In this document: positions 1-64,000 of the stretch, one piece after another
How positions within the stretch are numbered: the stretch's first letter is position 1
How the letters are laid out: every line of letters begins with the position of its first letter
NCBI RefSeq assembly: GCF_010731695.1
Contig: NZ_AP022586.1
Span: 1,488,001-1,552,000, forward strand
DNA: 64,000 bases
From: Mycolicibacterium litorale
GTDB taxonomy: Bacteria; Actinomycetota; Actinomycetes; Mycobacteriales; Mycobacteriaceae
Reading direction: 5' to 3'
The notes under the pieces: generated by a model
Told to the model about the DNA's origin: nothing
Databases searched by the model: none
The model's input: the letters and a program-made list of their open reading frames with translations, nothing else
Translations under genes and position numbers: made by a program

Positions 1-360
1 CGGATCGTCCGCAGCGACGGCACGGACCGGCTGCGCTTCGTCGAACCCGCCGACTTCGTCGAGACAGGGAGCGTCACTGTCACCGATACCGGTGGGGCAC
101 CCGTCGCCGGTCTCAACGAGCTGGAATGCGTTGACGGCCAAGTGTGGGCGAACATCTGGCCGACCGACGAGATCGTCCGCATCGACCCGGCAACCGGGGC
201 GGTCACGGCGTCGGTCGACGCCTCCGTGTTGCGTCAGGGTGAGCCAGAGAGCAACGTGCTCAACGGAATTGCCTACGCAGGCAACGGAGAATTCTTGATC
301 ACCGGTAAGAACTGGTCGACGATGTACCGGGTGAGGTTTGACGCGGCGCAGCCCTTGTGA
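1..360 (+). CDS. glutaminyl-peptide cyclotransferase, C-terminal part (5' end outside window)
   Basis: The reading frame is open from base 1 and ends at TGA 358-360, so the gene begins upstream of the window. The visible 119 residues fit the C-terminal half of the bacterial/plant-type glutamine cyclotransferase family (PF05096), a beta-propeller enzyme that converts N-terminal Gln to pyroglutamate. Family landmarks include LNELE, WANIWPTDEIVRIDP, VLNGIAY and FLITGKNW near the end. These proteins are usually about 250-280 residues and are often exported; any signal peptide would lie outside the window. The family call rests on motifs only. Confidence 0.85.
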   Translation, partial: RIVRSDGTDRLRFVEPADFVETGSVTVTDTGGAPVAGLNELECVDGQVWANIWPTDEIVRIDPATGAVTASVDASVLRQGEPESNVLNGIAYAGNGEFLITGKNWSTMYRVRFDAAQPL

Positions 361-441
361 CCAAGGTCACTAATTGGTCTCGATCTCGGACACGTCGGCG
401 TGGGTCCCGCGCATCGCTGGTGGAGCCACGAGACTTCTCGC

Positions 442-669
442 ATGCGGGTTGAGGAAACCATGTGGGATGTACTGCTCCCGAGGGATGTTGACGAACGCTG
501 CGGGTATTCGCCCCGCGCCGCGCTGGCCGAACTCGTGGCCAAGCAGCTGCCCTCGTACAAGCGTCTGCTGCGTGTGGTGACCTGGTCGCCCGACGCGGGC
601 CATCTGTTCCGGCCGACGCCGAACTTCCGGCGCTACGCCGTGTGCTACGAGGTCGAACTCGCCACCTGA
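442..669 (+). CDS. small hypothetical protein
   Basis: I do not recognise this 75-residue product. From about residue 10 the codons show the strong G/C third-position bias of real genes here, and the product has mixed hydrophobic/charged composition, ending in a segment around RYAVCYEVEL. ATG 442 is chosen. ATG 460, preceded by GAGGA at 451-455, is an alternative with a slightly short spacer. A competing minus-strand frame over the same bases has poorer codon bias. No domain is assigned. Confidence 0.5.
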   Translation: MRVEETMWDVLLPRDVDERCGYSPRAALAELVAKQLPSYKRLLRVVTWSPDAGHLFRPTPNFRRYAVCYEVELAT

Positions 670-716
670 ACGAAACATCAGGCCCTGCCGCGGTTTTCGC
701 GCGAACGGCGAAACGC

Positions 717-1163
717 TCACCCAGCCCAGGAGGTGGGCTGGCGGCGGCGGGCGACCCGGTCGAGCCGCGCCCGCGCCGAATCCACACTGTCGGCGAGCGG
801 CAGTTCACCCTGCGGATCGCAGATGCGCAACATCCGTCGGACCTCCCTGCCGGGGACGATCACCCAGTCGACGTCGATCCGTGCGCAGCTCACGCTCATG
901 TAGTGCAGCGCGCTGAAACCCTGCGAGCCGAAGAAGGTCACCGCGCTCAGGTCGACGATCAACTGCGAGGCGGTCGCGGTGTGGCGTTCGACGTAGCGGC
1001 CGAGATCGCGCCCGTTGGTGGCATCCACCTCTCCGACGGCGGTGACCACCGACAGAATCGGCGACGGCGATCGGATCGAGAAGACGGCGCGACCGCACTC
1101 CTGGGGCGCTTCCGCGGCCGAGGGGTCAGGACGGAAAACCCGGACGGTGCCGATGTCAATCAT
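717..1163 (-). CDS. STAS-domain protein, anti-anti-sigma factor family
   Basis: The 148-residue product carries a STAS fold over about residues 35-135. The usual phospho-acceptor loop reads FFGSQGFSAL (Ser80), in the form G-S-Q-G rather than the D-S-(S/T)-G of classical SpoIIAA/RsbV, so reversible phosphorylation here is uncertain. ATG 1163 is chosen because the STAS domain starts soon after and GGGAG precedes it; a longer upstream frame to 1292 lacks domain content. The gene is divergent from a SigF/SigB-like sigma factor about 550 bp away and lies about 4 kb from an RsbP-like phosphatase, suggesting a partner-switching role. No anti-sigma kinase is adjacent. Confidence 0.8.
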   Translation of the reverse strand: MIDIGTVRVFRPDPSAAEAPQECGRAVFSIRSPSPILSVVTAVGEVDATNGRDLGRYVERHTATASQLIVDLSAVTFFGSQGFSALHYMSVSCARIDVDWVIVPGREVRRMLRICDPQGELPLADSVDSARARLDRVARRRQPTSWAG

Positions 1164-1712
1164 GGGTGGGACTCCCTCGATCGTGTGCCCCGATGGGTGT
1201 TCGGCGGCCACCGTGACGTCACAGCTTGCACGCCGCCGGGGGATGGCCGGCAAGCCGTCGCGAGTGACCTCGCCGCTGGCTGCTTCTTTCAACCTGTGAC
1301 GCAGATTACTACGGAATACGTCGTATTACTACAACCTTAAGCAGGTTCTCAGAAAGCCGTCTACCTGCGTATTTGCAAGTGGAGCGCGTGACGTCTACGC
1401 AAATTTCGGCGATCCGCCGGGCGGTGACGACGGATTGCGTAGTTCTACAAACTCCCGCGCGCACAACGGCGACGAAGCCGGTTCCAGGGGGTAGAGTGAC
1501 TGACATCCCGTCCGGGAGGCGTCACCGTTTAGTTCAAAGCGGACCGCTGTAGGCGAAGTCCGATCGAGTCAACGGTCCCATTGCCGCCGAGTCTTCGACA
1601 GGTGAAAACCCCTTCGTCGACAGCAGTTCCGAAGTCTCCCGGATAAGCAAGGCATGCGCCGTCTCACACCGGCGTTGCTTTCGCGTCCGCACCGAGTCCG
1701 GAAGGACCCGCG
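1164..1712. other. 549-bp divergent intergenic region between STAS and sigma genes
   Basis: No convincing gene is seen. The stretch around 1300-1450 is AT-richer than its surroundings and contains a dyad at 1315-1327, flanked on both sides by the octamer attactac. A minus-strand frame at 1309-1506 has poor codon bias and was rejected. The region should hold the promoters of the two divergent regulatory genes; I could not fix a -35/-10 pair with confidence. Confidence 0.6.
1315..1327. promoter_or_regulatory. palindrome AATACG-T-CGTATT upstream of the STAS gene
   Basis: The 13-bp sequence is a perfect inverted repeat of two 6-bp arms around one base. It lies about 150 bp upstream of the STAS start in an AT-rich patch, with direct repeats of attactac at about 1305-1312 and 1324-1331. 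The form suits a dimeric regulator's operator. No binding protein can be named. Confidence 0.4.
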
Positions 1713-2522
1713 ATGACGATTGTTGATGACACCCCCCAGTTGGCGACCAGAAGGCCGTCGACCCGCACCCAAGACGATTACGCCGACGTTCCCGACATGT
1801 TCCGGCTTCTGGCGGTGATGGCCGTCGAGTCCCCGCAATACGCCCGTCAACGTGAATGCATCGTCACCCGGTGCCTGCCCCTGGCCGATCACATCGCCTT
1901 CCGCTACCACCGCAAGGGCGAGAACCTCGACGACCTCGTGCAGATCGCCCGCGTCGGCCTGATGCACGCGGTGAACCGCTTCGACCCCGAGAACGGCGCC
2001 AATTTCCTGTCTTTCGCGGTGCCGACCATGCTCGGCGAGATCCGTCGTCACTTCCGCGACAACGGTTGGGCCATGCACGTACCACGCCGGCTCAAGGATC
2101 TGCACGTACAGATCACCCGGGCGACGCCCCGGTTGACGCAGTCGCTCGGCCGGGCGCCGACCCCGACCGACCTGGCCGTGGAGTTGGGGGCGGACCGCCA
2201 AGAAGTGGTGGAGTGCCTGGTGGCCGGTGACTCCTACAGCCTGCGCTCGATCGACAGCCCGATCTCCTCGGCGGACGACACGACCCGGTCCCTGGCCGAC
2301 ACTCTCGGCGAGGTCGACGCCGACATGGAACACATCACCGACCGGGAATCGTTGCGCCCCCTGCTCGCTGCGCTCACCGAACGCGAGCGAACGGTGATCA
2401 GCCTCAGGTTCTTCGCGTCGATGACGCAGACGCAGATCGCCGAACACATCGGTGTCTCGCAGATGCAGGTGTCGCGCATCCTCGCCAAGACGCTTCAGCA
2501 GTTGCGCGACGGGATGACCTGA
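1713..2522 (+). CDS. RNA polymerase sigma factor, SigF/SigB/SigG subfamily
   Basis: The 269-residue protein has group 3 sigma-70 architecture. Region 2 includes the core-binding/-10 segment with DDLVQIARVGLMHAVNRFD and FLSFAVPTMLGEIRRHFRD, then a region 3 helix set (about 120-165). Region 4 has a helix-turn-helix at about 235-262 with TQTQIAEHIGVSQMQVSRIL. This pattern is typical of the Bacillus SigB/SigF and mycobacterial SigF subfamily controlled by partner switching. GAAGGA precedes the ATG by 6 nt. It is probably a SigF paralog because no rsbW/usfX-like anti-sigma gene is next to it. The divergent STAS gene and the nearby rsbQ/rsbP-like pair are plausible partners. Confidence 0.88.
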   Translation: MTIVDDTPQLATRRPSTRTQDDYADVPDMFRLLAVMAVESPQYARQRECIVTRCLPLADHIAFRYHRKGENLDDLVQIARVGLMHAVNRFDPENGANFLSFAVPTMLGEIRRHFRDNGWAMHVPRRLKDLHVQITRATPRLTQSLGRAPTPTDLAVELGADRQEVVECLVAGDSYSLRSIDSPISSADDTTRSLADTLGEVDADMEHITDRESLRPLLAALTERERTVISLRFFASMTQTQIAEHIGVSQMQVSRILAKTLQQLRDGMT

Positions 2523-2528
2523 CCCGGA

Positions 2529-3167
2529 TCAGTCGGCCAGACGCTGCCGGACCGGAATCGCGATCTCGTTGCGACGCCGGAACGGCAGCGTCCACGGCGG
2601 ATCGTAGAACCATGCGGCGGGTTCGCCGTCCGGTTCGAAATCGCTGTCCCGCAGCGCCGTCAGCAGCTCATCGGTGCGACGTGAGACGGCCCGCGTCCCG
2701 CGGTCGCCGGTGAAGCTCAGCACGGCCACCGTCGCGGGCGGGGTCACCGTCAGCCGCACACGCTCGTCGTTCGGGGTGGGCAGGCTGTCCATCGTCCACT
2801 TCGAGGGCATGAGAAAACGGATCGTCCACTCGCCGGGCGAACCGGCCGACTGCGCGACCGGAGCGGTCATGGCGATGGTGGTCCCGCGCTGTTGGGCGAC
2901 CGGTGCGGTCATCGCGATCTCGGCGTCGCGGTGGTTACCCCCGAAGATGTATCCCGCCAACCGGCGGAAGCCCTCGTTGCGCGCGGCCTCCTCGTCGGCC
3001 GACACCGTGGTCTCCGCCGCGATGCGTTCGTCATAGCGGCGAATCTCGACAGCACCCGAGAGCCGTTGTGTCGTGTGAGGTGGCTCTTCGGTGCCACACC
3101 GGATTCCCACCGTGGCGGCCGCCGCGTCGGCCACCTGGCCTGCTGTCCGCACTATTGCTCCGAGCAT
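2529..3167 (-). CDS. SOUL family haem-binding protein
   Basis: The 212-residue product matches the SOUL/HBP family (PF04832): EIRRYDERIAAET near residue 45, then two copies of an AMTAPVAQ-type strand (about residues 90-112), and a C-terminal WFYDPPWTLPF typical of the fold. Characterised members bind haem or porphyrins; some plant members act in tetrapyrrole handling. ATG 3167 has a strong GAGGAGG ribosome site 5 nt upstream, whereas the frame extends to 3236 without one. It is convergent with the sigma gene, with 6 bp between stops. Mycobacterial function is not established. Confidence 0.85.
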   Translation of the reverse strand: MLGAIVRTAGQVADAAAATVGIRCGTEEPPHTTQRLSGAVEIRRYDERIAAETTVSADEEAARNEGFRRLAGYIFGGNHRDAEIAMTAPVAQQRGTTIAMTAPVAQSAGSPGEWTIRFLMPSKWTMDSLPTPNDERVRLTVTPPATVAVLSFTGDRGTRAVSRRTDELLTALRDSDFEPDGEPAAWFYDPPWTLPFRRRNEIAIPVRQRLAD

Positions 3168-3272
3168 CGCGTCCCTCCTCTGGTCCGGTGCACGGTTAAC
3201 CGGCGCCGCAAGCCCGCAAACGACGCTGGGCACCACGTCATGGTTGCGACATCACCCGAACGGCGGGCACCA

Positions 3273-3300
3273 GGTTTGGTCCATGATCACTTTTGGGAAC
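3273..3300 (+). promoter_or_regulatory. candidate SigF-type promoter upstream of csbD-like gene
   Basis: GGTTT (3273-3277) and GGGAAC (3295-3300) are separated by 17 nt. The mycobacterial SigF consensus is about GGWWT-N15-17-GGGTAY, so the -35 matches and the -10 differs at one position. CsbD-like genes are commonly general-stress-sigma dependent, and the site leaves a leader of about 45 nt to ATG 3354. This is pattern matching only. Confidence 0.35.
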
Positions 3301-3353
3301 AGAGCTTCCGAACGCCTCGGCGCGGGGCCGTTGACAGGAAGGATCAAGCCATC

Positions 3354-3608
3354 ATGGCCGACGACAACAGCGGTAACACCGGACCCGAGGAAGCCGTCAA
3401 GGGTGCGGTCGAAGGGGTGAAGGGCAAGGTCAAGGAGGTCACCGGTGCCGTGCTGGGCCGCGACGACCTCTACCGAGAGGGCCAGGCGCAGCAGGACAAG
3501 GCCGACGCCCAGCGCGACGCCGCCAAGAAGGAAGCCGAAGCCGAGGCCGCCCGCGGTTCGGCGAAGGTCGCCGAGGAGCGGCAGAAGTCCGAGCAGACCG
3601 GACACTGA
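3354..3608 (+). CDS. CsbD-like general stress protein
   Basis: The 84-residue, highly charged protein has the CsbD family (PF05532) pattern: repeated G-x-V-K-G-K-V-K-E-type turns around residues 14-35 and a long Lys/Glu/Ala-rich helix to the end. CsbD proteins are small soluble proteins induced by sigma-B-type factors in Bacillus; their biochemical role is unknown. AGGAAGGA lies about 10 nt upstream of ATG 3354. Proximity to the SigF-like sigma gene and the candidate SigF promoter supports stress regulation. Confidence 0.8.
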   Translation: MADDNSGNTGPEEAVKGAVEGVKGKVKEVTGAVLGRDDLYREGQAQQDKADAQRDAAKKEAEAEAARGSAKVAEERQKSEQTGH

Positions 3609-3626
3609 CGGCTCGACCGTCGGTCA
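3606..3626. terminator. short hairpin between convergent genes
   Basis: GACGG (3607-3611), loop CTCGA, CCGTC (3617-3621) is a perfect 5-bp inverted repeat. It sits exactly between the stops of the csbD-like gene and the converging acyl-CoA ligase gene. It could act on both strands, but there is no T-tract. Confidence 0.3.
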
Positions 3627-5099
3627 GGCTCCGAACGCTTCGCGGGCCCGGCGACGGACCGCGTTCTTGTCGACCTTCCCGTTCGTCGTCAGCGGCAGCG
3701 CCTCGACGAACAGCACGTGGCGGGGTCGCTTGAACGCGGTGAGTCGCGCCCGCACGTGGTCGATGAGGGCCGTCTGCGTGGGGTGCCTGCCGGTGGCGCG
3801 CACCACGACCGCGCAGACGGCCTCGCCCCAGTACTCGTCGGGAACACCGACCACCGCGGCCTGTTCCACGTCCGGATGATCGACGAGGACGTCCTCGACT
3901 TCGCGTGAGGACACGTTCTCTCCGCCGGTGACCACGATGTCCTTGCGGCGGTCGATCACGTACAGCCTGCCGTCGGGATCCATCCGGCCGACGTCTCCGG
4001 TGGCCAGCCACCCGTCGTCGTCCACCGGCGGCCGGTCGGGCCAGTAGCCGGCGGCGACCTGCGCGCCGCGCACCTCGATCTCCCCGGACGCCGCGATCCG
4101 CACCTCGACTTCCGGATGAGGTAGGCCCGCGCTGGCCAGCAGCTCCTGACGCCCCGCGAGGCCGCGGCGGTGATCACCGGGTCCGAGGAAGGCGACGTTC
4201 CCCCCGGTCTCGGTCATGCCGTAACCCTGATGGAAGTCGCAGTCCAGCCGATCCAGTGCGGTGCGAAGCAGATCCGCGGGAATCGCGGCGGAGCCGTAGG
4301 CGATCGAGCGGAGCGTCGGCAGCGCCCCACCCGTCGACTGCAGGTGGCCGAGCAGGGCGTGCAGCATGGTGGGGGCCAACGAGCAGGCGGTCACCCTGTG
4401 CTCGTCGATCGTTCGCGCTATGGCGTCGGGCCGGAACTGTGCAGCCAGCACCACGGTGGCGCCGACGGCGTGCTGCACCAGCATGTTGTACCCGGCGATG
4501 TGACACATGGGGAACGGCAGCAGGTACACCCCGCCCGGCGTGACGGCGCGTCCGACGACCGACCCCTGCACCGCGGCCAGTACCGAACGATGGGTGTGCA
4601 CAACACCTTTGGGAGTGCCGGTCGATCCGCTGGTGAACAGCAGCCACGCCGGGTCGTCCGGGGCGGGTGAGGCAGCAGCGGATCCGGCGGGCGCGGCGGT
4701 CAGTTCCGCCGCATCTGCCGCCATGACCTGTTGCACCGACGGCACCTCGGAGCGCAGGTCGGTCAACCGGTCGAGGTAGCCGGGGTCGCCGACGACGACG
4801 GTCGGGCTGGTCGCGGCCAACTGTGCGTACTGCTCGGCGGCCCGCAGCCGCTGGTTGATCAGCGTGAGGATCCGGCCGGCGCGCGGCACCGCGTAGTACA
4901 GGCGGGCGTAGGCGGTGCTGTTGTCGGCGACGACGGCGATGCGGTCACCGGGTGCGCTGTGAGCCGCGACCCACGCGGCGACCGACCGGATCTGCTGGTC
5001 GAACCGGGCGAACGACGTCACCACAGCATCCGGTCCGATCACGGCGGGACGCTCCGGATGCGCAGCGGCGGCCGATGCCACCAGATCGTGCAGCAGCAC
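3624..5099 (-). CDS. AMP-forming acyl-CoA synthetase/ligase
   Basis: This 491-residue adenylate-forming enzyme has the full ANL motif set: FTSGSTGTPKG (155-165), YGMTETGG (293-300), ATGDVG (366-371), RRKD (384-387), GGEN (392-395) and the catalytic Lys in NGK (475). It should activate a carboxylate to acyl-AMP and then acyl-CoA; the substrate is not predictable. The GTG start (5097-5099) shares one base with the TAG stop of the upstream RsbP-like phosphatase (TAGTG), implying translational coupling. A ligase coupled to an rsbQ-rsbP pair is unusual and suggests a metabolic link to the stress signal or its ligand. Confidence 0.9.
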   Translation of the reverse strand: MLLHDLVASAAAAHPERPAVIGPDAVVTSFARFDQQIRSVAAWVAAHSAPGDRIAVVADNSTAYARLYYAVPRAGRILTLINQRLRAAEQYAQLAATSPTVVVGDPGYLDRLTDLRSEVPSVQQVMAADAAELTAAPAGSAAASPAPDDPAWLLFTSGSTGTPKGVVHTHRSVLAAVQGSVVGRAVTPGGVYLLPFPMCHIAGYNMLVQHAVGATVVLAAQFRPDAIARTIDEHRVTACSLAPTMLHALLGHLQSTGGALPTLRSIAYGSAAIPADLLRTALDRLDCDFHQGYGMTETGGNVAFLGPGDHRRGLAGRQELLASAGLPHPEVEVRIAASGEIEVRGAQVAAGYWPDRPPVDDDGWLATGDVGRMDPDGRLYVIDRRKDIVVTGGENVSSREVEDVLVDHPDVEQAAVVGVPDEYWGEAVCAVVVRATGRHPTQTALIDHVRARLTAFKRPRHVLFVEALPLTTNGKVDKNAVRRRAREAFGA

Positions 5100-6280
5100 T
5101 AGCGTGGCACTCCGAGCGCCAGCACCGCGGCGTCGTCCTCCACGCCGGCGCCCAGTTCGGCCAACAGGTTCCGCAGGGTGCCGACGATCTCGGTCGCGGT
5201 CGAAGGTGCATGCGCCCGAGCCAGTTCCATCAGCGCATCGTGGTCGTCGTAACGCTCGGCGCCGCGGCCGATGCGGGCCTCGGTGACCCCGTCGGTGTAC
5301 ATGACCAGGGTGTCACCGGCCCCGAGGTGCACCCGGGCCGACGCGAACCGGGCGTTGCTGAAGATGCCGACGGCCTGGCCTCCTTCGGTGCTGACCTTGC
5401 GGACGCCGCCGTCGGCGCTCAGCAGCAGCGCCGGCGGGTGGCCACCGCTTGCCAGGTGCACGTCGAAGCCGTCCCCGTGGCGGATCAGCAGGCCGAACAC
5501 CACCGTGCAGAAGTGCGAACGGTCCGCGCCGTACTCGTTGATCAGCACCGTGTCCAGGTTGTGCAGCACCGCCACCGGATCGTCGTCGAACACCGCCGCA
5601 GCCCGCAGCGTGTAACGAGCGAGCGAGGCCACGGTCGCCGCGTTGATGCCCTTGCCGCAGACATCTCCGAGGAAGAACGCCGACCGGTCGTGTCCGAGCG
5701 CGAACAGGTCGTAGAAGTCGCCGCCGACTTCGTCGTGCGACGCCGCGTGCAGGTGCGCGGAGGCCTCCAGACCGGCCGGCGGGGACAGGGCCGGCGGGAG
5801 CAACGACTGCTTGAGCGTGCGCGCCAGTGCGGTCGCCCTGGCCCGCTCCTGCTCGGCACGCCGCCGCTCGGCCAGGAGCTCCTGCTCGTAGGCCCGCCGG
5901 TCGCTGGCGTCCTGCAGCGCGAGGCGGATGATCGTCGGCGTTCCCGAAGCGTCGGTCTTGACGTTGGCCGCGATCAGCGCGGGCAGCCGGTCACCGTCCG
6001 CGGTGACCAGATCGACTGTGACACCGCGGATCTCGCCCGAGAGATGCAGCAGGGGTGCGAAGTGCGTCTCGAAGTGAATCCGGCCGCCGGCGGTCAGCAG
6101 GTCGGTGAACGGTGTGCCGATCAACTCCTCGACAGACCTGCCCAGCCAGCCGGCCAGCGTCTGGTTCACCGACAGGATCCGCCGGTCGGGCCCTGTGGCG
6201 AGGTGACCGCACGGCGCCTGCTGGTACAGGTCCTCGACGGTGTGGTTCGGTGCCGGATCGGCACTGTCGGGTGGCGTCAC
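5099..6280 (-). CDS. rsbP: RsbP-like PAS-PP2C (SpoIIE-type) serine phosphatase
   Basis: The 393-residue protein has a PAS domain (about 13-125), a charged coiled-coil linker (about 126-155), and a SpoIIE-type PP2C phosphatase domain (about 155-390). Metal-binding signatures are GGDFYD (186-191), GDVCGKG (205-211), YTDGVTE (328-334) and DDAAVL (382-387). The linker LARTLKQSLLPP is typical of RsbU/RsbP enzymes. In Bacillus, RsbP dephosphorylates the anti-anti-sigma factor RsbV under energy stress and needs RsbQ, whose homologue is the overlapping upstream gene. The GTG start overlaps the rsbQ TGA by 4 nt. The likely substrate is a STAS protein such as that at 717-1163. Confidence 0.88.
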   Translation of the reverse strand: MTPPDSADPAPNHTVEDLYQQAPCGHLATGPDRRILSVNQTLAGWLGRSVEELIGTPFTDLLTAGGRIHFETHFAPLLHLSGEIRGVTVDLVTADGDRLPALIAANVKTDASGTPTIIRLALQDASDRRAYEQELLAERRRAEQERARATALARTLKQSLLPPALSPPAGLEASAHLHAASHDEVGGDFYDLFALGHDRSAFFLGDVCGKGINAATVASLARYTLRAAAVFDDDPVAVLHNLDTVLINEYGADRSHFCTVVFGLLIRHGDGFDVHLASGGHPPALLLSADGGVRKVSTEGGQAVGIFSNARFASARVHLGAGDTLVMYTDGVTEARIGRGAERYDDHDALMELARAHAPSTATEIVGTLRNLLAELGAGVEDDAAVLALGVPR

Positions 6281-7077
6281 GTCGACCGGGCGAACACGGC
6301 GATCGCCTCGGCCGTCTCCTCCGGGGCGCTCAGATGGGGACAGTGGCCGGTGGTCTCGAGGGTCAGCAGTGCGCTGCCGGGGATGTGGTCGTGAACGAAC
6401 GCGCCCACCCCGCGCGGGGCGATGACGTCATACGCGCATTCGATGACCAGGGTGGGTACGTGCACGCCGGCGAGGTCGGCACGGTTGTCCGACAGGAACG
6501 TCGCCCGGGCGAACACCTGCGCCCGGCCCGGGTCGGTACGGCAGAAACTCTCGGCCAGCTCCTCCGACAGTTCGGGCTGACCCGGCGCGCCCATGATGGT
6601 CGGCGCCATCGCGCGCGACCAGCCGAGATAGTTGCTCTCCATCGAGTCGAGGAGTTCGTCGATGTCCGCCCGCGAGAAGCCGCCGCGGTAGTCGGCGTCG
6701 TCGACGTAACACGGTGACGGCGTGAGCAGCACCAGCTTCGCGATCCGGGTGGGGTCGGCGCCCACGGCGAGCACTCCCATCATCGCGGCGACCGAGTGCC
6801 CGACGAACACCACGTCGGTCAGGTCGAGCTCACGGAGCAGGTCAAGGACGTCGTCGGCGTAGCCCTGGAGCGACGAGTAGCGGCCGGCGTCCCAGGCCGC
6901 CGGATCCGAGCTACCCGAACCCACATGGTCGAACAGGACGACGCGAAAGTCGGGCGACAGGCGAGCGGTCACCTTTCGCCACAGATTCTGGTCGCAGCCG
7001 AAACCGTGGGCGAGCACGATCGTCGGTCCCTGCTCGGCCCCCACGATCCGGACGTTGTTCCGGGAGCGCACATCCAT
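6277..7077 (-). CDS. rsbQ: RsbQ-like alpha/beta hydrolase (energy-stress signalling)
   Basis: The 266-residue alpha/beta-hydrolase strongly resembles Bacillus RsbQ along its length: HGFGCDQNLWRKV, LFDHVGSGSSD, VFVGHS, TPSPCYVDDADYRGGF and ETTGHCPHLS. The catalytic triad is intact: Ser95 in GHSVA, Asp217 and His245. RsbQ and the related receptors KAI2/D14 have a buried pocket; RsbQ is thought to produce or present a small hydrophobic molecule sensed by the RsbP PAS domain. The gene directly precedes and overlaps the PAS-PP2C gene, the same order as Bacillus rsbQ-rsbP, which makes the assignment stronger than either gene alone. Confidence 0.9.
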   Translation of the reverse strand: MDVRSRNNVRIVGAEQGPTIVLAHGFGCDQNLWRKVTARLSPDFRVVLFDHVGSGSSDPAAWDAGRYSSLQGYADDVLDLLRELDLTDVVFVGHSVAAMMGVLAVGADPTRIAKLVLLTPSPCYVDDADYRGGFSRADIDELLDSMESNYLGWSRAMAPTIMGAPGQPELSEELAESFCRTDPGRAQVFARATFLSDNRADLAGVHVPTLVIECAYDVIAPRGVGAFVHDHIPGSALLTLETTGHCPHLSAPEETAEAIAVFARST

Positions 7078-7117
7078 CGAGACGATCCTTTCACCTCACG
7101 CGCGTGCCGGCGGACGG

Positions 7118-8959
7118 TCAGAGCGGAATCTTCACCGTCAGCGTGGTACCCGCCCCTTCGGCGCTGGCGACCTCCAGGTGTCCCGACACCGCCTCGACGC
7201 GGTCTTTGAGCCCGATCAGCCCCGATCCCGCCGACGAATCGGCGCCACCCACCCCGTCGTCGGCGACCGAGAGATGTAGCGCACCGTCGACGATGCGCGC
7301 TTCGACGGTCACCTGGGTGGCGCGCGCGTGCTTGGCGGTGTTGGTCAGGGCCTCGGCGACGACGTAGTACGCCGCCACCTCTACCGGTTCGGGCAACCGC
7401 CGGTCCACGTCGAGGTCCAGGTCGACCGGGACGCTCGAGCGGCGGCTCAGCGTCTTGATCGCCGGCCCCAGCCCGCCCCGCGACAGGATCGCCGGGTGGA
7501 TTCCGCGGGACAACTCCTGCAGATCATGGTGCAGGTCGGCGAGTCCGGTCACCACGCGGGTGACTGCGTCACGCTGCGGGGTGGCCTCAGGTGGCAGTGA
7601 CGCCTCCAGGGCGCGCACCTCGAGACCGAGTGAGACGATGCGCTGCTGGGCCCCGTCGTGCAGATCACGTTCGAAGCCCCGGCGGGCATGGTCTGCGGCG
7701 GTGATGATGCGGGTGCGGGAGGCTTTGAGCTCGGCGCGCGTCTCGGCGTTGGCGATCGCGGTGGCGATGAGGTCGGCGAAGTCGCCCACTCGCGCCTCGC
7801 ATTCCGGCGGCAGCGGGTCCGACGTGACCGAACCGACGAGGACCGCCCCTCGCACTTCACCGTCGACCAGCACCGGCGCGCCGACGCCTGCGCGGACCCG
7901 CAGATCGTGTAGCCGGGCGGCGATCGCCCCGTCGGCCGCTGCATAGTCGTCGATCCGCGCGGGCCGGCCGGTCGACCGGATCCGGCGGCTCAGACTGTCC
8001 CCGTCCATGCGGAACCGCTCACCGACCCGCAGCGCTTCGGTGTCCCTGCTGTCCCGGGCAGCCAGCACGACGCAGTGGTCGTCCCCGTCGTACTCGATGA
8101 GCGTCACGTGCTCGACGGCGAGGCCGCCGGCCAGTTCGGTCACCGCGGCCGGATACACCTCGGCGGGTTCGGCGCCCCGGGCCACGAGGGTGGCGACTCG
8201 GCGCAGCGCGGCCTGCTGGTCGGCCAGCGCGCTGACCTCGGCGTGGCTCTCGGCGAGCGCGGCGTTGATCTCCTGACGGTCGCGCGTCGCCACCAGCAGG
8301 GACTCCAGTGACGGCAGAATGCGCTCCACCCGGCGACGGGCGTCGGTGGGCAGGGCGGCGGGTATCAGCAGCGTGCCGATCGGCGCCGGACCGTCCCGCA
8401 GCGGCACCGCGTCGGACTGCGCGTCACCGGGCAGGTCGTTGAGGCTGAGCACCGCGAACGACAGTCCGAGCACTTCGGCTATCCGGCGACCGGCACTGTC
8501 CAGGGCCGCTCGCAGGTCGCCGGTGCCGAGAGTGGAGCGGGCCAGTTCGGCGGACAGGTCCGCCTCGACGCGGCGCTGTTCGGCCTCGGCGGCGCGCAGC
8601 CGGGCCTGCCCGACGAGCAGGTTGGTCAGCAGGGCGAGCGGCAGGAACACCGACACCGCGGGCGCCAGGCTGTCGGTGCCTTCGAGGTGGAAGTAGACGT
8701 ACACCAGCGCACTGGCCAGTGACGTCGCCACCGCGAGGCGGAAGCCCCAGCCGGCGGACACCACCAGCACGCCGAGCAGGAACACCGCCCCGAACGCGTT
8801 CTCCGGCGCCACCCGCTTGAGTTGGAAGACCAGGAACGTCTCGAAGACGATGAACGCGATCGCCACGACGACGCCCAGCCACAGCGGGGGAGCGGTCGGG
8901 CGTAGCAGCAGCCTGAGCAGCCGGTTGGGCACCGAACGCGTTCGGCCGGTCACACTCAC
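7118..8959 (-). CDS. membrane sensor histidine kinase, HisKA_3 (NarL-type) family, orphan
   Basis: The 613-residue protein has about four hydrophobic segments (27-113), a coiled coil (115-140), a GAF-like region (about 145-220), a second coiled coil, a GAF domain (about 255-405), and a HisKA_3 dimerisation domain with phospho-acceptor His434 in DLHDGAQQR. The HATPase has N-box Asn540 and DDGVGG (567-572). GTG 8959 is chosen 29 bp after the upstream ligase stop; the frame continues to 9121 but would overlap that gene. Such kinases normally pair with a LuxR-type response regulator, and none is adjacent. It lies 40 bp upstream of the rsbQ-like gene on the same strand. Confidence 0.87.
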   Translation of the reverse strand: MSVTGRTRSVPNRLLRLLLRPTAPPLWLGVVVAIAFIVFETFLVFQLKRVAPENAFGAVFLLGVLVVSAGWGFRLAVATSLASALVYVYFHLEGTDSLAPAVSVFLPLALLTNLLVGQARLRAAEAEQRRVEADLSAELARSTLGTGDLRAALDSAGRRIAEVLGLSFAVLSLNDLPGDAQSDAVPLRDGPAPIGTLLIPAALPTDARRRVERILPSLESLLVATRDRQEINAALAESHAEVSALADQQAALRRVATLVARGAEPAEVYPAAVTELAGGLAVEHVTLIEYDGDDHCVVLAARDSRDTEALRVGERFRMDGDSLSRRIRSTGRPARIDDYAAADGAIAARLHDLRVRAGVGAPVLVDGEVRGAVLVGSVTSDPLPPECEARVGDFADLIATAIANAETRAELKASRTRIITAADHARRGFERDLHDGAQQRIVSLGLEVRALEASLPPEATPQRDAVTRVVTGLADLHHDLQELSRGIHPAILSRGGLGPAIKTLSRRSSVPVDLDLDVDRRLPEPVEVAAYYVVAEALTNTAKHARATQVTVEARIVDGALHLSVADDGVGGADSSAGSGLIGLKDRVEAVSGHLEVASAEGAGTTLTVKIPL

Positions 8960-8988
8960 GGGCCGATGGTAGAGCCCCGCTCCTGAGG

Positions 8989-10650
8989 TCAGCTGCTGAC
9001 GCTCTCGGTGGCAACCGATTTGGCCCAGCGGTAGTCGGCCTTGCCCGCCGGCGAGCGCACCACCTTCTCGGTCCGGATGAACACTTTCGGCACCTTGTAT
9101 CGGGCGATCGACCGGGAGCACACCTCGGCCAGCTCCTCGTCGGTCGCGGACTCACCCTCGGCGAACTGCACGACCGCGACGACCTCACTGCCCCAGCGTT
9201 CCGAGGGCCGGCCGACCACCACGACGTCGTACACGGCGGGATGCGCCGCGACCGCCCGTTCCACCTCCTCGGCGAAGATCTTCTCGCCGCCGGAGTTGAT
9301 GGTCACCGAATCGCGGCCGAGCAACTGGATGCGGCCGTCCTCCAACAGGTTCGCCCGGTCACCGGGTACCGACCAGCGCACCCCGTCGATGGTGGGGAAC
9401 GTCTTGGCGGTCTTGGCCTCGTCGCCGAGGTATCCGAGCGGGACCAGATCGCGCCGCGCCAGCCACCCCTGACCCTCACCGGGCTGTAGCACGCGACTGA
9501 AGTCAGCGGACACCACCGCGGTGTCGCTCTGCGGTGTGAAGGTCGCGGCCTCGACCTCCGCGCCGGCACTGGCGTAGGTGCTCATCTGCGCACCGGACTC
9601 CGAGGATCCCACGGCGTCCATGACGATCACGTGCGGTAGCGCCGCGAGGATGCGGTCGCGCACCGTCGGCGACAGCGGGGCGCCGCCGTTGGTCAAGGTG
9701 ACGAGGCCGGACAGGTCGTAGTCCCCGCGCTCGATCTCGTCGAGCAGCGGGCGGGCGACCGCGTCGCCGACCATCGGAATGCTCAACACCCGCTCCCGGG
9801 CGGCGACCCGCAGCGCGTCGTCGGCGTGCAGCCGGTCGACGTGGTCGGGGATGGCCAGCCGGCCGCCCATCGTCACCGCGTTGTACGCCGCCCACTGCGC
9901 GGCGCCGTGCATGAAGGGCGGGATCATCAGCAGCCCCATCGCACCGGCGCCGGCCCGCGCGCGCTCGGCGAGCTCCTCATACGACGACAGGAACGTGTCA
10001 CTGCCGAACGGCCGGCCGCCCATCGACGACAGGAAGATGTCGTGCTGGCGCCACAGCACGCCCTTCGGCATCCCGGTGGTGCCGCCGGTGTAGAGGATGT
10101 AAAGGTCGTCCCCGGTCGGCACCGGCATCCCGCACGATGGTGCGGGCGTGGTGAGGATCGACTCGTAATCGACTGCGCCGGGCAACAATTCGTTACCCGA
10201 GTCGTCGGCGACCTGGATCAGCACCCGCAGATTCGGCAGCTGCTCGCGCACCGCCGCCACCTGGGGTGCGAACTCCGCGCCGTACACGAGCGCCTTGGCG
10301 TCGGCGTCGGTGAGCAGGTAGGTGAGTTCTTCGCCGACGTAGCGATAGTTGACGTTGAACGGTGCGACACGGGCGCGGTAGCTGCCGATCATCGCCTCGA
10401 GGTACTCGTTGCCGTTGCGCAGGTAGACGCCGAGGTGGTCTTGACCGGATTCGTGACCGAGCAGGCGGTCGCGCTCGGTGTGGCACCCCAGGCCGACCGA
10501 CGTCAGATAGTGCGCGACACCGTCCACGCGCGCATTGGCGTCGGCATAGCTGAGCCGCCGGTCCCGCCACACCAGGAACGTGTTGTCGGGAACCGCCTCC
10601 GCCACCGTGGCGAATACGGTCGACAGATCAAAGCTCACACCGTCGGTCAT
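8989..10650 (-). CDS. acyl-CoA synthetase, FadD19-like
   Basis: The 553-residue ANL enzyme carries YTGGTTGMPKGVLWR, a P-loop form seen in the mycobacterial FadD19-type steroid/branched-chain acyl-CoA synthetases, plus PPFMHGAAQW, VGSSESG, and a C-terminal lysine in SPAGKADY. FadD19 activates C24/C27 steroid side chains; substrate identity here is inferred only from family resemblance. ATG 10650 is preferred over TTG 10665, which would add five residues without a ribosome site. It is the first gene of a co-directional set running into the histidine kinase and the rsbQ-rsbP-ligase unit. A short insert with GLGCHTERDRLLGHESG near residue 55 is unusual. Confidence 0.85.
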   Translation of the reverse strand: MTDGVSFDLSTVFATVAEAVPDNTFLVWRDRRLSYADANARVDGVAHYLTSVGLGCHTERDRLLGHESGQDHLGVYLRNGNEYLEAMIGSYRARVAPFNVNYRYVGEELTYLLTDADAKALVYGAEFAPQVAAVREQLPNLRVLIQVADDSGNELLPGAVDYESILTTPAPSCGMPVPTGDDLYILYTGGTTGMPKGVLWRQHDIFLSSMGGRPFGSDTFLSSYEELAERARAGAGAMGLLMIPPFMHGAAQWAAYNAVTMGGRLAIPDHVDRLHADDALRVAARERVLSIPMVGDAVARPLLDEIERGDYDLSGLVTLTNGGAPLSPTVRDRILAALPHVIVMDAVGSSESGAQMSTYASAGAEVEAATFTPQSDTAVVSADFSRVLQPGEGQGWLARRDLVPLGYLGDEAKTAKTFPTIDGVRWSVPGDRANLLEDGRIQLLGRDSVTINSGGEKIFAEEVERAVAAHPAVYDVVVVGRPSERWGSEVVAVVQFAEGESATDEELAEVCSRSIARYKVPKVFIRTEKVVRSPAGKADYRWAKSVATESVSS

Positions 10651-10693
10651 GAGGTGACCATACAACGAGCGCTGGTTCGTATGGTCGGATGCG

Positions 10694-11116
10694 TCAGGCC
10701 GGGTGCAGTCCGCTGCCGGTCAGCACGGTCGGCTGCCAGCCCTGCGCGCCGACGCACAGCAGCGGGCGCCCGTCGGGAGCCTGCGCGGTGGACTGCGGAC
10801 CGGGGCACGGCGCGCCGATGTCCTGCACGCCGTGCAGTGCGTAGGTCGCGGTCCAGAAGCCGGTGTAGACGGGCGGCCACTGGTTGGGGATCCACTTGCA
10901 CTGCAGCGGTTCGCCGCCGCGGCCGCGGCCGAAGACGTTGCGTTCCCAGCTGTAGCAGGGGGCGCCGAGCTTCGCGTCGTAGCTCATGCCCGGCACGTCG
11001 GTGGGGTACCGGCCCGGATCGTCGTTGTAGTCGTTCGACGGGTCGGCGACCGCGCCGGGCGCCAGCGCGACAGCGGCTCCCGCGATCGAAGCGGCGACGA
11101 GAAGTTCACGAAACAT
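10694..11116 (-). CDS. small secreted mycobacterial protein
   Basis: The 140-residue product starts with a clear signal peptide: MFRELL, a hydrophobic Ala/Val core, and a likely cleavage after AVA before DPSNDYN at about residue 24. The mature part is Trp/Cys/Pro-rich with four cysteines (GAPCYSW, LQCKW, GAPCPG, LLCVG) that could form two disulfides. ATG 11116 fits the signal peptide. No enzymatic domain is recognised. It looks like one of the many short exported proteins of mycobacteria. Confidence 0.75.
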   Translation of the reverse strand: MFRELLVAASIAGAAVALAPGAVADPSNDYNDDPGRYPTDVPGMSYDAKLGAPCYSWERNVFGRGRGGEPLQCKWIPNQWPPVYTGFWTATYALHGVQDIGAPCPGPQSTAQAPDGRPLLCVGAQGWQPTVLTGSGLHPA

Positions 11117-11193
11117 GTCCACCCTCACGGCTGACTCGACGGCCTGGCGGGAAAAGCCTAGCCGGTGGCCGACGGGCGCGACCGCTTTCGGCC

Positions 11194-11572
11194 CTACTCG
11201 GCGGAGTCGGGATGCGCGTCGGTGTCGAGCACGCTGACCGCGATCCCATACGGCAGGAACCGGACCTTGCGGGTCGGATCGGTGTTGTTCTTGTTGGCCC
11301 GCAGCGCGTCGAGTTCGGTGGGGAACACCTGCTCGATGTGGGCGCCGCCGTCGGCGTCGACGGTGTAGATCGCCCACACGCCGACGCCGAGCCTCACCGG
11401 TGGTCTCGGGCTCGGGCCGCGGCCGGCCGAACCGGCCCAGCTCGTCGAGCAGGGCGCCCCACCCCGCGCGCTCACCCGAGGTGGTGAAGAAGCGACCGAC
11501 ACCCTCGAGTGCCTCGCGGGCGACGCGGTCGAGATCGTCGGGGTCGAAGCCGAATGGTCCGTTGTTGCTCAT
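11194..11572 (-). pseudogene. frameshifted conserved mycobacterial hypothetical protein
   Basis: ATG 11572 has an excellent ribosome site (GAGGAGG, 7 nt upstream) and begins MSNNGPFGFDPDDLDRVARE. This frame degenerates into Arg-rich sequence after about residue 58 (GRPRPEPETTGEA). A neighbouring minus frame resumes coding-like sequence with GVGVWAIYTVDADGG and FPTELDALRANKNNTDP, ending at 11194 with VSVLDTDAHPDSAE. Fusing the two through a single-base change at about 11390-11410 gives a coherent protein of about 125 residues. It is either a genuine frameshift or a sequencing error. The function of the intact family is unknown. Confidence 0.7.
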
Positions 11573-11645
11573 TGCCGTCCTCCTCGTGGGCCGCAACACT
11601 CACGGTACTCACTGTTCGATCCGAGGCGCGCGAGATAGGTGACCG

Positions 11646-12470
11646 ATGACCTTCACCCGAGCGGAACTGCTGACCGCTGTCGAACGCTCACCGCAGTTGG
11701 TGGCAGAGCACGACCGCGCGGGCTGGGTCGGGCTCTACACACCGGACGCGCAGATCGAGGACCCCGTCGGCAGCCGTCCGCACCGGGGCATCGCAGAGAT
11801 CGACCGCTTCTACGCCACCTTCATCGCCCCTCGGGAGATCGCCTTCCAGGTCCGCGGCGACGTGGTGGTCGACGACACCGTCATCCGCGACGCCGACCTC
11901 GAGGTGCGGATGTCCGGGGGTGTGACCATGCGAATCCCCGCCGTGCTGCGCTACGACCTCGCCGCGGTCGGCGGTGACCTGAAGATCACCCGCCTGCAGG
12001 CGTTCTGGGAACTGCCCGGCATGGTCGGGAAGTTCCTGCGCAACGGACCCCGCGCGGTGCCCGCCGGCGCCGCCCTGAGTGTCGCGCTCCTACGCAACCA
12101 GGGGCTCGGCGGCGCAGCGGGGTTCCTCACGGGGCTGCGCGGCGCGGGCACCACCGGCAAACGTCACGTCGACGAATTCCTGCGCGACGCCACGGCCGGG
12201 AACGAGGTGGCGGTGCGGCGCAGGCTCGGCAAGGGTGCGCGCATCACCGTCGGTGAGCGTCACCCGCTCACCGGAGCCGAGCTGCTCGCGCTGCTGGCCG
12301 GCGCACGCTGGGACAAGCTGATCGCCGCGGGCCGGCACGTGGTCGCCGCGATCGAGTCACCCGCCGCGGAACGGGGCGTGCTGATCGCCGACGTCGAGAG
12401 CCGGCCGTTCACCATCACGCGCCTGCGCGTCTTCGCCGGACCGGGGTTAACGGGAGTTGACCGCGGGTAG
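11646..12470 (+). CDS. NTF2-like/ketosteroid-isomerase-related protein, probably two domains
   Basis: The 274-residue product starts with a SnoaL/NTF2-type domain (residues 1-130): GLYTPDAQIEDPVGSRPHRGIAEIDRFYATFI is followed by the usual alternating strands. A linker rich in Gly/Ala (about 130-165) leads to a second, weaker alpha+beta half (about 165-270). NTF2-fold proteins serve as isomerases, hydrolases or binding domains; no catalytic Asp pair typical of true ketosteroid isomerase could be assigned. The gene stands alone with its own ATG start and no strong ribosome site. Confidence 0.7.
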   Translation: MTFTRAELLTAVERSPQLVAEHDRAGWVGLYTPDAQIEDPVGSRPHRGIAEIDRFYATFIAPREIAFQVRGDVVVDDTVIRDADLEVRMSGGVTMRIPAVLRYDLAAVGGDLKITRLQAFWELPGMVGKFLRNGPRAVPAGAALSVALLRNQGLGGAAGFLTGLRGAGTTGKRHVDEFLRDATAGNEVAVRRRLGKGARITVGERHPLTGAELLALLAGARWDKLIAAGRHVVAAIESPAAERGVLIADVESRPFTITRLRVFAGPGLTGVDRG

Positions 12471-12479
12471 ACCTGCCCC

Positions 12480-12671
12480 GTGAGCACACCCAGCGATGAA
12501 GCCGACAAGAGCGAATCCGACGTAGGCGACGACTCGAAGGTCGCCTCCTCCCGCGCGGGCAAGGAGGACAGCGACGAGGACGGCACCTACGTCGGCCGCA
12601 CCGGCAGCGACGACGCTCTCGACGACGAGCAGAGCGGCGCCGAGGCCCGCTCGCAGCAGCAGGGCAGCTGA
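12480..12671 (+). CDS. small acidic hypothetical protein
   Basis: This 63-residue, strongly acidic and Ser/Asp-rich product starts with GTG 12480, 9 bp after the NTF2-like gene. It has no hydrophobic core and is probably disordered. Codon third positions follow the local G/C bias, which supports coding. No strong ribosome site is seen, so it may be translated after the upstream gene. Function unknown. Confidence 0.55.
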   Translation: MSTPSDEADKSESDVGDDSKVASSRAGKEDSDEDGTYVGRTGSDDALDDEQSGAEARSQQQGS

Positions 12672-12724
12672 TCCTGGGCTGGACGGCCGGGTTGCACACC
12701 GCCGGAACTCCGGCATGAGACGGT

Positions 12725-13297
12725 ATGACGACCATGTCTGACCGCCAACACATGACCTACGAGGACTTCGGCCGTAGGTTCTTCGAAGTCGCCGTCACCG
12801 AGGAACGCGTCGGCGCGGCCATCGGCGAGATCGCCGGCGACGCCTTCGAGATGGGCCCGATGGGGCAGGGACCCGGCGGCATCGCCAAGGTCACCGCCAG
12901 GGTGAAGATCCAGCAGCCGCGCGTGACCCGCCATGTCGGCGAGATGATCACGTTCGCGATCCGCATCCCGCTCGAGATCGACATGGTGGTCGATCTGCGC
13001 ATCGACAAGCCGAAATTCGTGGTCTACGGCGAGATCTCGTTGCGCGCCTCCGCGCTGGCCGCGCAACCCCTGCTGCTCATCCTCGACGTCAAGAAACCCC
13101 GCCCGTCGGACATCTCGATCCACGTGACGTCGAAGTCGCTGCGCGGCGAGGTGCTTCGCGTGCTGGCCGGTATCGACGCCGAGATCAAACGATTCATCGC
13201 CGCCCACGTCGCCGGGGAGATCGAGAGCCCGGAATCCAAGCAGGCTCAGGTCATCAACGTCGCTGAGATGATCGACGAGTCCTGGACGGGGATCTGA
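12725..13297 (+). CDS. conserved hypothetical protein (actinobacterial)
   Basis: The 190-residue protein has no signal peptide or membrane segment. A central block of alternating beta-strands (about 60-140: VTARVKIQQPRV, ITFAIRIPLEIDMVVDLRID, VVYGEISLRASALA) suggests a beta-sandwich or lipid-transfer-like fold, followed by two helices. It is complete and well codon-biased. ATG 12737 or 12752 could be the true start. A GCCGGA-ac-TCCGGC palindrome lies at 12701-12714 just upstream and could be an operator or hairpin. I do not assign a function. Confidence 0.75.
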   Translation: MTTMSDRQHMTYEDFGRRFFEVAVTEERVGAAIGEIAGDAFEMGPMGQGPGGIAKVTARVKIQQPRVTRHVGEMITFAIRIPLEIDMVVDLRIDKPKFVVYGEISLRASALAAQPLLLILDVKKPRPSDISIHVTSKSLRGEVLRVLAGIDAEIKRFIAAHVAGEIESPESKQAQVINVAEMIDESWTGI

Positions 13298-13315
13298 CGC
13301 GAAGAATCCGGGCGG

Positions 13316-14197
13316 CTACTTCTCGAGCGTGAACTGATCGACGTCGATGTAGCCGACACGGAACATCTCGGCGCATCCGGTCAGGTACTTCATGTACCGC
13401 TCGTAGACCTCTTCGGACTGGATGGCGATCGCCTCGTCGCGGCGCGATTCGAGCGCGGCGGCCCAGATGTCGAGAGTCCTGGCGTAGTGCGGTTGTAGCG
13501 ATTGCACGCGTGTGACGGTGAATCCGGCCGCGGTGGCCCGTTCCTCGACCATCGGGATCGACGGCAGCCGGCCACCGGGGAAGATCTCGGTGACGATGAA
13601 CCGCACGAAGCGGGCGAACTGGAACGACAGCGGCATCCCGCGCTCGGCCATCTCGTTGGGGTGCAGCCCGGTGATGGTGTGCAGCAGCATCACCCCGTCG
13701 TCGGGCAGCACCCGATGGGCCATTTCGAAGAACGCGTCGTAGCGCTCGTGCCCGAAATGTTCGAACGCGCCGATCGACACGATCCGGTCGACGGGCTGGT
13801 CGAACTGCTCCCACCCCTGCAGCAGGATGGTCTTGGAGCGGGTGCTCGGGTCGGCGGCGAACCGGGTCTGCACGTGCGCCCGCTGGTTCTCCGACAGCGT
13901 GAGTCCGATGACGTTGACGTCGTAGCGCTCGATCGCGCGCAGCATGGTCGAACCCCAGCCGCAGCCGACGTCGAGCAGCGTCATACCCGGCTGCAGCCCG
14001 AGCTTGCCCAGCGCAAGGTCGATCTTGGCGAGCTGGGCTTCCTCGAGCGTCATGTCGTCGCGTTCGAAGTAGGCGCAGCTGTACGTGCGGGTCGGATCCA
14101 GGAACAGGGCGAAGAAGTCGTCGGACAGGTCGTAGTGGGCTTGGACGTCGTCGAAGTGCGGTGTCAGTGCGTCCCGGTCGTCCGGTGGGGTTCCCAT
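13316..14197 (-). CDS. cyclopropane-fatty-acyl/mycolic acid SAM methyltransferase
   Basis: The 293-residue enzyme belongs to the CMAS family. [19 protein letters not shown] and [18 protein letters not shown] open it, followed by the SAM motif [12 protein letters not shown] and the active-site block [13 protein letters not shown] with its conserved Glu. Near the end come [28 protein letters not shown] and [11 protein letters not shown], the signature of mycobacterial mycolate-modifying enzymes. It resembles MmaA2/CmaA2 most, so cis-cyclopropanation of a mycolate precursor is plausible, but paralogs are too alike to choose from motifs. ATG 14197 is used; GTG 14200 is adjacent. Confidence 0.9.
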
Positions 14198-14359
14198 CAC
14201 GTCATCGTATGACCGGGGCCCGACGCGGGTCCGCGACGAGGGCTGCGCCTCGACGACGATCCGACAGCGCGGCCGGAATCACTCGAAAAGCCCACGGAGA
14301 GTGTTTTTCGACCGCATCGCCGCGGGTACGCCTGTGATGCGTCGATGAAAGGACCACAC

Positions 14360-14917
<558 letters not shown>

Positions 14918-14973
14918 GTAGAGCGGCGGGCCAACCACTTTGGCGACATCGCACGAGCGCGGCGTCATCTGCG

Positions 14974-14979
14974 TACAGT
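14974..14979 (+). promoter_or_regulatory. -10 element of probable leaderless promoter
   Basis: TACAGT fits the mycobacterial TANNNT -10 box and ends 7 nt before ATG 14987. This is the spacing seen for leaderless mycobacterial mRNAs, and it supports ATG 14987 over the GTG at 14978, which would overlap the -10 box. Confidence 0.45.
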
Positions 14980-14986
14980 GAGGCCG

Positions 14987-16309
14987 ATGACCTCGGTGGT
15001 AATCGTCGGCAGCGGGTTCACCGGTTTCGAATGCGCCCGCCACCTGGCCCGCAAGCTGCGCAAGCGTGAAGGATCCGGTTCCGGCCCGGTCGAGATCACC
15101 GTCATCTCGCCGGTCGACTACATGCTCTACACGCCGTTGCTGCCCGATGTGGCAGGCGGTTTGGTCGACGCCCGGTTCGTGACGATTCCGTTGGCCAACA
15201 GCCTGCGGGGCGTGCGAGCCGTGCGCGGCCGGGTCGACGGCGTGGACTTCGACGGGCACACGCTCACGTTCTCCGACCCGGAGGGCCGGACCCGCAGCAT
15301 GTCGTGGGACCGCCTGGTGCTCACCCCCGGTTCCGTGACGCGGCTGTTCGACGTCCCGGGGCTCGCCGAACACGCCCGCGGCCTCAAGTCGACTGCCGAG
15401 GCGCTGTACCTGCGCGACCACGTCCTCGAACAGCTCGAACTGGCGAACATCGACGACGACCCCCAGCTGGCCGCGGCCAGGCGGACCGTCGTCGTGGTGG
15501 GCGCCTCGTATTCCGGTACCGAACTGGCGGTGCAGCTCCGGGCGCTGGCCGACGCCGCGGCCGAGCAGATGGGTTTCGACGCCGACAGCGTGCGGTTCGT
15601 GCTGCTGGACCTCGCCGAACAGGTGATGCCGGAGGTCGGGGAGAAGCTCGGCGCCGCGGCGCAGCGGGTGCTGCGCGGACGCGGCATCGACGTGCGGCTG
15701 GGGGTGACGCTCGAGGAGGTCCACCACGACCACGTCGTGCTCACCGACGGCACCCGGATCGACACACACACCGTCGCCTGGGTCACCGGGGTCACCGGTG
15801 CCCCGCTGATCGAGAACCTCGGCCTGCCCACCGAGAAGGGGCGCCTCAAGGTGGACGCCGACCTGCAGGTGCCCGGCCACCCCGATGTGTTCGCGGCGGG
15901 CGACGCCGCCGCCGTCCCCGACCTCACCCAGTCCGGCGCCATCACGCCGCCGACGGCCCAGCACGCCACCCGGCAGGGGAAAGTGCTGGCGCGCAACGTG
16001 GCTGCCAGCCTGGGGCACGGCACCAAGAAGCTGTACAAGCACCGGAACATGGGTCTGGTGGTCGACCTCGGACCGCGGTACGCGGTGGCCAATCCGCTCG
16101 GGGTGCGGCTGTCCGGGCTGCCCGCCAAAGCCGTCACGCGGGCTTACCACCTGTACGCGATTCCCCGGTTCGTCAACCGCTGGGCGGTGTCACTGGCCTA
16201 TCTGACCGACGTGTTCTTCGCCCGGTCGGTGGTGTCGATCGGGTTGTCGTCCGCCGACGATGCGCGGTTCTCGGCCAGCGAGGGCATACCCATGCCGAAA
16301 GCGGACTGA
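14987..16309 (+). CDS. NDH-2-like NAD(P)/FAD-dependent oxidoreductase
   Basis: The 440-residue flavoprotein has an N-terminal FAD site VVIVGSGFTGFECA, a second Rossmann site VVVVGASYSGTELA (about residue 167), and a late FAD contact DVFAAGDAAAVPD. The C-terminal region has amphipathic Arg/Lys-rich helices (AVTRAYHLYAIPRFVNRW) and a hydrophobic tail like the membrane anchor of type II NADH dehydrogenases. It may pass electrons from NAD(P)H to menaquinone, but it is not obviously Ndh/NdhA. The start is fixed by the leaderless -10 box at 14974. It stands alone on the plus strand. Confidence 0.82.
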   Translation: MTSVVIVGSGFTGFECARHLARKLRKREGSGSGPVEITVISPVDYMLYTPLLPDVAGGLVDARFVTIPLANSLRGVRAVRGRVDGVDFDGHTLTFSDPEGRTRSMSWDRLVLTPGSVTRLFDVPGLAEHARGLKSTAEALYLRDHVLEQLELANIDDDPQLAAARRTVVVVGASYSGTELAVQLRALADAAAEQMGFDADSVRFVLLDLAEQVMPEVGEKLGAAAQRVLRGRGIDVRLGVTLEEVHHDHVVLTDGTRIDTHTVAWVTGVTGAPLIENLGLPTEKGRLKVDADLQVPGHPDVFAAGDAAAVPDLTQSGAITPPTAQHATRQGKVLARNVAASLGHGTKKLYKHRNMGLVVDLGPRYAVANPLGVRLSGLPAKAVTRAYHLYAIPRFVNRWAVSLAYLTDVFFARSVVSIGLSSADDARFSASEGIPMPKAD

Positions 16310-16341
16310 TTCAAACTCCCCGGAGCGGGAACAGTACTGCC

Positions 16342-16533
16342 ATGGCTACCTATCGTGTGCTGGATCCGAAGGGCGATGTCGTCGAGACCAAGGACATCGA
16401 GAGTGCCGATGACGCCCACGCCTGGTTCGTCGAGCAGGTGCCCGGCAATGAGCTCGGCTACCGCATGGAGGTCAAGGTCGAGGACGACCGGTGGGACTTC
16501 GTCGACGACAGCGAAGGTGACCGCTCCTACTGA
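16342..16533 (+). CDS. small conserved hypothetical protein
   Basis: The 63-residue product begins MATYRVLDPKGDVVETKDI and has an alternating strand/helix pattern with many acidic residues, including EDDRWDFVDDSEGD near the end. ATG 16342 lies 32 bp after the NDH-2-like gene and 18 bp before the NUDIX gene, so it may be co-transcribed with either. It resembles short mycobacterial proteins of unknown function; no domain is assigned. Confidence 0.65.
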   Translation: MATYRVLDPKGDVVETKDIESADDAHAWFVEQVPGNELGYRMEVKVEDDRWDFVDDSEGDRSY

Positions 16534-16550
16534 TCCTCTGACGTAGTGCC

Positions 16551-17024
16551 GTGCCGAAATTGAGCGCCGGTCTGCTGCTGTACCGGATCACGGACGGCGT
16601 CGTCGAGGTACTGCTCGGGCATCCGGGCGGCCCGTTCTGGGCGCGGCGCGACGATGGTGCGTGGTCGATACCCAAGGGCGAGTACACCGACGGCGAGGAT
16701 CCATGGGCCGCCGCGCAGCGGGAGTTCAGCGAGGAACTCGGGTCGACGGTCCCGCCCGGTGAGCCCGTGCGCCTGGAACAGGTCAAGCAGGCCGGGGGCA
16801 AGATCGTGACGGTGTTCGCCGTGCGCGGTGACCTGGACCCGGACACCGCGGTGAGCAACACCTTCACGCTCGAGTGGCCGAAGGGTTCCGGCAACCTCAG
16901 GGAGTTTCCCGAGATCGACCGGGTGGCCTGGTTTCCGGTGGCGGCGGCGCGGACGAGGCTGCTGGCCGGTCAGGTACCTGTGCTCGATCAGCTGTTGAGA
17001 CACGTTGGCGCAGAACGCGAGTAG
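16551..17024 (+). CDS. NUDIX hydrolase
   Basis: The 157-residue protein carries a complete Nudix box at about residues 43-65: G, five residues, E, seven residues, REFSEELGS. It follows ARRDDGAWSIPKG, as in the diadenosine/dinucleoside polyphosphate-type group often annotated as NTP pyrophosphohydrolases. Catalytic Glu residues are present. GTG 16551 starts the domain directly. The last 128 bp are also covered by the C-terminal tail of the converging gene on the minus strand. The substrate is unknown. Confidence 0.88.
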   Translation: MPKLSAGLLLYRITDGVVEVLLGHPGGPFWARRDDGAWSIPKGEYTDGEDPWAAAQREFSEELGSTVPPGEPVRLEQVKQAGGKIVTVFAVRGDLDPDTAVSNTFTLEWPKGSGNLREFPEIDRVAWFPVAAARTRLLAGQVPVLDQLLRHVGAERE

Positions 17025-17460
17025 GTGAGAGGTCGATCGCGTTGACGGTCAGCGCGCGACCGTGGAACCGCCATCCCGCCGGGGTGCGCCGGTATTCGTC
17101 GTCATAACGCAGATGCCACACGACGTCGCTGACCTCACCGTCGGTGACGCTCCAGTGGTGCGCGATGCAGGTGATCCGGCCCAGGGCGTATCCGGGATCG
17201 GAGGTGTCGGCGTACACCTCACCGACGATGGCGTGCTCGGTGCGCTCCACGCCGGACAGCGCCGCCATCGCGTCGCGGACACCGTCGTGGCCGTGCAGGT
17301 GCCGCTCGGGTTCCAGGATCCGCGGGGGATCGGGCAGCCGCAGCTCGGCGGTCTCGGTGAACAGCCGCACCACGTCCTCGAAACGGCGGTCGTCGACGGC
17401 GGCGGCGTAGAGGTGCACCAGGTCGGCCACCGCAAGACGGTCGGCGGGGGTCAGGCTCAC
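16897..17460 (-). CDS. SnoaL/NTF2-like protein with disordered C-terminal tail
   Basis: The 187-residue product has an NTF2-fold domain over residues 5-150: TPADRLAVADLVHLYAAAVD, FEDVVRLFTETAELRLPD, EHAIVGEVYAD and a final WRFHGRALTVNAI strand. The final 35 or so residues are Pro/Arg/Ser-rich and run 128 bp into the converging NUDIX gene, so they may be a fortuitous extension after a lost stop. The GTG start overlaps the stop of the LLM gene region in the GTGA form, making it the last gene... of a set in which the coding order on this strand is pknF, LLM enzyme, then this gene. Ligand unknown. Confidence 0.78.
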   Translation of the reverse strand: MSLTPADRLAVADLVHLYAAAVDDRRFEDVVRLFTETAELRLPDPPRILEPERHLHGHDGVRDAMAALSGVERTEHAIVGEVYADTSDPGYALGRITCIAHHWSVTDGEVSDVVWHLRYDDEYRRTPAGWRFHGRALTVNAIDLSPTRVLRQRVSTADRAQVPDRPAASSAPPPPETRPPGRSRETP

Positions 17461-18332
17461 GAGATCAGCCCCAATCGCTGAGCGCACGCCGACACCACGT
17501 CGGTGGCCTCCTCGAGCGCGGTGACCGGCGGCATCGCCAGAATCGCCCGGTGGGCGCCGAGATCCGCGAGCTTCTCCGCACGCCCCTGGTCGATCTTGGC
17601 GACCATGTGCCCGAGCGACAGTTCGAGCGCATTGGGGTCGCGACCGGATTCTGTTGCGGCGGAACGCATCCGGGACACCAGGCCGGCGAGCTCGGCGCCG
17701 GCGACGCCCAGTGGCTGGAAGCCGTCACCGAAGCGGCCCGCGCGTCTGGCGGCGGCCCTGCTGTGTCCGCCGATGTGAATCGGTATGCGGGCCGCCGGTT
17801 TCGGGTAGGACATCGCATGGTCGAAGTCGAAGAACTTCCCGTGAAAGCTCGCGCCGTTCGGGGTGTCGGCCCAGAGCGTCCGCAGCACCTGGATCTGTTC
17901 GTCGGCGCGGGCGCCGCGGGTGGCGAAGTCGGCGCCGCACGCCCGCAGTTCCTCGGCGAGCCACCCGGTCCCGACCGCCAGTCGCACCCGGCCGCCCGAC
18001 AACGCGTCGACCGTCGCCACCCGCTTGGCGAGCACGACCGGGTGGTGGTTGGGCAGCACCAGCACCCCGGTGGCCAGAACCAGGCGTTCGGTGTGGGCGG
18101 CGAGGAATGCCAGCAGATCCAGCGGATCGGGGACCGGGGTGTCGGCGGTGAGTTCGACCCGCCCGGACGCGTCGTACGGGTAGACGCTGGCGTACTGCGT
18201 CATCAGCACCGTGTGCTCGACCACGACGATCGACTCGAAACCGCATGCCTCCAGATGCCGCGCGAACTCCGCCATCCAGGCCGGGTCGGCGGTGACGCCG
18301 CCGGCGACCGGCGCGACCACGGCGTACTTCAC
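17457..18332 (-). CDS. LLM-class F420-dependent oxidoreductase
   Basis: The 291-residue protein is a luciferase-like monooxygenase family member of the F420-dependent mycobacterial subgroup. It has [62 protein letters not shown] and [16 protein letters not shown]. The GTG start (18330-18332) overlaps the pknF stop by 4 nt, and its stop overlaps the next gene's GTG by 4 nt, so the three genes form a tightly coupled operon. It should use F420H2 (or FMN) to reduce or oxidise a small molecule; the substrate cannot be read from sequence. Pairing with a Ser/Thr kinase is noteworthy. Confidence 0.9.
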
Positions 18333-19741
18333 GGGAACGGCACTCCGTTGCTGCGCCGGATCGCCTCGCGGCATTCCGGGCGGGTCAACCCGGTCTGCTG
18401 CATGCACACCCGCACCGGGGACTCCTCGGCGAACGGCAGCACCTCTTCGGTGGGCGCTGGTGTCACCGTGGGTTCCGGGACGTCGCCGGGAGTCAACGAC
18501 CAGATGGAAGCGCCGGTGCTCTGCAGGGTTTCGCAGTACGCGGTGGTGCCGTCGGCCGTGGTCGAGGTGGTGCCCACCGGTGCGCAGTTCGCGCCGACGA
18601 CGGCGGGCGGCGGGGGAGCCGCGGTGGGAGGCGTCGTGATGGGAGGCGTCGTGATGGGAGGCGTCGTGATGGGAGGCGTCGTGGTTGGAGGCGGCGGAGC
18701 GGGTGCGCTGGAGGTGGCGGTTCCGGCGGCGGCGGGTCGCTCGTCGTCGGCCCGGCGGAACTCGGTCACCGCCACGGCGACGGCCACCACCAACAGGACG
18801 GCCAGCACCGCCGGGATCAGCACCGCGGGCCGCAGCAGCGACCGGCGCGCGGGTGCGGGCGCGGCGGCGGGCAGCCACTGCTCGGTGGCGCCGGGATCGG
18901 CCCCGGCGAGGCGATGGGCCAAGGCCCGGGCGAAATCCGCACACCGTTCGAAGCGGTCCTTCGGGTCCTTGGCCAGCGCACGGGCGAACACCGGGTCCGC
19001 CGCGGCCAGTTCCGTGCGGTGCACGCCCGGTCCGGGCGGCGCCGCGGACAGGTGCTGGCTGATCACCACCGCCGGATTGGCATGGGCGAAGGGAGGCTCA
19101 CCGGTGAGCAGGTGGAAGGCCGTGGCGGCCAACGCGTACTGGTCGGCCCGCCCGTCGAGTTCACCGCCCATCAGCTGCTCCGGTGCGGCATACGACACCG
19201 TGCCGACGGTCATGTTGGTGGCGGTGAGCCCGCTGATGTCGTTGACCCAGCGGGCGATGCCGAAGTCCGCCAACAGAATTCGCTCCTCACCGGAGCCGGG
19301 GCGGGCCAGCAGGATGTTGGCGGGCTTGACATCGCGGTGCAGCAGGCCGCGCTGATGGGCGTAGTCGAGGGCGTCTGCGACCGCCCGCACGATCGCGACC
19401 ACCTCGGTCGGCGGCAAACCGGTCCGGTGGCTGTCCCGCAACAGTTGCGCGGCGTCGGTGCCCTCCACGTAATCCATGGAGATCCAGATCTGACCGTCGT
19501 ACTCGCCGCGGTCGTGGACGCCGACGATGTGCGGATGCCACAGCGTCGCGGCGATATCGGCTTCCCGGTTGAACCGCTCTCGGTACTCGTCGTCCGCTGA
19601 TACGGTCGCGGGCAGCACCTTCAGCGCGTCTCGCCGGGGCAACCGGGGATGCTGGGCGAGGTAGACCTCGCCCATGCCGCCGGTCCCCAGCAGTCGCACG
19701 ATGGTGTAACCCGCGAACGTCGCCCCCTCGGCCAACGGCAT
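18329..19741 (-). CDS. pknF: membrane Ser/Thr protein kinase PknF
   Basis: The 470-residue receptor-like kinase has a Hanks domain (about 10-280): [12 protein letters not shown]-binding Lys41, HRD with Asp138 in [16 protein letters not shown] 160-162, activation-loop Thr residues (174-179) and APEQ. A single transmembrane helix lies at about 305-327, then a Pro/Thr linker containing an ITTPP repeat (about 356-373). The extracytoplasmic C-terminus has cysteines, including [22 protein letters not shown], which closely resembles M. tuberculosis PknF. In M. tuberculosis pknF precedes the FHA-ABC transporter Rv1747; here it instead leads an LLM enzyme and an NTF2 protein. Confidence 0.88.
18626..18685 (+). 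repeat. 15-bp in-frame tandem repeat (4 copies) in pknF linker
   Basis: The unit gggaggcgtcgtgat starts at 18626, 18641, 18656 and 18671, the last copy differing near its end. Read on the minus strand it encodes repeated Ile-Thr-Thr-Pro-Pro in the extracellular linker just outside the membrane. The near-identity of copies indicates recent slippage expansion; copy number probably varies between strains. Confidence 0.9.
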
Positions 19742-19811
19742 GGCGCGATAGTACAGATCGGCGTTGGCGGGTGGGCGAAGGTCGACGACGACACGAGCGA
19801 AGGGCAGGTCC

Positions 19812-20156
19812 GTGGCAACGGTTCACGTGGGCGGGCAACCGCTACCGGGCACATTCACCAACCACTTCCTGGCGCACCTGCAGGTGGCCACGGCGGCGCG
19901 GTTCGCCTCCGGGAAGGGGTTCTTCCTCACCACCACCGATGCGGGCGACGACGGCACCGAACGGACGGTGAGCCACTGGCTCCACCCCGGCCTGCCGGTC
20001 AGCTTCGCCTTCGACGTCTCCGACGGGTCGGGTGGGCGGGTGGCGCCAGAAGCGCTGCAGGCCAACGAGATCCAGGAGATCACCGCGGCCATGGACACGC
20101 CCAACGGCGTCCGCGGCAGCGACGGCCTGTGGTGGCCGTTCACCGAAGGGTCGTAG
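19812..20156 (+). CDS. small conserved actinobacterial protein (LAHLQ-motif family)
   Basis: The 114-residue product starts with GTG 19812 after AAGGGCAGG. It contains [24 protein letters not shown] and [18 protein letters not shown]. This matches a short family common in actinobacteria in which a F-x-x-x-x-LAHLQ helix is followed by R-type and HP/PL-type strands; I believe it corresponds to DUF7882 but cannot confirm the number. It is divergent from pknF (starts about 70 bp apart) and convergent with the ferredoxin reductase. Function unknown. Confidence 0.65.
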
Positions 20157-20159
20157 CCG

Positions 20160-21260
20160 CTACAGCTCGAGCGTCAGGGTGCGGCCCTCGGCGGCACGCG
20201 ACACGCAGGTCAGCATCATGCCCGCCTCCCGCTCCGGGTCGGTGAGCAGCGTGTCGCGGTGCTCGACGGTCCCGTCGAGCACTCTTGTCCGGCACGTACC
20301 GCAGAAGCCCTGCCGGCACGAGTAGGGAGCGTGCACACCGGATCGGCGCAGCGCGCTCAGCAGGCTCTCGTCCGCGGCGACCGGCACCGTCACCCCCGTC
20401 GACGCGATCGACACCGCAAACGGCGCGCCGTCGACGACCGGCGGGGCGGCGAACCGCTCGTAGTGGAGTTCCACCCCGTCGCGCCCGACGAGTGCCGAGC
20501 GCACCGCGGTCAGCAACGGCGCCGGTCCGCATGCGTACACCGTCGTTCCGTCCGGGCAGTCGCCGAGCAGATCGGCGGCCGAGGGCACACCGCTGACGTC
20601 GTCGGTGCGGATCCGAACCCGGTCGCCGTAGCCCGCCACCTCGTCGAGGAACGGCAGGCTGGGGCGGTTGCGGCCGGTGTAGACCATCGTCCACGGCACG
20701 GAGAGCCGCGCCGCCGGCGCGAGCATCGGCAGGATGGGCGTGATGCCGATACCGCCGGCGACGAAGTGCAGCCGCTGCGCGGGGGACCCGTAACCGGGCA
20801 GGGTGAGCGGAAAAGCGTTGCGGGGCCCGTGTGTTGCGACGGTCGCGCCCGGCGTCAGCTGCTCGTGCACTTCGCGCGAACCGCCCCCGCCGTCGGGGAT
20901 GCGGCGCACCGCTATTCGGTAGTGGTCCCGCACCGCGGGGTCGCCGCACAGCGAGTACTGCCGGATCCGCCCGCTGGGCAGGTGCACGTCGAGGTGGGCT
21001 CCGGGATGCCAGACCGGGAGCGGGTCCGGGCCTGCGGCCGTGAGCGTGAGTGCGACGACGTCGTCGGCGACCAGTCGGCGGTCGGTGACGGTGAGCGGGA
21101 TGAGCTCGTCGCGTGCCGCCGGCTCGGAGATGTCGCGGACGCGGCCCGACAGCGCCCAGAGCGCGGAGATGGCGGTGTCGGCAAGGCCGATCGACAGGTC
21201 GTGGCGCAGCCGGCCGAACGCGCTGGGCGGGGCCTGCCGGAACCGGTCGAGCAGGGGCAT
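20160..21260 (-). CDS. ferredoxin-NAD(P) reductase with C-terminal plant-type [2Fe-2S] domain
   Basis: The 366-residue protein has a phthalate-dioxygenase-reductase-like layout. The flavin-binding barrel has RQYSLCGDP (about 99-107), the nucleotide-binding domain has FVAGGIGITPILPM and VYACGPAPLL, and a C-terminal ferredoxin domain carries the C-x4-C-x2-C cluster in YSCRQGFCGTCRT plus a final Cys in LTCVSRA. It moves electrons from NAD(P)H through FMN/FAD to an iron-sulfur cluster and a partner oxygenase or hydrolase. ATG 21260 shares one base with the stop of the upstream PF10118 gene (TGATG), so the two are translationally coupled and probably work together. Confidence 0.9.
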   Translation of the reverse strand: MPLLDRFRQAPPSAFGRLRHDLSIGLADTAISALWALSGRVRDISEPAARDELIPLTVTDRRLVADDVVALTLTAAGPDPLPVWHPGAHLDVHLPSGRIRQYSLCGDPAVRDHYRIAVRRIPDGGGGSREVHEQLTPGATVATHGPRNAFPLTLPGYGSPAQRLHFVAGGIGITPILPMLAPAARLSVPWTMVYTGRNRPSLPFLDEVAGYGDRVRIRTDDVSGVPSAADLLGDCPDGTTVYACGPAPLLTAVRSALVGRDGVELHYERFAAPPVVDGAPFAVSIASTGVTVPVAADESLLSALRRSGVHAPYSCRQGFCGTCRTRVLDGTVEHRDTLLTDPEREAGMMLTCVSRAAEGRTLTLEL

Positions 21261-22159
21261 CAGAGGTGCGCGGCCCGCGCCGCCGGGGAGCTGGCCAGGT
21301 AGGCGACCGCCTGCGCCGTCGACCCCATCTCCTCAGGGGAGAAACCGGGCCGGAAGTACATCAATGTGTTGGCGCCGAACAACTTCCGGTATCGCGGCAG
21401 CAGGCCGAGCTTGGAATCGCGCATCCGGAGCCGGTTGAACCGCCACCACCCGATATCGGTGTTCGGGTCCGCCTTGACCAGATACCAGGCGGCGCGCTGG
21501 AAGAACACGAAGATCATCACGACGGCGATGGACATGGCCCGGATCCGGTCGAGGTAGCTGTCGTGGAAGTACACCGCGACGTCGTGGGCCACACTGCGGT
21601 GTTCGACTTCCTCGCTGCCGTGCCACCGGAACAGGTCGACCATCGTGGGATCGGCCCCGAAGTCGTCCCACGCGCAGTTCAAGGCGAAGTCACCCATCAC
21701 CGCGGTGTAGTGCTCGATGGCGGCGATCAGCCACAGCCGGTCACACAGGTGGTTGAGTCTGCGTTTCGGATCGGTCGAGGTGCTCGGGGCCAGCATCCTG
21801 GTGAACACGTACTCGATCTGGTCGAGCACGGGCGCGGGATCGATGCCGTGGGTCTCGAGGTAGGAGTGCAGCACCTGGTCGTGGACGTCGGCGTGGGTTG
21901 CTTCTTGGCCGATGAAACCCCGCATGTCGTCGGCGAGTCTCGGATCTTTCACCAGGGGCAGCGCCTCGTTGAAGGTGTCGACGAACCAGCGTTCCGCAGC
22001 AGGCAGCACGATGTTGAGCAGGCTCACGACGTTCGACGCGACCGGGTGGCCCGGAATCCAGTGCAGGCCGACACCCTCGACGTCGAAGGCCACCTTGCGG
22101 GCCTGGATCTGGACCGGTCCCGGATCGATCTCCACATCGAAGCGGCGTGGTCGCAACAT
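21260..22159 (-). CDS. PF10118-type predicted metal-dependent hydrolase / diiron-like protein
   Basis: The 299-residue protein belongs to the PF10118 family. Conserved His/Glu-rich helices appear at GFIGQEATHADVHDQVLHSY, LIAAIEHYTAVMGDF and WHGSEEVEHRSVAHDVAVYF, with a spacing of Glu and His reminiscent of a ferritin-like diiron helical bundle. A hydrophobic stretch (about 205-225) follows. Although named a hydrolase, its constant pairing with a PDR-type reductase suggests a redox function such as hydroxylation or desaturation of a lipid. That is inference. It is the first gene of the two-gene operon. Confidence 0.85.
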   Translation of the reverse strand: MLRPRRFDVEIDPGPVQIQARKVAFDVEGVGLHWIPGHPVASNVVSLLNIVLPAAERWFVDTFNEALPLVKDPRLADDMRGFIGQEATHADVHDQVLHSYLETHGIDPAPVLDQIEYVFTRMLAPSTSTDPKRRLNHLCDRLWLIAAIEHYTAVMGDFALNCAWDDFGADPTMVDLFRWHGSEEVEHRSVAHDVAVYFHDSYLDRIRAMSIAVVMIFVFFQRAAWYLVKADPNTDIGWWRFNRLRMRDSKLGLLPRYRKLFGANTLMYFRPGFSPEEMGSTAQAVAYLASSPAARAAHL

Positions 22160-22252
22160 CGCACTCCTCCTGCTGCCGGCGACGCCCGAAGTCTACGACG
22201 ATAGGTGGGAACGCAGGTTTCGGCTAAGCCCGGGTTGTCAATACGACGTGCC

Positions 22253-23098
22253 ATGGCGGGGATCAGCGACGTTCTCGATTGGGCCAGACACCAGGTGTCG
22301 TCCCGGGTGCCGAAGGCGGACCTGGATCAGCGCGACGCCGACTACATCCGCGAGCAGTTGCCCGGCACGTGGTTGCTGGCATCGCTGTACTTCCGCGCGG
22401 ACGTGCGAGGTCTCGACCGCATCCCGCGCGAAGGTGCCGTGCTGCTGGTGGGCAACCACAGCGGCGGCAACATCCCGCCCGACACGTTCGTCTTCACCTT
22501 GGCCTTCTGCTCGTACTTCGGTGTCGAGCGGCCGTTCTACCAGCTCGCCCACAACCTCGTGGTGTCCGCGCCGGGGCTGGGCTGGCTGCGCAAGTTCGGC
22601 ACGGTCGCGGCCAACCACGACAACGCCCGGCTGGCCCTGGAGTCCGGTGCCGCGCTGCTGGTCTACCCGGGCGGCGACTACGAGGTGTTCCGGCCGTCGT
22701 GGGAACGCCACCGAGTCGACTTCGGTGGCCGCAAGGGGTACGTGCGGCTGGCCCGCGAGGCGGGCGTGCCGATCGTGCCCGTCGCCAGTGTCGGCGGTCA
22801 GGAGGCGGCGCTGTTCCTCGACCGCGGCCAGTGGCTGGCGCGGCTGCTGATGGTGGACAAGCTGGCGCGCTTGAAGAGTGTGCCGATCCTGCTGGCGCCG
22901 CCGTGGGGGCTGGTGATCAGCGACCTCATCCCGCGGCTGCCGCTGCCCACGAAGATCGTCATCGAGGTGCAGGAACCGATCGACGCCGCCGACATCGCCG
23001 ACGCCGACGACGACGTCATCAACGACAAGGTGGTCGCCAGCCTGCAGGGTGGGGTGGACAGGCTGGCCTCGGAGCGACGCTTCCCGGTGATCGGCTGA
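22253..23098 (+). CDS. PlsC-like acyltransferase (lysophospholipid/DAG acyltransferase superfamily)
   Basis: The roughly 281-residue protein carries the acyltransferase core. VGNHSGGNIPPD contains the catalytic His in an H-x7-D form rather than classical H-x4-D, a variant I have seen in a mycobacterial subfamily. Then come GVERPFYQLAH, LLVYPGGDYEVFRPSW and GVPIVPVASVGGQE. It likely acylates a glycerolipid or glycolipid at the membrane. ATG 22253 is chosen because GTG 22205 would leave only 45 bp to the divergent gene; both lack a strong ribosome site. It ends at TGA 23096-23098, which overlaps the first micro-ORF of a repeat chain. Confidence 0.83.
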   Translation: MAGISDVLDWARHQVSSRVPKADLDQRDADYIREQLPGTWLLASLYFRADVRGLDRIPREGAVLLVGNHSGGNIPPDTFVFTLAFCSYFGVERPFYQLAHNLVVSAPGLGWLRKFGTVAANHDNARLALESGAALLVYPGGDYEVFRPSWERHRVDFGGRKGYVRLAREAGVPIVPVASVGGQEAALFLDRGQWLARLLMVDKLARLKSVPILLAPPWGLVISDLIPRLPLPTKIVIEVQEPIDAADIADADDDVINDKVVASLQGGVDRLASERRFPVIG

Positions 23099-23187
23099 TG
23101 AGCGCTCGCGCGAAGAAGCGAGTGCCCTGATGAGCGCTCGCGCGAAGAAGCGAGTGCCCTGATGAGCGCTCGCGCGAAGAAGCGAGG
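23095..23187 (+). repeat. three 32-bp tandem repeats in intergenic junction
   Basis: Copies begin at 23095, 23127 and 23159; the first two are identical over 32 bp and the third diverges after 28 bp. Each contains a hairpin with CTCGC/GCGAG arms and an 8-nt loop, and an ATG overlapping a preceding TGA. The third copy ends in AGGAG, giving the ribosome site for ATG 23194. A related single element is seen at 51490. Confidence 0.92.
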
Positions 23188-23197
23188 AGATCGATGA
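23098..23197 (+). other. chain of three overlapping micro-ORFs coupling two genes
   Basis: TGA of the acyltransferase (23096-23098) overlaps ATG 23098, which encodes MSARAKKRVP and stops at 23128-23130. That stop overlaps ATG 23130 for a second MSARAKKRVP (stop 23160-23162), which overlaps ATG 23162 for MSARAKKRGDR (stop 23195-23197). The last stop overlaps ATG 23194 of the SRPBCC gene as ATGA. A ribosome could therefore terminate and restart four times without leaving the mRNA. Whether the basic peptides have any role, or only the coupling matters, is unknown. Confidence 0.6.
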
Positions 23198-23628
23198 GGC
23201 TCGAACGGCGGTGCGTCGTCGACGCCGACCGCGACACGGTGTGGAAGGTGGTCAGCAACCCGGACTGCTACCCGGAGTTCATGGCCAGCCTCGAGCGCTG
23301 GGAAACGGTGACCGAGGGCCCGGCCGACATCGGTTCCCGCTACACGGCGCACTGGAAGGTGGGTTCGGTCCCGATCGGCGGTGTGGTCGAGATCGTGGAG
23401 TTCGACCCGGGCCGCGACCTGGCGTGGATCGGCATCACCGGGGTGCCCATGCGGGGCCGCTTCCGGCTGCGGGACTGCAGCGACGGCCGCACCAAGGTCA
23501 CGTTCCGGCTGTCCTACGAGGCGCCGGGCGGGCTGCTGGGGCTGATCGCCGACCGGGTCGCGTCGCGTCAGGTGGGGCGCACCATGGGGGAGACCGTCAA
23601 GCGGCTCAAGGCGATGGTGGAGGGCTGA
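23194..23628 (+). CDS. SRPBCC/polyketide cyclase-like protein
   Basis: The 144-residue protein fits the START/SRPBCC ligand-binding fold. It has RRCVVDADRDTVWKVVSNPDCYPEFM at the N-terminus, central strands around VEIVEFDPGRDLAWIG, and a long C-terminal helix ending GRTMGETVKRLKAMVEG. Such proteins bind lipids or polyketides. ATG 23194 has AGGAG about 5 nt upstream, provided by the last repeat copy. It follows the acyltransferase through the micro-ORF chain, suggesting a shared lipid substrate. Confidence 0.82.
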   Translation: MRLERRCVVDADRDTVWKVVSNPDCYPEFMASLERWETVTEGPADIGSRYTAHWKVGSVPIGGVVEIVEFDPGRDLAWIGITGVPMRGRFRLRDCSDGRTKVTFRLSYEAPGGLLGLIADRVASRQVGRTMGETVKRLKAMVEG

Positions 23629-23636
23629 ACCCGCCC

Positions 23637-23662
23637 CGTTTCGCGGGTATCGGCGTGGGTAG
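23637..23662 (+). promoter_or_regulatory. possible SigF-like promoter upstream of SDR gene
   Basis: CGTTT (23637-23641) and GGGTAG (23657-23662) are spaced by 15 nt and lie 9 nt before ATG 23672, a leaderless arrangement. Each box has one mismatch to GGWWT/GGGTAY. Weak pattern evidence only. Confidence 0.22.
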
Positions 23663-23671
23663 TACGGCTGC

Positions 23672-24463
23672 ATGGCTCAAGCAACGAAGCTCGCGTTGGT
23701 CACCGGAGCGTCGACAGGGATCGGGTTCGAACTGGCCAGACAGTTCGCCCAGCACGGTTACGACCTGGTCGTCGCGGCCGACGAAGCGCAGATTCACGTT
23801 GCCGCGCAAGAACTCTCGGGAACCGGCCGGAAGGTGACGCCCGTCGAGGTGGACCTGAGGACCGAGGACGGCGTCGCCGGCCTGTACCAGCAGGCCACAG
23901 CGGACGGCCGCCGGCTGGATGCCGCGGCGATCAACGCGGGGATCGGCCGCGCGGGCCGGTTCGTCGACGGCGACCTGAACGAGGACCTCGCGATCGTCGA
24001 CCTCAACGTGCGGTCCACTGTGCACCTGGCGCGGCTGGTGCTGGGCGACATGGTCGACCGCGGCAGCGGGCGCGTGCTGTTCACGTCCTCGACCGTGGCC
24101 GCGATGCCCGGGTCGTACCAGAGCATCTACAACGCGTCGAAGTCCTTCGTGCAGAGCTTCGCCGAGGCGTTACACGACGAACTGCGCGACACCGGTGTCT
24201 CGGTCACCGCGCTGATGCCCGGACCCGTCGACACCGAGTTCTTCACCCGCGCCAAGATGCGCAACACCCCGGTCGGCGGTCCGCTGCCGAAGGACGACCC
24301 GGCCGATGTCGCCCGGCAGGGCTACGAGGCGTTGATGCGCGGCGATCGGAAGGTGGTCGCGTCGTCGCTGATGTCGAAGGCGCTGGGCGCGGCCAACACC
24401 GTGCTGCCCGACGCTGTCAAAGCGCGGCTCAACCGGCTGATCGCGCGGCCGATGGATCGCTGA
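23672..24463 (+). CDS. short-chain dehydrogenase/reductase
   Basis: The 263-residue classical SDR has the cofactor motif TGASTGIG at about residues 12-19, the structural motif NAG in AINAGIG, and catalytic Ser-Tyr-Lys in SSTVAAMPG...YNASK. The first acidic residue after beta-2 (AADEAQ) hints at NAD(H), though an Ala-Asp context is ambiguous. The C-terminal region with MPGPVDTEFF is typical of the DltE-like/short-chain group. The gene is convergent with a secreted-protein gene and stands alone. Substrate unknown. Confidence 0.88.
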   Translation: MAQATKLALVTGASTGIGFELARQFAQHGYDLVVAADEAQIHVAAQELSGTGRKVTPVEVDLRTEDGVAGLYQQATADGRRLDAAAINAGIGRAGRFVDGDLNEDLAIVDLNVRSTVHLARLVLGDMVDRGSGRVLFTSSTVAAMPGSYQSIYNASKSFVQSFAEALHDELRDTGVSVTALMPGPVDTEFFTRAKMRNTPVGGPLPKDDPADVARQGYEALMRGDRKVVASSLMSKALGAANTVLPDAVKARLNRLIARPMDR

Positions 24464-24466
24464 GGA

Positions 24467-24877
24467 TCAGCCCACCGGCGGCGGGGTGCCCGCACCGGGC
24501 GCGCCCTGGATCGGCACGATCGGGGTGGGCGTGACCGTGGTGATGCCGTTGGCGCCCACGGTGGGACCACCTGCGGGTTGTGTCGCCTTGAGCCGGTCGG
24601 CGGCCGCCTGGCTGCAGTCCAGCATCAGCAGCATCTTGCCCGCGGACGTGAGCTTCTGGGTGTCGACCAGGCAGCTGGCCTGCGGCAGGACGCTGCCGAA
24701 CGAGCCGCCGAAGGTGGCCTTCACGCCCTGGGCGCGCAGGATCTGCAGTGCCTTGTTGTACGGCTCTCCGACGACGTTGTAGCTGCCACCCGGCTGGGAC
24801 GCGGCCACACCGGAGCCGATCACGGCTGCCGCACCGGCGGCCAGCACTCCGGCGCCGAGCGTCACGAGCTTCTTCAC
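24467..24877 (-). CDS. small secreted mycobacterial protein, Pro-rich C-terminus
   Basis: The 136-residue product has a signal peptide (MKKLVTLGAGVLAAGAAAVIGSG, cleavage probably after AAS near residue 27). A folded part contains two cysteines (ASCLVD and MLDCSQ) likely joined by a disulfide, and the C-terminal tail is disordered and rich in Pro/Thr/Gly. ALQILRAQGVKATFGG resembles the short exported proteins that mycobacteria keep in many copies. No enzymatic domain is seen. Confidence 0.75.
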   Translation of the reverse strand: MKKLVTLGAGVLAAGAAAVIGSGVAASQPGGSYNVVGEPYNKALQILRAQGVKATFGGSFGSVLPQASCLVDTQKLTSAGKMLLMLDCSQAAADRLKATQPAGGPTVGANGITTVTPTPIVPIQGAPGAGTPPPVG

Positions 24878-24957
24878 ATGGCCTCCGTCGGTTGTGGTGC
24901 GGCTGCGAACATATCGCAGCAGTGACGAATGTGAAACCGGAGAACACGCCTCCGGCG

Positions 24958-27111
24958 TTACATCGCCGGGCGCACCAACGCACCCATGACCGCGGCGAGT
25001 GCGGCTGCCCGTGGATCCCTGAACACGTCCTCGACGAGGCGTTGCCTGCCGTCGGGACCGCGCAGCGGCACCCGCCAGTTCGGATACTCGTCGCTGGTCC
25101 CGGGCTGGTTCTGGGTCTTCAGATCGCCCACGGCGTCGGCGAGTGAAAGCGCCAGCAGTTTCGACGGGCTGCGCCCGAGATAGCGGTGCAGCGCGAGGAT
25201 CACGGTGTCGGCGTCGGGCTCGGCGTCGCCGTCCTCATGGGCGGGCAGCAGCTCGACCCGCCTCAGCTCGGCCAGCCAGGCGGCCTGGGCGGCCCGGTCG
25301 TCGGCGAGTTCTTCGGCGGCCGGGCGGGTGAGCAGCCCCAGTTCGTCGCGCAGCCGCACGTGTTCGCCGGCCAGGTAACCCGCGGTGGGCGGCAGGTCGT
25401 GCGTCGTCACCGCGGAGAGGCAGTACTCCCGCCACCGCTCGGCCGGCAGTGGTCCACCGCTGCCGTCGCGATCGTTCTCGAACCACAGGATCGAGGTGCC
25501 GAACAGGCCGCGGTCGTGCAGGTAGTCACGCACCCAGGGTTCGACGGTGCCGAGATCCTCGCCGACCACCACCGCCCCGGCGCGGTGCGCCTCGAGGGCG
25601 ACGATGCCGATCATCGCCTCGTGGTCGTAGCGCACGTAGGTGCCGTCCGTCGGTGCGGCGCCGCGCGGGATCCACCACAGCCGGAACAGCCCGATGATGT
25701 GGTCGATCCGGACGCCGCCTGCATGCCGCAGCACCCCTTCGACCAGGGCGCGGAACGGGGCGTACGCCTGTTCGACGAGCTGGTCGGGCCGCCACGGCGG
25801 CTGCGACCAGTCCTGGCCGAGCTGGTTGAACTCGTCGGGCGGGGCGCCCGCGGTGACGCCGAGGGCCAACACCTCCTGCAGCGCCCACGCGTCGGCGCCG
25901 TTGGGATCGACGCCGACGGCGAGGTCGTGCATGACCCCGACGTCCATTCCCGCGCCGATCGCGGTGGCATGCGCGGCGGTCAGCTGTTCGTCGAGCTGCC
26001 ACTGCAGCCAGCGGTGGAAGTCGACCTCGTCGGCGTTGGCGGCGGCGAACGCGGCCACCGCGTCGCCGGCCGGATGCTGCAGGTCCGCCGGCCACGCGTG
26101 CCAGTCGTTGCCGTACTTCTCGGCGAGCGCACACCAGACAGCGAAGTCGTCGAGGGCACGGCCCTGCCGGGCCCGGTAGCCGGCGTAGGCGAGTTCACGA
26201 CCTGCCGAGCGCTCGACGCGATAGATGGTGGCCAGCGCCGCCCGCTTGGCCCGCCACGCCGCGTCCCGGTCGACGAGCGGTTTCCGCCGCGCGCGGGCCT
26301 GCACCTCGGTGCGGGCACGGCGCAACCGGCCGCGGTGGCGGAGTTCGGCGTACTCCGGGATCGCCTCGGGCCGCAGGTACAGCGGGTTGACGAAGCGCCG
26401 CGAGGTCGGCAGGTACGGGGAGGGCTCCATCGGGGCGGCCGGAGCGGCCGCGTGCAGCGGATTGACCAGGATGAACCCGGCGCTGTGACACGCCGCCGAC
26501 CACACCGCGAGATCCGTCAGGTCGGTCAGGTCGCCGACCCCCCAGGAGCGCTCGGAACGGACACTGTAGAGCTGGGTCGCCAGGCCCCAGCTGCGACGAT
26601 CACCCAGCCGCGGCGGCACGGGCAGCGTGGCGGGGGAGACGATCAGCGGGGCGTCGGCCTCGAAGGATCCCGTCCGCATGTGTACCCGGTGGTAGCCCAG
26701 CGGCAGGTCGTCGGGCAGCTCGAAGCTGGCCTCGCCGACCAGGCGGCCGTCGAGGTCGAAAGGCGGAGTGTCATTGCGCAATTGCCGCAATGCGGTACGG
26801 ACCGACCCGTCGTCGAGTGCGACCCACACCTCCACGTCGTCGCCGTGGGTGACGTGCACCCAGAAAGTCGACGTACGGCCGGTGCGGCCCAGGATGGTGG
26901 GCGGCAGCGAGCGCTGCCAGTACCTGCGGTCGTGTTCGCGCAGCGCCGCGGCCCGCTCGTCGTCGTCGGCCGCCTGCACGCCGAGAGCGGCGAGGACCGC
27001 GATCAGCGTCGACTCGGGGACGGCGACCCGGGTACCGCTCCAGTCCTCGTAGTCGGTGGCGACACCGTGGCGGGCCGCGAGTTCTACCAGGGTCGGGGAC
27101 AGGTCGGTCAT
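24958..27111 (-). CDS. malQ: 4-alpha-glucanotransferase
   Basis: The 717-residue enzyme is a GH77 amylomaltase with the N-terminal extension typical of actinobacterial MalQ. Landmarks include RRSWGLATQLYSVRSERSWGVGD, VNPLHAAAP, SPYLPTSRRFVNPLYL, the catalytic-region VRIDHIIGLFRLWWIPRG, and GEDLGTVEPWVRDYL. It transfers alpha-1,4-glucan chains in maltodextrin/glycogen metabolism. ATG 27111 follows AGGATGG; a longer frame to 27315 is not homologous-looking. It is a single gene divergent from the MFS transporter gene. Confidence 0.95.
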   Translation of the reverse strand: MTDLSPTLVELAARHGVATDYEDWSGTRVAVPESTLIAVLAALGVQAADDDERAAALREHDRRYWQRSLPPTILGRTGRTSTFWVHVTHGDDVEVWVALDDGSVRTALRQLRNDTPPFDLDGRLVGEASFELPDDLPLGYHRVHMRTGSFEADAPLIVSPATLPVPPRLGDRRSWGLATQLYSVRSERSWGVGDLTDLTDLAVWSAACHSAGFILVNPLHAAAPAAPMEPSPYLPTSRRFVNPLYLRPEAIPEYAELRHRGRLRRARTEVQARARRKPLVDRDAAWRAKRAALATIYRVERSAGRELAYAGYRARQGRALDDFAVWCALAEKYGNDWHAWPADLQHPAGDAVAAFAAANADEVDFHRWLQWQLDEQLTAAHATAIGAGMDVGVMHDLAVGVDPNGADAWALQEVLALGVTAGAPPDEFNQLGQDWSQPPWRPDQLVEQAYAPFRALVEGVLRHAGGVRIDHIIGLFRLWWIPRGAAPTDGTYVRYDHEAMIGIVALEAHRAGAVVVGEDLGTVEPWVRDYLHDRGLFGTSILWFENDRDGSGGPLPAERWREYCLSAVTTHDLPPTAGYLAGEHVRLRDELGLLTRPAAEELADDRAAQAAWLAELRRVELLPAHEDGDAEPDADTVILALHRYLGRSPSKLLALSLADAVGDLKTQNQPGTSDEYPNWRVPLRGPDGRQRLVEDVFRDPRAAALAAVMGALVRPAM

Positions 27112-27202
27112 GCCTGACCATCCTGCCGGTAGTGGCGCGGGGGCGCGGGACGGGCGTGGCGCGAAGGCGTCATAGCTGGCACGCGCGCAGGGATTCCCGT
27201 TC

Positions 27203-27228
27203 GGAGTGAAAGTAACCGGCGTGGGTAT
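27203..27228 (+). promoter_or_regulatory. possible SigF-like leaderless promoter for MFS gene
   Basis: GGAGT (27203-27207), 15-nt spacer, then GGGTAT (27223-27228), a perfect SigF-type -10, ending 10 nt before ATG 27239. The -35 has one mismatch to GGWWT. It would give a leaderless or nearly leaderless mRNA. Confidence 0.3.
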
Positions 27229-27238
27229 CGTCGCCGCC

Positions 27239-28435
27239 ATGGCGTCCGGAGTGCTCGACGAGGCGGTGCGCGACCGGCGAGCGCGGGTCGCGGTGGGTGC
27301 GCAGTTCCTCACCAACGGGGCGCTGTTCGCGAACCTGCTGCCGCGCTACCCGGAGATCAAGGCCGACCTCGCGTTGTCCAACGCCGTGTACGGGATCACG
27401 ATCGCCGCGTTCTCCGCGGGCGCGTTCGTCGCCGGGCTCACCGCGGCCGCCCTGATCCGGCGATTCACCTCGGCCCGGGTCGCCGTCGCCGGGACCGTCG
27501 CCATCGCGATCTTCATGTTCGCGGCGGGCCTGGCGCCGTCGCCGGTACTGCTGGCGGGTGCGCTGTTCCTCGCGGGCGCCTCGGATGCGGTCACCGACGT
27601 CGCCCAGAACGCGCACGCCCTGCGGGTGCAGCGCCACTACGGGCGGTCGATCATCAACTCGGTGCACGCCGTGTGGGCCGGCGGCGCCGTCCTCGGCGGC
27701 CTCATGGGGGCGGGCGCCATCGCCCTGCACATCCCGCGTGCGGTCCACCTGGGCGTGGCCGCCGCGGTGTTCATCGTGGTGGTCCTGATCGCCTACCGCT
27801 TCATGCTGCCGGGCGCCGACCACGACGATCATCCGGCGGCCGCACAGGCCGCCGCCGAACGCGTCTCCGGGCGCAAGGTGTATCTCCTGCTGACGCTGCT
27901 CGCGGTCATCGCGATCGCCGGCGCCACCGTCGAAGACGCCGGAAGCTCCTGGGCGACCCTGTATCTGCGCGACAGTGTCGGGGCGCCGGGCGCCGTCGCG
28001 GCGTTCGGGTACATCGCATTGGTCGCGTTCCTGTTCGTCGGCCGGCTGATCGGCGACCGCCTGGTCGACCGGTTCGGCGAAACCCGGGTGGCCCGCGCCG
28101 GGGGAGCGCTGGCCGCGGCCGGCATGGGCGCCGCACTGGCGTTTCCGAGCGTGCCCGCGACCATCGCCGGATTCGCGGCCGCGGGCCTCGGCGTGGCCAC
28201 CGCGATCCCCGCCGCCATGCACTGCGCCGATCAACTTCCCGGCCTGCGTCCGGGGACCGGCCTGACGGTCGTCACCTGGTTGCTGCGTATCGGCTTCCTG
28301 GCGTCGCCGCCCGTCGTCGGCCTGGTCGCCGACTCCACGAGCCTGCGGGTCGGATTGCTCAGCGTCCCGCTCGCGGGATTGGTGATCGTGGTGCTCGCGG
28401 GCGTGCTGAATGTGAGGGCGCGACCGGGACCGTGA
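27239..28435 (+). CDS. MFS transporter
   Basis: The 398-residue protein has about 12 hydrophobic segments and an MFS layout: N-terminal loop LPRYPEIKADLALSNAVYG, then repeated Ala/Gly/Val-rich helices, a central hydrophilic loop (DHDDHPAAAQAAAERVSGRK) and FVGRLIGDRLVDRFGETRVAR in the second half. The fucose-permease/YbjJ-like group has a similar start. The substrate is unknown; efflux or sugar transport are both possible. ATG 27239 is chosen over GTG 27206 because a good GGGTAT -10 box sits between them. Confidence 0.82.
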   Translation: MASGVLDEAVRDRRARVAVGAQFLTNGALFANLLPRYPEIKADLALSNAVYGITIAAFSAGAFVAGLTAAALIRRFTSARVAVAGTVAIAIFMFAAGLAPSPVLLAGALFLAGASDAVTDVAQNAHALRVQRHYGRSIINSVHAVWAGGAVLGGLMGAGAIALHIPRAVHLGVAAAVFIVVVLIAYRFMLPGADHDDHPAAAQAAAERVSGRKVYLLLTLLAVIAIAGATVEDAGSSWATLYLRDSVGAPGAVAAFGYIALVAFLFVGRLIGDRLVDRFGETRVARAGGALAAAGMGAALAFPSVPATIAGFAAAGLGVATAIPAAMHCADQLPGLRPGTGLTVVTWLLRIGFLASPPVVGLVADSTSLRVGLLSVPLAGLVIVVLAGVLNVRARPGP

Positions 28436-28479
28436 GTAGCCTGGACAAGTCGACGCCTATCGCAGGGAGGTGCTGCTGC

Positions 28480-30051
28480 GTGACAACGGAATCAACCGGG
28501 GCATCCGGCCGGACGGCAGCCGCCGAGCCGGTCGTCGATACCGAGCACGGACCGGTCCGCGGGACCGATGACGGAGTCGTCAAGGCCTGGAAGGGGATTC
28601 GCTACGCCGCGCCGCCGGTCGGCGAATTGCGCTGGCGCGCCCCGGAACCGCCGAAGCCGTGGAGTGAGGTCGCCGATGCGCGCCGTGTCGGTCCGGTCTG
28701 CCCTCAGCCGACGGATCCGCGGATCCCCATCGACCTCGGTGGCGTGCAGGACGAGGACAGTCTGCGGCTCAACGTGTGGGCCCCGTCGGGCACCGCCGCC
28801 GGCGACGGCAAACCCGTGATGGTGTGGGTGCACGGCGGCGCCTACGTCCTGGGCTCGGCGAATCAACCGCTCTACCACGGCCGGGCACTGACCTCGGGCG
28901 GCGACGTCATCGTCGTCACGGTCAACTACCGCGTCGGCGCGTTCGGATTCCTCGACCTGTCGGCGTTCACCACGTCGCGCACCAGGTTCGACACCAATCC
29001 CGGTCTGCGGGACGTGCTCGCGGCGTTGCACTGGGTGCAGAACAACATCGCGGCGTTCGGGGGTGACCCGGCACGCGTCACGCTGTTCGGGGAGTCCGCG
29101 GGCGGCGGGATCGTCACCACGCTGATGACCAGCCCCGCGGCGGCGGGGCTGTTCTCGGCGGCCATCGCCCAGAGTTCGCCGGCGACGTCGGTCTACAGCG
29201 CCGACCGCGGCCGGCGCACCGCCGAGCAGTTTCTCGAGCGGCTCGGGGTGGCGCCCGCCGACGCGAACCGCCTCGTCGATGCGCCGCTGCCCGCTGTGCT
29301 CTCGGCGTCCAAACGCCTCTTCGACGAGGTTCCCGTGCGCACACCCGGGACGCTGGCATTCGCGCCGATCGTCGACGGCGACGTCGTGCCCGACCTTCCG
29401 GTGAAGGTGGCCAGGGCCGGCCGATCTCTGGCGGTGCCGCTGATCATCGGCACCAACAAGCACGAGGCGGCGCTGTTCCGGTGGATGAAGTCCCCGCTCA
29501 TGCCGATCACCCCGCAGGCCATCAGCTCGATGTTCGCCCAGATCGCCACCGAACAACCGGGGCTGCAGATCCCGTCGGAGGCCGACCTCGTGGGCGCCTA
29601 CTCGGGGCTGCGCGGTAAGGCCCGCGGTATGGGCGTGGCCCGTGACATCGGCTTCCGCATGCCGTCGGTGTGGTTCGCCGAGGGGCACAGCACCGTCGCG
29701 CCGGTCTATCTGTACCGCTTCGACTTCGCCACGCCGATGCTGCGGCTGCTGCGCCTCGGCGCCGCACACGCGACCGAATTGCCGTACGTCTGGGGCAATC
29801 TGGTGGCAGGCCCGAAGGACCCGACGTTCAAGCTGGGCGGGTTGAAGGCGGGGACCGCTGTCTCCGACCGGCTGCGCCGCCGCTGGACCAGCTTCGCCGC
29901 CTCCGGAGCACCCGCGGGGGCACCGCAGTGGCGGCCGTACCGGCTCGACGACCGCGCCACCCTGGTGGTCGACAGCGACGACACCGTCGTCACCGACCTG
30001 GACGCCGACCTGCGCACCGCCTGGGGTGACGAGGTGCTCAGTTTCCAATAG
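28480..30051 (+). CDS. type-B carboxylesterase
   Basis: The 523-residue enzyme is a carboxylesterase family (PF00135) member. It has FGESAGGGIVTTLM with the nucleophilic Ser, the oxyanion-hole segment VWVHGGAYVLGSAN, the disulfide-free N-terminus VDTEHGPVRGTDDGVVKAWKGIRYA, and the catalytic His in AAHATELPYVWGN. It hydrolyses esters of unknown identity, possibly lipids, as with other mycobacterial LipT-like enzymes. GTG 28480 follows GGGAGG by about 9 nt. It lies 44 bp after the MFS gene and 35 bp before the sterol-desaturase-like gene, so co-transcription is possible. Confidence 0.9.
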   Translation: MTTESTGASGRTAAAEPVVDTEHGPVRGTDDGVVKAWKGIRYAAPPVGELRWRAPEPPKPWSEVADARRVGPVCPQPTDPRIPIDLGGVQDEDSLRLNVWAPSGTAAGDGKPVMVWVHGGAYVLGSANQPLYHGRALTSGGDVIVVTVNYRVGAFGFLDLSAFTTSRTRFDTNPGLRDVLAALHWVQNNIAAFGGDPARVTLFGESAGGGIVTTLMTSPAAAGLFSAAIAQSSPATSVYSADRGRRTAEQFLERLGVAPADANRLVDAPLPAVLSASKRLFDEVPVRTPGTLAFAPIVDGDVVPDLPVKVARAGRSLAVPLIIGTNKHEAALFRWMKSPLMPITPQAISSMFAQIATEQPGLQIPSEADLVGAYSGLRGKARGMGVARDIGFRMPSVWFAEGHSTVAPVYLYRFDFATPMLRLLRLGAAHATELPYVWGNLVAGPKDPTFKLGGLKAGTAVSDRLRRRWTSFAASGAPAGAPQWRPYRLDDRATLVVDSDDTVVTDLDADLRTAWGDEVLSFQ

Positions 30052-30086
30052 CGCGGGCCGATAGACTCCCGCCCGGAGGTGTGGTG

Positions 30087-31022
30087 ATGGGCGCAGTCGT
30101 CGACGCGGTCCGCGGGTTCCTGGACGTGTTGCCGCCGCAGATGCGTGAACCGGTGTTGTTCGCGATCCCGTTCTTCCTGCTGCTGCTGATCGTCGAGTGG
30201 ACCGCCGCCCGCCGACTCGAACATGTCGAGGCCGACCGCGCGCCGGCCGGGGCGTACGTCGCCCGCGACGCGTGGACCAGCCTGTCGATGGGGCTGGTCT
30301 CGGTCGTGACGATGGCGGTGTGGAAGTTCGGCGCGCTGATCGGCTATGCGGCGCTCTACACCTATGTCGCACCGTGGCAGCTCCCGTCGACCCAGTGGTA
30401 CACCTGGGTGATCGCGATCGTCGGTGTCGACCTGCTCTTCTACGGCTACCACCGCATCGCGCACCGGGTCCGGCTCATCTGGGCGACCCACCAGGCGCAT
30501 CACTCCAGCGAGTACTACAACTTCGCCACCGCGCTGCGCCAGAAGTGGAACAACAGCGGCGAGATCCTGATGTGGCTTCCGTTGCCGCTGTTGGGCGTTC
30601 CGCCGTGGATGGTGTTCGCCAGCTTCTCGATCAGCCTGATCTACCAATTCTGGATCCACACCGAGCGCATCGGCACGCTGTGGCGGCCTTTCGAGTTCGT
30701 GTTCAACACACCGTCGCACCACCGCGTGCACCACGGCAGGGACGCGGAATATCTCGACCGCAACTACGGCGGGATCCTGATCATCTGGGATCGCCTGTTC
30801 GGCACGTTCCAAGCGGAGCTGTTCCGCCCGCACTACGGGTTGACCAAACCGGTGAACACCTACAACATCTGGCGCCTGCAGACACACGAGTACAGGGCCA
30901 TCGCCCGCGACGTCCGCCGCGCCACCCGGTGGCGTGACCGCCTCGGCTACGCCTTCGGCCCGCCGGGATGGACACCGGCAGCAGCCCGACACGTGGAGGA
31001 CACTGCCCCCGTTCGTGCGTGA
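30087..31022 (+). CDS. sterol desaturase/fatty acid hydroxylase superfamily membrane enzyme
   Basis: The 311-residue protein has three to five hydrophobic segments and the His-box set of the superfamily: HRIAH (H-x3-H), HQAHHS (H-x2-HH) and HHRVHH (H-x2-HH). These bind a non-haem diiron centre at the cytoplasmic membrane face. Members hydroxylate or desaturate lipids or sterols. ATG 30087 has GGAGG 7 nt upstream; GTG 30081 and 30084 are less well spaced. It follows the carboxylesterase on the same strand. Substrate unknown. Confidence 0.9.
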   Translation: MGAVVDAVRGFLDVLPPQMREPVLFAIPFFLLLLIVEWTAARRLEHVEADRAPAGAYVARDAWTSLSMGLVSVVTMAVWKFGALIGYAALYTYVAPWQLPSTQWYTWVIAIVGVDLLFYGYHRIAHRVRLIWATHQAHHSSEYYNFATALRQKWNNSGEILMWLPLPLLGVPPWMVFASFSISLIYQFWIHTERIGTLWRPFEFVFNTPSHHRVHHGRDAEYLDRNYGGILIIWDRLFGTFQAELFRPHYGLTKPVNTYNIWRLQTHEYRAIARDVRRATRWRDRLGYAFGPPGWTPAAARHVEDTAPVRA

Positions 31023-31043
31023 TTTCCCCGCCGGCGCAGCAAG

Positions 31044-31577
31044 ATGAACACCATGGATGTCAAAGAGGTTCTGCTGCCCGGCGTAGGGCTGCGGTTCGAG
31101 TTCGACAACCGCGACGGTGACCGCATCGGTGTGGTCGCCCGGCGCACGGGTGAATTCGAGGTGGTGGTCTACCCGAAGGAGGACCCGGACTTCGCCCAGC
31201 AGGTGTTCCGGCTGACCGGAGAGGAAGCCGAGGCGCTGGCCCAGATCCTCGGCGCCCCGCGGATCGCCGAGCGGTTCGCCGACCTCACCCGGGAGGTGCC
31301 CGGCCTCAACGCCGGACAGGTGCTCGTGCGGGCAGGCAGCCCCTTCGTCGACCGACCGCTCGGAGACACCCGCGCCCGCACCCGCACCGGCGCGTCCATC
31401 GTCGCGATCGTCCGGGACGAGGAGGTGCTGGCGTCGCCCGGCCCGGCCGACCTGCTGCGCGCCGGCGACGTGCTGGTGGTGATCGGCACAGAAGAGGGTC
31501 TGGCCGGCGTCGAGATCATCGTCAGCCAGGGCCACGCGGGGGAGACCCACCAGCCCGGTCCGCCCGGCCGAGGCTGA
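31044..31577 (+). CDS. KhtT-like TrkA-C (RCK_C) regulatory subunit of K+/H+ antiporter
   Basis: The 177-residue cytosolic protein has an N-terminal helical/strand region and a TrkA_C domain (about 80-160) with VRAGSPFVDRPLGDTRARTRTGASIVAIVRD and LRAGDVLVVIGTEEGL. In Bacillus, KhtT regulates the KhtU antiporter, and its RCK_C domain binds c-di-AMP. The next gene, 3 bp downstream, is the KefB-type antiporter, giving the same two-gene arrangement. ATG 31053 is an alternative start. c-di-AMP control is inferred from the family, and mycobacteria do make this nucleotide. Confidence 0.85.
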   Translation: MNTMDVKEVLLPGVGLRFEFDNRDGDRIGVVARRTGEFEVVVYPKEDPDFAQQVFRLTGEEAEALAQILGAPRIAERFADLTREVPGLNAGQVLVRAGSPFVDRPLGDTRARTRTGASIVAIVRDEEVLASPGPADLLRAGDVLVVIGTEEGLAGVEIIVSQGHAGETHQPGPPGRG

Positions 31578-31580
31578 TCG

Positions 31581-32735
31581 GTGGAGGTTTCCGCGACGCT
31601 GTTGCTCGAGCTCGGCGTCATCCTCGCTGTGCTCACGGTGCTCGGCACCATCGCCAGACGCTTCGCGCTCTCCCCGATTCCGCTGTACCTGACCGCCGGG
31701 CTGGCGCTGGGCGAAGGCGGTCTTGCCCCGGTGCCCGCCGCCGGCGAGTTCGTCCAGACCGGAGCCACCATCGGTGTCGTCCTGCTGCTGCTCACCCTCG
31801 GGCTGGAGTTCTCGATCGGGGAGTTCGCCACCAGCCTGCGCAGGCACCTGCCGTCGGCCGGTGTCGATCTGGTCCTCAACGCGGCCCCCGGTGCCATCGC
31901 CGGCTGGTTGATCGGGCTCAACGGCGTCGGCATCCTGGCGCTGGCCGGCGTCACGTGGATCTCGTCGTCCGGCGTCATCGCGCGGCTGCTGTCCGACCTG
32001 CGCCGGCTCGGTAACCGCGAGACCCCCGCGGTGCTGTCGATCCTGGTGCTCGAGGACTTCGCGATGGCGGCGTATCTGCCGCTGCTCGCCGTGCTGGCCG
32101 CAGGCGGCACCTTCCTCCAGGCGCTGTTCGGGATGGCGATCGCGATCACCGCGCTGGTGCTGGCGTTCGTGGTGTCCTACCGCTGGGGTCACCACGTCGG
32201 ACGCCTGGTCGCCCACCCGGACAACGAGCAGCTGCTGCTGCGCATCCTCGGCCTCACGCTGATCGTCGCGGCGCTGGCCGAGTACATCCACGCCTCGGCC
32301 GCGGTCGGGGCGTTCCTGGTGGGCCTGACCCTGACCGGCGAAGCGGCGGAACGTGCCCGCACCGTCCTCACCCCACTGCGGGATCTGTTCGCGGCCATCT
32401 TCTTCCTCGCGATCGGGGTGTCGGTGGACCCCGTCGAGCTGCTCCCGATGCTGCCGGTCGCGCTGGCGCTGGCGGTGGTCACCTCGGGCACGAAGGTGCT
32501 CACCGGCCAGTTCGCCGCCCGCCGCGACGGCGTCGCCCGCCCCGGCCAGTTGCGCGCCGGTACCGCGCTGATCGCGCGCGGCGAATTCTCGCTCGTGATC
32601 ATCGGCCTGGTCGGAGCGACGGTCGCCGATCTCGAAGCGGTGGCCACCCCGTACGTGTTCATCCTGGCCATGGTCGGGCCGGTGCTCGCCCGTTTCACCG
32701 GTGGCCGCGTGCCCGCGCGGCGCCGGCCCGGTTAG
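31581..32735 (+). CDS. KhtU/KefB-type cation:proton antiporter (CPA2)
   Basis: The 384-residue membrane protein has about 12 hydrophobic segments and matches Na+/H+ exchanger family PF00999. LYLTAGLALGEGGL, LGLEFSIGEF and ILVLEDFAMAAYLPLL contain the conserved acidic membrane residues, with ARGEFSLVII near the end. It lacks a fused TrkA-N domain; the separate KhtT-like protein encoded immediately upstream supplies regulation. It likely exports K+ (or Na+) in exchange for protons. GTG 31581 follows the upstream TGA by 3 bp. Confidence 0.88.
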   Translation: MEVSATLLLELGVILAVLTVLGTIARRFALSPIPLYLTAGLALGEGGLAPVPAAGEFVQTGATIGVVLLLLTLGLEFSIGEFATSLRRHLPSAGVDLVLNAAPGAIAGWLIGLNGVGILALAGVTWISSSGVIARLLSDLRRLGNRETPAVLSILVLEDFAMAAYLPLLAVLAAGGTFLQALFGMAIAITALVLAFVVSYRWGHHVGRLVAHPDNEQLLLRILGLTLIVAALAEYIHASAAVGAFLVGLTLTGEAAERARTVLTPLRDLFAAIFFLAIGVSVDPVELLPMLPVALALAVVTSGTKVLTGQFAARRDGVARPGQLRAGTALIARGEFSLVIIGLVGATVADLEAVATPYVFILAMVGPVLARFTGGRVPARRRPG

Positions 32736-32738
32736 TCT
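32733..32738 (+). promoter_or_regulatory. -10 box of probable leaderless promoter
   Basis: TAGTCT fits TANNNT and ends 6 nt before GTG 32745, as in leaderless mycobacterial mRNAs. It overlaps the TAG stop of the antiporter gene. Confidence 0.4.
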
Positions 32739-32744
32739 CCGGCT

Positions 32745-34151
32745 GTGCAGACGGTATTCGACGCTCCGGTCGACGCGACGCTGATCGAGTCGGCGCTCGC
32801 GCCCAGCGTCCAGGAGTCGATGTGGCTGGATGTGCCGCGGCCTCACCACGCGCCGCTGACCGGCGCGGTGACCGCCGACCTGGTGGTGGTCGGCGCCGGG
32901 TACACCGGGCTGTGGACGGCGCTGCACGCCGCCGAGCGGCAGCCCGGCCGTCAGATCGTGGTGGTCGAGTCCGACCGCGTCGGCTGGGCGGCGTCGGGCC
33001 GCAACGGCGGTTTCGTCGAGGCGAGCCTCACCCACGGCCTGGAGAACGGAAAAACCCGCTGGCCCAACGAGATCGAGTCGCTCGAACGGCTCGGTATGAA
33101 CAACCTCGACGGGATGCAGGCCGACATCGAGCGGTTGGGCCTGGACGTCGACTGGCAGCGCACCGGCATGCTGACGGTGGCCACCGAACCGCATCAGGTG
33201 TCCTGGCTCGAGGACGCGGCCGCGGCGGGAGAGGGCCGCTTCCTCGACCAGACCGCCGTCCGCGACGAGGTCCGGTCGCCGACCTACCGTGCCGGGCTGT
33301 TCGCCGAGAAATCCTGTGCCATCGTGCATCCGGCGAAGCTGGCGCTGGAGCTGGCCCGCGCGTGCACCGAGGCCGGGGTGCAGATCTACGAGCACACCGC
33401 CGCCACGTCGCTGGAGACCCAGGGCTGGAGCGTGAGTGTGCACACCACGGCCGGACGCGTGACCGCACGGCATGCGGTGTTGGCCACCAACGTGTTCCCC
33501 AGCCTGCTGCGGCGCAACCGACTGCGCACGGTGCCGGTGTACGACTACGTGCTGGCCACCGAACCGCTCACCGAGGAACAGTTGGCGCGGATCAGGTGGC
33601 GTAACCGGCAGGGCGTCGGGGACTGTGCGAACCAGTTCCACTACTACCGGCTGAGCGCCGACAACCGGATCGTGTGGGGTGGTTACGACGCCGTCTACCA
33701 CTTCGGCCGCAAGGTCAAGGCGAGCTACGAGGATCGCCCGCAGACCTACCGGCGGCTCGCCGCGCACTTCTTCCTCACGTTCCCGCAGCTCACCGATGTT
33801 CGATTCGACTACCGCTGGGCGGGCGCGATCGACACCAACACGCGGTTCTGCGCGCACTGGGGCCTGGCCCGCGAGGGCCGCGTCGCCTACGTCAACGGCT
33901 TCACCGGGTTGGGTGTCGGCGCCGCACGTTTCGCCGCCGACGTGTGCCTCGACCTGCTCGACGGCGCCGACACCCCGCGCACCCGGCTGGAGATGGTCCG
34001 CAAGAAGCCGCTGCCGTTCCCGCCCGAGCCACTGGCGAGCGTCGGCATCAACGCCACGCGCTGGTCGCTGGACCGTGCGGACCATTCGGCGGGGCGGCGC
34101 AACGCGCTCCTGCGCACCCTCGACGCGCTCGGGCTCGGGTTCGATTCATAA
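32745..34151 (+). CDS. FAD-dependent oxidoreductase, DAO/GlpO-like family
   Basis: The 468-residue enzyme has an internal dinucleotide fold: ADLVVVGAGYTGLWTALHAAE (about 45-65), VVVESDRVGWAASGRNGGFVE, then a substrate domain, and a C-terminal FAD contact VNGFTGLGVGAARFAADV. It resembles gamma-glutamylputrescine oxidase/sarcosine-oxidase-type amine oxidases. An unusually long N-terminal extension (about 40 residues, LDVPRPHHAPLTGAV) precedes the FAD motif. It likely oxidises an amine or amino acid, producing H2O2. GTG 32745 is set by a leaderless-type -10 box. Confidence 0.87.
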   Translation: MQTVFDAPVDATLIESALAPSVQESMWLDVPRPHHAPLTGAVTADLVVVGAGYTGLWTALHAAERQPGRQIVVVESDRVGWAASGRNGGFVEASLTHGLENGKTRWPNEIESLERLGMNNLDGMQADIERLGLDVDWQRTGMLTVATEPHQVSWLEDAAAAGEGRFLDQTAVRDEVRSPTYRAGLFAEKSCAIVHPAKLALELARACTEAGVQIYEHTAATSLETQGWSVSVHTTAGRVTARHAVLATNVFPSLLRRNRLRTVPVYDYVLATEPLTEEQLARIRWRNRQGVGDCANQFHYYRLSADNRIVWGGYDAVYHFGRKVKASYEDRPQTYRRLAAHFFLTFPQLTDVRFDYRWAGAIDTNTRFCAHWGLAREGRVAYVNGFTGLGVGAARFAADVCLDLLDGADTPRTRLEMVRKKPLPFPPEPLASVGINATRWSLDRADHSAGRRNALLRTLDALGLGFDS

Positions 34152-34269
34152 CCGCCCTCTGCGTCGGTCGTGATGCTTCCGTAACGTGAACGCTCGAGGC
34201 CCCGATACAGGACACAAGCGGCCGCTGAATCGGGGTCGCACCTGCTGTAGCCGTCGGGAGGGAGCAGAC

Positions 34270-34941
34270 GTGCGCCGACACCTGCTGAGCATGCTGGCCG
34301 CCGTCGCGGCGCCGGTGGCGGCCTTGTTGGCGCCGTTGGCGCCGGCGAACGCCGACCCGGGCGCGCTCGTCTTCCCCGGTATGGAGATCCGTCAGGACAC
34401 CAACGTGTGCACGCTGGGGTTCGTCGACCTGCAACAGCGGGTCGCCTACACCGCCGGGCACTGCCGGGGAAGCGGTCCGGTCAGCGACCGGGCCGGCAGC
34501 TTCATCGGCGTCCAGACCGGCTTCCAGGACAACACGCCCGACGGTATGACCGTCGACATCAACCACCAGATCTCCGACTGGCAGACCATCGCGCTGGCGC
34601 CTGAGGCGCAGGCCAACAATCTGCTGCCCAGCGGCCGCGCCCTGGTCGCCGACGCCTCGGTGGTCCCCACCAAGGGGATGCCGGTGTGTCACTTCGGCGT
34701 GGTCACCGGAGAGAGCTGCGGCACCATCGAGGCGGTCAACAACGGGTGGTTCACCATGGCCAACGGTGTGGTGAGCAAGAAGGGCGACTCGGGCGGGCCG
34801 GTCTACACCAACACCCCCGACGGCCGCGCGGTGATCATCGGCATGTTCAACAGCACCTGGGGCCAGTTCCCGGCGGCGGTGTCGTGGCAGGCCGCCACCC
34901 AGCAGGCCGGCCAGGGCGTCATTATCACCGCCGGCGCCTGA
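34270..34941 (+). CDS. secreted trypsin-like serine protease, Rv1815-like
   Basis: The 223-residue protein has a signal peptide (cleavage about ANA28/DPG) and a chymotrypsin-fold domain with triad His64 (TAGHCRG), Asp103 (ISDW) and Ser174 (GDSGGP). Two cysteine pairs are visible: Cys47-Cys65 and Cys140-Cys150. LVFPGMEIRQD, PVCHFGVVTGESCGTIEAVNNGWFT and FNSTWGQFPAAVSW closely match what I recall of M. tuberculosis Rv1815. GTG 34270 follows GGGAGGGAG by about 7 nt. The short length and exported location suggest a cell-envelope protease; substrates unknown. Confidence 0.88.
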   Translation: MRRHLLSMLAAVAAPVAALLAPLAPANADPGALVFPGMEIRQDTNVCTLGFVDLQQRVAYTAGHCRGSGPVSDRAGSFIGVQTGFQDNTPDGMTVDINHQISDWQTIALAPEAQANNLLPSGRALVADASVVPTKGMPVCHFGVVTGESCGTIEAVNNGWFTMANGVVSKKGDSGGPVYTNTPDGRAVIIGMFNSTWGQFPAAVSWQAATQQAGQGVIITAGA

Positions 34942-34945
34942 CTGG

Positions 34946-35386
34946 TCAGCCGAGGAGTTCGAACACCGGGATCGACGGCGCCACCGCGCGGATCTCGTCA
35001 TCGCTCGAGTGCGGGGTCAGCCCGCCGACGTGCCCTTTGACCTCCCAATACCAGCGGTCGAGGTAGCGCCTCAGCAGCTCGGTCTTGTCGGCGTCGGCCA
35101 CCTCCGCGATCCGCACCGTGCGGCGCCGCCAGCGCGGGCCCGTCTCGACCTCCGCCGCGGCCCGGGCGTTGCGGGCCCACTGGGTGTTGCCGCGCGGGGA
35201 GACCACGTAGCGGCGGCCGTCGACCGTCATCAGGTTCACGACGACGGTGCGCACAACCCCGGTCTTGCGGCCGCGGACGCGCAGTGCGCACGAACCCGCG
35301 ATGCTGATGCCGGCCTCGGCGAGCCAGCGGATCACCTCGTTGAAGGCGCGGGCCGACGCGGCCGGTTGGTCGTAGCGGATGGTCAT
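34946..35386 (-). CDS. deazaflavin (F420)-dependent nitroreductase family protein
   Basis: The 146-residue protein fits the DDN/FDOR-A-type family: LRVRGRKTGVVRTVVVNLMTVDGRRYVVSPRGNTQWARNARAA, then RTVRIAEV and a C-terminal helix plus PVFELLG. Such split-barrel enzymes use F420H2 to reduce quinones or nitro compounds. ATG 35386 follows GAGGGG; the frame continues to 35434. It is divergent from the TetR gene (starts about 100 bp apart), and two copies of a GAGCAGTG-type operator lie between them, so the TetR protein likely controls it. Confidence 0.87.
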   Translation of the reverse strand: MTIRYDQPAASARAFNEVIRWLAEAGISIAGSCALRVRGRKTGVVRTVVVNLMTVDGRRYVVSPRGNTQWARNARAAAEVETGPRWRRRTVRIAEVADADKTELLRRYLDRWYWEVKGHVGGLTPHSSDDEIRAVAPSIPVFELLG

Positions 35387-35407
35387 GGTGTTCCCCTCTC
35401 GTTGAGT

Positions 35408-35420
35408 GAGCAGTGCTCTC
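35408..35420. promoter_or_regulatory. candidate TetR operator, copy 1
   Basis: GAGCAGTGCTCTC contains the palindrome GAGCA-G-TGCTC (35408-35418) and recurs with one mismatch at 35455. It lies 22 bp upstream of the nitroreductase ATG in the divergent promoter region. TetR regulators often bind such paired sites next to their own gene. Confidence 0.5.
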
Positions 35421-35454
35421 GTTTCATCCTGCACCCGCGCTGTCGAGAATGCAA

Positions 35455-35467
35455 GAGCAGTGATCTC
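35455..35467. promoter_or_regulatory. candidate TetR operator, copy 2
   Basis: GAGCAGTGATCTC repeats copy 1 with one mismatch, with 47 bp between the starts of the two copies. It sits just upstream of the TetR gene's start codons (35470/35488), where binding could repress the regulator's own gene. Confidence 0.5.
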
Positions 35468-35487
35468 TGTTGTGCGAGACTGGCGCC

Positions 35488-36189
35488 ATGGGTGTACGCC
35501 AGGACAGCCGGGCCCGGATGGAGGCGCAGATCGTCGAGGTGGGCCGGCGGCACCTGATCACCGACGGGGCGGCCGGCCTCTCACTGCGCGGGATCGCCCG
35601 CGACCTCGGCGTGGTGTCGTCCGCGGTGTACCGCTATGTCAGCAGTCGCGACGACCTGCTGACACTGCTGCTGGTCGACGCGTATTCCGAACTGGCCGAT
35701 GTGGTCGACCGGGCGGCCGCCGCGGACGACACGGGGTGGCGGGAGCGGATCGTGCGAATGGCACACGCCGCGCGCGAGTGGGCGGTGTCCCAGCCAGCGC
35801 GGTGGGCGCTGCTCTACGGCAGCCCGGTGCCCGGCTATCGCGCACCCGCCGAACGCACCACCGGGCCGGGCACCCGGATGGTGGGATCGTTCTTTCGCGC
35901 CGTGGCGGCGGGTATCGCCGCGGGCGACCTGTCGGACGACGAAGGTGTTGTGCCCGAGGGTCTTTCAACCGACTTCGGTCAGCTGCGCGAGCAGTTCGGC
36001 TTCGCCGCGGGGGACGCCGCGGTCGCGAAGACGATCACCCTGTGGGCAGGGCTGATCGGGGCGATCAGCCTCGAGGTCTTCGGCCAGTACGGATCGGATA
36101 CGTTCTCCGATCCGCGCGCCGTGTTCGATCTGCACGCCGGCGCCCTGGTCGACCTGCTGACCGTGAACCCCGCCGACGCGCGAAACTAG
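35488..36189 (+). CDS. TetR family regulator, Rv1816-like
   Basis: The 233-residue regulator has an N-terminal HTH (about 20-65): GAAGLSLRGIARDLGVVSSAVYRYVSSRDDLLTLLLVDAYSELAD. The ligand domain contains PARWALLYGSPVPGY and SLEVFGQYGSD, closely matching my recollection of M. tuberculosis Rv1816. ATG 35488 is used; TTG 35470 would add MCETGA, and a similar extension is annotated in Rv1816. It is divergent from the F420-type reductase with paired operator candidates between. The gene is also 45 bp upstream of a VOC/flavoprotein operon that could be a second target. Confidence 0.87.
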   Translation: MGVRQDSRARMEAQIVEVGRRHLITDGAAGLSLRGIARDLGVVSSAVYRYVSSRDDLLTLLLVDAYSELADVVDRAAAADDTGWRERIVRMAHAAREWAVSQPARWALLYGSPVPGYRAPAERTTGPGTRMVGSFFRAVAAGIAAGDLSDDEGVVPEGLSTDFGQLREQFGFAAGDAAVAKTITLWAGLIGAISLEVFGQYGSDTFSDPRAVFDLHAGALVDLLTVNPADARN

Positions 36190-36221
36190 AACACGTTCTA
36201 GCGCGGCGGAGCGCCGGGCGA

Positions 36222-36227
36222 TATTCT
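36222..36227 (+). promoter_or_regulatory. -10 box of probable leaderless promoter
   Basis: TATTCT is followed by 7 nt and then ATG 36235. A good TANNNT box at leaderless spacing, making the VOC-flavoprotein operon independently transcribed from the TetR gene. An imperfect inverted repeat with AGAACACGTTCT at 36189-36200 lies about 20 bp upstream and could be an operator. Confidence 0.5.
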
Positions 36228-36234
36228 CGGACCG

Positions 36235-36732
36235 ATGGTCAACCAGACACCTGTCCAGATCGCGTGGGTGACCCCCGACATGGACGCCACCGAGCGGGCG
36301 CTGTCCGCGCTTCTCGGCGCCCGGAAATGGGTGCGGATGCCGGGCGTGCACCTCGGGCCCGACACCTGCCGCTTCCGCGGCCGGCCCGCCGACTTCGTCG
36401 CCGACGTCTCGTTGAGCTATGCCGGTGACACTCAGCTCGAGATCATCACGCCCGTGCGGGGCGAGAGCCTCTACGCCGAGTTCCTCGACCGGTGCGGGCC
36501 CGGGCTGCACCACGTCTGCCGGGAAGTGGTGGACGCCGACGCGTTCGACGCGGCGGTGCGCGACGCCGAATCCCACGGCGCGACCGTCGTCGCGGACGGT
36601 GTGATGGCCGGCGGCATGCGCTTCGCGTACGTCTCCGCCGAAGACGCCGGTGTGCCCTACATCGAGATCGCCTGTCTCTCAGACGATATCCGGACCTTCT
36701 TCGATCACGTCAAACAGGAGCAGCAGCCATGA
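36235..36732 (+). CDS. VOC (glyoxalase-fold) protein
   Basis: The 165-residue protein has paired beta-alpha-beta-beta-beta modules of the vicinal-oxygen-chelate fold: PVQIAWVTPDMDATERALSALLG, then QLEIITPV, and second half GLHHVCREVVDADAFDAAVRDAESHGATVV with PYIEIACL. Putative metal ligands are Glu in LEII, His in GLHHV and Glu in YIEI. It resembles methylmalonyl-CoA-epimerase/dioxygenase-like VOC proteins. Its TGA overlaps the flavoprotein ATG (ATGA), so both act together, perhaps on a steroid- or cyclic-ketone-type substrate (inference). Confidence 0.83.
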   Translation: MVNQTPVQIAWVTPDMDATERALSALLGARKWVRMPGVHLGPDTCRFRGRPADFVADVSLSYAGDTQLEIITPVRGESLYAEFLDRCGPGLHHVCREVVDADAFDAAVRDAESHGATVVADGVMAGGMRFAYVSAEDAGVPYIEIACLSDDIRTFFDHVKQEQQP

Positions 36733-38210
36733 GCACCGAGATTCCCGAAACCATCGAGGCCGGCTCGGTCACCGAGTGGTCGGATGAGGTCGACGTGGTG
36801 GTGATCGGGTTCGGCATCGCCGGCGGCTGCGCGGCGGTGAGCGCGGCCGCAGCGGGGGCGCGGGTACTGGTGCTGGAGAAGGCTGCCGCGGCGGGCGGCA
36901 CCACCTCGATGGCCGGCGGCCACTTCTATCTCGGGGGCGGCACCGCGGTCCAGCAGGCCACTGGTTTCGAGGACAGCGCCGAGGAGATGTACAAGTACCT
37001 CGTCGCGATGTCGCGCGAACCCGAACACGACAAGATCCGGGCGTACTGCGAGGACAGCGTCGAGCACTTCGAGTGGCTCGAGAACCTCGGGTTCCAGTTC
37101 GAGCGCACGTTCTATCCGGGCAAAGTCGTCGTGCCGCCGGGGACGGAGGGTCTGTCGTACACCGGAAACGAGAAGGTGTGGCCGTTCTGCGAGCAGGCCG
37201 CGCCGGCACCGCGTGGGCACTCGGTGCCGGTGCCCGGAGAGCTGGGCGGTGCCGCGATGGTGATCGACCTGCTGCTGAAGCGGGCGGCCGAGCTCGGTGT
37301 CCAGATCCGTTACGAGACCGGCGTGACGAACCTCGTCGTGGACGGCGATCGGGTGGCCGGCGTTCGGTGGAAGCACTTCGGCGACAACGGTTCCGTCAAG
37401 GCCGGCGCGGTGGTCATCGCCGCCGGTGGGTTTGCGATGAACCCCGAGATGGTCGCCGAGCACACCCCGGCGCTCGGACAGAAGCGAAAGACCAAGCACC
37501 ACGGTGAGGTCGAGCCGTACATCCTCGGCAACACCAACGACGACGGGCTCGGTATCCGCATGGGGATCTCGGCCGGGGGAGTCGCCAAGAACCTGGATCA
37601 GCTGTTCATCACCGCCGCCGCGTACCCGCCGGAGATCCTGCTCACCGGGGTCATCGTGAACAAGGACGGGCAGCGGTTCGTGGCCGAGGACTCCTACCAC
37701 TCGCGCACGTCCGCTTTCGTTCTGGAGCAGCCGGATCAGACGGCGTACCTGATCGTCGACGAGGCGCACATGCAGATGCCCGAGATGCCGTTGATCAAGT
37801 TCATCGACGGCTGGGAGACCGTCGCCGAGATGGAGACGGCCCTGGGCATCCCGGAGGGCAAGCTGGCCGCCACGCTCGAGCGGTACAACGAGCACGCGGC
37901 ACGCGGTGAAGACCCCGACTTCCACAAACAGCCGGAATACCTTGCGGCACAGGACAAGGGGCCGTGGGCCGCCTTCGACCTGTCGCTGGGACGCGCCATG
38001 TACTCGGGGTTCACCATGGGCGGGCTGACGGTGTCCATCGACGGCGAGGTGCTGCGCGAGGACGGTTCGGCGATCCCCGGCCTGTACGCGGCGGGCGCCT
38101 GCGCGTCGAACATCGCCCAGGACGGCAAGGGGTATGCCAGCGGCACCCAACTGGGTGAGGGTTCGTTCTTCGGCAGGCGTGCGGGAACGCATGCGGCGCA
38201 GCGCGGTTGA
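36729..38210 (+). CDS. FAD-binding dehydrogenase, fumarate reductase/KstD-like, Rv1817-like
   Basis: The 493-residue flavoprotein belongs to the FAD_binding_2 family. VDVVVIGFGIAGGCAAVSAAAAGARVLVLEKAAA opens it, then GGTTSMAGGHFYLGGG, AVVIAAGGFAMNPEM, and a C-terminal PGLYAAGACASNIAQ with GSFFGRRAG. This group includes ketosteroid dehydrogenases and fumarate-reductase-like enzymes. Position after a TetR gene and sequence layout match M. tuberculosis Rv1817, whose substrate is not firmly known. ATG 36729 overlaps the VOC stop by 4 nt. Confidence 0.88.
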   Translation: MSTEIPETIEAGSVTEWSDEVDVVVIGFGIAGGCAAVSAAAAGARVLVLEKAAAAGGTTSMAGGHFYLGGGTAVQQATGFEDSAEEMYKYLVAMSREPEHDKIRAYCEDSVEHFEWLENLGFQFERTFYPGKVVVPPGTEGLSYTGNEKVWPFCEQAAPAPRGHSVPVPGELGGAAMVIDLLLKRAAELGVQIRYETGVTNLVVDGDRVAGVRWKHFGDNGSVKAGAVVIAAGGFAMNPEMVAEHTPALGQKRKTKHHGEVEPYILGNTNDDGLGIRMGISAGGVAKNLDQLFITAAAYPPEILLTGVIVNKDGQRFVAEDSYHSRTSAFVLEQPDQTAYLIVDEAHMQMPEMPLIKFIDGWETVAEMETALGIPEGKLAATLERYNEHAARGEDPDFHKQPEYLAAQDKGPWAAFDLSLGRAMYSGFTMGGLTVSIDGEVLREDGSAIPGLYAAGACASNIAQDGKGYASGTQLGEGSFFGRRAGTHAAQRG

Positions 38211-38223
38211 TCAGAGGCGTCGG

Positions 38224-38916
38224 TCAGGACAGTGATGCGGCGGCCTGCCGGATGAGGGCGGCGACCGCCTCCGGTTGTGACAGGTAGACGGCATGGCTGG
38301 CCGCCACCTCGACCGTGGTGGCGCCCGCCCGCTGCGCCATGGCGAGCTGCGCGCCCATCGGGATCATGCGGTCGTCGGTGGCGATCAAGTACCAGCTCGG
38401 CTTGCGACGCCAGGCAGCCTCGTCGACCGTGCCCGTCATGGCGTCGACCGACCACGGGACCTGCGAATCGGCCAGGAACGCGGCGTCGTCGGCCGACAGA
38501 TCCGCACCGAACGAGTGGTGGAATCTCGCCCGGTCCTGGAAGAGGAACCCGCCGGGTGCCGGGACGATCGGTGATCCGGGCGCATCGGGGTGCCCGCCCA
38601 GTGATCTCACCGACTCGCCGGCGTCGGGCGCGAACGCCGCGATGTACACCAGGGCCGTGACCTTGTCGTGGGTGCCCGCTTCGGTGATGACCGCGCCGCC
38701 GTAGGAATGCCCCACGAGGACGACCGGCCCCTCCTGTGCGTCGATGATCAGCCGGGTGGCCGCCACGTCGCCGCGTAACGAGAGGGTCGGATTCTGCACC
38801 ACGGCCACGTGGTAGCCGTCCGCTGTGAGAAGGTCGCGAACCGCTCGCCAGCTGGATCCGTCGACGAACGCTCCGTGCACCAGAACGATGTTCGGCGTTC
38901 CCGCATGAGTACCCAC
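38224..38916 (-). CDS. alpha/beta hydrolase
   Basis: The 230-residue enzyme has IVLVHGAFVDGSSWRAV, a nucleophile elbow LVGHSYGGAVI and a C-terminal catalytic His in ASHAVYLSQPEAVAALI, with Asp in IATDDRMIP. The compact form, WYLIATDDRMIPMGAQLAMAQRAGA and short lid resemble the EstC/salicylic-acid-binding-protein-like esterase group common in mycobacteria. The gene is convergent with the Rv1817-like gene and 27 bp downstream of the ABC exporter gene on the same strand. Substrate unknown. Confidence 0.88.
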   Translation of the reverse strand: MGTHAGTPNIVLVHGAFVDGSSWRAVRDLLTADGYHVAVVQNPTLSLRGDVAATRLIIDAQEGPVVLVGHSYGGAVITEAGTHDKVTALVYIAAFAPDAGESVRSLGGHPDAPGSPIVPAPGGFLFQDRARFHHSFGADLSADDAAFLADSQVPWSVDAMTGTVDEAAWRRKPSWYLIATDDRMIPMGAQLAMAQRAGATTVEVAASHAVYLSQPEAVAALIRQAAASLS

Positions 38917-38943
38917 GCCGGTCTCCCTCGCGCGACGTGCTGT

Positions 38944-40863
38944 CTACCCGGAAGGCGTCCCCGCCGCGACCGTGCCGACCTCCCACTGCCCGTCGCCGAG
39001 CAGTTTGAGCTGGCGGGTGTGGTGCTGTTCGACCGTGCTGCGATGGCTGACGCTCACCAGGATCGTCTCGGGCAGTTCGCTGCGGACCAGCCGGTAGAGC
39101 GTCAGCTCCAGGCCTTCGTCGAGGGCCGACGTGGACTCGTCGAGGAACACCGCCTTCGGCTTGGTGAGCAGCACGCGCGCGAACGCCACCCGCTGTTGCT
39201 CACCCGGCGACAGCACCTTGGCCCAGTCCTTCTCTTCGTCGAGCCGGTCGGCCAGATGCGGCAGGGCCACCTTGTTCAGGACGTCACGCAGCTCGCCGTC
39301 GGTGACCGTGCCGCTCTTGAGCGGATAGGACACAACCGCCCGCAGGTCGCCCAGCGGGACGTAGGGCATCTGGGACAGGAACATCGTGGCGTTCTCGTCG
39401 GCCGGGTACTTCAACGTGCCCGACGCGTACGGCCACAGCCGGCCGAGGCTGCGCAGCAGCGTGGTCTTCCCGCTGCCCGACGGTCCGGTGATCACCAGGC
39501 TGTCACCGGGCTCCAGGTTGAGATCGAGCGGTCGGACCAGCTGCTTGCCCGCCGGGGTGCGGACCTCGATGTCGTCGAGTTGGACACTGCCGTCCCGCGA
39601 ACCCTCGACGTCGACCGACGGCAGTGCCCGGGCCTCGTCGTTGGCGATCACCAGGCCGTGGAGACGGATGATCGCCGCGCGGTAGCCGGCGAACTGGTCG
39701 TAAGCGTTACGGAAGAAGGACAGGCCGGTGAGGATCTCCCGGAACGCGCTGGCGGTCTGGTTCAGCGCACCGAGCGTGATGTCGCCGTTGTAGAACCGGG
39801 GGAACTGCACGAGGTAGGGGATGAGCTCCTGGCCCTGGGTGATGGACAGGTTCCATCCGTAGAAGCCGGCCATCCGGTTGACGTACTTCTTGTAGTTGCT
39901 CACCACCGGAGCGAACCGGCGCCGCAGCCCGGTGCGCTCGGCGATCTCGCCGCGATAGAACGCCACCGACTCCGATGCGTCGCGCAGGCGCACCAGCGCG
40001 TACCGGAACACGGCGTTGAACTTCTCGTTGTTGAACGACAGCCCGATGATCGGCCGGCCGATCCAGAACGCGACCACGGTCGCCAGCAGGATGTAGACGA
40101 TGCCGATCCAGAACATCGCCTTGGGTAGTTCCACTCCGACGAACGGCAGCGTGATCGGGCCGGAGAGGTTCCACAGGATGGCCGTGAACGCGTACATCGA
40201 CGTGATCGACGAGATCGCGCCGAAGACGAGGGTGGCGGTCGAGGTGTTGTTGGGCGTGTTCGGCAGTGACCCCACACCGGCGGTGAAGATGTCGATGTCG
40301 GTCTGGATGCGCTGGTCCGGGTTGTCGATCGTGTCGTCGATGAACCGGGCCCGGTAGTAGGCCTTGCCGTCGAGCCAGTCACCGGTGAGTTGATCGGTCA
40401 GCCAGGTACGCCACCTCAGCATGAATCGCTGCGCCAGATACAGATCCAGCATGATCTGCGTGACGTTGAGGACGGCGAGGACGGCGAAGATCGCCAGCGA
40501 CATCCAGAAGCCGTCCGCGCCGGACTGCTTCACCGCCTCGTCGCCGGCTCCCACGCCCGACGCGACGACCTGGAAGCTGGTGAGCATGTCGCTGCCCTGG
40601 TAGGTGAACAGCACCGACAGCCGCACGCCGATCATGACCGACAGGAGCAGCACCCCGAGCCAGGCCCACACCACGACGCTCTCCGGCCCGACGAAGTAGC
40701 CGCGGGTGACGCGCCAGAATTGCCTGCCCCAGGTGGTGAACCGGACGATCAGCGCGAGGATCACCAACGTGGCGATGGCGGCGACGACCCACGCCTTCGC
40801 GATCCAGGCCAGCGACGTCCACAGCTCGCTGCCCCAGTCGAGCGTCGGGGTGAACATTTCCAT
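38944..40863 (-). CDS. bacA: ABC transporter, SbmA/BacA-type exporter-fold importer with fused ATPase (Rv1819c-like)
   Basis: The 639-residue protein has an N-terminal membrane domain with about six hydrophobic segments (about 25-300) of the SbmA/BacA kind ([57 protein letters not shown]). A cytoplasmic ATPase domain has Walker A GPSGSGKT, signature LSPGEQQR and Walker [10 protein letters not shown]. tuberculosis Rv1819c imports vitamin B12 and antimicrobial peptides. This copy is the closer of two tandem paralogs, sharing the YFVGP and YQGxDM segments. ATG 40863 is used; the frame extends to 40884. Confidence 0.88.
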
Positions 40864-40908
40864 TCGGGCAAGGTACCGCGACACGCTGGCGGTGGCGGGG
40901 CGGGACGC

Positions 40909-42789
40909 TCAACCGGAGACGGCGAGTCGGCCCAGCTGCCACCGCCCGTCGCCGAGCAGCCTCAGCTCGTGGCCGTGGAACGGTGCGACGCTGTCGCGGT
41001 GGCTCACACTGACGACCGTGGTCCGCGGCAACCGTGAGCGGAGCAGCCCGTAGAGCAGCGCTTCGAGACCCTCGTCCAGGGCTGAGGTCGATTCGTCGAG
41101 GACCACCGCACTCGGCCGCGCCAGCAGCATGCGCGCGAACGCGATGCGCTGCTGCTCGCCGAGCGACAGCGTCTGCGTCCAGTCCCTCACCTCGCCCAGC
41201 CGGATCACCAGATGCGGCAGTGCCACGGCCACCAACGCCTGTTGGATGGCACGGTCACCGACCTGGCCGTCCCGCTGCGGATAGGACGCGACGGCGCGCA
41301 GATCGCCGAGCGGAAGGTAGGGCAGCTGCGGGACGAACATGGTGTCGTCCGGCAGTTCGACCCGGCCGGCAGCGAACGGCCACAGCCCGGCGAGACTCTG
41401 CAACAGCACCGTCTTACCCACCCCGGACGGCCCGCGGATCAGCAGCGCCTCGCCCCCGGGCAGGGCCAGATCGAGGGTCTGGATCAGGGGGCGGCCGTCG
41501 GGCGTTCGCACCTCGAGGTCCTCGATCCGCACCGACCCGTCCTGTGTGGCGACGGTCGTGACGCCGCCTGAGGTGCGGGCCCTGGCGTTCTCGGTGACCA
41601 GCCCGTCGAGCCGGATCGTGGCGGCGCGGTACCCGGCGAACTCGTCGTAGGCGTTGCGGAAGAACGACAGCGAGTCGTGGATGACGCCGAACGCGGTGGC
41701 CGACTGCATGACACCGCCGAAGGAGATCTGGCCCGCGAACAGCCGCTGCGCCTGCACCACGAACGGCAGCGGATTGATCGCCTGGCTCATCGACACGTTC
41801 CAGCCGATGAACAGCAGCGTGCGGTTGAGCCAGTTGCGGTAGTTGGCCATCACCGCGGTCAGCCTGCTGTGGAGCTGTGCGGTCTCGGCGCGTTCGCCGC
41901 GGTACATCCCCACCGCCGCGCTCGCGTCCCGCAGCCGCACCAGGGCGTACCGGAATCCGGCGTTGCGTACCTCGTCGAGGTAGCTGAGCCTGATCAGTGG
42001 CCGGCCGACGACGACCGCGACGTAGGTCACCACCGCGACATAGGCGAGGACGATCCAGAACAGTGCCCGGGGCAGCGTGACGCCGAACAGGGTCAGCGGA
42101 CCCGAGAGCTGCCAGAGGATCACGCTGAACGCGCCCGTCGACAGCGCCGCCTGGACGGCGCCGAAGAGCAGCACGCGGTCGGAGGTGTAGGCGGGGTTGT
42201 TGGTCTGTCGGCCGACGCCTGTGGTGAACACGTCGATGTCCTGCTGGATGCGCTGATCCGGGTTGTCGACGGGTTGGCGGGAGAACCGCCCACGGTGGTA
42301 GGCGTGGTGGTCGAGCCAATCGTCGATCAGCCTGCGGCTCAACCAGATCCGCCATCGCATGATGAACCGCTGGGTGAGGTGGAGATCCACCAGCAGCCGG
42401 AGCACCAGGCAGGCCGCCAGCACGGCGAACACCAGCATCGTCGCCCAGAAGCCCTGTTCGCCGCTGCGGGCGGCGTCGGCCGGACCGCCCTGGAAGGCGA
42501 CCTGCAGCGAGGTGAACAGGTCGTTGGCGTAGTAACTGAGCAGCACACTGATCCGGACCAGCAGGATCGACGACAGCAGCAGCGCTGCCAGCGCCGCCCA
42601 CACCGCGACGCTGCTTCTGCCGGTGAAATAGTCACCGGTGATGCGCCGGAACTGCCGGCCCCACTCGGTCCACCGGCCGACCGCCGCCAGCACGAGCAGC
42701 AGGCACGGTGCGGTGATGGCGAAACACGACGCCACCCACACGGTCGAGTGCAGGAGTTCGGCACCCCAGTCGATCGACGGCCTGAACAT
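40909..42789 (-). CDS. second Rv1819c-type ABC transporter (tandem paralog)
   Basis: The 626-residue protein repeats the architecture of its downstream neighbour: a hydrophobic domain with [36 protein letters not shown] and [21 protein letters not shown], then an ATPase domain with Walker A GPSGVGKT, signature LSLGEQQR and Walker B AVVLDEST. It is more diverged from Rv1819c than the other copy. The ATG lies 7 bp after the flavoprotein stop, and the next ABC gene follows by a short gap, so the three minus-strand genes likely form an operon. Heterodimerisation with the neighbour or a different cargo are both possible. Confidence 0.87.
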   Translation of the reverse strand: MFRPSIDWGAELLHSTVWVASCFAITAPCLLLVLAAVGRWTEWGRQFRRITGDYFTGRSSVAVWAALAALLLSSILLVRISVLLSYYANDLFTSLQVAFQGGPADAARSGEQGFWATMLVFAVLAACLVLRLLVDLHLTQRFIMRWRIWLSRRLIDDWLDHHAYHRGRFSRQPVDNPDQRIQQDIDVFTTGVGRQTNNPAYTSDRVLLFGAVQAALSTGAFSVILWQLSGPLTLFGVTLPRALFWIVLAYVAVVTYVAVVVGRPLIRLSYLDEVRNAGFRYALVRLRDASAAVGMYRGERAETAQLHSRLTAVMANYRNWLNRTLLFIGWNVSMSQAINPLPFVVQAQRLFAGQISFGGVMQSATAFGVIHDSLSFFRNAYDEFAGYRAATIRLDGLVTENARARTSGGVTTVATQDGSVRIEDLEVRTPDGRPLIQTLDLALPGGEALLIRGPSGVGKTVLLQSLAGLWPFAAGRVELPDDTMFVPQLPYLPLGDLRAVASYPQRDGQVGDRAIQQALVAVALPHLVIRLGEVRDWTQTLSLGEQQRIAFARMLLARPSAVVLDESTSALDEGLEALLYGLLRSRLPRTTVVSVSHRDSVAPFHGHELRLLGDGRWQLGRLAVSG

Positions 42790-42796
42790 CGCGGGG

Positions 42797-44410
42797 TCAG
42801 CCGAAGGTGCCGTGCAGGAAGCCTTCGAGCGCCGCGATGTCGAGCCGGTGTGCGGTGAACCCCAGATACCCGTCGGGGCGGATGACGAACACCGAGGTAC
42901 CTGCCGTCGAGTAGCTGCGGGCGAAGTCGCCGTCGGTGTCGCGCAGCAGCGGCAGGACCGTGCCGTCGACGTCGGCGGTCGGCGCGGCGATCAGGTACAC
43001 CTCCAGCGCGCCGCGTGCGATGCCGACGGCGGTCGCGGCGGCCGCCTCGAACCGCGCCACCTCGGCCGCGGTGGCGTCGCCGTCGGCGTAGAACAGCGCA
43101 GTGTGGTTGCGACCCAACAGCGTGAACAGTCGCAGCGGTCCCGTCACGGCCGCCCGGTGCAGCCCGTTCGCGTCGGGAGCGCGCCCGCCCGGCAGCGGTT
43201 CGGGCACCGGTCCCGCCGACGAGACGATCGGGCTATCCGCATAGGCGATCAACAGCTGTGCCTCCCGGCGCATGACGTGATCGGGGTCGTCGGAGCCGGC
43301 GCCGATACCGTGGCGGGCGCTGCGGACGGTGCGGCCGACCACCTCCTCGCCGACCGGGCGCCGCTCGGCGTCATAGCTGTCGAGAAGCCTGGGCGCGGCG
43401 TTCCCGGCGACGGCGAGCGCCAGCTTCCAGGCCAGATTGTGGGCGTCCTGGATGCCGGTGTTCATCCCCTGCGCACCGGTCGGGGGATGAATGTGGGCGG
43501 CGTCGCCGGCGACGAACACCCGGCCGCGGCCGTAGGAGTCGACGATGCGATGGCTGATCCGGAACACCGATGACCAGCGCAGATTGCGTGCGGTCGTGGG
43601 TTCGGGCGCCAACCGGTCGAGCACCGCCTGGATGTGACGGAGTTCCGGTGCCCGGCCCGCCTCGAAGCCGTGCGCGACGGCGCCGCGCGATTCGGTGGCC
43701 AGTTCGTCGGGCACCAGCATCGACATCCGGTAGCGGTTGCGCCCCGGCAGCGGGATGCAGACCAGCAGATCGTCGGTCACGCCGTCGGTCTGGTGCATGG
43801 ACCGGATGGCGTAGCCGCGCGGTTGCGACCAGTCGACCTCGACGTCGCCGAGCATGTACTGCTCCTCGAACGCCCCGCCCTCGAAGGTCAGCCCGAGCGT
43901 CTTGCGGACGACGCTGTGCGCGCCGTCGGCGCCGATCAGATACCGGGCCCGGACGGTGAGTTCGTCGGCGCCGGTGGAGACCGTCGCCGTCACCACGTCG
44001 TCGTCCTGGACGAATCCGGTGAGGCGCCGGCCGCGCTGTACCGACCCACCGCGCAGCGCGAGCTCCTCGCGCAGAATGCGTTCGGTCTCGTACTGCGGGA
44101 TGCAGATGAACTGGAACGGAACGTCGGCGGGCAGCGAAAGGTCGATCCGCGACACCGGCGCACCGTTGACGTAGACGCACTGGCCGTTCATCTCGATGGC
44201 GGCGTCGAGGACGGCTCGCAGCACACCCATGTTCTCGAACACCTCGAGCGTACGAGGCTGCACGCCAACGGCTTTCGCATACTGAGGCGGTTCGGTCAGC
44301 GGATCGACGATGAGGCAGTCCACGCCCCGCCTGGTGAGTTCGATGGCCGCGGTGAGCCCGACGGGACCCGCGCCGGCGATGAGGACCTGGGTGTTCGCGG
44401 TGCCGGGCAC
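42797..44410 (-). CDS. FAD-dependent aromatic monooxygenase, phenol hydroxylase/PheA-TfdB family
   Basis: The 537-residue enzyme has FAD motifs TQVLIAGAGPVGLTAAIELTRRGVD, then the DG motif (about 155: RYLIGADGAHSVVRK) and GRVFVAGDAAHIHPPTGAQGMNTGIQDAHNLAWKLAL with the GD motif. The C-terminal thioredoxin-like domain is reduced. This group hydroxylates phenols and polyketide-like aromatics using NAD(P)H. GTG 44410 is chosen; the upstream frame continues antisense to the GNAT gene. It precedes two ABC exporters on the same strand and occupies roughly the place where M. tuberculosis has ilvG on the other side, an insertion relative to the reference order. Confidence 0.85.
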   Translation of the reverse strand: MPGTANTQVLIAGAGPVGLTAAIELTRRGVDCLIVDPLTEPPQYAKAVGVQPRTLEVFENMGVLRAVLDAAIEMNGQCVYVNGAPVSRIDLSLPADVPFQFICIPQYETERILREELALRGGSVQRGRRLTGFVQDDDVVTATVSTGADELTVRARYLIGADGAHSVVRKTLGLTFEGGAFEEQYMLGDVEVDWSQPRGYAIRSMHQTDGVTDDLLVCIPLPGRNRYRMSMLVPDELATESRGAVAHGFEAGRAPELRHIQAVLDRLAPEPTTARNLRWSSVFRISHRIVDSYGRGRVFVAGDAAHIHPPTGAQGMNTGIQDAHNLAWKLALAVAGNAAPRLLDSYDAERRPVGEEVVGRTVRSARHGIGAGSDDPDHVMRREAQLLIAYADSPIVSSAGPVPEPLPGGRAPDANGLHRAAVTGPLRLFTLLGRNHTALFYADGDATAAEVARFEAAAATAVGIARGALEVYLIAAPTADVDGTVLPLLRDTDGDFARSYSTAGTSVFVIRPDGYLGFTAHRLDIAALEGFLHGTFG

Positions 44411-44485
44411 AGCCAAGTATGTCGTGGCGGCGCCGCCGCGGCGGGGTTTCAAGATCTTTGTCGTCGCGCCCGGCATGCTGGGCGC

Positions 44486-45337
44486 ATGCGGTTGCGCTTC
44501 CATTCCGACGTCGAGGACTTCGCGTCGTCGGCGGTGCCCTGGTACGCGCGCCGGCCGTTGGTGCACACCGTCGAACTGACGCTGCTGCGCGAAGGTGTGC
44601 CCTCCGACGAGGTCCCGCTGCTGATGACCGTGTGGGACGGCGCAGGAGCCGGTGCGGAACTGCTCGGCGCCGCGATCAGGACGCCGCCCCTGCCGTTGCT
44701 CTGTGGCGGCCTGTCCACCGCGCCGACCGGCGAGGTGGTCGGGGACATGGTCGCGGCGGGCCTGACCCTGCCCGGGGCCCGCGGTCCCCGCGGGGCCACC
44801 GAACCGTTCGCGCGACAGTGGTGCGACGCGACCGGCGCCGTACCGACCCCGACCTCCGCCGAACGGCTCTACCGGCTGGGGACGCTCACGGCGCCCTCCG
44901 GAGTGCCCGGCGGTCACCGCGTCGCGCGCAAAGCCGACGAACCGGTGCTCGTCAAGTACCAGTGCGAGTTCGCCGCCGAGGCGTTCGGTCACGTCCCGGA
45001 CCCGGCCAGGGCCGCGGCGAGTCTGACCGCCGCGGCCGAGGCCGGCAACGCCTACCTGTTGTGGACCGCGGCGGGGGCGCCGGTCAGCATGGCCGGGGTG
45101 CGCCGTCCGGCCGCCGGGGTCTCCCGGATCGGTCCGGTGTACACCGCGCCGGAGGTGCGGGGTCGCGGGTACGGGGCGGCGGTCACCGCGGCCGCCTGCC
45201 GGTGGGCGCTGGCCGCGGGCGCCACCCAGGTGGTGCTGTTCGCCGACCTCGACAACCCGACGAGCAACCGGGTCTACCAGAGGCTGGGATTCGTGCCGGT
45301 GGGTGATTCGGTCACGGTCGACTTCCGCGTACCGTAA
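44486..45337 (+). CDS. GNAT family acetyltransferase
   Basis: The 283-residue protein has a poorly conserved N-terminal half and a C-terminal GNAT domain (about 150-280). The acetyl-CoA-binding stretch is [25 protein letters not shown], followed by [26 protein letters not shown], typical of the FR47/Eis-adjacent group. It lies 4 bp upstream of secA2 on the same strand, so transcription may run into it. The target amine is unknown. ATG 44486 is divergent from the flavoprotein by 75 bp. Confidence 0.85.
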
Positions 45338-45341
45338 ACGT

Positions 45342-47678
45342 GTGCCCAAGACGACTACACGCACCCCCGGCCGCCTGAGCGGCAAGTTCTGGAAACTGCT
45401 CGGCGCCTCCACCGAGAAGAACCAGGGCCGGTCGCTGGCACAGGTGCAAGCCGCGGCGGACTTCGAGAAGAAAGCCGCCGATCTCGACGACGAGCAGCTG
45501 CGCAAGGCCGCCAAACTGCTGCGCCTCGACGATCTCTCCGAGTCGTCCGACATCCCGCAGTTCCTGGCCATCGCGCGGGAGGCCGCCGAGCGCAGCACGT
45601 CCCTTCGCCCGTTCGACGTCCAGCTCCTCGGCGCGCTGCGCATGCTCGCCGGCGACGTCGTGGAGATGGCCACCGGGGAGGGCAAGACGCTGTCGGGTGC
45701 GATCGCCGCCGCGGGCTACGCGCTGGCCGGGCGCAGCGTGCACGTCATCACGATCAACGACTATCTCGCCCGCCGCGACGCCGAATGGATGGGCCCGCTG
45801 ATCGAGGCGCTGGGGCTGAGCGTCGGCTGGATCACCGGCGAATCGACCGCCGAGGAACGCCGCAAGGCCTATACCTGCGACGTCACCTACGCCTCGGTCA
45901 ACGAGATCGGCTTCGACGTCCTGCGCGACCAGCTGGTGACCGACGTGGCGGACCTCGTCTCGCCCAACCCGGACGTGGCGCTCATCGACGAAGCCGACTC
46001 GGTCCTCGTCGACGAGGCCCTCGTGCCGCTGGTGCTGGCCGGCACCAGCCACCGCGAGACCCCGCGCGTCGAGCTGATCCGCATGGTCGGCGAGCTGACC
46101 CCCGGCCGCGATTACGACACCGACGCCGACAGCCGCAACGTGCACCTCACCGACGAGGGCGCCCGCAAACTCGAGGCGAAGCTCGGCGGTATCGACCTCT
46201 ACTCCGAAGAACACGTGGGCACCACGCTGACCGAGGTGAACGTCGCCCTGCACGCCCATGTGCTGCTGCAGCGCGACGTGCACTACATCGTGCGCGACGA
46301 CGCGGTGCACCTCATCAACGCCTCCCGCGGCCGCATCGCCCAGCTGCAGCGCTGGCCCGACGGCCTGCAGGCGGCGGTCGAGGCGAAGGAGGGCATCGCC
46401 ACCACCGAGACCGGTGAGGTGCTCGACACCATCACCGTCCAGGCGCTGATCAACCGGTACCCGACCGTGTGCGGGATGACCGGTACGGCGCTGGCCGCGG
46501 GCGAGCAGCTCCGGCAGTTCTACAAGCTGGGCGTGTCGCCGATCGAGCCGAACAAGCCGAACATCCGCGAGGACGAATCGGACCGGGTGTACGTGACCGC
46601 GGCGGCCAAGATCGACGCGATCATCGAACACATCGAAGAGGTCCACCGGACCGGCCAACCGGTGCTGGTCGGCACCCAGGACGTCGCCGAGTCCGAGGAG
46701 CTGCACGAGAAGCTGATCAAGCGTGGGGTGCCGGCGGTGGTGCTCAACGCCAAGAATGACGCCGAGGAGGCCCGCGTCATCGCCGAGGCGGGCAAGCTCG
46801 GGGCCGTCACGGTGTCCACCCAGATGGCCGGGCGGGGCACCGACATCCGGCTCGGCGGATCCGACGTAGACGAGCATGCCGCCGAACATGAACGAGTGGT
46901 CGAGTTGGGCGGTCTGCACGTCGTCGGCACCGGCAGGCACAACACCCAGCGACTGGACAATCAGCTGCGGGGCCGCGCCGGCCGTCAGGGCGACCCGGGG
47001 TCGTCGGTGTTCTTCTCCAGCTGGGACGACGAACTCGTCCAGGCCCATCTCGAACCGAACAAGCGCCCGATGCAGGCCGACGAGAACGGTCGCGTGCTGA
47101 CCGACAAGGCGGCGGCCCTGCTCGACCACGCCCAGCGCGTGGCCGAGGGACGCCTGCTCGACGTGCACGCCAACACCTGGCGCTACAACCAGCTCACCGC
47201 CCAGCAGCGCGCGATCATCGTCGAACGACGAGATGCCTTGCTGCGCACCCCCACTGCCCGAGAAGAACTCGCCGAGCTCTCGCCCAAGCGTTACGCGGAG
47301 CTCTCGGAGCAACTGTCCGAGGAGCGGCTGGAAGAGATCTGCCGGCGCATCATGCTGTACCACCTCGACCGCGGCTGGTGCGAGCATCTGGCCTACCTGG
47401 CCGACATCCGCGAGAGCATTCATCTGCGTGCGCTGGGTCGGCAGAACCCGCTCGACGAATTCCACCGGATGGCCGTCGACGCGTTCGCCTCGCTGGCCGC
47501 CGACGCGATCGAAGCGGCCCAGCAGACGTTCGAGACCGCACCGTCCATCGAGGACGAACCGGGCGTCGATCTGTCCAAGCTCGCCCGGCCCACGTCCACG
47601 TGGACCTACATGGTCCACGACAACCCGTTGGCCGACGACACGATGGCAGCGCTGAGCCTGCCGGGGGTGTTCCGCTAG
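45342..47678 (+). CDS. secA2: accessory preprotein translocase ATPase SecA2
   Basis: The 778-residue DEAD-like ATPase has Walker A ATGEGKT, Walker [14 protein letters not shown], the motif [12 protein letters not shown], and [12 protein letters not shown]. It lacks the extended C-terminal zinc-binding tail of SecA1 and ends [26 protein letters not shown], as in mycobacterial SecA2. It drives export of a subset of proteins, including some lacking classical signals, via SecYEG. GTG 45342 lies 4 bp after the GNAT stop. Downstream pgsA2 and the DUF881 genes match the M. tuberculosis order (Rv1821-Rv1825). Confidence 0.97.
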
Positions 47679-47681
47679 GTT
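47676..47681 (+). promoter_or_regulatory. possible -10 box of leaderless promoter for pgsA2
   Basis: TAGGTT fits TANNNT and ends 7 nt before ATG 47689. It overlaps the secA2 stop. It may give pgsA2 and the following genes their own transcript. Confidence 0.35.
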
Positions 47682-47688
47682 TACCCGC

Positions 47689-48291
47689 ATGGACGCCTCT
47701 GCGTCGGGGGAGCGGGACCGGATACTGACGGTGCCGAACGCGCTGTCGGTACTGCGCCTGGTGCTGGTGCCGGTGTTTCTGTGGCTGCTGTTCGGGGCGC
47801 ACGCCAACGCGTGGGCCGTCGGTGTGCTCATGTTCAGCGGCTTCTCCGACTGGGCCGACGGCAAGATCGCGCGGCTGGTCGACAACCAGTCGTCGCGCCT
47901 GGGGGAGTTGCTCGACCCGCTCGTCGACCGCATCTACATGGTGACTGTGCCGCTGGCGCTCGCCGTCCACGGCAGTGTCCCGTGGTGGTTCGTCGTCACC
48001 CTGCTGGGCCGCGATGTGGTCCTGGCGGCGACCCTGCCGCTGCTGCGCACCCGGGGCCTGGCCGCGCTGCCGGTCACCTACCTCGGCAAGGCCGCGACGT
48101 TCGCGTTGATGTCCGGTTTCCCGCTGGTGCTGCTCGGCCAGTGGGACGCCCTGTGGAGCCGCGTGGTGCTCGCCTGCGGCTGGGGTTTCCTGATCTGGGG
48201 GATGGCGCTGTACCTGTGGTCGGGCGTGCTCTACCTGGTGCAGGTGGTGATGGTCGCCAAGCGATTGCCGAAGGTCTCCCACGGTGGTTGA
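47689..48291 (+). CDS. pgsA2: CDP-alcohol phosphatidyltransferase, PgsA2-like
   Basis: The 200-residue integral membrane enzyme has the CDP-alcohol phosphotransferase signature [28 protein letters not shown], that is D-G-x2-A-R-x8-G-x3-D-x3-D. Several hydrophobic helices follow. Homologs make phosphatidylglycerophosphate or a related phospholipid; the specific product of PgsA2 in mycobacteria is less settled than PgsA3 or PgsA1. It lies 10 bp after secA2 and its end overlaps the next GTG by 8 nt, giving a coupled operon. Confidence 0.93.
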
Positions 48292-49195
48292 GGGCAGCCG
48301 CCTGCTGGGCGGATTCGATCCGGACGCGGGGCGCAACCAGCACGATGCGAACGCACCGCAGCGAATCCCGCTGCCGTCGCTGCTGCGCTCGCTGCTGTCC
48401 GAACACCTCGATCCCGGCTATGCGGCCGCCGCCGCGGCCCGGCGCGACGGTGCCGGCCGGCCACGCGCCGTCGAGTGGGGCTGGCAGGTGGCGGCGGCGC
48501 TCGCGGTGGCCGCGGTGTTCGGCATCGCCGCCGCACAGGCTCAGACCGCCGCACCCGTCACCCGCGAGGCGCAGCAGGTGCTCGCCGGCAGCGTGCGGGC
48601 GGCCGAGGCGACCGACGACCAGCTCACCGCGCAGCGCAACGAGCTGACCGCCCAGGTGGCCGCCGAGCGCCGCAGCCGCCTGGAGGGCGACGCACTGGGC
48701 CGCCGGCTGCTGGGCGAACTCGACGTGGCCGACGTCGCCGCGGCCGCGACACCGGTGATCGGGCCCGGACTCACGGTGACCGTGACCGACCCCGGGATGT
48801 CGAAGGACCTGTCGGACGTGTCCAAACAACGGGTCGCCGGGAGCCGGCAGGTGATCCTGGACCGCGACCTGCAACTGGTCGTCAACTCGCTGTGGGTCAG
48901 CGGCGCGGAAGCGGTGGCGGTCGGCGGTGTGCGCATCGGGCCCAACGTCACCATCCGGCAGGCCGGCGGGGGCATCCTCGTCGACAACCAACCCATCAGC
49001 AGCCCGTATGTCCTGCAGGTGATCGGGCCGCCCAACACGATGGCCGACACCTTCGACCGCAGCACGGGTCTGCAGCGGCTGCGGCTGCTCGAAACCTCTT
49101 ACGGCGTCGGCGTTTCGGTCAGCGCCGCCGATGCGCTCAGCCTGCCCGCCGGGTCGGTGCGGGAGGTCAACTTCGCCAGGCAGATCGGACCCTAG
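48284..49195 (+). CDS. DUF881 family membrane protein, Rv1823-like
   Basis: The 303-residue protein has an N-terminal cytoplasmic region, one membrane helix (about 65-87), a coiled-coil stretch (about 95-140: [32 protein letters not shown]) and a C-terminal DUF881 domain with [42 protein letters not shown] and [14 protein letters not shown] 48284 overlaps pgsA2 by 8 nt. This trio (DUF881, DUF1290, DUF881) is conserved in actinobacteria and other Gram-positives near cell-envelope or division genes. Its molecular role is not established. Confidence 0.93.
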
Positions 49196-49203
49196 GGAGT
49201 CAG

Positions 49204-49236
49204 ATGACGGGACACCGGATGATGGGACACAGATGA
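49204..49236 (+). other. micro-ORF coupling DUF881 gene to small basic protein gene
   Basis: ATG 49204 encodes MTGHRMMGHR and stops at TGA 49234-49236, overlapping ATG 49233 of the next gene as ATGA. The 30 coding bases consist of two imperfect 15-bp repeats, so the element seems to have grown by duplication. No ribosome site near 49204 beyond AGGGAG in the preceding 10 bp is evident. Confidence 0.5.
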
Positions 49237-49565
49237 TCGGAATCGCCGCGCTCGTCGCCGGCATCGTCCTGGGCCTCGTGTTCCGGCCGAGTGTGCCGGA
49301 CTTCGTCGAGCCCTATCTGCCCATCGCGGTGGTCGCGGCCCTCGACGCCGTATTCGGCGGTCTGCGCGCTTATCTCGAGCGGATATTCGACTCCAAGGTG
49401 TTCGTGGTGTCGTTCGTGTTCAACGTGCTCGTCGCGGCGCTCATCGTGTACGTCGGCGACCAACTGGGCGTGGGCACCCAGCTGTCCACCGCGATCATCG
49501 TCGTCCTCGGTATCCGGATCTTCGGCAACGCAGCCGCCCTGCGGCGCAGACTGTTCGGCGCCTGA
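49233..49565 (+). CDS. small basic protein, DUF1290 (Sbp) family, Rv1824-like
   Basis: The 110-residue protein has three hydrophobic segments and the family start MIGIAALVAGIVLGLVFRP, then PVVAALDAVFGGLRA-type sequence with YLERIFDSKVFVVSFVFNVLVAALIVYVGDQLGVGTQLSTAIIVVLGIRIFGN in the core. Homologs are clustered with DUF881 and with FtsQ/division or sporulation genes in other Gram-positives. Its function is unknown. ATG 49233 overlaps the micro-ORF stop; it is followed 2 bp later by the second DUF881 gene. Confidence 0.93.
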   Translation: MIGIAALVAGIVLGLVFRPSVPDFVEPYLPIAVVAALDAVFGGLRAYLERIFDSKVFVVSFVFNVLVAALIVYVGDQLGVGTQLSTAIIVVLGIRIFGNAAALRRRLFGA

Positions 49566-49567
49566 CC

Positions 49568-50389
49568 ATGACGGCGCCACCCGGACACGGAGCCGACCAC
49601 GGCAAGGGCAGACACGAGGATCCCGCCGACCATCACGGGCGCCACGAACTGCCCCCGGATGCGGAGAACCAGCAACGGCGCCCCGGGCGGACCCAGCTGG
49701 TGTTCGGCGCGCTCGGGGCGGTGCTGTGCCTGCTGCTGGGCGTCGCGATCGTCACCCAGGTCCGGCAGAACGAATCCGGCGACAACCTCGAGACGGCCCG
49801 GCCCGCCGATCTGCTGGTGTTGCTGGACTCGCTGCAGCAGCGGGAGGCCGCACTCAACACCGAGGTGGCCGATCTGCGCCGGACGCTGGAGCAGTTGGCG
49901 GCCTCGGGCAGCAACGACCAGGCGGCCATCGAGAACGCGCAGGCGCGGCTGGCGGCGCTGTCCATCCTGATCGGCGCCGTCGGCGCGACGGGACCCGGCG
50001 TTGTCATCACGATCACCGACACCACGCCCGGGGTACCGCCCGAGACGATGCTCGACGTGATCAACGAACTGCGCGCCGCGGGCGCCGAGGCGATCGAGAT
50101 CCAGGGCACCGCCGACGGGCAGCGGGTCGCCGTGCGCGTCGGGGTGGACACCTGGGTGCTCGGGCGGCCCGGAGCGCTCACGGTCGACCGGACGACGCTG
50201 AACCCGCCCTATACCGTTGTCGCGATTGGTGATCCGCCGACGCTGGCGGCCGCGATGAACATCCCGGGCGGCGCGATGGACAGTATCGAGCGGGTGGGCG
50301 GCGCGATGGCGATCCAACAGGCGGACCGGGTCGACGTCACCGCCTTGCGGCAACCGAAAGACCGCCAATACGCTCAGCCAGTCAAATAG
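49568..50389 (+). CDS. DUF881 family membrane protein, Rv1825-like
   Basis: The 273-residue protein has a His/Asp-rich disordered N-terminus (about 1-40), one membrane helix (about 43-65), a coiled coil (about 75-130: LLVLLDSLQQREAALNTEVADLRRTLEQLA) and a DUF881 domain with GATGPGVVITITDTTPGVP, LDVINELRAAGAEAIEIQG and NPPYTVVAIGDPPTL. It completes the DUF881-Sbp-DUF881 trio. ATG 49568 is 2 bp after the small basic protein stop. Probably acts at the cytoplasmic membrane with the other two proteins. Confidence 0.92.
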   Translation: MTAPPGHGADHGKGRHEDPADHHGRHELPPDAENQQRRPGRTQLVFGALGAVLCLLLGVAIVTQVRQNESGDNLETARPADLLVLLDSLQQREAALNTEVADLRRTLEQLAASGSNDQAAIENAQARLAALSILIGAVGATGPGVVITITDTTPGVPPETMLDVINELRAAGAEAIEIQGTADGQRVAVRVGVDTWVLGRPGALTVDRTTLNPPYTVVAIGDPPTLAAAMNIPGGAMDSIERVGGAMAIQQADRVDVTALRQPKDRQYAQPVK

Positions 50390-50436
50390 CGCGCCGGCCA
50401 CCTGGCCGGTGGCGCATCGCACGCCAGAGGAGACCC

Positions 50437-50832
50437 GTGACTGACATCCCAGCAGAGCTGTACTACACCGACGAACACGAGTGGGTGCTCCGCACGGGTG
50501 ACGACACCCTCCGCGTCGGCATCACCGACTACGCGCAGTCCGCGCTCGGTGACGTCGTGTTCGTCCAGCTGCCCGAGGTCGGGGCCGAGCTGGCCGCGGG
50601 CGACTCGTTCGGTGAGGTGGAGTCCACCAAGTCGGTCTCGGATCTCTACGCGCCGGTCAGCGCGAAAGTGCTTGCCGTCAACGCGAATCTGGAGGGCAGC
50701 CCCGATCTGGTCAACTCCGATCCCTACGGCGAGGGCTGGCTGGTCGACCTGCAGCTCGACGCCGACGACATGGAAGCCGCGCTGGGCGGTCTCCTCGACG
50801 CGGACGGCTACCGTGGCGTCGTGACCGAGTGA
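50437..50832 (+). CDS. gcvH: glycine cleavage system H protein
   Basis: The 131-residue lipoyl carrier has the H-protein layout YYTDEHEWVLRTGDD...VGITDYAQSALGDVVFVQLPEVG and the lipoylation Lys65 in VESTKSVSDL, then GEGWLVDLQLD. It shuttles the aminomethyl group between GcvP, GcvT and lipoamide dehydrogenase. gcvT and gcvP are not in this window, as is usual for mycobacteria. GTG 50437 has AGAGGAG 5 nt upstream. It sits between the DUF881 trio and garA, as in M. tuberculosis Rv1826. Confidence 0.97.
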   Translation: MTDIPAELYYTDEHEWVLRTGDDTLRVGITDYAQSALGDVVFVQLPEVGAELAAGDSFGEVESTKSVSDLYAPVSAKVLAVNANLEGSPDLVNSDPYGEGWLVDLQLDADDMEAALGGLLDADGYRGVVTE

Positions 50833-51002
50833 GTTGTTGTTAGGGTGCTGCAGACGGTTCGACCATCTTCGGCCGAGTGAAATCAACGAGGGGCGGATCC
50901 GGCCGTGGTGGACACAGCGACGTCCACTGCGCGGTACGGTCGACGTGAAACGACGGCTGGACACCGGCCGGATACGCCACAGCAGCCAGTGAGGAGCAGC
51001 GG

Positions 51003-51482
51003 GTGACGGAAAAGGACATCAACTCTGGGGGCGACCAGACGTCTGAAGAAGTCACCGTAGAGACGACCTCCGTCTTCCGGGCCGACTTCCTCAACGAACT
51101 CGACGCGCCGCCGGCGGCGGGGTCCGAGAGTGCGGTCTCCGGTGTCGAGGGCCTGCCGGTCGGCTCGGCGCTGCTGGTCGTCAAGCGCGGCCCGAACGCG
51201 GGTTCCCGGTTCCTGCTGGATCAGCCGACCACTTCGGCCGGGCGCCACCCCGACAGCGACATCTTCCTGGACGACGTGACGGTCAGCCGCCGGCATGCCG
51301 AGTTCCGGCTGGAGAGCGGTGAGTTCCAGGTCGTCGACGTCGGCAGCCTCAACGGCACCTACGTCAACCGCGAACCCGTGGACTCCGCGGTGCTGGCCAA
51401 CGGCGACGAGGTGCAGATCGGCAAGTTCCGCCTGGTGTTCCTGACCGGGCCCAGCACCGATGAGAACGGCCCGAGCAGCTAG
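51003..51482 (+). CDS. garA: FHA-domain metabolic regulator GarA
   Basis: The 159-residue protein has the conserved N-terminal phospho-motif VETTSVF with Thr21 and Thr22 at the positions phosphorylated by PknG and PknB in M. tuberculosis GarA. A FHA domain (about 58-145) follows, with AGRHPDSDIFLDDVTVSRRHAEF and SLNGTYVNREPV. GarA inhibits 2-oxoglutarate dehydrogenase and glutamate dehydrogenase and stimulates glutamate synthase until phosphorylated. GTG 51003 follows GAGGAG. A GTGGAC/GTCCAC inverted repeat at 50908-50927 lies upstream and may be regulatory. Confidence 0.97.
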   Translation: MTEKDINSGGDQTSEEVTVETTSVFRADFLNELDAPPAAGSESAVSGVEGLPVGSALLVVKRGPNAGSRFLLDQPTTSAGRHPDSDIFLDDVTVSRRHAEFRLESGEFQVVDVGSLNGTYVNREPVDSAVLANGDEVQIGKFRLVFLTGPSTDENGPSS

Positions 51483-51489
51483 GTGGCCG

Positions 51490-51516
51490 ATGAGCGCCGG
51501 CGCGACGAGTAAATGA
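51490..51516 (+). other. micro-ORF between garA and the MerR gene
   Basis: ATG 51490 encodes MSAGATSK and stops at TGA 51514-51516, overlapping ATG 51513 of the MerR gene as ATGA. The coding sequence starts ATGAGCGC, like the tandem elements at 23098-23197, and contains a GCGCCGGCGC palindrome. It looks like a single diverged copy of the same kind of stop-start element. Confidence 0.5.
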
Positions 51517-52265
51517 GCCAACCCGACAGCCCCGCACTCACCGGGATGTCGATCGGAGCGGTCCTGGATCTGCTGCGACCGGACTTCCCGGACGTGACGA
51601 TCTCCAAGATCCGGTTCCTGGAGGCCGAAGGCCTGGTCACCCCGGAGCGCACCGCATCGGGGTACCGGCGGTTCACCGCGTACGACTGCGCGCGCCTGCG
51701 CTTCATCCTGACCGCCCAGCGGGATCAGTACCTGCCGCTCAAGGTCATCAAGGCCCAGCTCGACGCCCAGCCCGACGGCGCCCTGCCGCCATCCGCTCCG
51801 TCCCACCCGGCGCCGTATCCGGCGCCCCGGCTGGTGCCGGTGGGGGCCGGCGGGGATGCGGTGGCCAGTGTGGCGCCCACCCGGGTCCGCCTCAGCCGCG
51901 AAGACCTGCTCGAGCGGTCCGGCGTCGACGACGACCTGCTGGCGGCGTTGATCAAGGCGGGGGTGATCACCCCCTCTTCCAAGGCCGGCGGCGGGATTTT
52001 CTTCGACGAACACTCGGTTGTGATCGCGCAGTGTGCCCGCGCCCTCGCCGACTACGGCGTCGAGCCGCGCCACCTGCGCGCTTTCCGGTCCGCGGCCGAC
52101 CGCCAGTCGGATCTGATCGCCCAGATCGCCGGCCCGGTGGGCAAGGCAGGCACCACCGGCGCGCGCGACCGGGCCGACGACCTGGCCCGCGAAGTGGCCG
52201 CTCTGGCCATCACCCTGCACACATCATTGATCAAATCGGCCGTACGCGACGTACTGGATCGCTGA
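51513..52265 (+). CDS. MerR-family regulator, Rv1828-like
   Basis: The 250-residue regulator has an N-terminal winged HTH (about 8-80): [55 protein letters not shown] second half contains [29 protein letters not shown] and [29 protein letters not shown]. It matches the M. tuberculosis Rv1828 position, just after garA. Target genes are unknown. ATG 51513 overlaps the micro-ORF stop. Confidence 0.92.
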
Positions 52266-52368
52266 GGATTAGACTCGCAACGACGGCTCGTTCGTCACGT
52301 CAGGTCGCAACATCTGACACGCAGCACCGAAGAACGACAAGCACACTGGTGCGAAAGGGCAGACACAG

Positions 52369-52863
52369 ATGGCTGAGGTTCGTGTGGTCGGCATTCGCGT
52401 GGAGCAGCCCCAGAACCAGCCGGTGTTGCTGCTCCGCGAATCGAACGGGGACCGTTATCTGCCGATCTGGATCGGCCAGTCGGAGGCCGCCGCGATCGCC
52501 CTCGAACAGCAGGGTGTCGAACCGGCCCGGCCGCTGACCCACGACCTGATCCGCGACGTCATCGCCGCGCTCGGGCATTCGCTCAAGGAGGTCCGGATCG
52601 TCGACCTCCAGGAGGGCACCTTCTACGCCGACCTGATCTTCGACCGGGACATCAAGGTGTCGGCCCGGCCGTCGGACTCGGTGGCGATCGCCTTGCGCGT
52701 CGGGGTGCCCATCTACGTCGAAGAAGCGGTACTGGCCGAGGCCGGGCTGCTGATCCCCGACGAAAACGACGAAGAGGCGGCCGGTGCGGTCCGCGAAGAC
52801 GAGGTCGAGAAGTTCAAGGAGTTCCTCGACAGCGTTTCCCCTGACGACTTCAAAGCGACCTGA
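52369..52863 (+). CDS. bifunctional nuclease family protein (DUF151), Rv1829-like
   Basis: The 164-residue protein has the DUF151/BFN domain: VRVVGIRVEQPQNQPVLLLRE, LPIWIGQSEAAAIALEQQGVEPARPLTHDLI, LKEVRIVDLQEGTFYADLIF and RPSDSVAIALRVGVPIYVEEAVL. Family members in plants have nuclease activity in vitro; bacterial roles are unclear. ATG 52369 follows AAAGGG. The gene sits between two MerR regulators as in M. tuberculosis (Rv1828-Rv1830). Confidence 0.93.
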   Translation: MAEVRVVGIRVEQPQNQPVLLLRESNGDRYLPIWIGQSEAAAIALEQQGVEPARPLTHDLIRDVIAALGHSLKEVRIVDLQEGTFYADLIFDRDIKVSARPSDSVAIALRVGVPIYVEEAVLAEAGLLIPDENDEEAAGAVREDEVEKFKEFLDSVSPDDFKAT

Positions 52864-53077
52864 GTCACGCTTTGTCACGGAAGCGTCTCACGCTGCCGAC
52901 ACGCGGCGCGTGTGGCGCCCGACGGCTGATCAGGCGGCCATACTTTGAGGGCGACGAGCAGTCAGGGCTCGAACCAACGCGTATGCTCGAACACAATCGG
53001 GCTGGCGTACGACGACACTGAACCGCACGTCGCGGCAGGTGGTAGCGGGCGAGTTCGATCGGCGAGAGGATTCGATA

Positions 53078-53701
53078 GTGGGCGACACGCCACGTCAGGG
53101 AGAGCTGGATCTGTCGACCGGCAAGAGCCACGCGGAACGGGTCGACCGGGCGCCGAGCGAACCCGTGCAGGCGGGGCTGTTCCCCGATGACTCCGTCCCC
53201 GACGAGTTGGTGGGCTACCGCGGGCCGAGTGCCTGCCAGATCGCCGGCATCACCTACCGGCAGCTGGACTACTGGGCTCGCACGTCGCTCGTGGTGCCCT
53301 CGATCCGCGGCGCGGCCGGTTCCGGCAGCCAGCGGCTCTACTCGTTCAAGGACATCCTGGTCCTCAAGATCGTCAAGCGACTGCTGGACACCGGGATCTC
53401 GCTGCACAACATCCGCGTCGCGGTGGACCACCTGCGGCAGCGCGGCGTGAGCGATCTGGCGAACATCACCCTGTTCTCCGACGGCACCACGGTCTACGAG
53501 TGCACCTCGGCCGAGGAGGTCGTCGATCTCCTCCAGGGCGGACAGGGCGTGTTCGGCATCGCGGTCTCCGGCGCCATGAGGGAACTGACCGGTGCCATCG
53601 CCGACTTCCCCGGCGAGCGGGCCGACGGCGGCGAATCGATCGCCGCACCCGAGGACGAACTCGCCTCCCGGCGCAAGCACCGAGACCGCAAGATCGGCTG
53701 A
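53078..53701 (+). CDS. MerR-family regulator, Rv1830-like (ResR/McdR-type)
   Basis: The 207-residue protein has a MerR-type HTH: YRGPSACQIAGITYRQLDYWARTSLVVPSIRGA, then SQRLYSFKDILVLKIVKRLLDTGISLHNIRVAVDHLRQRGVSDLANITLFSDGTTVYEC. Its C-terminus is short. M. tuberculosis Rv1830, described as ResR/McdR, affects cell division and recovery after antibiotic stress. GTG 53078 follows AGAGGA; an earlier frame start at 53039 lacks such a site. It is the last gene of the conserved block and is followed by an intrinsic terminator. Confidence 0.92.
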   Translation: MGDTPRQGELDLSTGKSHAERVDRAPSEPVQAGLFPDDSVPDELVGYRGPSACQIAGITYRQLDYWARTSLVVPSIRGAAGSGSQRLYSFKDILVLKIVKRLLDTGISLHNIRVAVDHLRQRGVSDLANITLFSDGTTVYECTSAEEVVDLLQGGQGVFGIAVSGAMRELTGAIADFPGERADGGESIAAPEDELASRRKHRDRKIG

Positions 53702-53720
53702 GCGCCCGCTCCACCCACCT

Positions 53721-53759
53721 GACGACGGCCACCGCACGGTGGTCGTCGTCCTTGTTTTC
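53721..53759 (+). terminator. intrinsic terminator after Rv1830-like gene
   Basis: GACGACGGCCACC (53721-53733), a short loop, and GGTGGTCGTCGTC (53738-53750) form a 13-bp stem with one G-T pair, followed by cttgtttt. Strong intrinsic terminators with a T-run are rare in mycobacteria, so this one probably insulates the core block from the downstream TRAP operon. Confidence 0.75.
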
Positions 53760-54192
53760 CCGCTCGTCGGCGTGGATGTGCATCTGATCCGCAGACACCT
53801 CAGCGCTGAAGGTATCGGATTTTCCGAACTGCCGTACTCCTCGCACGGCGCCGCCGCCGGCATGACGTTCCTCACTCCGGCGTGACCGGACACTTCGAGA
53901 CCCGCACGGACACGACGAGACGGGCACCGGTGGGGACGCGACCGGCGGCGATGCGTCGCCGTGCCGGCAGCGCAACCCCATAGTGAAACCCGGATCTGTT
54001 AACTCCGTGTCACGGCGAAGTTCCATCTGCCGCAGTTAATTTCACGTTACAGAGCATCTGTTTGACAGATGCAGACAGTCGCTTTTGACTGTTTGACGCA
54101 CGGGCGTTCGTCTCGGACTCTTGAAAACACCAGCGGCCGAGCCGCATTCGCTTCAGTCCGACCGCCGGTCGAGCCCACGAGAGGAATTACCC
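53760..54192 (+). other. intergenic region upstream of TRAP operon
   Basis: No convincing gene: a short plus-strand frame ending at 53883-53885 overlaps the terminator and was rejected. The part from about 53990 to 54130 is AT-richer than its surroundings. It contains two adjacent hairpins and two copies of TGTTTGAC (54059 and 54090), one of which supplies a TTGACA -35-like hexamer (54062-54067). The long leader and hairpins should hold the regulation of the operon. Confidence 0.6.
54054..54092 (+). promoter_or_regulatory. tandem hairpins / candidate operator of the TRAP operon
   Basis: GCATCTG-TTTGA-CAGATGC (54054-54072) is a perfect 7-bp inverted repeat, and ACAGTC-GCTTTT-GACTGT (54075-54092) is a perfect 6-bp one just after it. 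Both sit about 100-140 bp before dctP. They could be binding sites for the operon's LysR protein or an RNA structure in the leader. Confidence 0.45.
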
Positions 54193-55197
54193 ATGAGGCC
54201 AAGCGTCAAAACAATTGCCGCGTGCGGTTTCACCGCACTGCTGACACTGACCGCGTGTTCTTCCGGGGAAACCCAAACAGATTCGGACACAACAAAACTC
54301 ACGCTGGCTGTCGAGACCAGCCAGGGTGACCCGCTGGCCGATATGCTGCTGGCATTCGCCGACGAGGTCCGAGCCGAACTCGGTGACTCCGTCGAACTCA
54401 ACGTGCAGACCGGCGGTGCCATCGGTGACGAGGAGGCGGTGCTGCAGGGTCTGCGCGCCGGCGCCGTCGACGTCGCTGCGGTCAGCGGCTCGGTCGCCAA
54501 CATCGACCCGATGTTCAACGTCATGGAAATGCCGTTCCTGTTCACCGACCGGCAGACCGCCGCGGAATTCCTCGACGGCGACTTCGGCGACGAACTGAGC
54601 GAATCCCTGGTCGGCACCGCCGGTGCCCGGGTAGTGGGATTCGGCGAGAACGGCTTCCGTCACATCACCAACAACACCCGTCCGATCAACACGTCCACCG
54701 ACCTGCAGGGGCTCAAGATCCGGGTGCCCGGAAACCCGGCACGGGTCATGATGTTCGAGGCGCTCGGGGCGACGCCCACGCAGATCGACATCGGAGAGGC
54801 CTACCTCGCGCTCGACCAGGGTGTGCTCGACGGCCAGGAGAACCCGCTCAAGGTCATCGACGCCTTCTCGTTCTACGAGAAGCAGCGCTACCTGACGCTC
54901 ACCTCGCACATCTACAGTCCGGTCTACCTGGCGGTCAACGAAAAGACATGGCAGGGAATGGCACCCGAGGTCCAGCAGGGTCTGCAGACCGCGGCCGCGG
55001 CGGCTGCGGAAACCAGCCGCAAGTCGGGTGCGGAGGCCGACGAAGTGCTGGTGGCCAAGTTCGAGCAGGCCGGCGTCCAGGTGAACGAGGCCGACGTCAA
55101 CCAGCTCAGCGAGACCGTGTCCGCGGTCCGTGAGGAGATCGCCGGCGAGATCCCCGGCGACTTCGCCCAGCGGGTGCTCGCCGAGTACAACCAGTGA
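54193..55197 (+). CDS. dctP: TRAP transporter solute-binding lipoprotein DctP
   Basis: The 334-residue protein has a lipoprotein signal with lipobox LTACSS (Cys at about residue 22) and the DctP fold: LTLAVETSQGDPLADMLLAFADEV, MFNVMEMPFLFTDRQTAAEFL, GLKIRVPGNPARVMMFEALGATPTQIDIGEAYLALDQGVLDGQENPLKV with the conserved Arg in RVP. It captures an organic acid outside the membrane. ATG 54193 follows AGAGGA. TRAP systems are uncommon in mycobacteria, which supports horizontal acquisition. The next GTG overlaps its stop. Confidence 0.93.
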   Translation: MRPSVKTIAACGFTALLTLTACSSGETQTDSDTTKLTLAVETSQGDPLADMLLAFADEVRAELGDSVELNVQTGGAIGDEEAVLQGLRAGAVDVAAVSGSVANIDPMFNVMEMPFLFTDRQTAAEFLDGDFGDELSESLVGTAGARVVGFGENGFRHITNNTRPINTSTDLQGLKIRVPGNPARVMMFEALGATPTQIDIGEAYLALDQGVLDGQENPLKVIDAFSFYEKQRYLTLTSHIYSPVYLAVNEKTWQGMAPEVQQGLQTAAAAAAETSRKSGAEADEVLVAKFEQAGVQVNEADVNQLSETVSAVREEIAGEIPGDFAQRVLAEYNQ

Positions 55198-55991
55198 GCG
55201 CCGAGCACCGCCGGCGGCCGGCTCTGCCCCTCGCCGAACTCACCACCGCCACCCGAATCGGCTTGGTGTACATGGCGTCCAGCACACTGATGGAAGCCGA
55301 GATGTACGCCATGGCGACACCTTCAGCCACCGTGCACACCAGCCGGGTGACGCTGCCGTCGGTCACGGTCGACGGCATCGATGCGATGATGCGCTCGCCG
55401 GAACTGCGGACGGCCGTCGAACTCGTCGCACAGGCCCCGCTCGACCTGCTGCTCTTCGGCGGCACCAGCGCGTCCTTCCTGCACGGCACGGCCTGGGACC
55501 GGATGCTGATCGAACACCTCGAAGAGTGGAGCGGCCTGGCCGGGCGCTGTACCACGACCTCCACGGCCAGCGTCGCGGCGCTCGACGCGGTCGGTGCGGG
55601 CGCCATCGCGCTGGTCACCCCGTACCGCCAGGAGGTGATCGACCGGGCCGAGCGCTTCTTCGCCGACAACGGGCATCCGGTGGTCGCCAGTGTCGGCCTC
55701 GGCATCACCGACGACCGGGAACTCGCGCGCGTTCCCCTCGACGACGTCTACGACCTGGCGCTGGCCACCGACGTCGCCGCAGCCGACGCGGTGTTCATCA
55801 GCTGCACCAACTTCGCCAGCGTCGGCGCGATCGCCGCGTTGGAGGAGGCGCTGGGCAAACCGGTGATCAGTGCGGTGCAGGCGTCGTTCTGGTACGCGCT
55901 CCAGCTCACCGGTTCGGCGGCCGCCCGACCGGGATTCGGGCAGCTGTTCGGGGCGCGCGCGCCCGTGGCCACCTCGGGATCACGGCCGTGA
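55194..55991 (+). CDS. Asp/Glu racemase superfamily protein, arylmalonate-decarboxylase-like
   Basis: The 265-residue protein belongs to the Asp/Glu racemase-hydantoin racemase-maleate isomerase superfamily. The first cysteine motif of racemases/maleate isomerase is replaced by FGGTSASF (Gly90-Thr91-Ser92), while the second is kept as FISCTNFASV (Cys204). This GTS plus single-Cys pattern is that of arylmalonate decarboxylase, where Gly-Thr-Ser forms the oxyanion pocket and one Cys does proton transfer. A malonate-type decarboxylase or an enolising isomerase is thus likely. It is placed between dctP and dctQ, overlapping both by 4 nt. Confidence 0.72.
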   Translation: MSAEHRRRPALPLAELTTATRIGLVYMASSTLMEAEMYAMATPSATVHTSRVTLPSVTVDGIDAMMRSPELRTAVELVAQAPLDLLLFGGTSASFLHGTAWDRMLIEHLEEWSGLAGRCTTTSTASVAALDAVGAGAIALVTPYRQEVIDRAERFFADNGHPVVASVGLGITDDRELARVPLDDVYDLALATDVAAADAVFISCTNFASVGAIAALEEALGKPVISAVQASFWYALQLTGSAAARPGFGQLFGARAPVATSGSRP

Positions 55992-56566
55992 CCCCCGAAG
56001 CGCCCAACGCGCATACGATTTCGGGTTCAGCCGATGTCGCCGAACACCTCGATTCGACGTTCGGCGTGGAACCCGCCACGTACGCCGACACCGTCGTCGA
56101 CCGCGTGCTGGAAGCGGTCGCGGCACTGCTGCTGGCGTCCATCACGCTGGTGCTGTTCGTCAACGCCGGGCTTCGGTTCGTGTTCGACTCACCGTGGGGC
56201 GGAACCGAAGAACTCGTCACCGGGCTGATGCTGTGGTTGACGATGCTGGGGTTCACGATCGGCGTGCGCCGCCGAGAGTCGATCGAGGTGCGCGCCTTCG
56301 TCGACCGGCTACCGGTCCGCCTCGCGGTGTGGCTCAAGCTGGCCACCGACCTGCTCATGGCGCTGATCCTCCTGCACCTGGCGTGGTTCGCCTACCGGTA
56401 TGTCACCGAGTTCGGCGGCGATCTGACCCCGTTCCTGCGGTTGCCCCGCGGATTCTTCACCGCCGCGCTGCCCGTCGGCGCCGTCGCCGCCGCGGTGATC
56501 GTCCTCGTCCAACTGCCCGGCGTGCGCGCGGCGGTCCTGCGCCAGCGTGAGGAGTATCAGCCGTGA
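55988..56566 (+). CDS. dctQ: TRAP transporter small permease DctQ
   Basis: The 192-residue protein has four hydrophobic segments (about 47-70, 85-103, 118-140, 158-178) and the DctQ signature WGGTEELVTGLMLWLTMLGFTIGVRRRESIEVRAF. The N-terminal 45 residues are hydrophilic and longer than usual. It anchors the transporter complex with DctM. The GTG start overlaps the stop of the decarboxylase-like gene (GTGA), and its own stop overlaps dctM, so production is tightly coupled. Confidence 0.92.
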   Translation: MTPEAPNAHTISGSADVAEHLDSTFGVEPATYADTVVDRVLEAVAALLLASITLVLFVNAGLRFVFDSPWGGTEELVTGLMLWLTMLGFTIGVRRRESIEVRAFVDRLPVRLAVWLKLATDLLMALILLHLAWFAYRYVTEFGGDLTPFLRLPRGFFTAALPVGAVAAAVIVLVQLPGVRAAVLRQREEYQP

Positions 56567-57843
56567 CGATCACCGTGACCCTCGCCGTGATCATCGGGTT
56601 GCTGGTGTTCGGCACCCCGCTCATCGTGTCCATGGCCGCCGGCGTCGCGCTCTACACGATGCTCGAGGGCGGCTGGATGATGCAGTACCCGCAGCAGGTC
56701 ACAGAAGGAATGGGCAGCTTCGTCCTGCTCGCGATGCCGTTGTTCATCCTCGCCGGGGTGGTGATGAACGCCGGCGGCATCGCCGACCGTGTGTTCGCCT
56801 TCGCGCGTTCACTTTTCGGTCCGCTGCCGGGCGGGCTGGCTCAGGTCGACGTCACCACCAGCCTGTTCTTCGGCGGCATGGTCGGCACGTCGGTGGCCGA
56901 TCTGGCCGGCACCGGCTCGACACTCATCCCGCAGATGAAACGCCACGGCTATCCCGCGCCGTACGCCGCGGCCGTCACGGCGTCATCGTCGGGCATCGGA
57001 CCGCTGATCCCCCCGTCGTCGCCGATGATCCTCTATGCCGCGGCGACCGGCACGTCGCTGGGCACGCTGTTCTTCGCCGGCGTCGTGCCCGGGGTGATCC
57101 TCACCGTCGCGCTGATGGTGACCGTCGGTGTCCAGGCCAAACGCAACGGCTGGGGCGAGAAGATCGCCTTCGACTGGCGCGAGGTGTTGCGCACGCTGCG
57201 GGCCTCGGCGCTCGCTTTCGGTGTGCCCGTGCTCATCCTGCTCGGCCTCACCCTCGGTGTCTTCACCCCGACCGAGTCAGGTGCGTTCGCGGTCGTGTAC
57301 GCCATCCTGATCTCCGCGGTCGCCTACCGGTCACTGGGCCTGCGCAGGCTGTACCGCTGTCTCGTGGAGGCCGCGGTGCTGACCGGTGAGGTGATGCTGA
57401 TCGTCGGGGTCTCGGTGGCCTTGGGCGCGGTGCTGGCGATGGCCGGTCTGCCGCAGGTGCTGGCCGACTTCGCCACCTCCGTGGTCCCCGGTGACACGCA
57501 GCTGGGATACGTCGTCGTGCTGACCGTGGTCGCCGTCCTCGCCGGGATGTTGTTCGACCCGCTCATCCCGGTCATCATGCCGGTGCTGCTGCCGACGATC
57601 CTGCAGGTGGGTATCGACCCCGTCTATTTCGGCGTGATCATCGTGCTGACGGTCATCGTCGGTCAGGTGACCCCGCCCGTGGCGATGTCGTTGGTGGTCG
57701 CGGCGAAGATCGCCAAGGTCGACGCATGGGCGGTGCTGCGGGCCAACACGCCGTTCCTCGTCGCGACCCTGGTCGTGCTGGCACTCGTCATCGCGTTCCC
57801 CGCGCTGGCGACCTGGCTGCCGTCCGTGCTTGGCCAGCCGTGA
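56563..57843 (+). CDS. dctM: TRAP transporter large permease DctM
   Basis: The 426-residue protein has about 12 hydrophobic segments and the DctM/SiaT layout: VFGTPLIVSMAAGVALYTM, LLAMPLFILAGVVMNAGGIADRVFAFAR, FFGGMVGTSVADLAGTGSTLIPQMKRHGYPAPYAAAVTASSSGIGPLIPPS and FTPTESGAFAVVYA. It moves the organic acid with Na+ or H+. The last gene of the transporter, it overlaps the LysR gene by 4 nt, which puts import and regulation on one transcript. Confidence 0.95.
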   Translation: MTITVTLAVIIGLLVFGTPLIVSMAAGVALYTMLEGGWMMQYPQQVTEGMGSFVLLAMPLFILAGVVMNAGGIADRVFAFARSLFGPLPGGLAQVDVTTSLFFGGMVGTSVADLAGTGSTLIPQMKRHGYPAPYAAAVTASSSGIGPLIPPSSPMILYAAATGTSLGTLFFAGVVPGVILTVALMVTVGVQAKRNGWGEKIAFDWREVLRTLRASALAFGVPVLILLGLTLGVFTPTESGAFAVVYAILISAVAYRSLGLRRLYRCLVEAAVLTGEVMLIVGVSVALGAVLAMAGLPQVLADFATSVVPGDTQLGYVVVLTVVAVLAGMLFDPLIPVIMPVLLPTILQVGIDPVYFGVIIVLTVIVGQVTPPVAMSLVVAAKIAKVDAWAVLRANTPFLVATLVVLALVIAFPALATWLPSVLGQP

Positions 57844-58769
57844 CGAGCGTCGACCAGCTACGGGGGATCTCCCTGACACAGCTGCGGTACTTCATCCGGG
57901 TGGCCGAGCGGGAGAGCATGACCCGGGCGGCGGAGGATCTGTTCGTCGCGCAGTCCGCGGTGTCCTCGGCGGTCGCCCATCTCGAGAAGGAGCTGGGCGT
58001 CCAGCTGTTCATCCGCCGCCACGCCAAGGGGCTGATCCTCACCCCCGCGGGCCGCGAACTGCTGCTGCGTGCCAGGCAGATCCTCACCGCGCTCGCCGAG
58101 TCCCTCGAGTCGATCGCCGGTGACGCGCGGGCGTTGTGGGGTGCGCTGCACGTGGTGTGCTTCAGTCCGCTGGCGCCGTTCTACCTGCCGTCCATCCTCA
58201 CCGGTCTCAAGCTCGAGCACCCGGGCCTCGAACTCCTGGTGAGCGAGGCGGTGGCCGGAGAAGTGGGTGAGTACCTGGAGTCCGGGCGCGCCGAGGTCGC
58301 GTTGACCTACGACCTCGCCCTCGCCGACGGCATCGAACGCGAGGTGCTGGCCGAGATCCGGCCGTACGTGGCCCTACCGGCCGGACACCGCCTCGCCGAC
58401 GCGCCGAGCGTGCACCTGCGGGACCTCGTCGAGGAGGACATGATCCTCGTCGACCTGCCGTACAGCCGTGACTACTTCATCGGCGTCTTCACCGCCCGTG
58501 GGCTGGCGCCGAAGATCCAGTACCGATCGGGCAGCTACGAGACGGTCCGCGCGATGGTCGCACAGCACCACGGGTACAGCCTGCTGCACCAGCGGCCGGC
58601 GACCGACACCACCTACGGCGGTGGCCGCGTCGTCGCGGTACCGCTGGCCGACGATGTGGAACCGCTGCGCGTGGTGGTCGCCCACCTGGGTTCGCTGCGG
58701 CTGAGCCGTCGCGCCCGCGCCTTCACCGATCGGTGCCGGGTGGTCGTCACCGATGTCAACCCCGGCTGA
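57840..58769 (+). CDS. LysR-type transcriptional regulator
   Basis: The 309-residue regulator has the N-terminal HTH TQLRYFIRVAERESMTRAAEDLFVAQSAVSSAVAHLEKELGVQLFIRRHAKGLILTPAGRELL, and a periplasmic-binding-like co-inducer domain (about 95-300). Unlike most LysR genes it is not divergent; it is inside the operon it probably controls, overlapping dctM by 4 nt and 12 bp before the hydrolase gene. Autoregulation through the operon promoter near 54050 is likely. The inducer is probably the imported acid. Confidence 0.92.
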   Translation: MTSVDQLRGISLTQLRYFIRVAERESMTRAAEDLFVAQSAVSSAVAHLEKELGVQLFIRRHAKGLILTPAGRELLLRARQILTALAESLESIAGDARALWGALHVVCFSPLAPFYLPSILTGLKLEHPGLELLVSEAVAGEVGEYLESGRAEVALTYDLALADGIEREVLAEIRPYVALPAGHRLADAPSVHLRDLVEEDMILVDLPYSRDYFIGVFTARGLAPKIQYRSGSYETVRAMVAQHHGYSLLHQRPATDTTYGGGRVVAVPLADDVEPLRVVVAHLGSLRLSRRARAFTDRCRVVVTDVNPG

Positions 58770-58781
58770 ATCGGAGCCCGA

Positions 58782-59576
58782 ATGCAGACCCCACCCGTCC
58801 CCGCGTATGTGGCGACGCCGGACGGCCGGATGCACGTCGTCACGCGCGGAACCGGCCCCGCGCTGGTGCTGCTGCACCAGACGCCGCGGTGCTGGGACGA
58901 ATACCGAACGCTCCTCGACCATCTCGACGGTTACCGCGTCATCGTCCCGGACCTGCCCGGCCACGGCGCGTCGGATCCAACGCAGGAGAACACCGTCGGC
59001 GCCACGGCACGCGCAGTGCTCGGGATCCTCGACGCGCTCGGCGTCCCGCGCGCACACGTGGTGGGACACCACTTCGGCGGCCTGGTGGCGTATCACCTCG
59101 CCGCGACCCACCCGTACCGGGTCGAGTCGCTCGTACTGTCCTCCACGCCCTACATCGACGCCGCAGAGCGCGAACGCAGGCGCGACGCACTGCCGTTCAA
59201 CAGCGTCGCAGGCCCCGCGGACGGCGCGCACCTACACCGGCTCTGGGAACGCCGGTCGAGCTACCTCGCCACGCCCGACCCGCTGGTGTTGAGCCGTTAC
59301 GTGCGTGACGTGCTGGCCCATCCCGACCCCGACCGAGGTCACGCGGCGGTGGCGGCCTACCGCTCCGAGGACGCCGTCGGCCGGTACGACGGCCCGGTGC
59401 TGTGCATCGCGTCGGCCTGCGATCCTCGGTCTTTCCCGCACCGCGGCCGGATCCTGGCGGCCTTCCCCCAGGCGACCGAACACGTGCTGGGGGGCGACAT
59501 CTCGAGTCCGGAGACCTGTCCGGAAGACTTCGCCGCGGCCGTCACCGGCTTCCACCGGCGGCTGGCCGGCCGATGA
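58782..59576 (+). CDS. alpha/beta hydrolase-fold protein with degenerate catalytic triad
   Basis: The 264-residue protein has LVLLHQTPRCWDEYRTLLDHL and the nucleophile elbow AHVVGHHFGGLVAYHL, where His97 replaces the usual Ser of G-x-S-x-G. The Asp of the triad is present (IASACDP, Asp214), but the expected catalytic His region reads VLGGDISSPE, without His. E. coli RutD, an aminoacrylate-handling protein, also lacks the Ser (GHALGA). This one may be a binding/chaperone protein, a cofactor-free oxygenase-like enzyme, or use His as a base. Its stop overlaps the dehydrogenase ATG. Confidence 0.85.
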   Translation: MQTPPVPAYVATPDGRMHVVTRGTGPALVLLHQTPRCWDEYRTLLDHLDGYRVIVPDLPGHGASDPTQENTVGATARAVLGILDALGVPRAHVVGHHFGGLVAYHLAATHPYRVESLVLSSTPYIDAAERERRRDALPFNSVAGPADGAHLHRLWERRSSYLATPDPLVLSRYVRDVLAHPDPDRGHAAVAAYRSEDAVGRYDGPVLCIASACDPRSFPHRGRILAAFPQATEHVLGGDISSPETCPEDFAAAVTGFHRRLAGR

Positions 59577-60556
59577 GCACCGATGAGATGCGGGCCGCAG
59601 TGCTGAAGCGGGCCGGTGGACCCGACGTGCTGACGCTCGACCGGGTGCGTACGCCGGGCCCTGCGGCCGGTGAGGTGCTGGTGCGGGTGTGCGCGTTCGG
59701 GCTGAACAACGCCGAGGTGCTGCAACGCCGCGGTGCGATGCCCGGGCCGCCCGGCGGGATTCCTGGACTGGAGTGTTCGGGCGTCGTCGCTGCCACCGGA
59801 CCCGGGGTCACCGGGTGGGAGCCGGGGGACCGGGTGGCGGCGCTGGCGCGCTGCGGTACGTACGCCGAGTTCGTGGCCGTCCCGGCCGGGGCGTGTATGC
59901 GCGTGCCCGACGGCCTCGACCTCACGGTGGCCGCCGCCGCCCCCGAAGCCGCCGCGACCGCATGGTGGAACCTGGTGCGCCGCGGCCGGATGCGGGCGGG
60001 GGAGCGGGTGCTGATCCACGGTGCCGCCGGGGGAGTCGGCTCCGTCGCGGTGCAGCTGGCGCGGCAGCTCGGCGGGTACGTGGTCGGTACCGCCCGCGGT
60101 GACCGGAAGACGGCGCTGTGCGCAGAGCTCGGCTGTCACGACGTGATCGACTACGGCCGCGTCGACGTATCACTGTCGGCGAGTGGACTGTTCGACGTGA
60201 TCCTCGACAATCAGGGGGGACCCGCCGTTGCGGCGAACGTCTCGCTGCTCGCGCCGTTCGGCCGTCTGGTCATCGTCGGCGTGCAGGCCGGTGGGCCGGG
60301 CCGGCTCGATGCGGCCGAGCTGATGAGTCGCGCGGCCGAGGTGTCGTCGTCAAGCCTGGGCCGCCTGGATGACGATGTCCGGCAACAGCTCTGCCGAAAC
60401 GTGGAACGGGAGGTCCTCCCTCGACTGGCCGACGGTGCGATCCGCGTGGTGGTCGACAGCCGGTTCGGATTCGAGGACATCGTCGGTGCGCATGAGCGGT
60501 TCAGCGCACCCGATCGCGTCGGCAAGGTGCTCGTGACGGTGACCGATGACATCTGA
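59573..60556 (+). CDS. zinc-free NAD(P)H quinone oxidoreductase-type MDR dehydrogenase
   Basis: The 327-residue MDR protein lacks the zinc-binding residues of alcohol dehydrogenase and has the quinone-oxidoreductase signature: VRVCAFGLNNAEVLQRRGAMPGPPGGIPGLECSGVVAATGPGV, then GERVLIHGAAGGVGSVAVQLARQLG for the cofactor, and GKVLVTVTDD at the end. It likely reduces a C=C bond or a quinone. ATG 59573 overlaps the hydrolase stop by 4 nt. A 67-bp gap follows before the flavin reductase gene, the only real break in the operon. Confidence 0.88.
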   Translation: MSTDEMRAAVLKRAGGPDVLTLDRVRTPGPAAGEVLVRVCAFGLNNAEVLQRRGAMPGPPGGIPGLECSGVVAATGPGVTGWEPGDRVAALARCGTYAEFVAVPAGACMRVPDGLDLTVAAAAPEAAATAWWNLVRRGRMRAGERVLIHGAAGGVGSVAVQLARQLGGYVVGTARGDRKTALCAELGCHDVIDYGRVDVSLSASGLFDVILDNQGGPAVAANVSLLAPFGRLVIVGVQAGGPGRLDAAELMSRAAEVSSSSLGRLDDDVRQQLCRNVEREVLPRLADGAIRVVVDSRFGFEDIVGAHERFSAPDRVGKVLVTVTDDI

Positions 60557-60623
60557 TGATCCGATGCAGCGCAACGCAATCAACTGTTTGCACGATGATG
60601 CCGGTGCCGGAAGGATCGATAGT

Positions 60624-61148
60624 GTGAACACGATGCCGCTCGTCGCTCCGCACGACTTCGTCCGCGCGATCACCCGCACGGCCACCCCGGTCTCCATCGT
60701 CACCGCGCAAGGCGGTGGGGTGCGACTCGGTCAGACGGTGTCGGCATTCAACCGGGTGTCCGACGAGCCGGCGATCCTCGGAGTCTGCATCAACCGGCGC
60801 AGCCCGATCCATGCCGTGATCCGCGCCTGCGGCGCGTTCAACGTCTCAGTGCTGGCCCGTGAACACCGCGGTGTCGCAGACTGTTTCGCCGGCAGGGGCG
60901 GCCCCGACCGGGCACCGTTCACCTTCCTCGACCGGGAGTGGCAGACCGGCGTCAACGGGCTGCCGGTCTTCGCCGACGGACTCGCGGCCTTCGAATGCAC
61001 GGTGCACAGCATCACCGAGATCGGTTCGCACCTGCTGTATCTCGGCGAAGTCGGCCGGGTGGTGCACCGCGACGCCGAACCCCTACTCCACCAACGCGGC
61101 AGCTATCGCACGTTGGCCCAGCAGGACACGGAAGGACACCACGCATGA
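60624..61148 (+). CDS. NAD(P)H:flavin oxidoreductase (HpaC-like)
   Basis: The 174-residue protein is a flavin-reductase domain (PF01613) enzyme: PVSIVTAQGGGVRLGQTVSAFNRVSDEPAILGVCINRRSPIHAVI, then FNVSVLAREHRGVADCFAGR and SHLLYLGEVGRVVHR. It supplies reduced FAD/FMN to a partner monooxygenase. GTG 60624 has AAGGA 8 nt upstream; the frame starting at 60546 is not needed. Its stop overlaps the HpaB-type gene (ATGA), matching the hpaB-hpaC partnership. It also resembles RutF of the pyrimidine pathway. Confidence 0.92.
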   Translation: MNTMPLVAPHDFVRAITRTATPVSIVTAQGGGVRLGQTVSAFNRVSDEPAILGVCINRRSPIHAVIRACGAFNVSVLAREHRGVADCFAGRGGPDRAPFTFLDREWQTGVNGLPVFADGLAAFECTVHSITEIGSHLLYLGEVGRVVHRDAEPLLHQRGSYRTLAQQDTEGHHA

Positions 61149-62605
61149 TCAGGACCGGAGACCAGTACCGCGACGAGATCCGCGGTGGGCGCGAGATCTA
61201 CATCGACGGCGAACGGGTGGAGGACGTCACCAAGCACCCGATGTTCGCACCCATCGTCGACATCAGGGCGCGCATCTACGACCTGGCGCACGAGGCGCAG
61301 ACCCAGGACGTGATGACCTACGTCGACGAGAACGGCGAGCGCAACGCGATCGCGAACAAACTGCCGTTCACGCAGAAGGATTGGCACGACAAGCGCGCCG
61401 CGATCGATCTGGTGCTCGACGAGGCGCGCGGCGTGGTGACCCGGGTCGGTGACGAGACCGTCGGCGAGATGTGGGCGCTCTACGACGGTCAGGACGTGCT
61501 CAACGAGGTCGACCCTCGGTTCGCCGAGAACATCCGGCGCCATGTCCACAAGGCCGCCACCGGCGACCCGTTCCACATCTCGGCCAACACCGATCCGAAG
61601 GGCGACCGGTCGAAGCGGCCACAGGATCAGGACCCCGACATGCTCCTGCACGTGGTGAGGGAGACCGACGACGGCATCATCGTGCGCGGCGCCAAGTACG
61701 AGACCGCCGCCCCGTACGCCACGCAGGCGTACACCAAACCCACCATCGCCAACTGGGGCGACGCCTTGCTCTCGGACTACGCCGTCGGCTTCATCGCCGA
61801 CCTCAACGCCCCTAATCTGAAGTTCATCTGCCGCACCGGTTTTGCCGGTCGCCGGGATGCCGCGGACTACCCGTTGTCGAACCGGGTGGACGAGGTGGAG
61901 TCGCTGGTGATCTTCGACAACGTGCTGATCCCCTGGGACGACATCCTGTTCTACCGGCACACCAGGGCCGCGACCTTCGTCCGCAGCTGTCTGCACCGCT
62001 ACAGCGCGCTGCCCTACGTACACCGCTCGATCCGGTTCGCCGACCTGATGATCGGTGCGGCGCTGTACAACGTGCGCCAGACCGGTCTGGACAAGAACCC
62101 TGCCGTACAGGAGAAGCTGGCGATGCTGGCCTGCTACCGCGAGGGCATCGACGCGCATCTGACCGCCTCGATCGCCACCGCCGAGACCAGCCCCGGCGGC
62201 CTGCTCATGCCGAACCAGTCCCTGCTCTACGCCGGGCGGGTGTGGGCGCAGACCCAGCTGCCGCAGATGATGCACTATGCGCGCGAACTGTGCGGCGGGC
62301 AGATCTGCATCACCCCGGACTCGGCCACCTTCTCCACACCCGGCGCGTCGGAGTGGCTCGAGAAGTACTACTCGATCACCGACGAATGGCAGGCCGACGA
62401 CCGTCGCAAACTCCTGGCCTTCGCCCGCGACCTGCTCAACAGCGACTACGCCGGTCACCGGCTGACCTTCCAGTTGTTCGCGCAGGCACCGCCTTTCGCG
62501 CACTACCAGGCCGTGTACCGCAACTTCGACTTCGACGGGCCGCTGGCGATGGTGCGGGCCGCCGCTGAGCTGTCCGAGCGGGTGGACGGAGGCGTTTCGG
62601 CGTGA
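61145..62605 (+). CDS. 4-hydroxyphenylacetate 3-hydroxylase family (HpaB-type) flavin monooxygenase
   Basis: The 486-residue protein has the HpaB N- and C-terminal domains: RTGDQYRDEIRGGREIYIDGERVEDVTKHPMF at the N-terminus, RPQDQDPDMLLHVVRETDDGIIVRGAKYETAAPYATQA in the middle, and a C-terminal acyl-CoA-dehydrogenase-like helical bundle with LELCGGQ-type ARELCGGQICITP. Such oxygenases use reduced FADH2 from a separate reductase, here encoded immediately upstream. Family substrates range from phenols to pyrrole- or pyridine-type heterocycles, so the substrate is open. It is the likely oxygen-inserting step of the operon. Confidence 0.92.
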   Translation: MIRTGDQYRDEIRGGREIYIDGERVEDVTKHPMFAPIVDIRARIYDLAHEAQTQDVMTYVDENGERNAIANKLPFTQKDWHDKRAAIDLVLDEARGVVTRVGDETVGEMWALYDGQDVLNEVDPRFAENIRRHVHKAATGDPFHISANTDPKGDRSKRPQDQDPDMLLHVVRETDDGIIVRGAKYETAAPYATQAYTKPTIANWGDALLSDYAVGFIADLNAPNLKFICRTGFAGRRDAADYPLSNRVDEVESLVIFDNVLIPWDDILFYRHTRAATFVRSCLHRYSALPYVHRSIRFADLMIGAALYNVRQTGLDKNPAVQEKLAMLACYREGIDAHLTASIATAETSPGGLLMPNQSLLYAGRVWAQTQLPQMMHYARELCGGQICITPDSATFSTPGASEWLEKYYSITDEWQADDRRKLLAFARDLLNSDYAGHRLTFQLFAQAPPFAHYQAVYRNFDFDGPLAMVRAAAELSERVDGGVSA

Positions 62606-63018
62606 CCCATCGGCGGATCCGTCCCTTCAACACCCGCGACACCTACCCGGAGCAGAACCTGGACAACGATCTGTGTCAGGCCGTCGTGGCCGGCGACACC
62701 ATCTACCTGCGCGGCCAGATCGGCCAGGATCTCGACACCGCGGTCAGCGTCGGCGTCGGCGACGTCACCGCGCAGGCCGAACAGGCGATGGCCAACGTCG
62801 CCACCCTGCTGGGCGAAGCCGGGGCATCGCTGGACGACATCGTCAAGGTGACCGTCTACCTCGTCGATTCCCGGTACCGGGAGAGCGTCTATCGGGTGAT
62901 GGGGCGCTGGCTGCGCGGCGTCCACCCCGTCTCCACCGGTCTGGTGGTCAGCGCGCTGGCCCGCCCGGAGTGGCTGGTCGAAATCGACGTGGTCGCCGTG
63001 CGGCAGGCGGCGTCGTGA
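62602..63018 (+). CDS. RidA/YjgF family protein, non-canonical
   Basis: The 138-residue protein has the RidA fold: FNTRDTYPEQNLDNDLCQAVVAGDTIYLRGQIGQD, AEQAMANVATLLGEAGASLDDIVKVTVYLVD and EWLVEIDVVAV. The Arg that binds the imine/enamine carboxylate in E. coli RidA (in P-A-R-S) is replaced: HPVSTGLVV, Ser111. That places it with Rid subfamilies that lack imine deaminase activity in tests, or with another substrate. Within a flavin monooxygenase operon it may act on a reactive enamine like RutC does. GTG 62602 overlaps the HpaB stop by 4 nt. Confidence 0.9.
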   Translation: MTHRRIRPFNTRDTYPEQNLDNDLCQAVVAGDTIYLRGQIGQDLDTAVSVGVGDVTAQAEQAMANVATLLGEAGASLDDIVKVTVYLVDSRYRESVYRVMGRWLRGVHPVSTGLVVSALARPEWLVEIDVVAVRQAAS

Positions 63019-63689
63019 CGTTCTCGCTCGCCGCCGTCGACCGAGACACCGGCGCATTGGGCATGGTCATCGCATCGTCCTCTCCCGCAGTCGCATCGCG
63101 CTGCCTGACCATCCGCCCGGGGCTGGGGGCAGCTGCGAGCCAGAACGTCACCGACCCCCGCCTCGGCGAGAAGCTCCTCGACCGGCTGGCGGCGGGGGAC
63201 AACCCGCGGGAGGCCATGTCGGCCGTCGTCGCCGGCCACGAACTGCGTGACTACCGCCAGCTGACCGTGCTGGACAGCACCGGTCGCTGTGCGGCGTTCA
63301 GCGGTGCGGGAGCACTGGGCACACACCACCACCTCGAAGGAGACGGCGTGGTGGCCGCGGGCAACATGCTCGCGGGACGCCGGACGATCACCGAGCTGGT
63401 GCGCGGCTACGAGCGTTCGACCGCAACGGAATTCGAAGGCAGACTGCTCGACGGACTGGGCGCCGCGCTGGCCGCCGGTGGGGAGGAGGGCCCTGTCCAC
63501 GCGGCCGGCCTGCTGGTCTACCGCGAAGTGGAGTGGCCGGAGACCACACTGCGGGTCGACTGGGCCGACGATCCGTACGAAGCGTTGTGCGCGCTGTGGG
63601 ATGTCTGGGCGCCCCAGCGCGACGACTACGTCCGGCGGGCGCTGGATCCCGCGGCGGCACCGTCGTTCGGAGCGCCCGGTGACCTCTGA
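63015..63689 (+). CDS. DUF1028 family protein (Ntn-hydrolase-like)
   Basis: The 224-residue protein matches DUF1028 (PF06267): MTFSLAAVDRDTGALGMVIASSSPAV, GLGAAASQNVTDPRLGEKLLDRLAAGDNPREAMSAV, RQLTVLDSTGRCAAFSGAGALGTHHHLEGDGVVAAGNML. The family has a Ntn-hydrolase-like fold and often occurs with RidA and amidohydrolases, but no reaction has been shown to my knowledge. It overlaps RidA and the M20 gene, so all three probably act on the same intermediate. Confidence 0.88.
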   Translation: MTFSLAAVDRDTGALGMVIASSSPAVASRCLTIRPGLGAAASQNVTDPRLGEKLLDRLAAGDNPREAMSAVVAGHELRDYRQLTVLDSTGRCAAFSGAGALGTHHHLEGDGVVAAGNMLAGRRTITELVRGYERSTATEFEGRLLDGLGAALAAGGEEGPVHAAGLLVYREVEWPETTLRVDWADDPYEALCALWDVWAPQRDDYVRRALDPAAAPSFGAPGDL

Positions 63690-64000
63690 CCCCGCGCAGC
63701 ACCGGGACGCCACGGCGCGCCGCAAGCGGGCCGCGCAGGAGTGTCTCGACCGCCGCTGGGACACGATCCGCGAGATCAGCACCGGCCTGCACGCCGACCC
63801 GGAGACCGCGTGGCACGAGGTGCGCGCCCATCGCCGGCTCACCGCGCTGCTCGCATCCGAGGGATTCACCGTCGACCCGAGGGCCGGAGGCCTCGACACC
63901 GCCTTCCGCGCCACCGCCGGCTCCGGGCCCGTCCACGTGGCGTTCGTCGCGGAGTACGACGCTCTGCCCGGGCTCGGCCACGCCTGCGGCCACAACCTGA
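63679..64000 (+). CDS. M20 family metallopeptidase/amidohydrolase, N-terminal part (3' end outside window)
   Basis: The frame from GTG 63679 is open to the end of the window, giving 107 residues. It has the M20 start RRWDTIREISTGLHADPETAWHEVRAHRRLTALLASEGFTVD, then HVAFVAEYDALPGLGHACGHNL, whose HACGHN motif holds zinc/manganese ligands of the AbgB/amidohydrolase group. Family enzymes hydrolyse amide bonds such as aminobenzoyl-glutamate, N-acyl amino acids or carbamoyl compounds. The start overlaps the DUF1028 gene by 11 nt. Confidence 0.9.
   Translation, partial: MTSDPAQHRDATARRKRAAQECLDRRWDTIREISTGLHADPETAWHEVRAHRRLTALLASEGFTVDPRAGGLDTAFRATAGSGPVHVAFVAEYDALPGLGHACGHNL

Follow-up and report, generated by a model that had tools for sequence, protein, structure and literature searches.

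The window analysed here, a stretch of 64,000 nucleotides from Mycolicibacterium litorale, ends within an operon of twelve genes that runs from 54193 to 64896; the last gene, for an M20 amidohydrolase, passes the window end and finishes at L002:12896, equivalent to window position 64896. The initial annotation had described eleven complete genes and a partial one at 54193-64000, nearly all joined by 4-nt overlaps, behind a terminator and an AT-rich region, and this description holds throughout. Eight of the eleven junctions are 4-nt overlaps, the remaining three being gaps of 12 nt (lysR-abh) and 67 nt (qor-hpaC) and an 11-nt overlap (DUF1028-M20). Downstream of the terminator-like hairpin, GC content drops to 48% at positions 53977-54100, the window as a whole having 69%; only 0.03% of segments of that length, taken in 20-base steps, are lower. 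The family assignments agree with Pfam and NCBIfam (Table 1). Syntenic clusters, which the annotation had proposed to look for, exist: the whole block is kept in four named Mycolicibacterium/Mycobacterium loci (L015-L018) and occurs in altered order in Nocardia carnea (L019), so the arrangement is more than chance, and the operon is real.

Table 1. Features of the operon and its upstream region (window coordinates).
Feature	Position	Strand	Family or remark
Terminator-like hairpin, 5' of operon	53721..53750	+	13-pair stem, T-rich tail
Predicted LysR operator, GCATCTG-N5-CAGATGC	54054..54072	.	core ATC-N9-GAT at 54056-54070
DctP, TRAP solute-binding subunit	54193..55197	+	PF03480; TIGR00787 above cut-off
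AMDase/EutA-like protein, single catalytic-type Cys	55194..55991	+	PF17645; below both equivalog cut-offs
DctQ, TRAP small permease	55988..56566	+	PF04290
DctM, TRAP large permease	56563..57843	+	PF06808; TIGR00786 above cut-off
LysR regulator, HinK-like	57840..58769	+	nearest solved chains 6m5f, 3fzv
Alpha/beta-hydrolase-fold protein without the usual nucleophile (GHHFG/GHHYG elbow)	58782..59576	+	PF00561
MDR / quinone-oxidoreductase-like protein, PIG3 family	59573..60556	+	TIGR02824 295.8, just below cut-off 296.8
HpaC-like flavin reductase	60624..61148	+	PF01613; start codon a choice, frame open from 60546
HpaB-family oxygenase, proposed ImAA monooxygenase in HinF position	61145..62605	+	PF11794 + PF03241
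RidA-family protein, putative HinL counterpart	62602..63018	+	PF01042
DUF1028 protein, putative HinH counterpart; Ntn-hydrolase fold, Thr2 likely nucleophile	63015..63689	+	
M20 amidohydrolase, putative HinG counterpart (start only)	63679..64000	+	PF01546; TIGR01891 over cut-off

What might such an operon degrade? A first clue is offered by its distal genes, which appear in the order HpaB-RidA-DUF1028-M20, the order of hinF-L-H-G. The Hin pathway acts on imidazole-4-acetate (ImAA), the acid into which histamine is converted. In PMC8231116 and PMC6467879, the hinF-L-H-G genes found in P. aeruginosa and Pseudomonas putida U are tied to the conversion of ImAA to aspartate. HinF of Pseudomonas is an FAD monooxygenase with a single component, and Pfam identifies an enzyme of this kind in the reading frame that precedes RidA at five Pseudomonas loci examined and also in L127-L129; in FMO-type Pseudomonas, RidA adjoins DUF1028. 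Gene order in Pseudomonas is variable, for instance in L117 and L132. We provisionally equate HinH with DUF1028 from gene order rather than from a named P. aeruginosa protein; the DUF1028 protein of the operon has the Ntn fold with an N-terminal nucleophile. De la Torre and co-workers reportedly placed N2-formylisoasparagine among the Hin intermediates in 2018.

The regulator points in the same direction. Against solved structures the LysR protein scores 216 bits each with 6m5f and 3fzv, 107 with 2ql3 and then 73 bits. The title of 6m5f names HinK of P. aeruginosa, the ImAA-responsive regulator of the Hin pathway, to which the operon protein is 40% identical; 2ql3, from Rhodococcus RHA1, covers no more than a ligand-binding domain. 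The operon regulator is HinK-like, with ImAA as its predicted ligand. The initial annotation had presented the gene set as possibly undescribed and as matching neither Rut nor Nic, and had conceded that a known substrate for related clusters would speak against this. For one half of the set this is largely the situation, and a known route does match: RidA-DUF1028-M20 and LysR correspond to hinL-hinH-hinG and hinK. Its functional outline survives, with HpaB/HpaC probably opening an N-heterocycle, RidA acting as an enamine/imine deaminase and an amide being hydrolysed.

The oxygenase itself belongs by Pfam to the family of 4-hydroxyphenylacetate 3-monooxygenase, with which HpaB/HpaC share the two-component flavin oxygenase architecture. 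The operon HpaB, however, falls below both NCBIfam HpaB equivalog cut-offs (227.5 against 480.2 and 146.7 against 885.2). HpaB relatives were found in 385 stretches of the searched genome contigs, and the best 80 loci were compared. A legend in PMC10816480 gives Arg100, Tyr104 and His142 as key residues of TtHpaB (these residue names did not turn up in a term search of the accessible text of PMC6506529); in all of the best 80 of 385 loci Arg100 is kept, but Tyr104 is replaced by Glu and His142 by Ser (TtHpaB numbering). With both profile scores below cut-off and the phenol-site Tyr and His gone, we reject identity with 4-hydroxyphenylacetate hydroxylase, and a genuine phenol hydroxylase is exceedingly improbable here. 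Many HpaB-type loci now bear the name '4-hydroxyphenylacetate 3-hydroxylase family protein'.

The neighbourhoods of the best 80 of the 385 HpaB loci are informative. A RidA relative is present in 72; in 8 of the 80 no RidA, and in 12 no DUF1028, was found close to HpaB, some of these loci being cut by contig ends. Among the same best 80, a histamine dehydrogenase relative (at least 55% to that of L023, which matches solved 3k30 with 1025 bits) accompanies HpaB in 12, an aspartase (at least 45%) in 13, a HinC-like gene (at least 50%) in 2 and a HinD-like gene in 10; a second M20 gene occurs in 7 (Arthrobacter/Streptomyces). The ring opening of pyrrole-2-carboxylate is chemistry suited to a two-component flavin enzyme with RidA, and this or another non-imidazole N-heterocycle might be proposed as substrate; we hold it very improbable, because histamine dehydrogenase, aspartase, HinC/HinD-like genes and a HinK-like regulator indicate an imidazole and aspartate. 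Homarine breakdown is unsupported, no matching cluster being found in the literature searched.

The putative operator adds to this picture. The inverted repeat upstream of dctP, the probable LysR operator, is conserved in L015-L018 and degenerate in L019. Its pattern, ATCWGN5CWGAT, has one site in the window against 0.12 expected, and four in the genome against one for a reversed-pattern control. Two Rhodococcus loci (L020, L023) have it again, placed between the genes for histamine dehydrogenase and a permease; in an FMO-type locus (L148) it lies between histamine dehydrogenase and LysR, and, judged by coordinate, it also occurs in L021 and L024. It is present in only 15 of the best 80 of 385 HpaB loci, and none was seen ahead of hinF in the parts of the Pseudomonas loci L127-L129 that were inspected.

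Taken as a whole, the sequence evidence makes it likely, in our judgement, that the operon serves the uptake and full ring opening of ImAA, or of a very close imidazole acid, to aspartate. The TRAP system DctPQM would import the imidazole acid. HpaC would provide reduced FAD, with which HpaB may hydroxylate an imidazole ring carbon to give imidazolone acetate, the pair standing in for the FAD monooxygenase HinF. By analogy with the Hin pathway, the ring would then open, the HinL-like RidA would hydrolyse an imine or enamine intermediate, DUF1028 as a HinH-like Ntn hydrolase (Thr2) would hydrolyse an amide, and the HinG-like M20 protein would take off the formyl group to leave aspartate. The ATC-N9-GAT operator is probably where the HinK-like LysR acts in response to ImAA. 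The Hin route is known; the proposed exchange of the ring-opening enzyme and the operon's own importer would be the new part.

How general is this exchange? Among 301 family genomes, HpaB is present in 11 and the FAD enzyme (at least 55% identity) in 11, with none holding both; DUF1028 occurs in 11/11 of the former and 10/11 of the latter (Fisher 9e-13 and 1e-10). Nine of the 30 DUF1028-bearing family genomes have neither oxygenase type, so DUF1028 is not exclusive to a Hin-type pathway. Of 79 Pseudomonas genomes, 55 have the FAD enzyme (E<=1e-100) and one has HpaB (E<=1e-60). No FAD-enzyme match was found in that one (G301/L052), yet for the HinL/H/G/D/C-like proteins its identity with the L129 counterparts is 87/71/72/77/86%. 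Absence of the FAD enzyme from HpaB genomes refers to 5 candidates scored per family genome and up to 21 in Pseudomonas. On the DUF1028 tree the oxygenase type changes four times, two of these changes being forced by starred branches; shuffles average 23 changes, and none of 500 was as low as 4. The HpaB and FAD oxygenase types have been repeatedly exchanged around a conserved downstream set.

Another possibility is that the HpaB type acts on a distinct though related imidazole, such as an N-methylated imidazoleacetate or some other imidazole acid, and shares only the lower Hin pathway. Such a division is suggested by one Arthrobacter locus among the best 80 (L022), where a contig-end fragment of FAD-type HinF lies near HpaB: coexistence is thus possible, and each type may in that case have an imidazole of its own as substrate. 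Transporters also vary widely among HpaB loci, and histamine dehydrogenase was not found at E<=1e-150 in either TRAP/AMDase genome, that of M. litorale or Nocardia G022. (A copper amine oxidase is encoded in the M. litorale genome outside the operon.) Yet eight of the nine other family HpaB genomes have histamine dehydrogenase and no FAD-type HinF of at least 55% was found in them, so HpaB is the only ImAA candidate seen in those eight; in L052, moreover, HpaB replaces HinF in place. We regard the different-imidazole explanation as unlikely.

Five named relatives also retain what the operon has beyond the Hin set, namely the genes for the TRAP importer, the AMDase-like protein, the alpha/beta-fold protein and the quinone-oxidoreductase-like protein. 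The AMDase-like protein is of the same family as arylmalonate decarboxylase and ectoine EutA and shares the single-Cys active-site pattern of AMDase, but scores under both equivalog cut-offs (109.6 against 225 for NF052327, arylmalonate decarboxylase). In an alignment the protein keeps T-S, a Tyr and a Cys where AMDase has its dioxyanion-hole Thr-Ser, its Tyr and its single catalytic Cys, and these are conserved in L015-L019. Decarboxylation or isomerisation of a diacid, as supposed in the initial annotation, is conceivable as its role. At some ectoine loci TRAP genes neighbour EutA, as they neighbour the AMDase-like gene here. The alpha/beta-fold protein has His at the nucleophile position in all six sequences (the window and L015-L019), where epoxide hydrolases have an aligned Asp.

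These four functions might serve a substrate other than ImAA, two units thus sharing one transcript, a reading compatible with the preferred ImAA explanation for the lower half. The AMDase-like gene is present in just 5 of the best 80 of 385 HpaB loci, known Hin steps do not require these genes, and the 67-nt gap falls between the two parts. On the other hand, the AMDase-like gene (E<=1e-30) occurs in only 2 of the 301 family genomes, both with the operon cluster; in the re-ordered Nocardia block qor and hpaB are nonetheless adjacent, with abh in front; and the HinK-like regulator lies inside the TRAP half, with its likely operator in front. Separate substrates seem to us rather unlikely. A broader hypothesis, which we put forward tentatively and consider somewhat doubtful, joins two propositions: that the HpaB/HpaC clade is a second, independently evolved ImAA monooxygenase repeatedly displacing HinF in Actinomycetota and Pseudomonadota, and that in the mycolicibacterial/Nocardia form the TRAP, AMDase-like and alpha/beta-fold proteins and the reductase turn some imidazole (di)acid into a Hin intermediate, as a new upper pathway.

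PMC8231116 reports that sequenced Gram-positive bacteria had appeared to lack hin genes; FAD-type homologues were later found in Brevibacterium (PMC6467879). No link of HpaB to imidazoles, histamine or ImAA was found in the literature searched, partly available and lying mostly outside subscription journals, and a term search of the accessible text of two reviews (PMC10816480, PMC6165268) returned neither imidazole nor histamine. DUF1028 gave no literature match under that name, and its combination with RidA and monooxygenase nothing of use. If the ImAA reading is true, many loci named for 4-hydroxyphenylacetate 3-hydroxylase belong to imidazoleacetate (histamine) degradation, and the HinF swap would keep further such pathways hidden from HinF-based searches. 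HpaB-type flavin oxygenases would gain a new substrate class, an imidazole; DUF1028 would acquire a suggested function as an Ntn amidase; and the AMDase-like and nucleophile-less alpha/beta-fold proteins would represent testable new steps.

Among known systems, the Rut uracil pathway has flavin reductase, RidA and alpha/beta-hydrolase-fold families in common with the operon. It is nevertheless rejected: neither RutA nor RutB is among the twelve genes, as initially noted, and scores fall far below the equivalog cut-offs for RutC (34.9 against 169.1), RutD (40.2 against 238.5) and RutF (86.5 against 254.75). The earlier analogy with RutD fails on this score and on the missing nucleophile. With the Pseudomonas Hin pathway the operon shares the order monooxygenase-RidA-DUF1028-M20 and a HinK-like LysR. 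HinC/HinD-like genes or histamine dehydrogenase, as well as aspartase, turn up in some related HpaB clusters. The operon differs in having no histamine-oxidising gene and no aspartase (HinI), which counts against the ImAA reading. A HinF-type FAD monooxygenase is absent from its twelve genes, with no match at E<=1e-80 in the M. litorale genome (5 of 43 candidates scored); in its place stands the unrelated HpaB/HpaC pair, to which the operon adds the TRAP importer and the AMDase-like, alpha/beta-fold and quinone-oxidoreductase-like genes.

We infer that the operon encodes a Hin-type lower pathway in which HpaB/HpaC stand in place of HinF, joined to a lineage-specific uptake module, with every chemical step putative. 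Eight of its 11 gene junctions are 4-nt overlaps, and the long frame lying 3' of the glycine riboswitch after M20 is presumably gcvP. In the Pseudomonas route, as a review (PMC8231116) and a second paper (PMC6467879) describe it, imidazole-4-acetate is converted to aspartate by the products of hinFLHG: HinF is a FAD monooxygenase (EC 1.14.13.5), HinL deaminates an enamine, and HinH and HinG are both amidases, the latter EC 3.5.1.8. Aspartase is encoded by hinI, and the LysR regulator HinK responds to imidazole-4-acetate.

Locations of the operon and of features in related loci
Feature	Location	Remark
Window	G000:C1:1488001-1552000	host genome, 5.58 Mb, single contig
Operon (dctP-amd-dctQ-dctM-lysR-abh-qor-hpaC-hpaB-ridA-DUF1028-M20)	window 54193-64896	gene order
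Alpha/beta-fold protein (abh)	window 58782-59576	
Glycine riboswitch RF00504	L002:12911-13009	58.7 bits; directly after M20, just past window end
Copper amine oxidase, adjoining permease-like frame	L158:3395-5410	G000:C1:2378475 region
FAD-type HinF fragment, Arthrobacter	L022:1-841	contig end
Complete HpaB cluster, Arthrobacter	L022:10001-11464	
LysR flanked by two HpaB copies, Halotalea	L034:9770-14172	
Second M20	L027:7061-8206	

HpaB relatives are encoded in 385 stretches (genome_contigs scan), and neighbourhoods were counted in the best 80 of these, with flanks of at most 10 kb that are often ended by contig ends. These 80 loci come from Actinomycetota and Pseudomonadota, with HpaB identities of 71-94%, the closest named ones being L015-L018 from Mycolicibacterium/Mycobacterium, and on that ground the host is probably an actinomycete resembling Mycolicibacterium. 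Near HpaB stand RidA (72/80), DUF1028 (68/80), HpaC (57/80) and M20 of either the window type (21/80) or the Pseudomonas HinG type (26/80). The same set occurs on plasmid pAMI6 of Paracoccus aminophilus (HpaB, RidA, DUF1028, an 'argE' M20, two LysR-type genes and HutD) and on pUSP1 of Aminobacter sp. MSH1 (flavin reductase, HpaB, RidA, DUF1028, LysR, 'argE', aspartate ammonia-lyase and quinone oxidoreductase). The transporter type is not constant, being TRAP, ABC, NCS1 or amino-acid permease.

HutD-family genes lie near alphaproteobacterial HpaB clusters in seven of the 80 loci (L046, L069, L070, L072, L081, L083, L088) and in plasmid loci L159 and L161, a recurrence that hints at a connection, through imidazole, with the use of histidine. 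Seven Arthrobacter/Streptomyces loci of the 80 (L027, with relatives in L022, L026 and L028-L031) have a second, distinct M20 adjoining HpaB, in some cases with a family-3 solute-binding protein; this enzyme may free an imidazole acid from an amide. The two Halotalea HpaB copies are 74% and 64% identical to that of the window.

What occupies the place of HpaB in Pseudomonas? In the five loci opened, RidA is preceded by a frame encoding a FAD monooxygenase of the single-component kind. Locus L129 reads FAD enzyme, RidA, DUF1028, M20, then HinD-like and HinC-like genes (Pfam support), and the order differs among loci (e.g. L117, L132). Among 79 Pseudomonas genomes, DUF1028 is present in 58, the FAD enzyme in 55 and both in 54; the one genome with the FAD enzyme that lacks DUF1028 is G370. 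The DUF1028 genomes without the FAD enzyme are G301, where HpaB stands at its position, G314 and G380, whose DUF1028 is the distant one (36%), and G353, whose DUF1028 is degenerate (the one such case among the 58).

The occurrence of HpaB versus the FAD enzyme was also compared across 301 genomes of the host's family (DISPLACEMENT): HpaB is found in 11, the FAD enzyme (at least 55% identity) in 11, and both in none, absences that hold at the depth of the searches because five candidates were scored per genome. DUF1028 occurs in 30 of the 301 (29 over the cut-off), including 11/11 HpaB and 10/11 FAD genomes (association by Fisher) and nine genomes with neither. In a DUF1028 tree of 67 HpaB-type and 26 FAD-type sequences, oxygenase type changes four times, two of these changes being forced by starred branches; shuffled types gave a mean of 23 changes, and 0/500 shuffles were as low as four. 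The FAD clade of Pseudomonas (98*) encloses the HpaB rows of that genus, and the HpaB rows from Rhodococcus fall within an actinobacterial clade that also contains FAD rows (97*), so the downstream set broadly tracks the host and the oxygenase is swapped. The counter-case is the Arthrobacter locus L022, where a FAD-type HinF fragment accompanies a complete HpaB cluster and two LysR genes; there the two enzymes may therefore act on different substrates.

At E<=1e-80 the FAD enzyme search reached 90/301 family genomes, 79 of them at no more than 43% identity; a HinF paralogue (39-43%) is common in the family, in these 79 further genomes. Against the profile of the MSMEG_0569 flavin oxidoreductase family, HinF itself gives a match that stays under the cut-off.

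A histamine link can be weighed on the surrounding genes and the regulator. Protein c9 of L023 is a histamine dehydrogenase relative (3k30, E=0, 1025 bits), and among the best 80 of 385 HpaB loci its relatives (at least 55% identity) occur in 12, aspartase in 13, HinD-like genes in 10 and HinC-like genes in two. The window LysR matches HinK (6m5f, by title) and 3fzv at 216 bits, followed by 2ql3 at 107 bits (ligand-binding domain only) and then 73 bits. A putative operator, ATCTGTTTGACAGAT, lies upstream of dctP and is kept in L015-L018; its pattern recurs in Rhodococcus between histamine dehydrogenase and permease, and in the FMO-type locus L148 between histamine dehydrogenase and LysR. Against the link count its limitation to 15 of these best 80 loci and its absence upstream of hinF in the stretches of Pseudomonas loci L127-L129 examined. 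Elsewhere in the host genome, the copper amine oxidase beside a permease-like frame may oxidise histamine.

The upper genes dctP, amd, dctQ, dctM, lysR, abh and qor stay together in L015-L018 and in L019 from Nocardia carnea. The amd gene is found in five of the best 80 HpaB loci, and quinone-oxidoreductase-like genes (at least 35%) adjoin HpaB in ten. Within the 301 family genomes the AMDase-like gene was found only in the host and one Nocardia (G022), itself HpaB-positive. A search of the family HpaB genomes found histamine dehydrogenase absent from both and present in eight of the other nine, the ninth being 74% complete (Fisher p 0.055 for the contrast). We infer that the TRAP/AMDase form takes up an imidazole acid rather than oxidising histamine. 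The residue pattern of AMDase is preserved in the AMDase-like protein, but its scores fall short of the cut-offs for both AMDase and EutA. In the alpha/beta-fold protein, 6/6 sequences carry a His at the nucleophile elbow (GHHFG/GHHYG), and it is possibly a non-hydrolytic member.

Set against the Hin pathway, the operon is not classed as a canonical Hin cluster because HinF was looked for in it and not found, though it would work like one.
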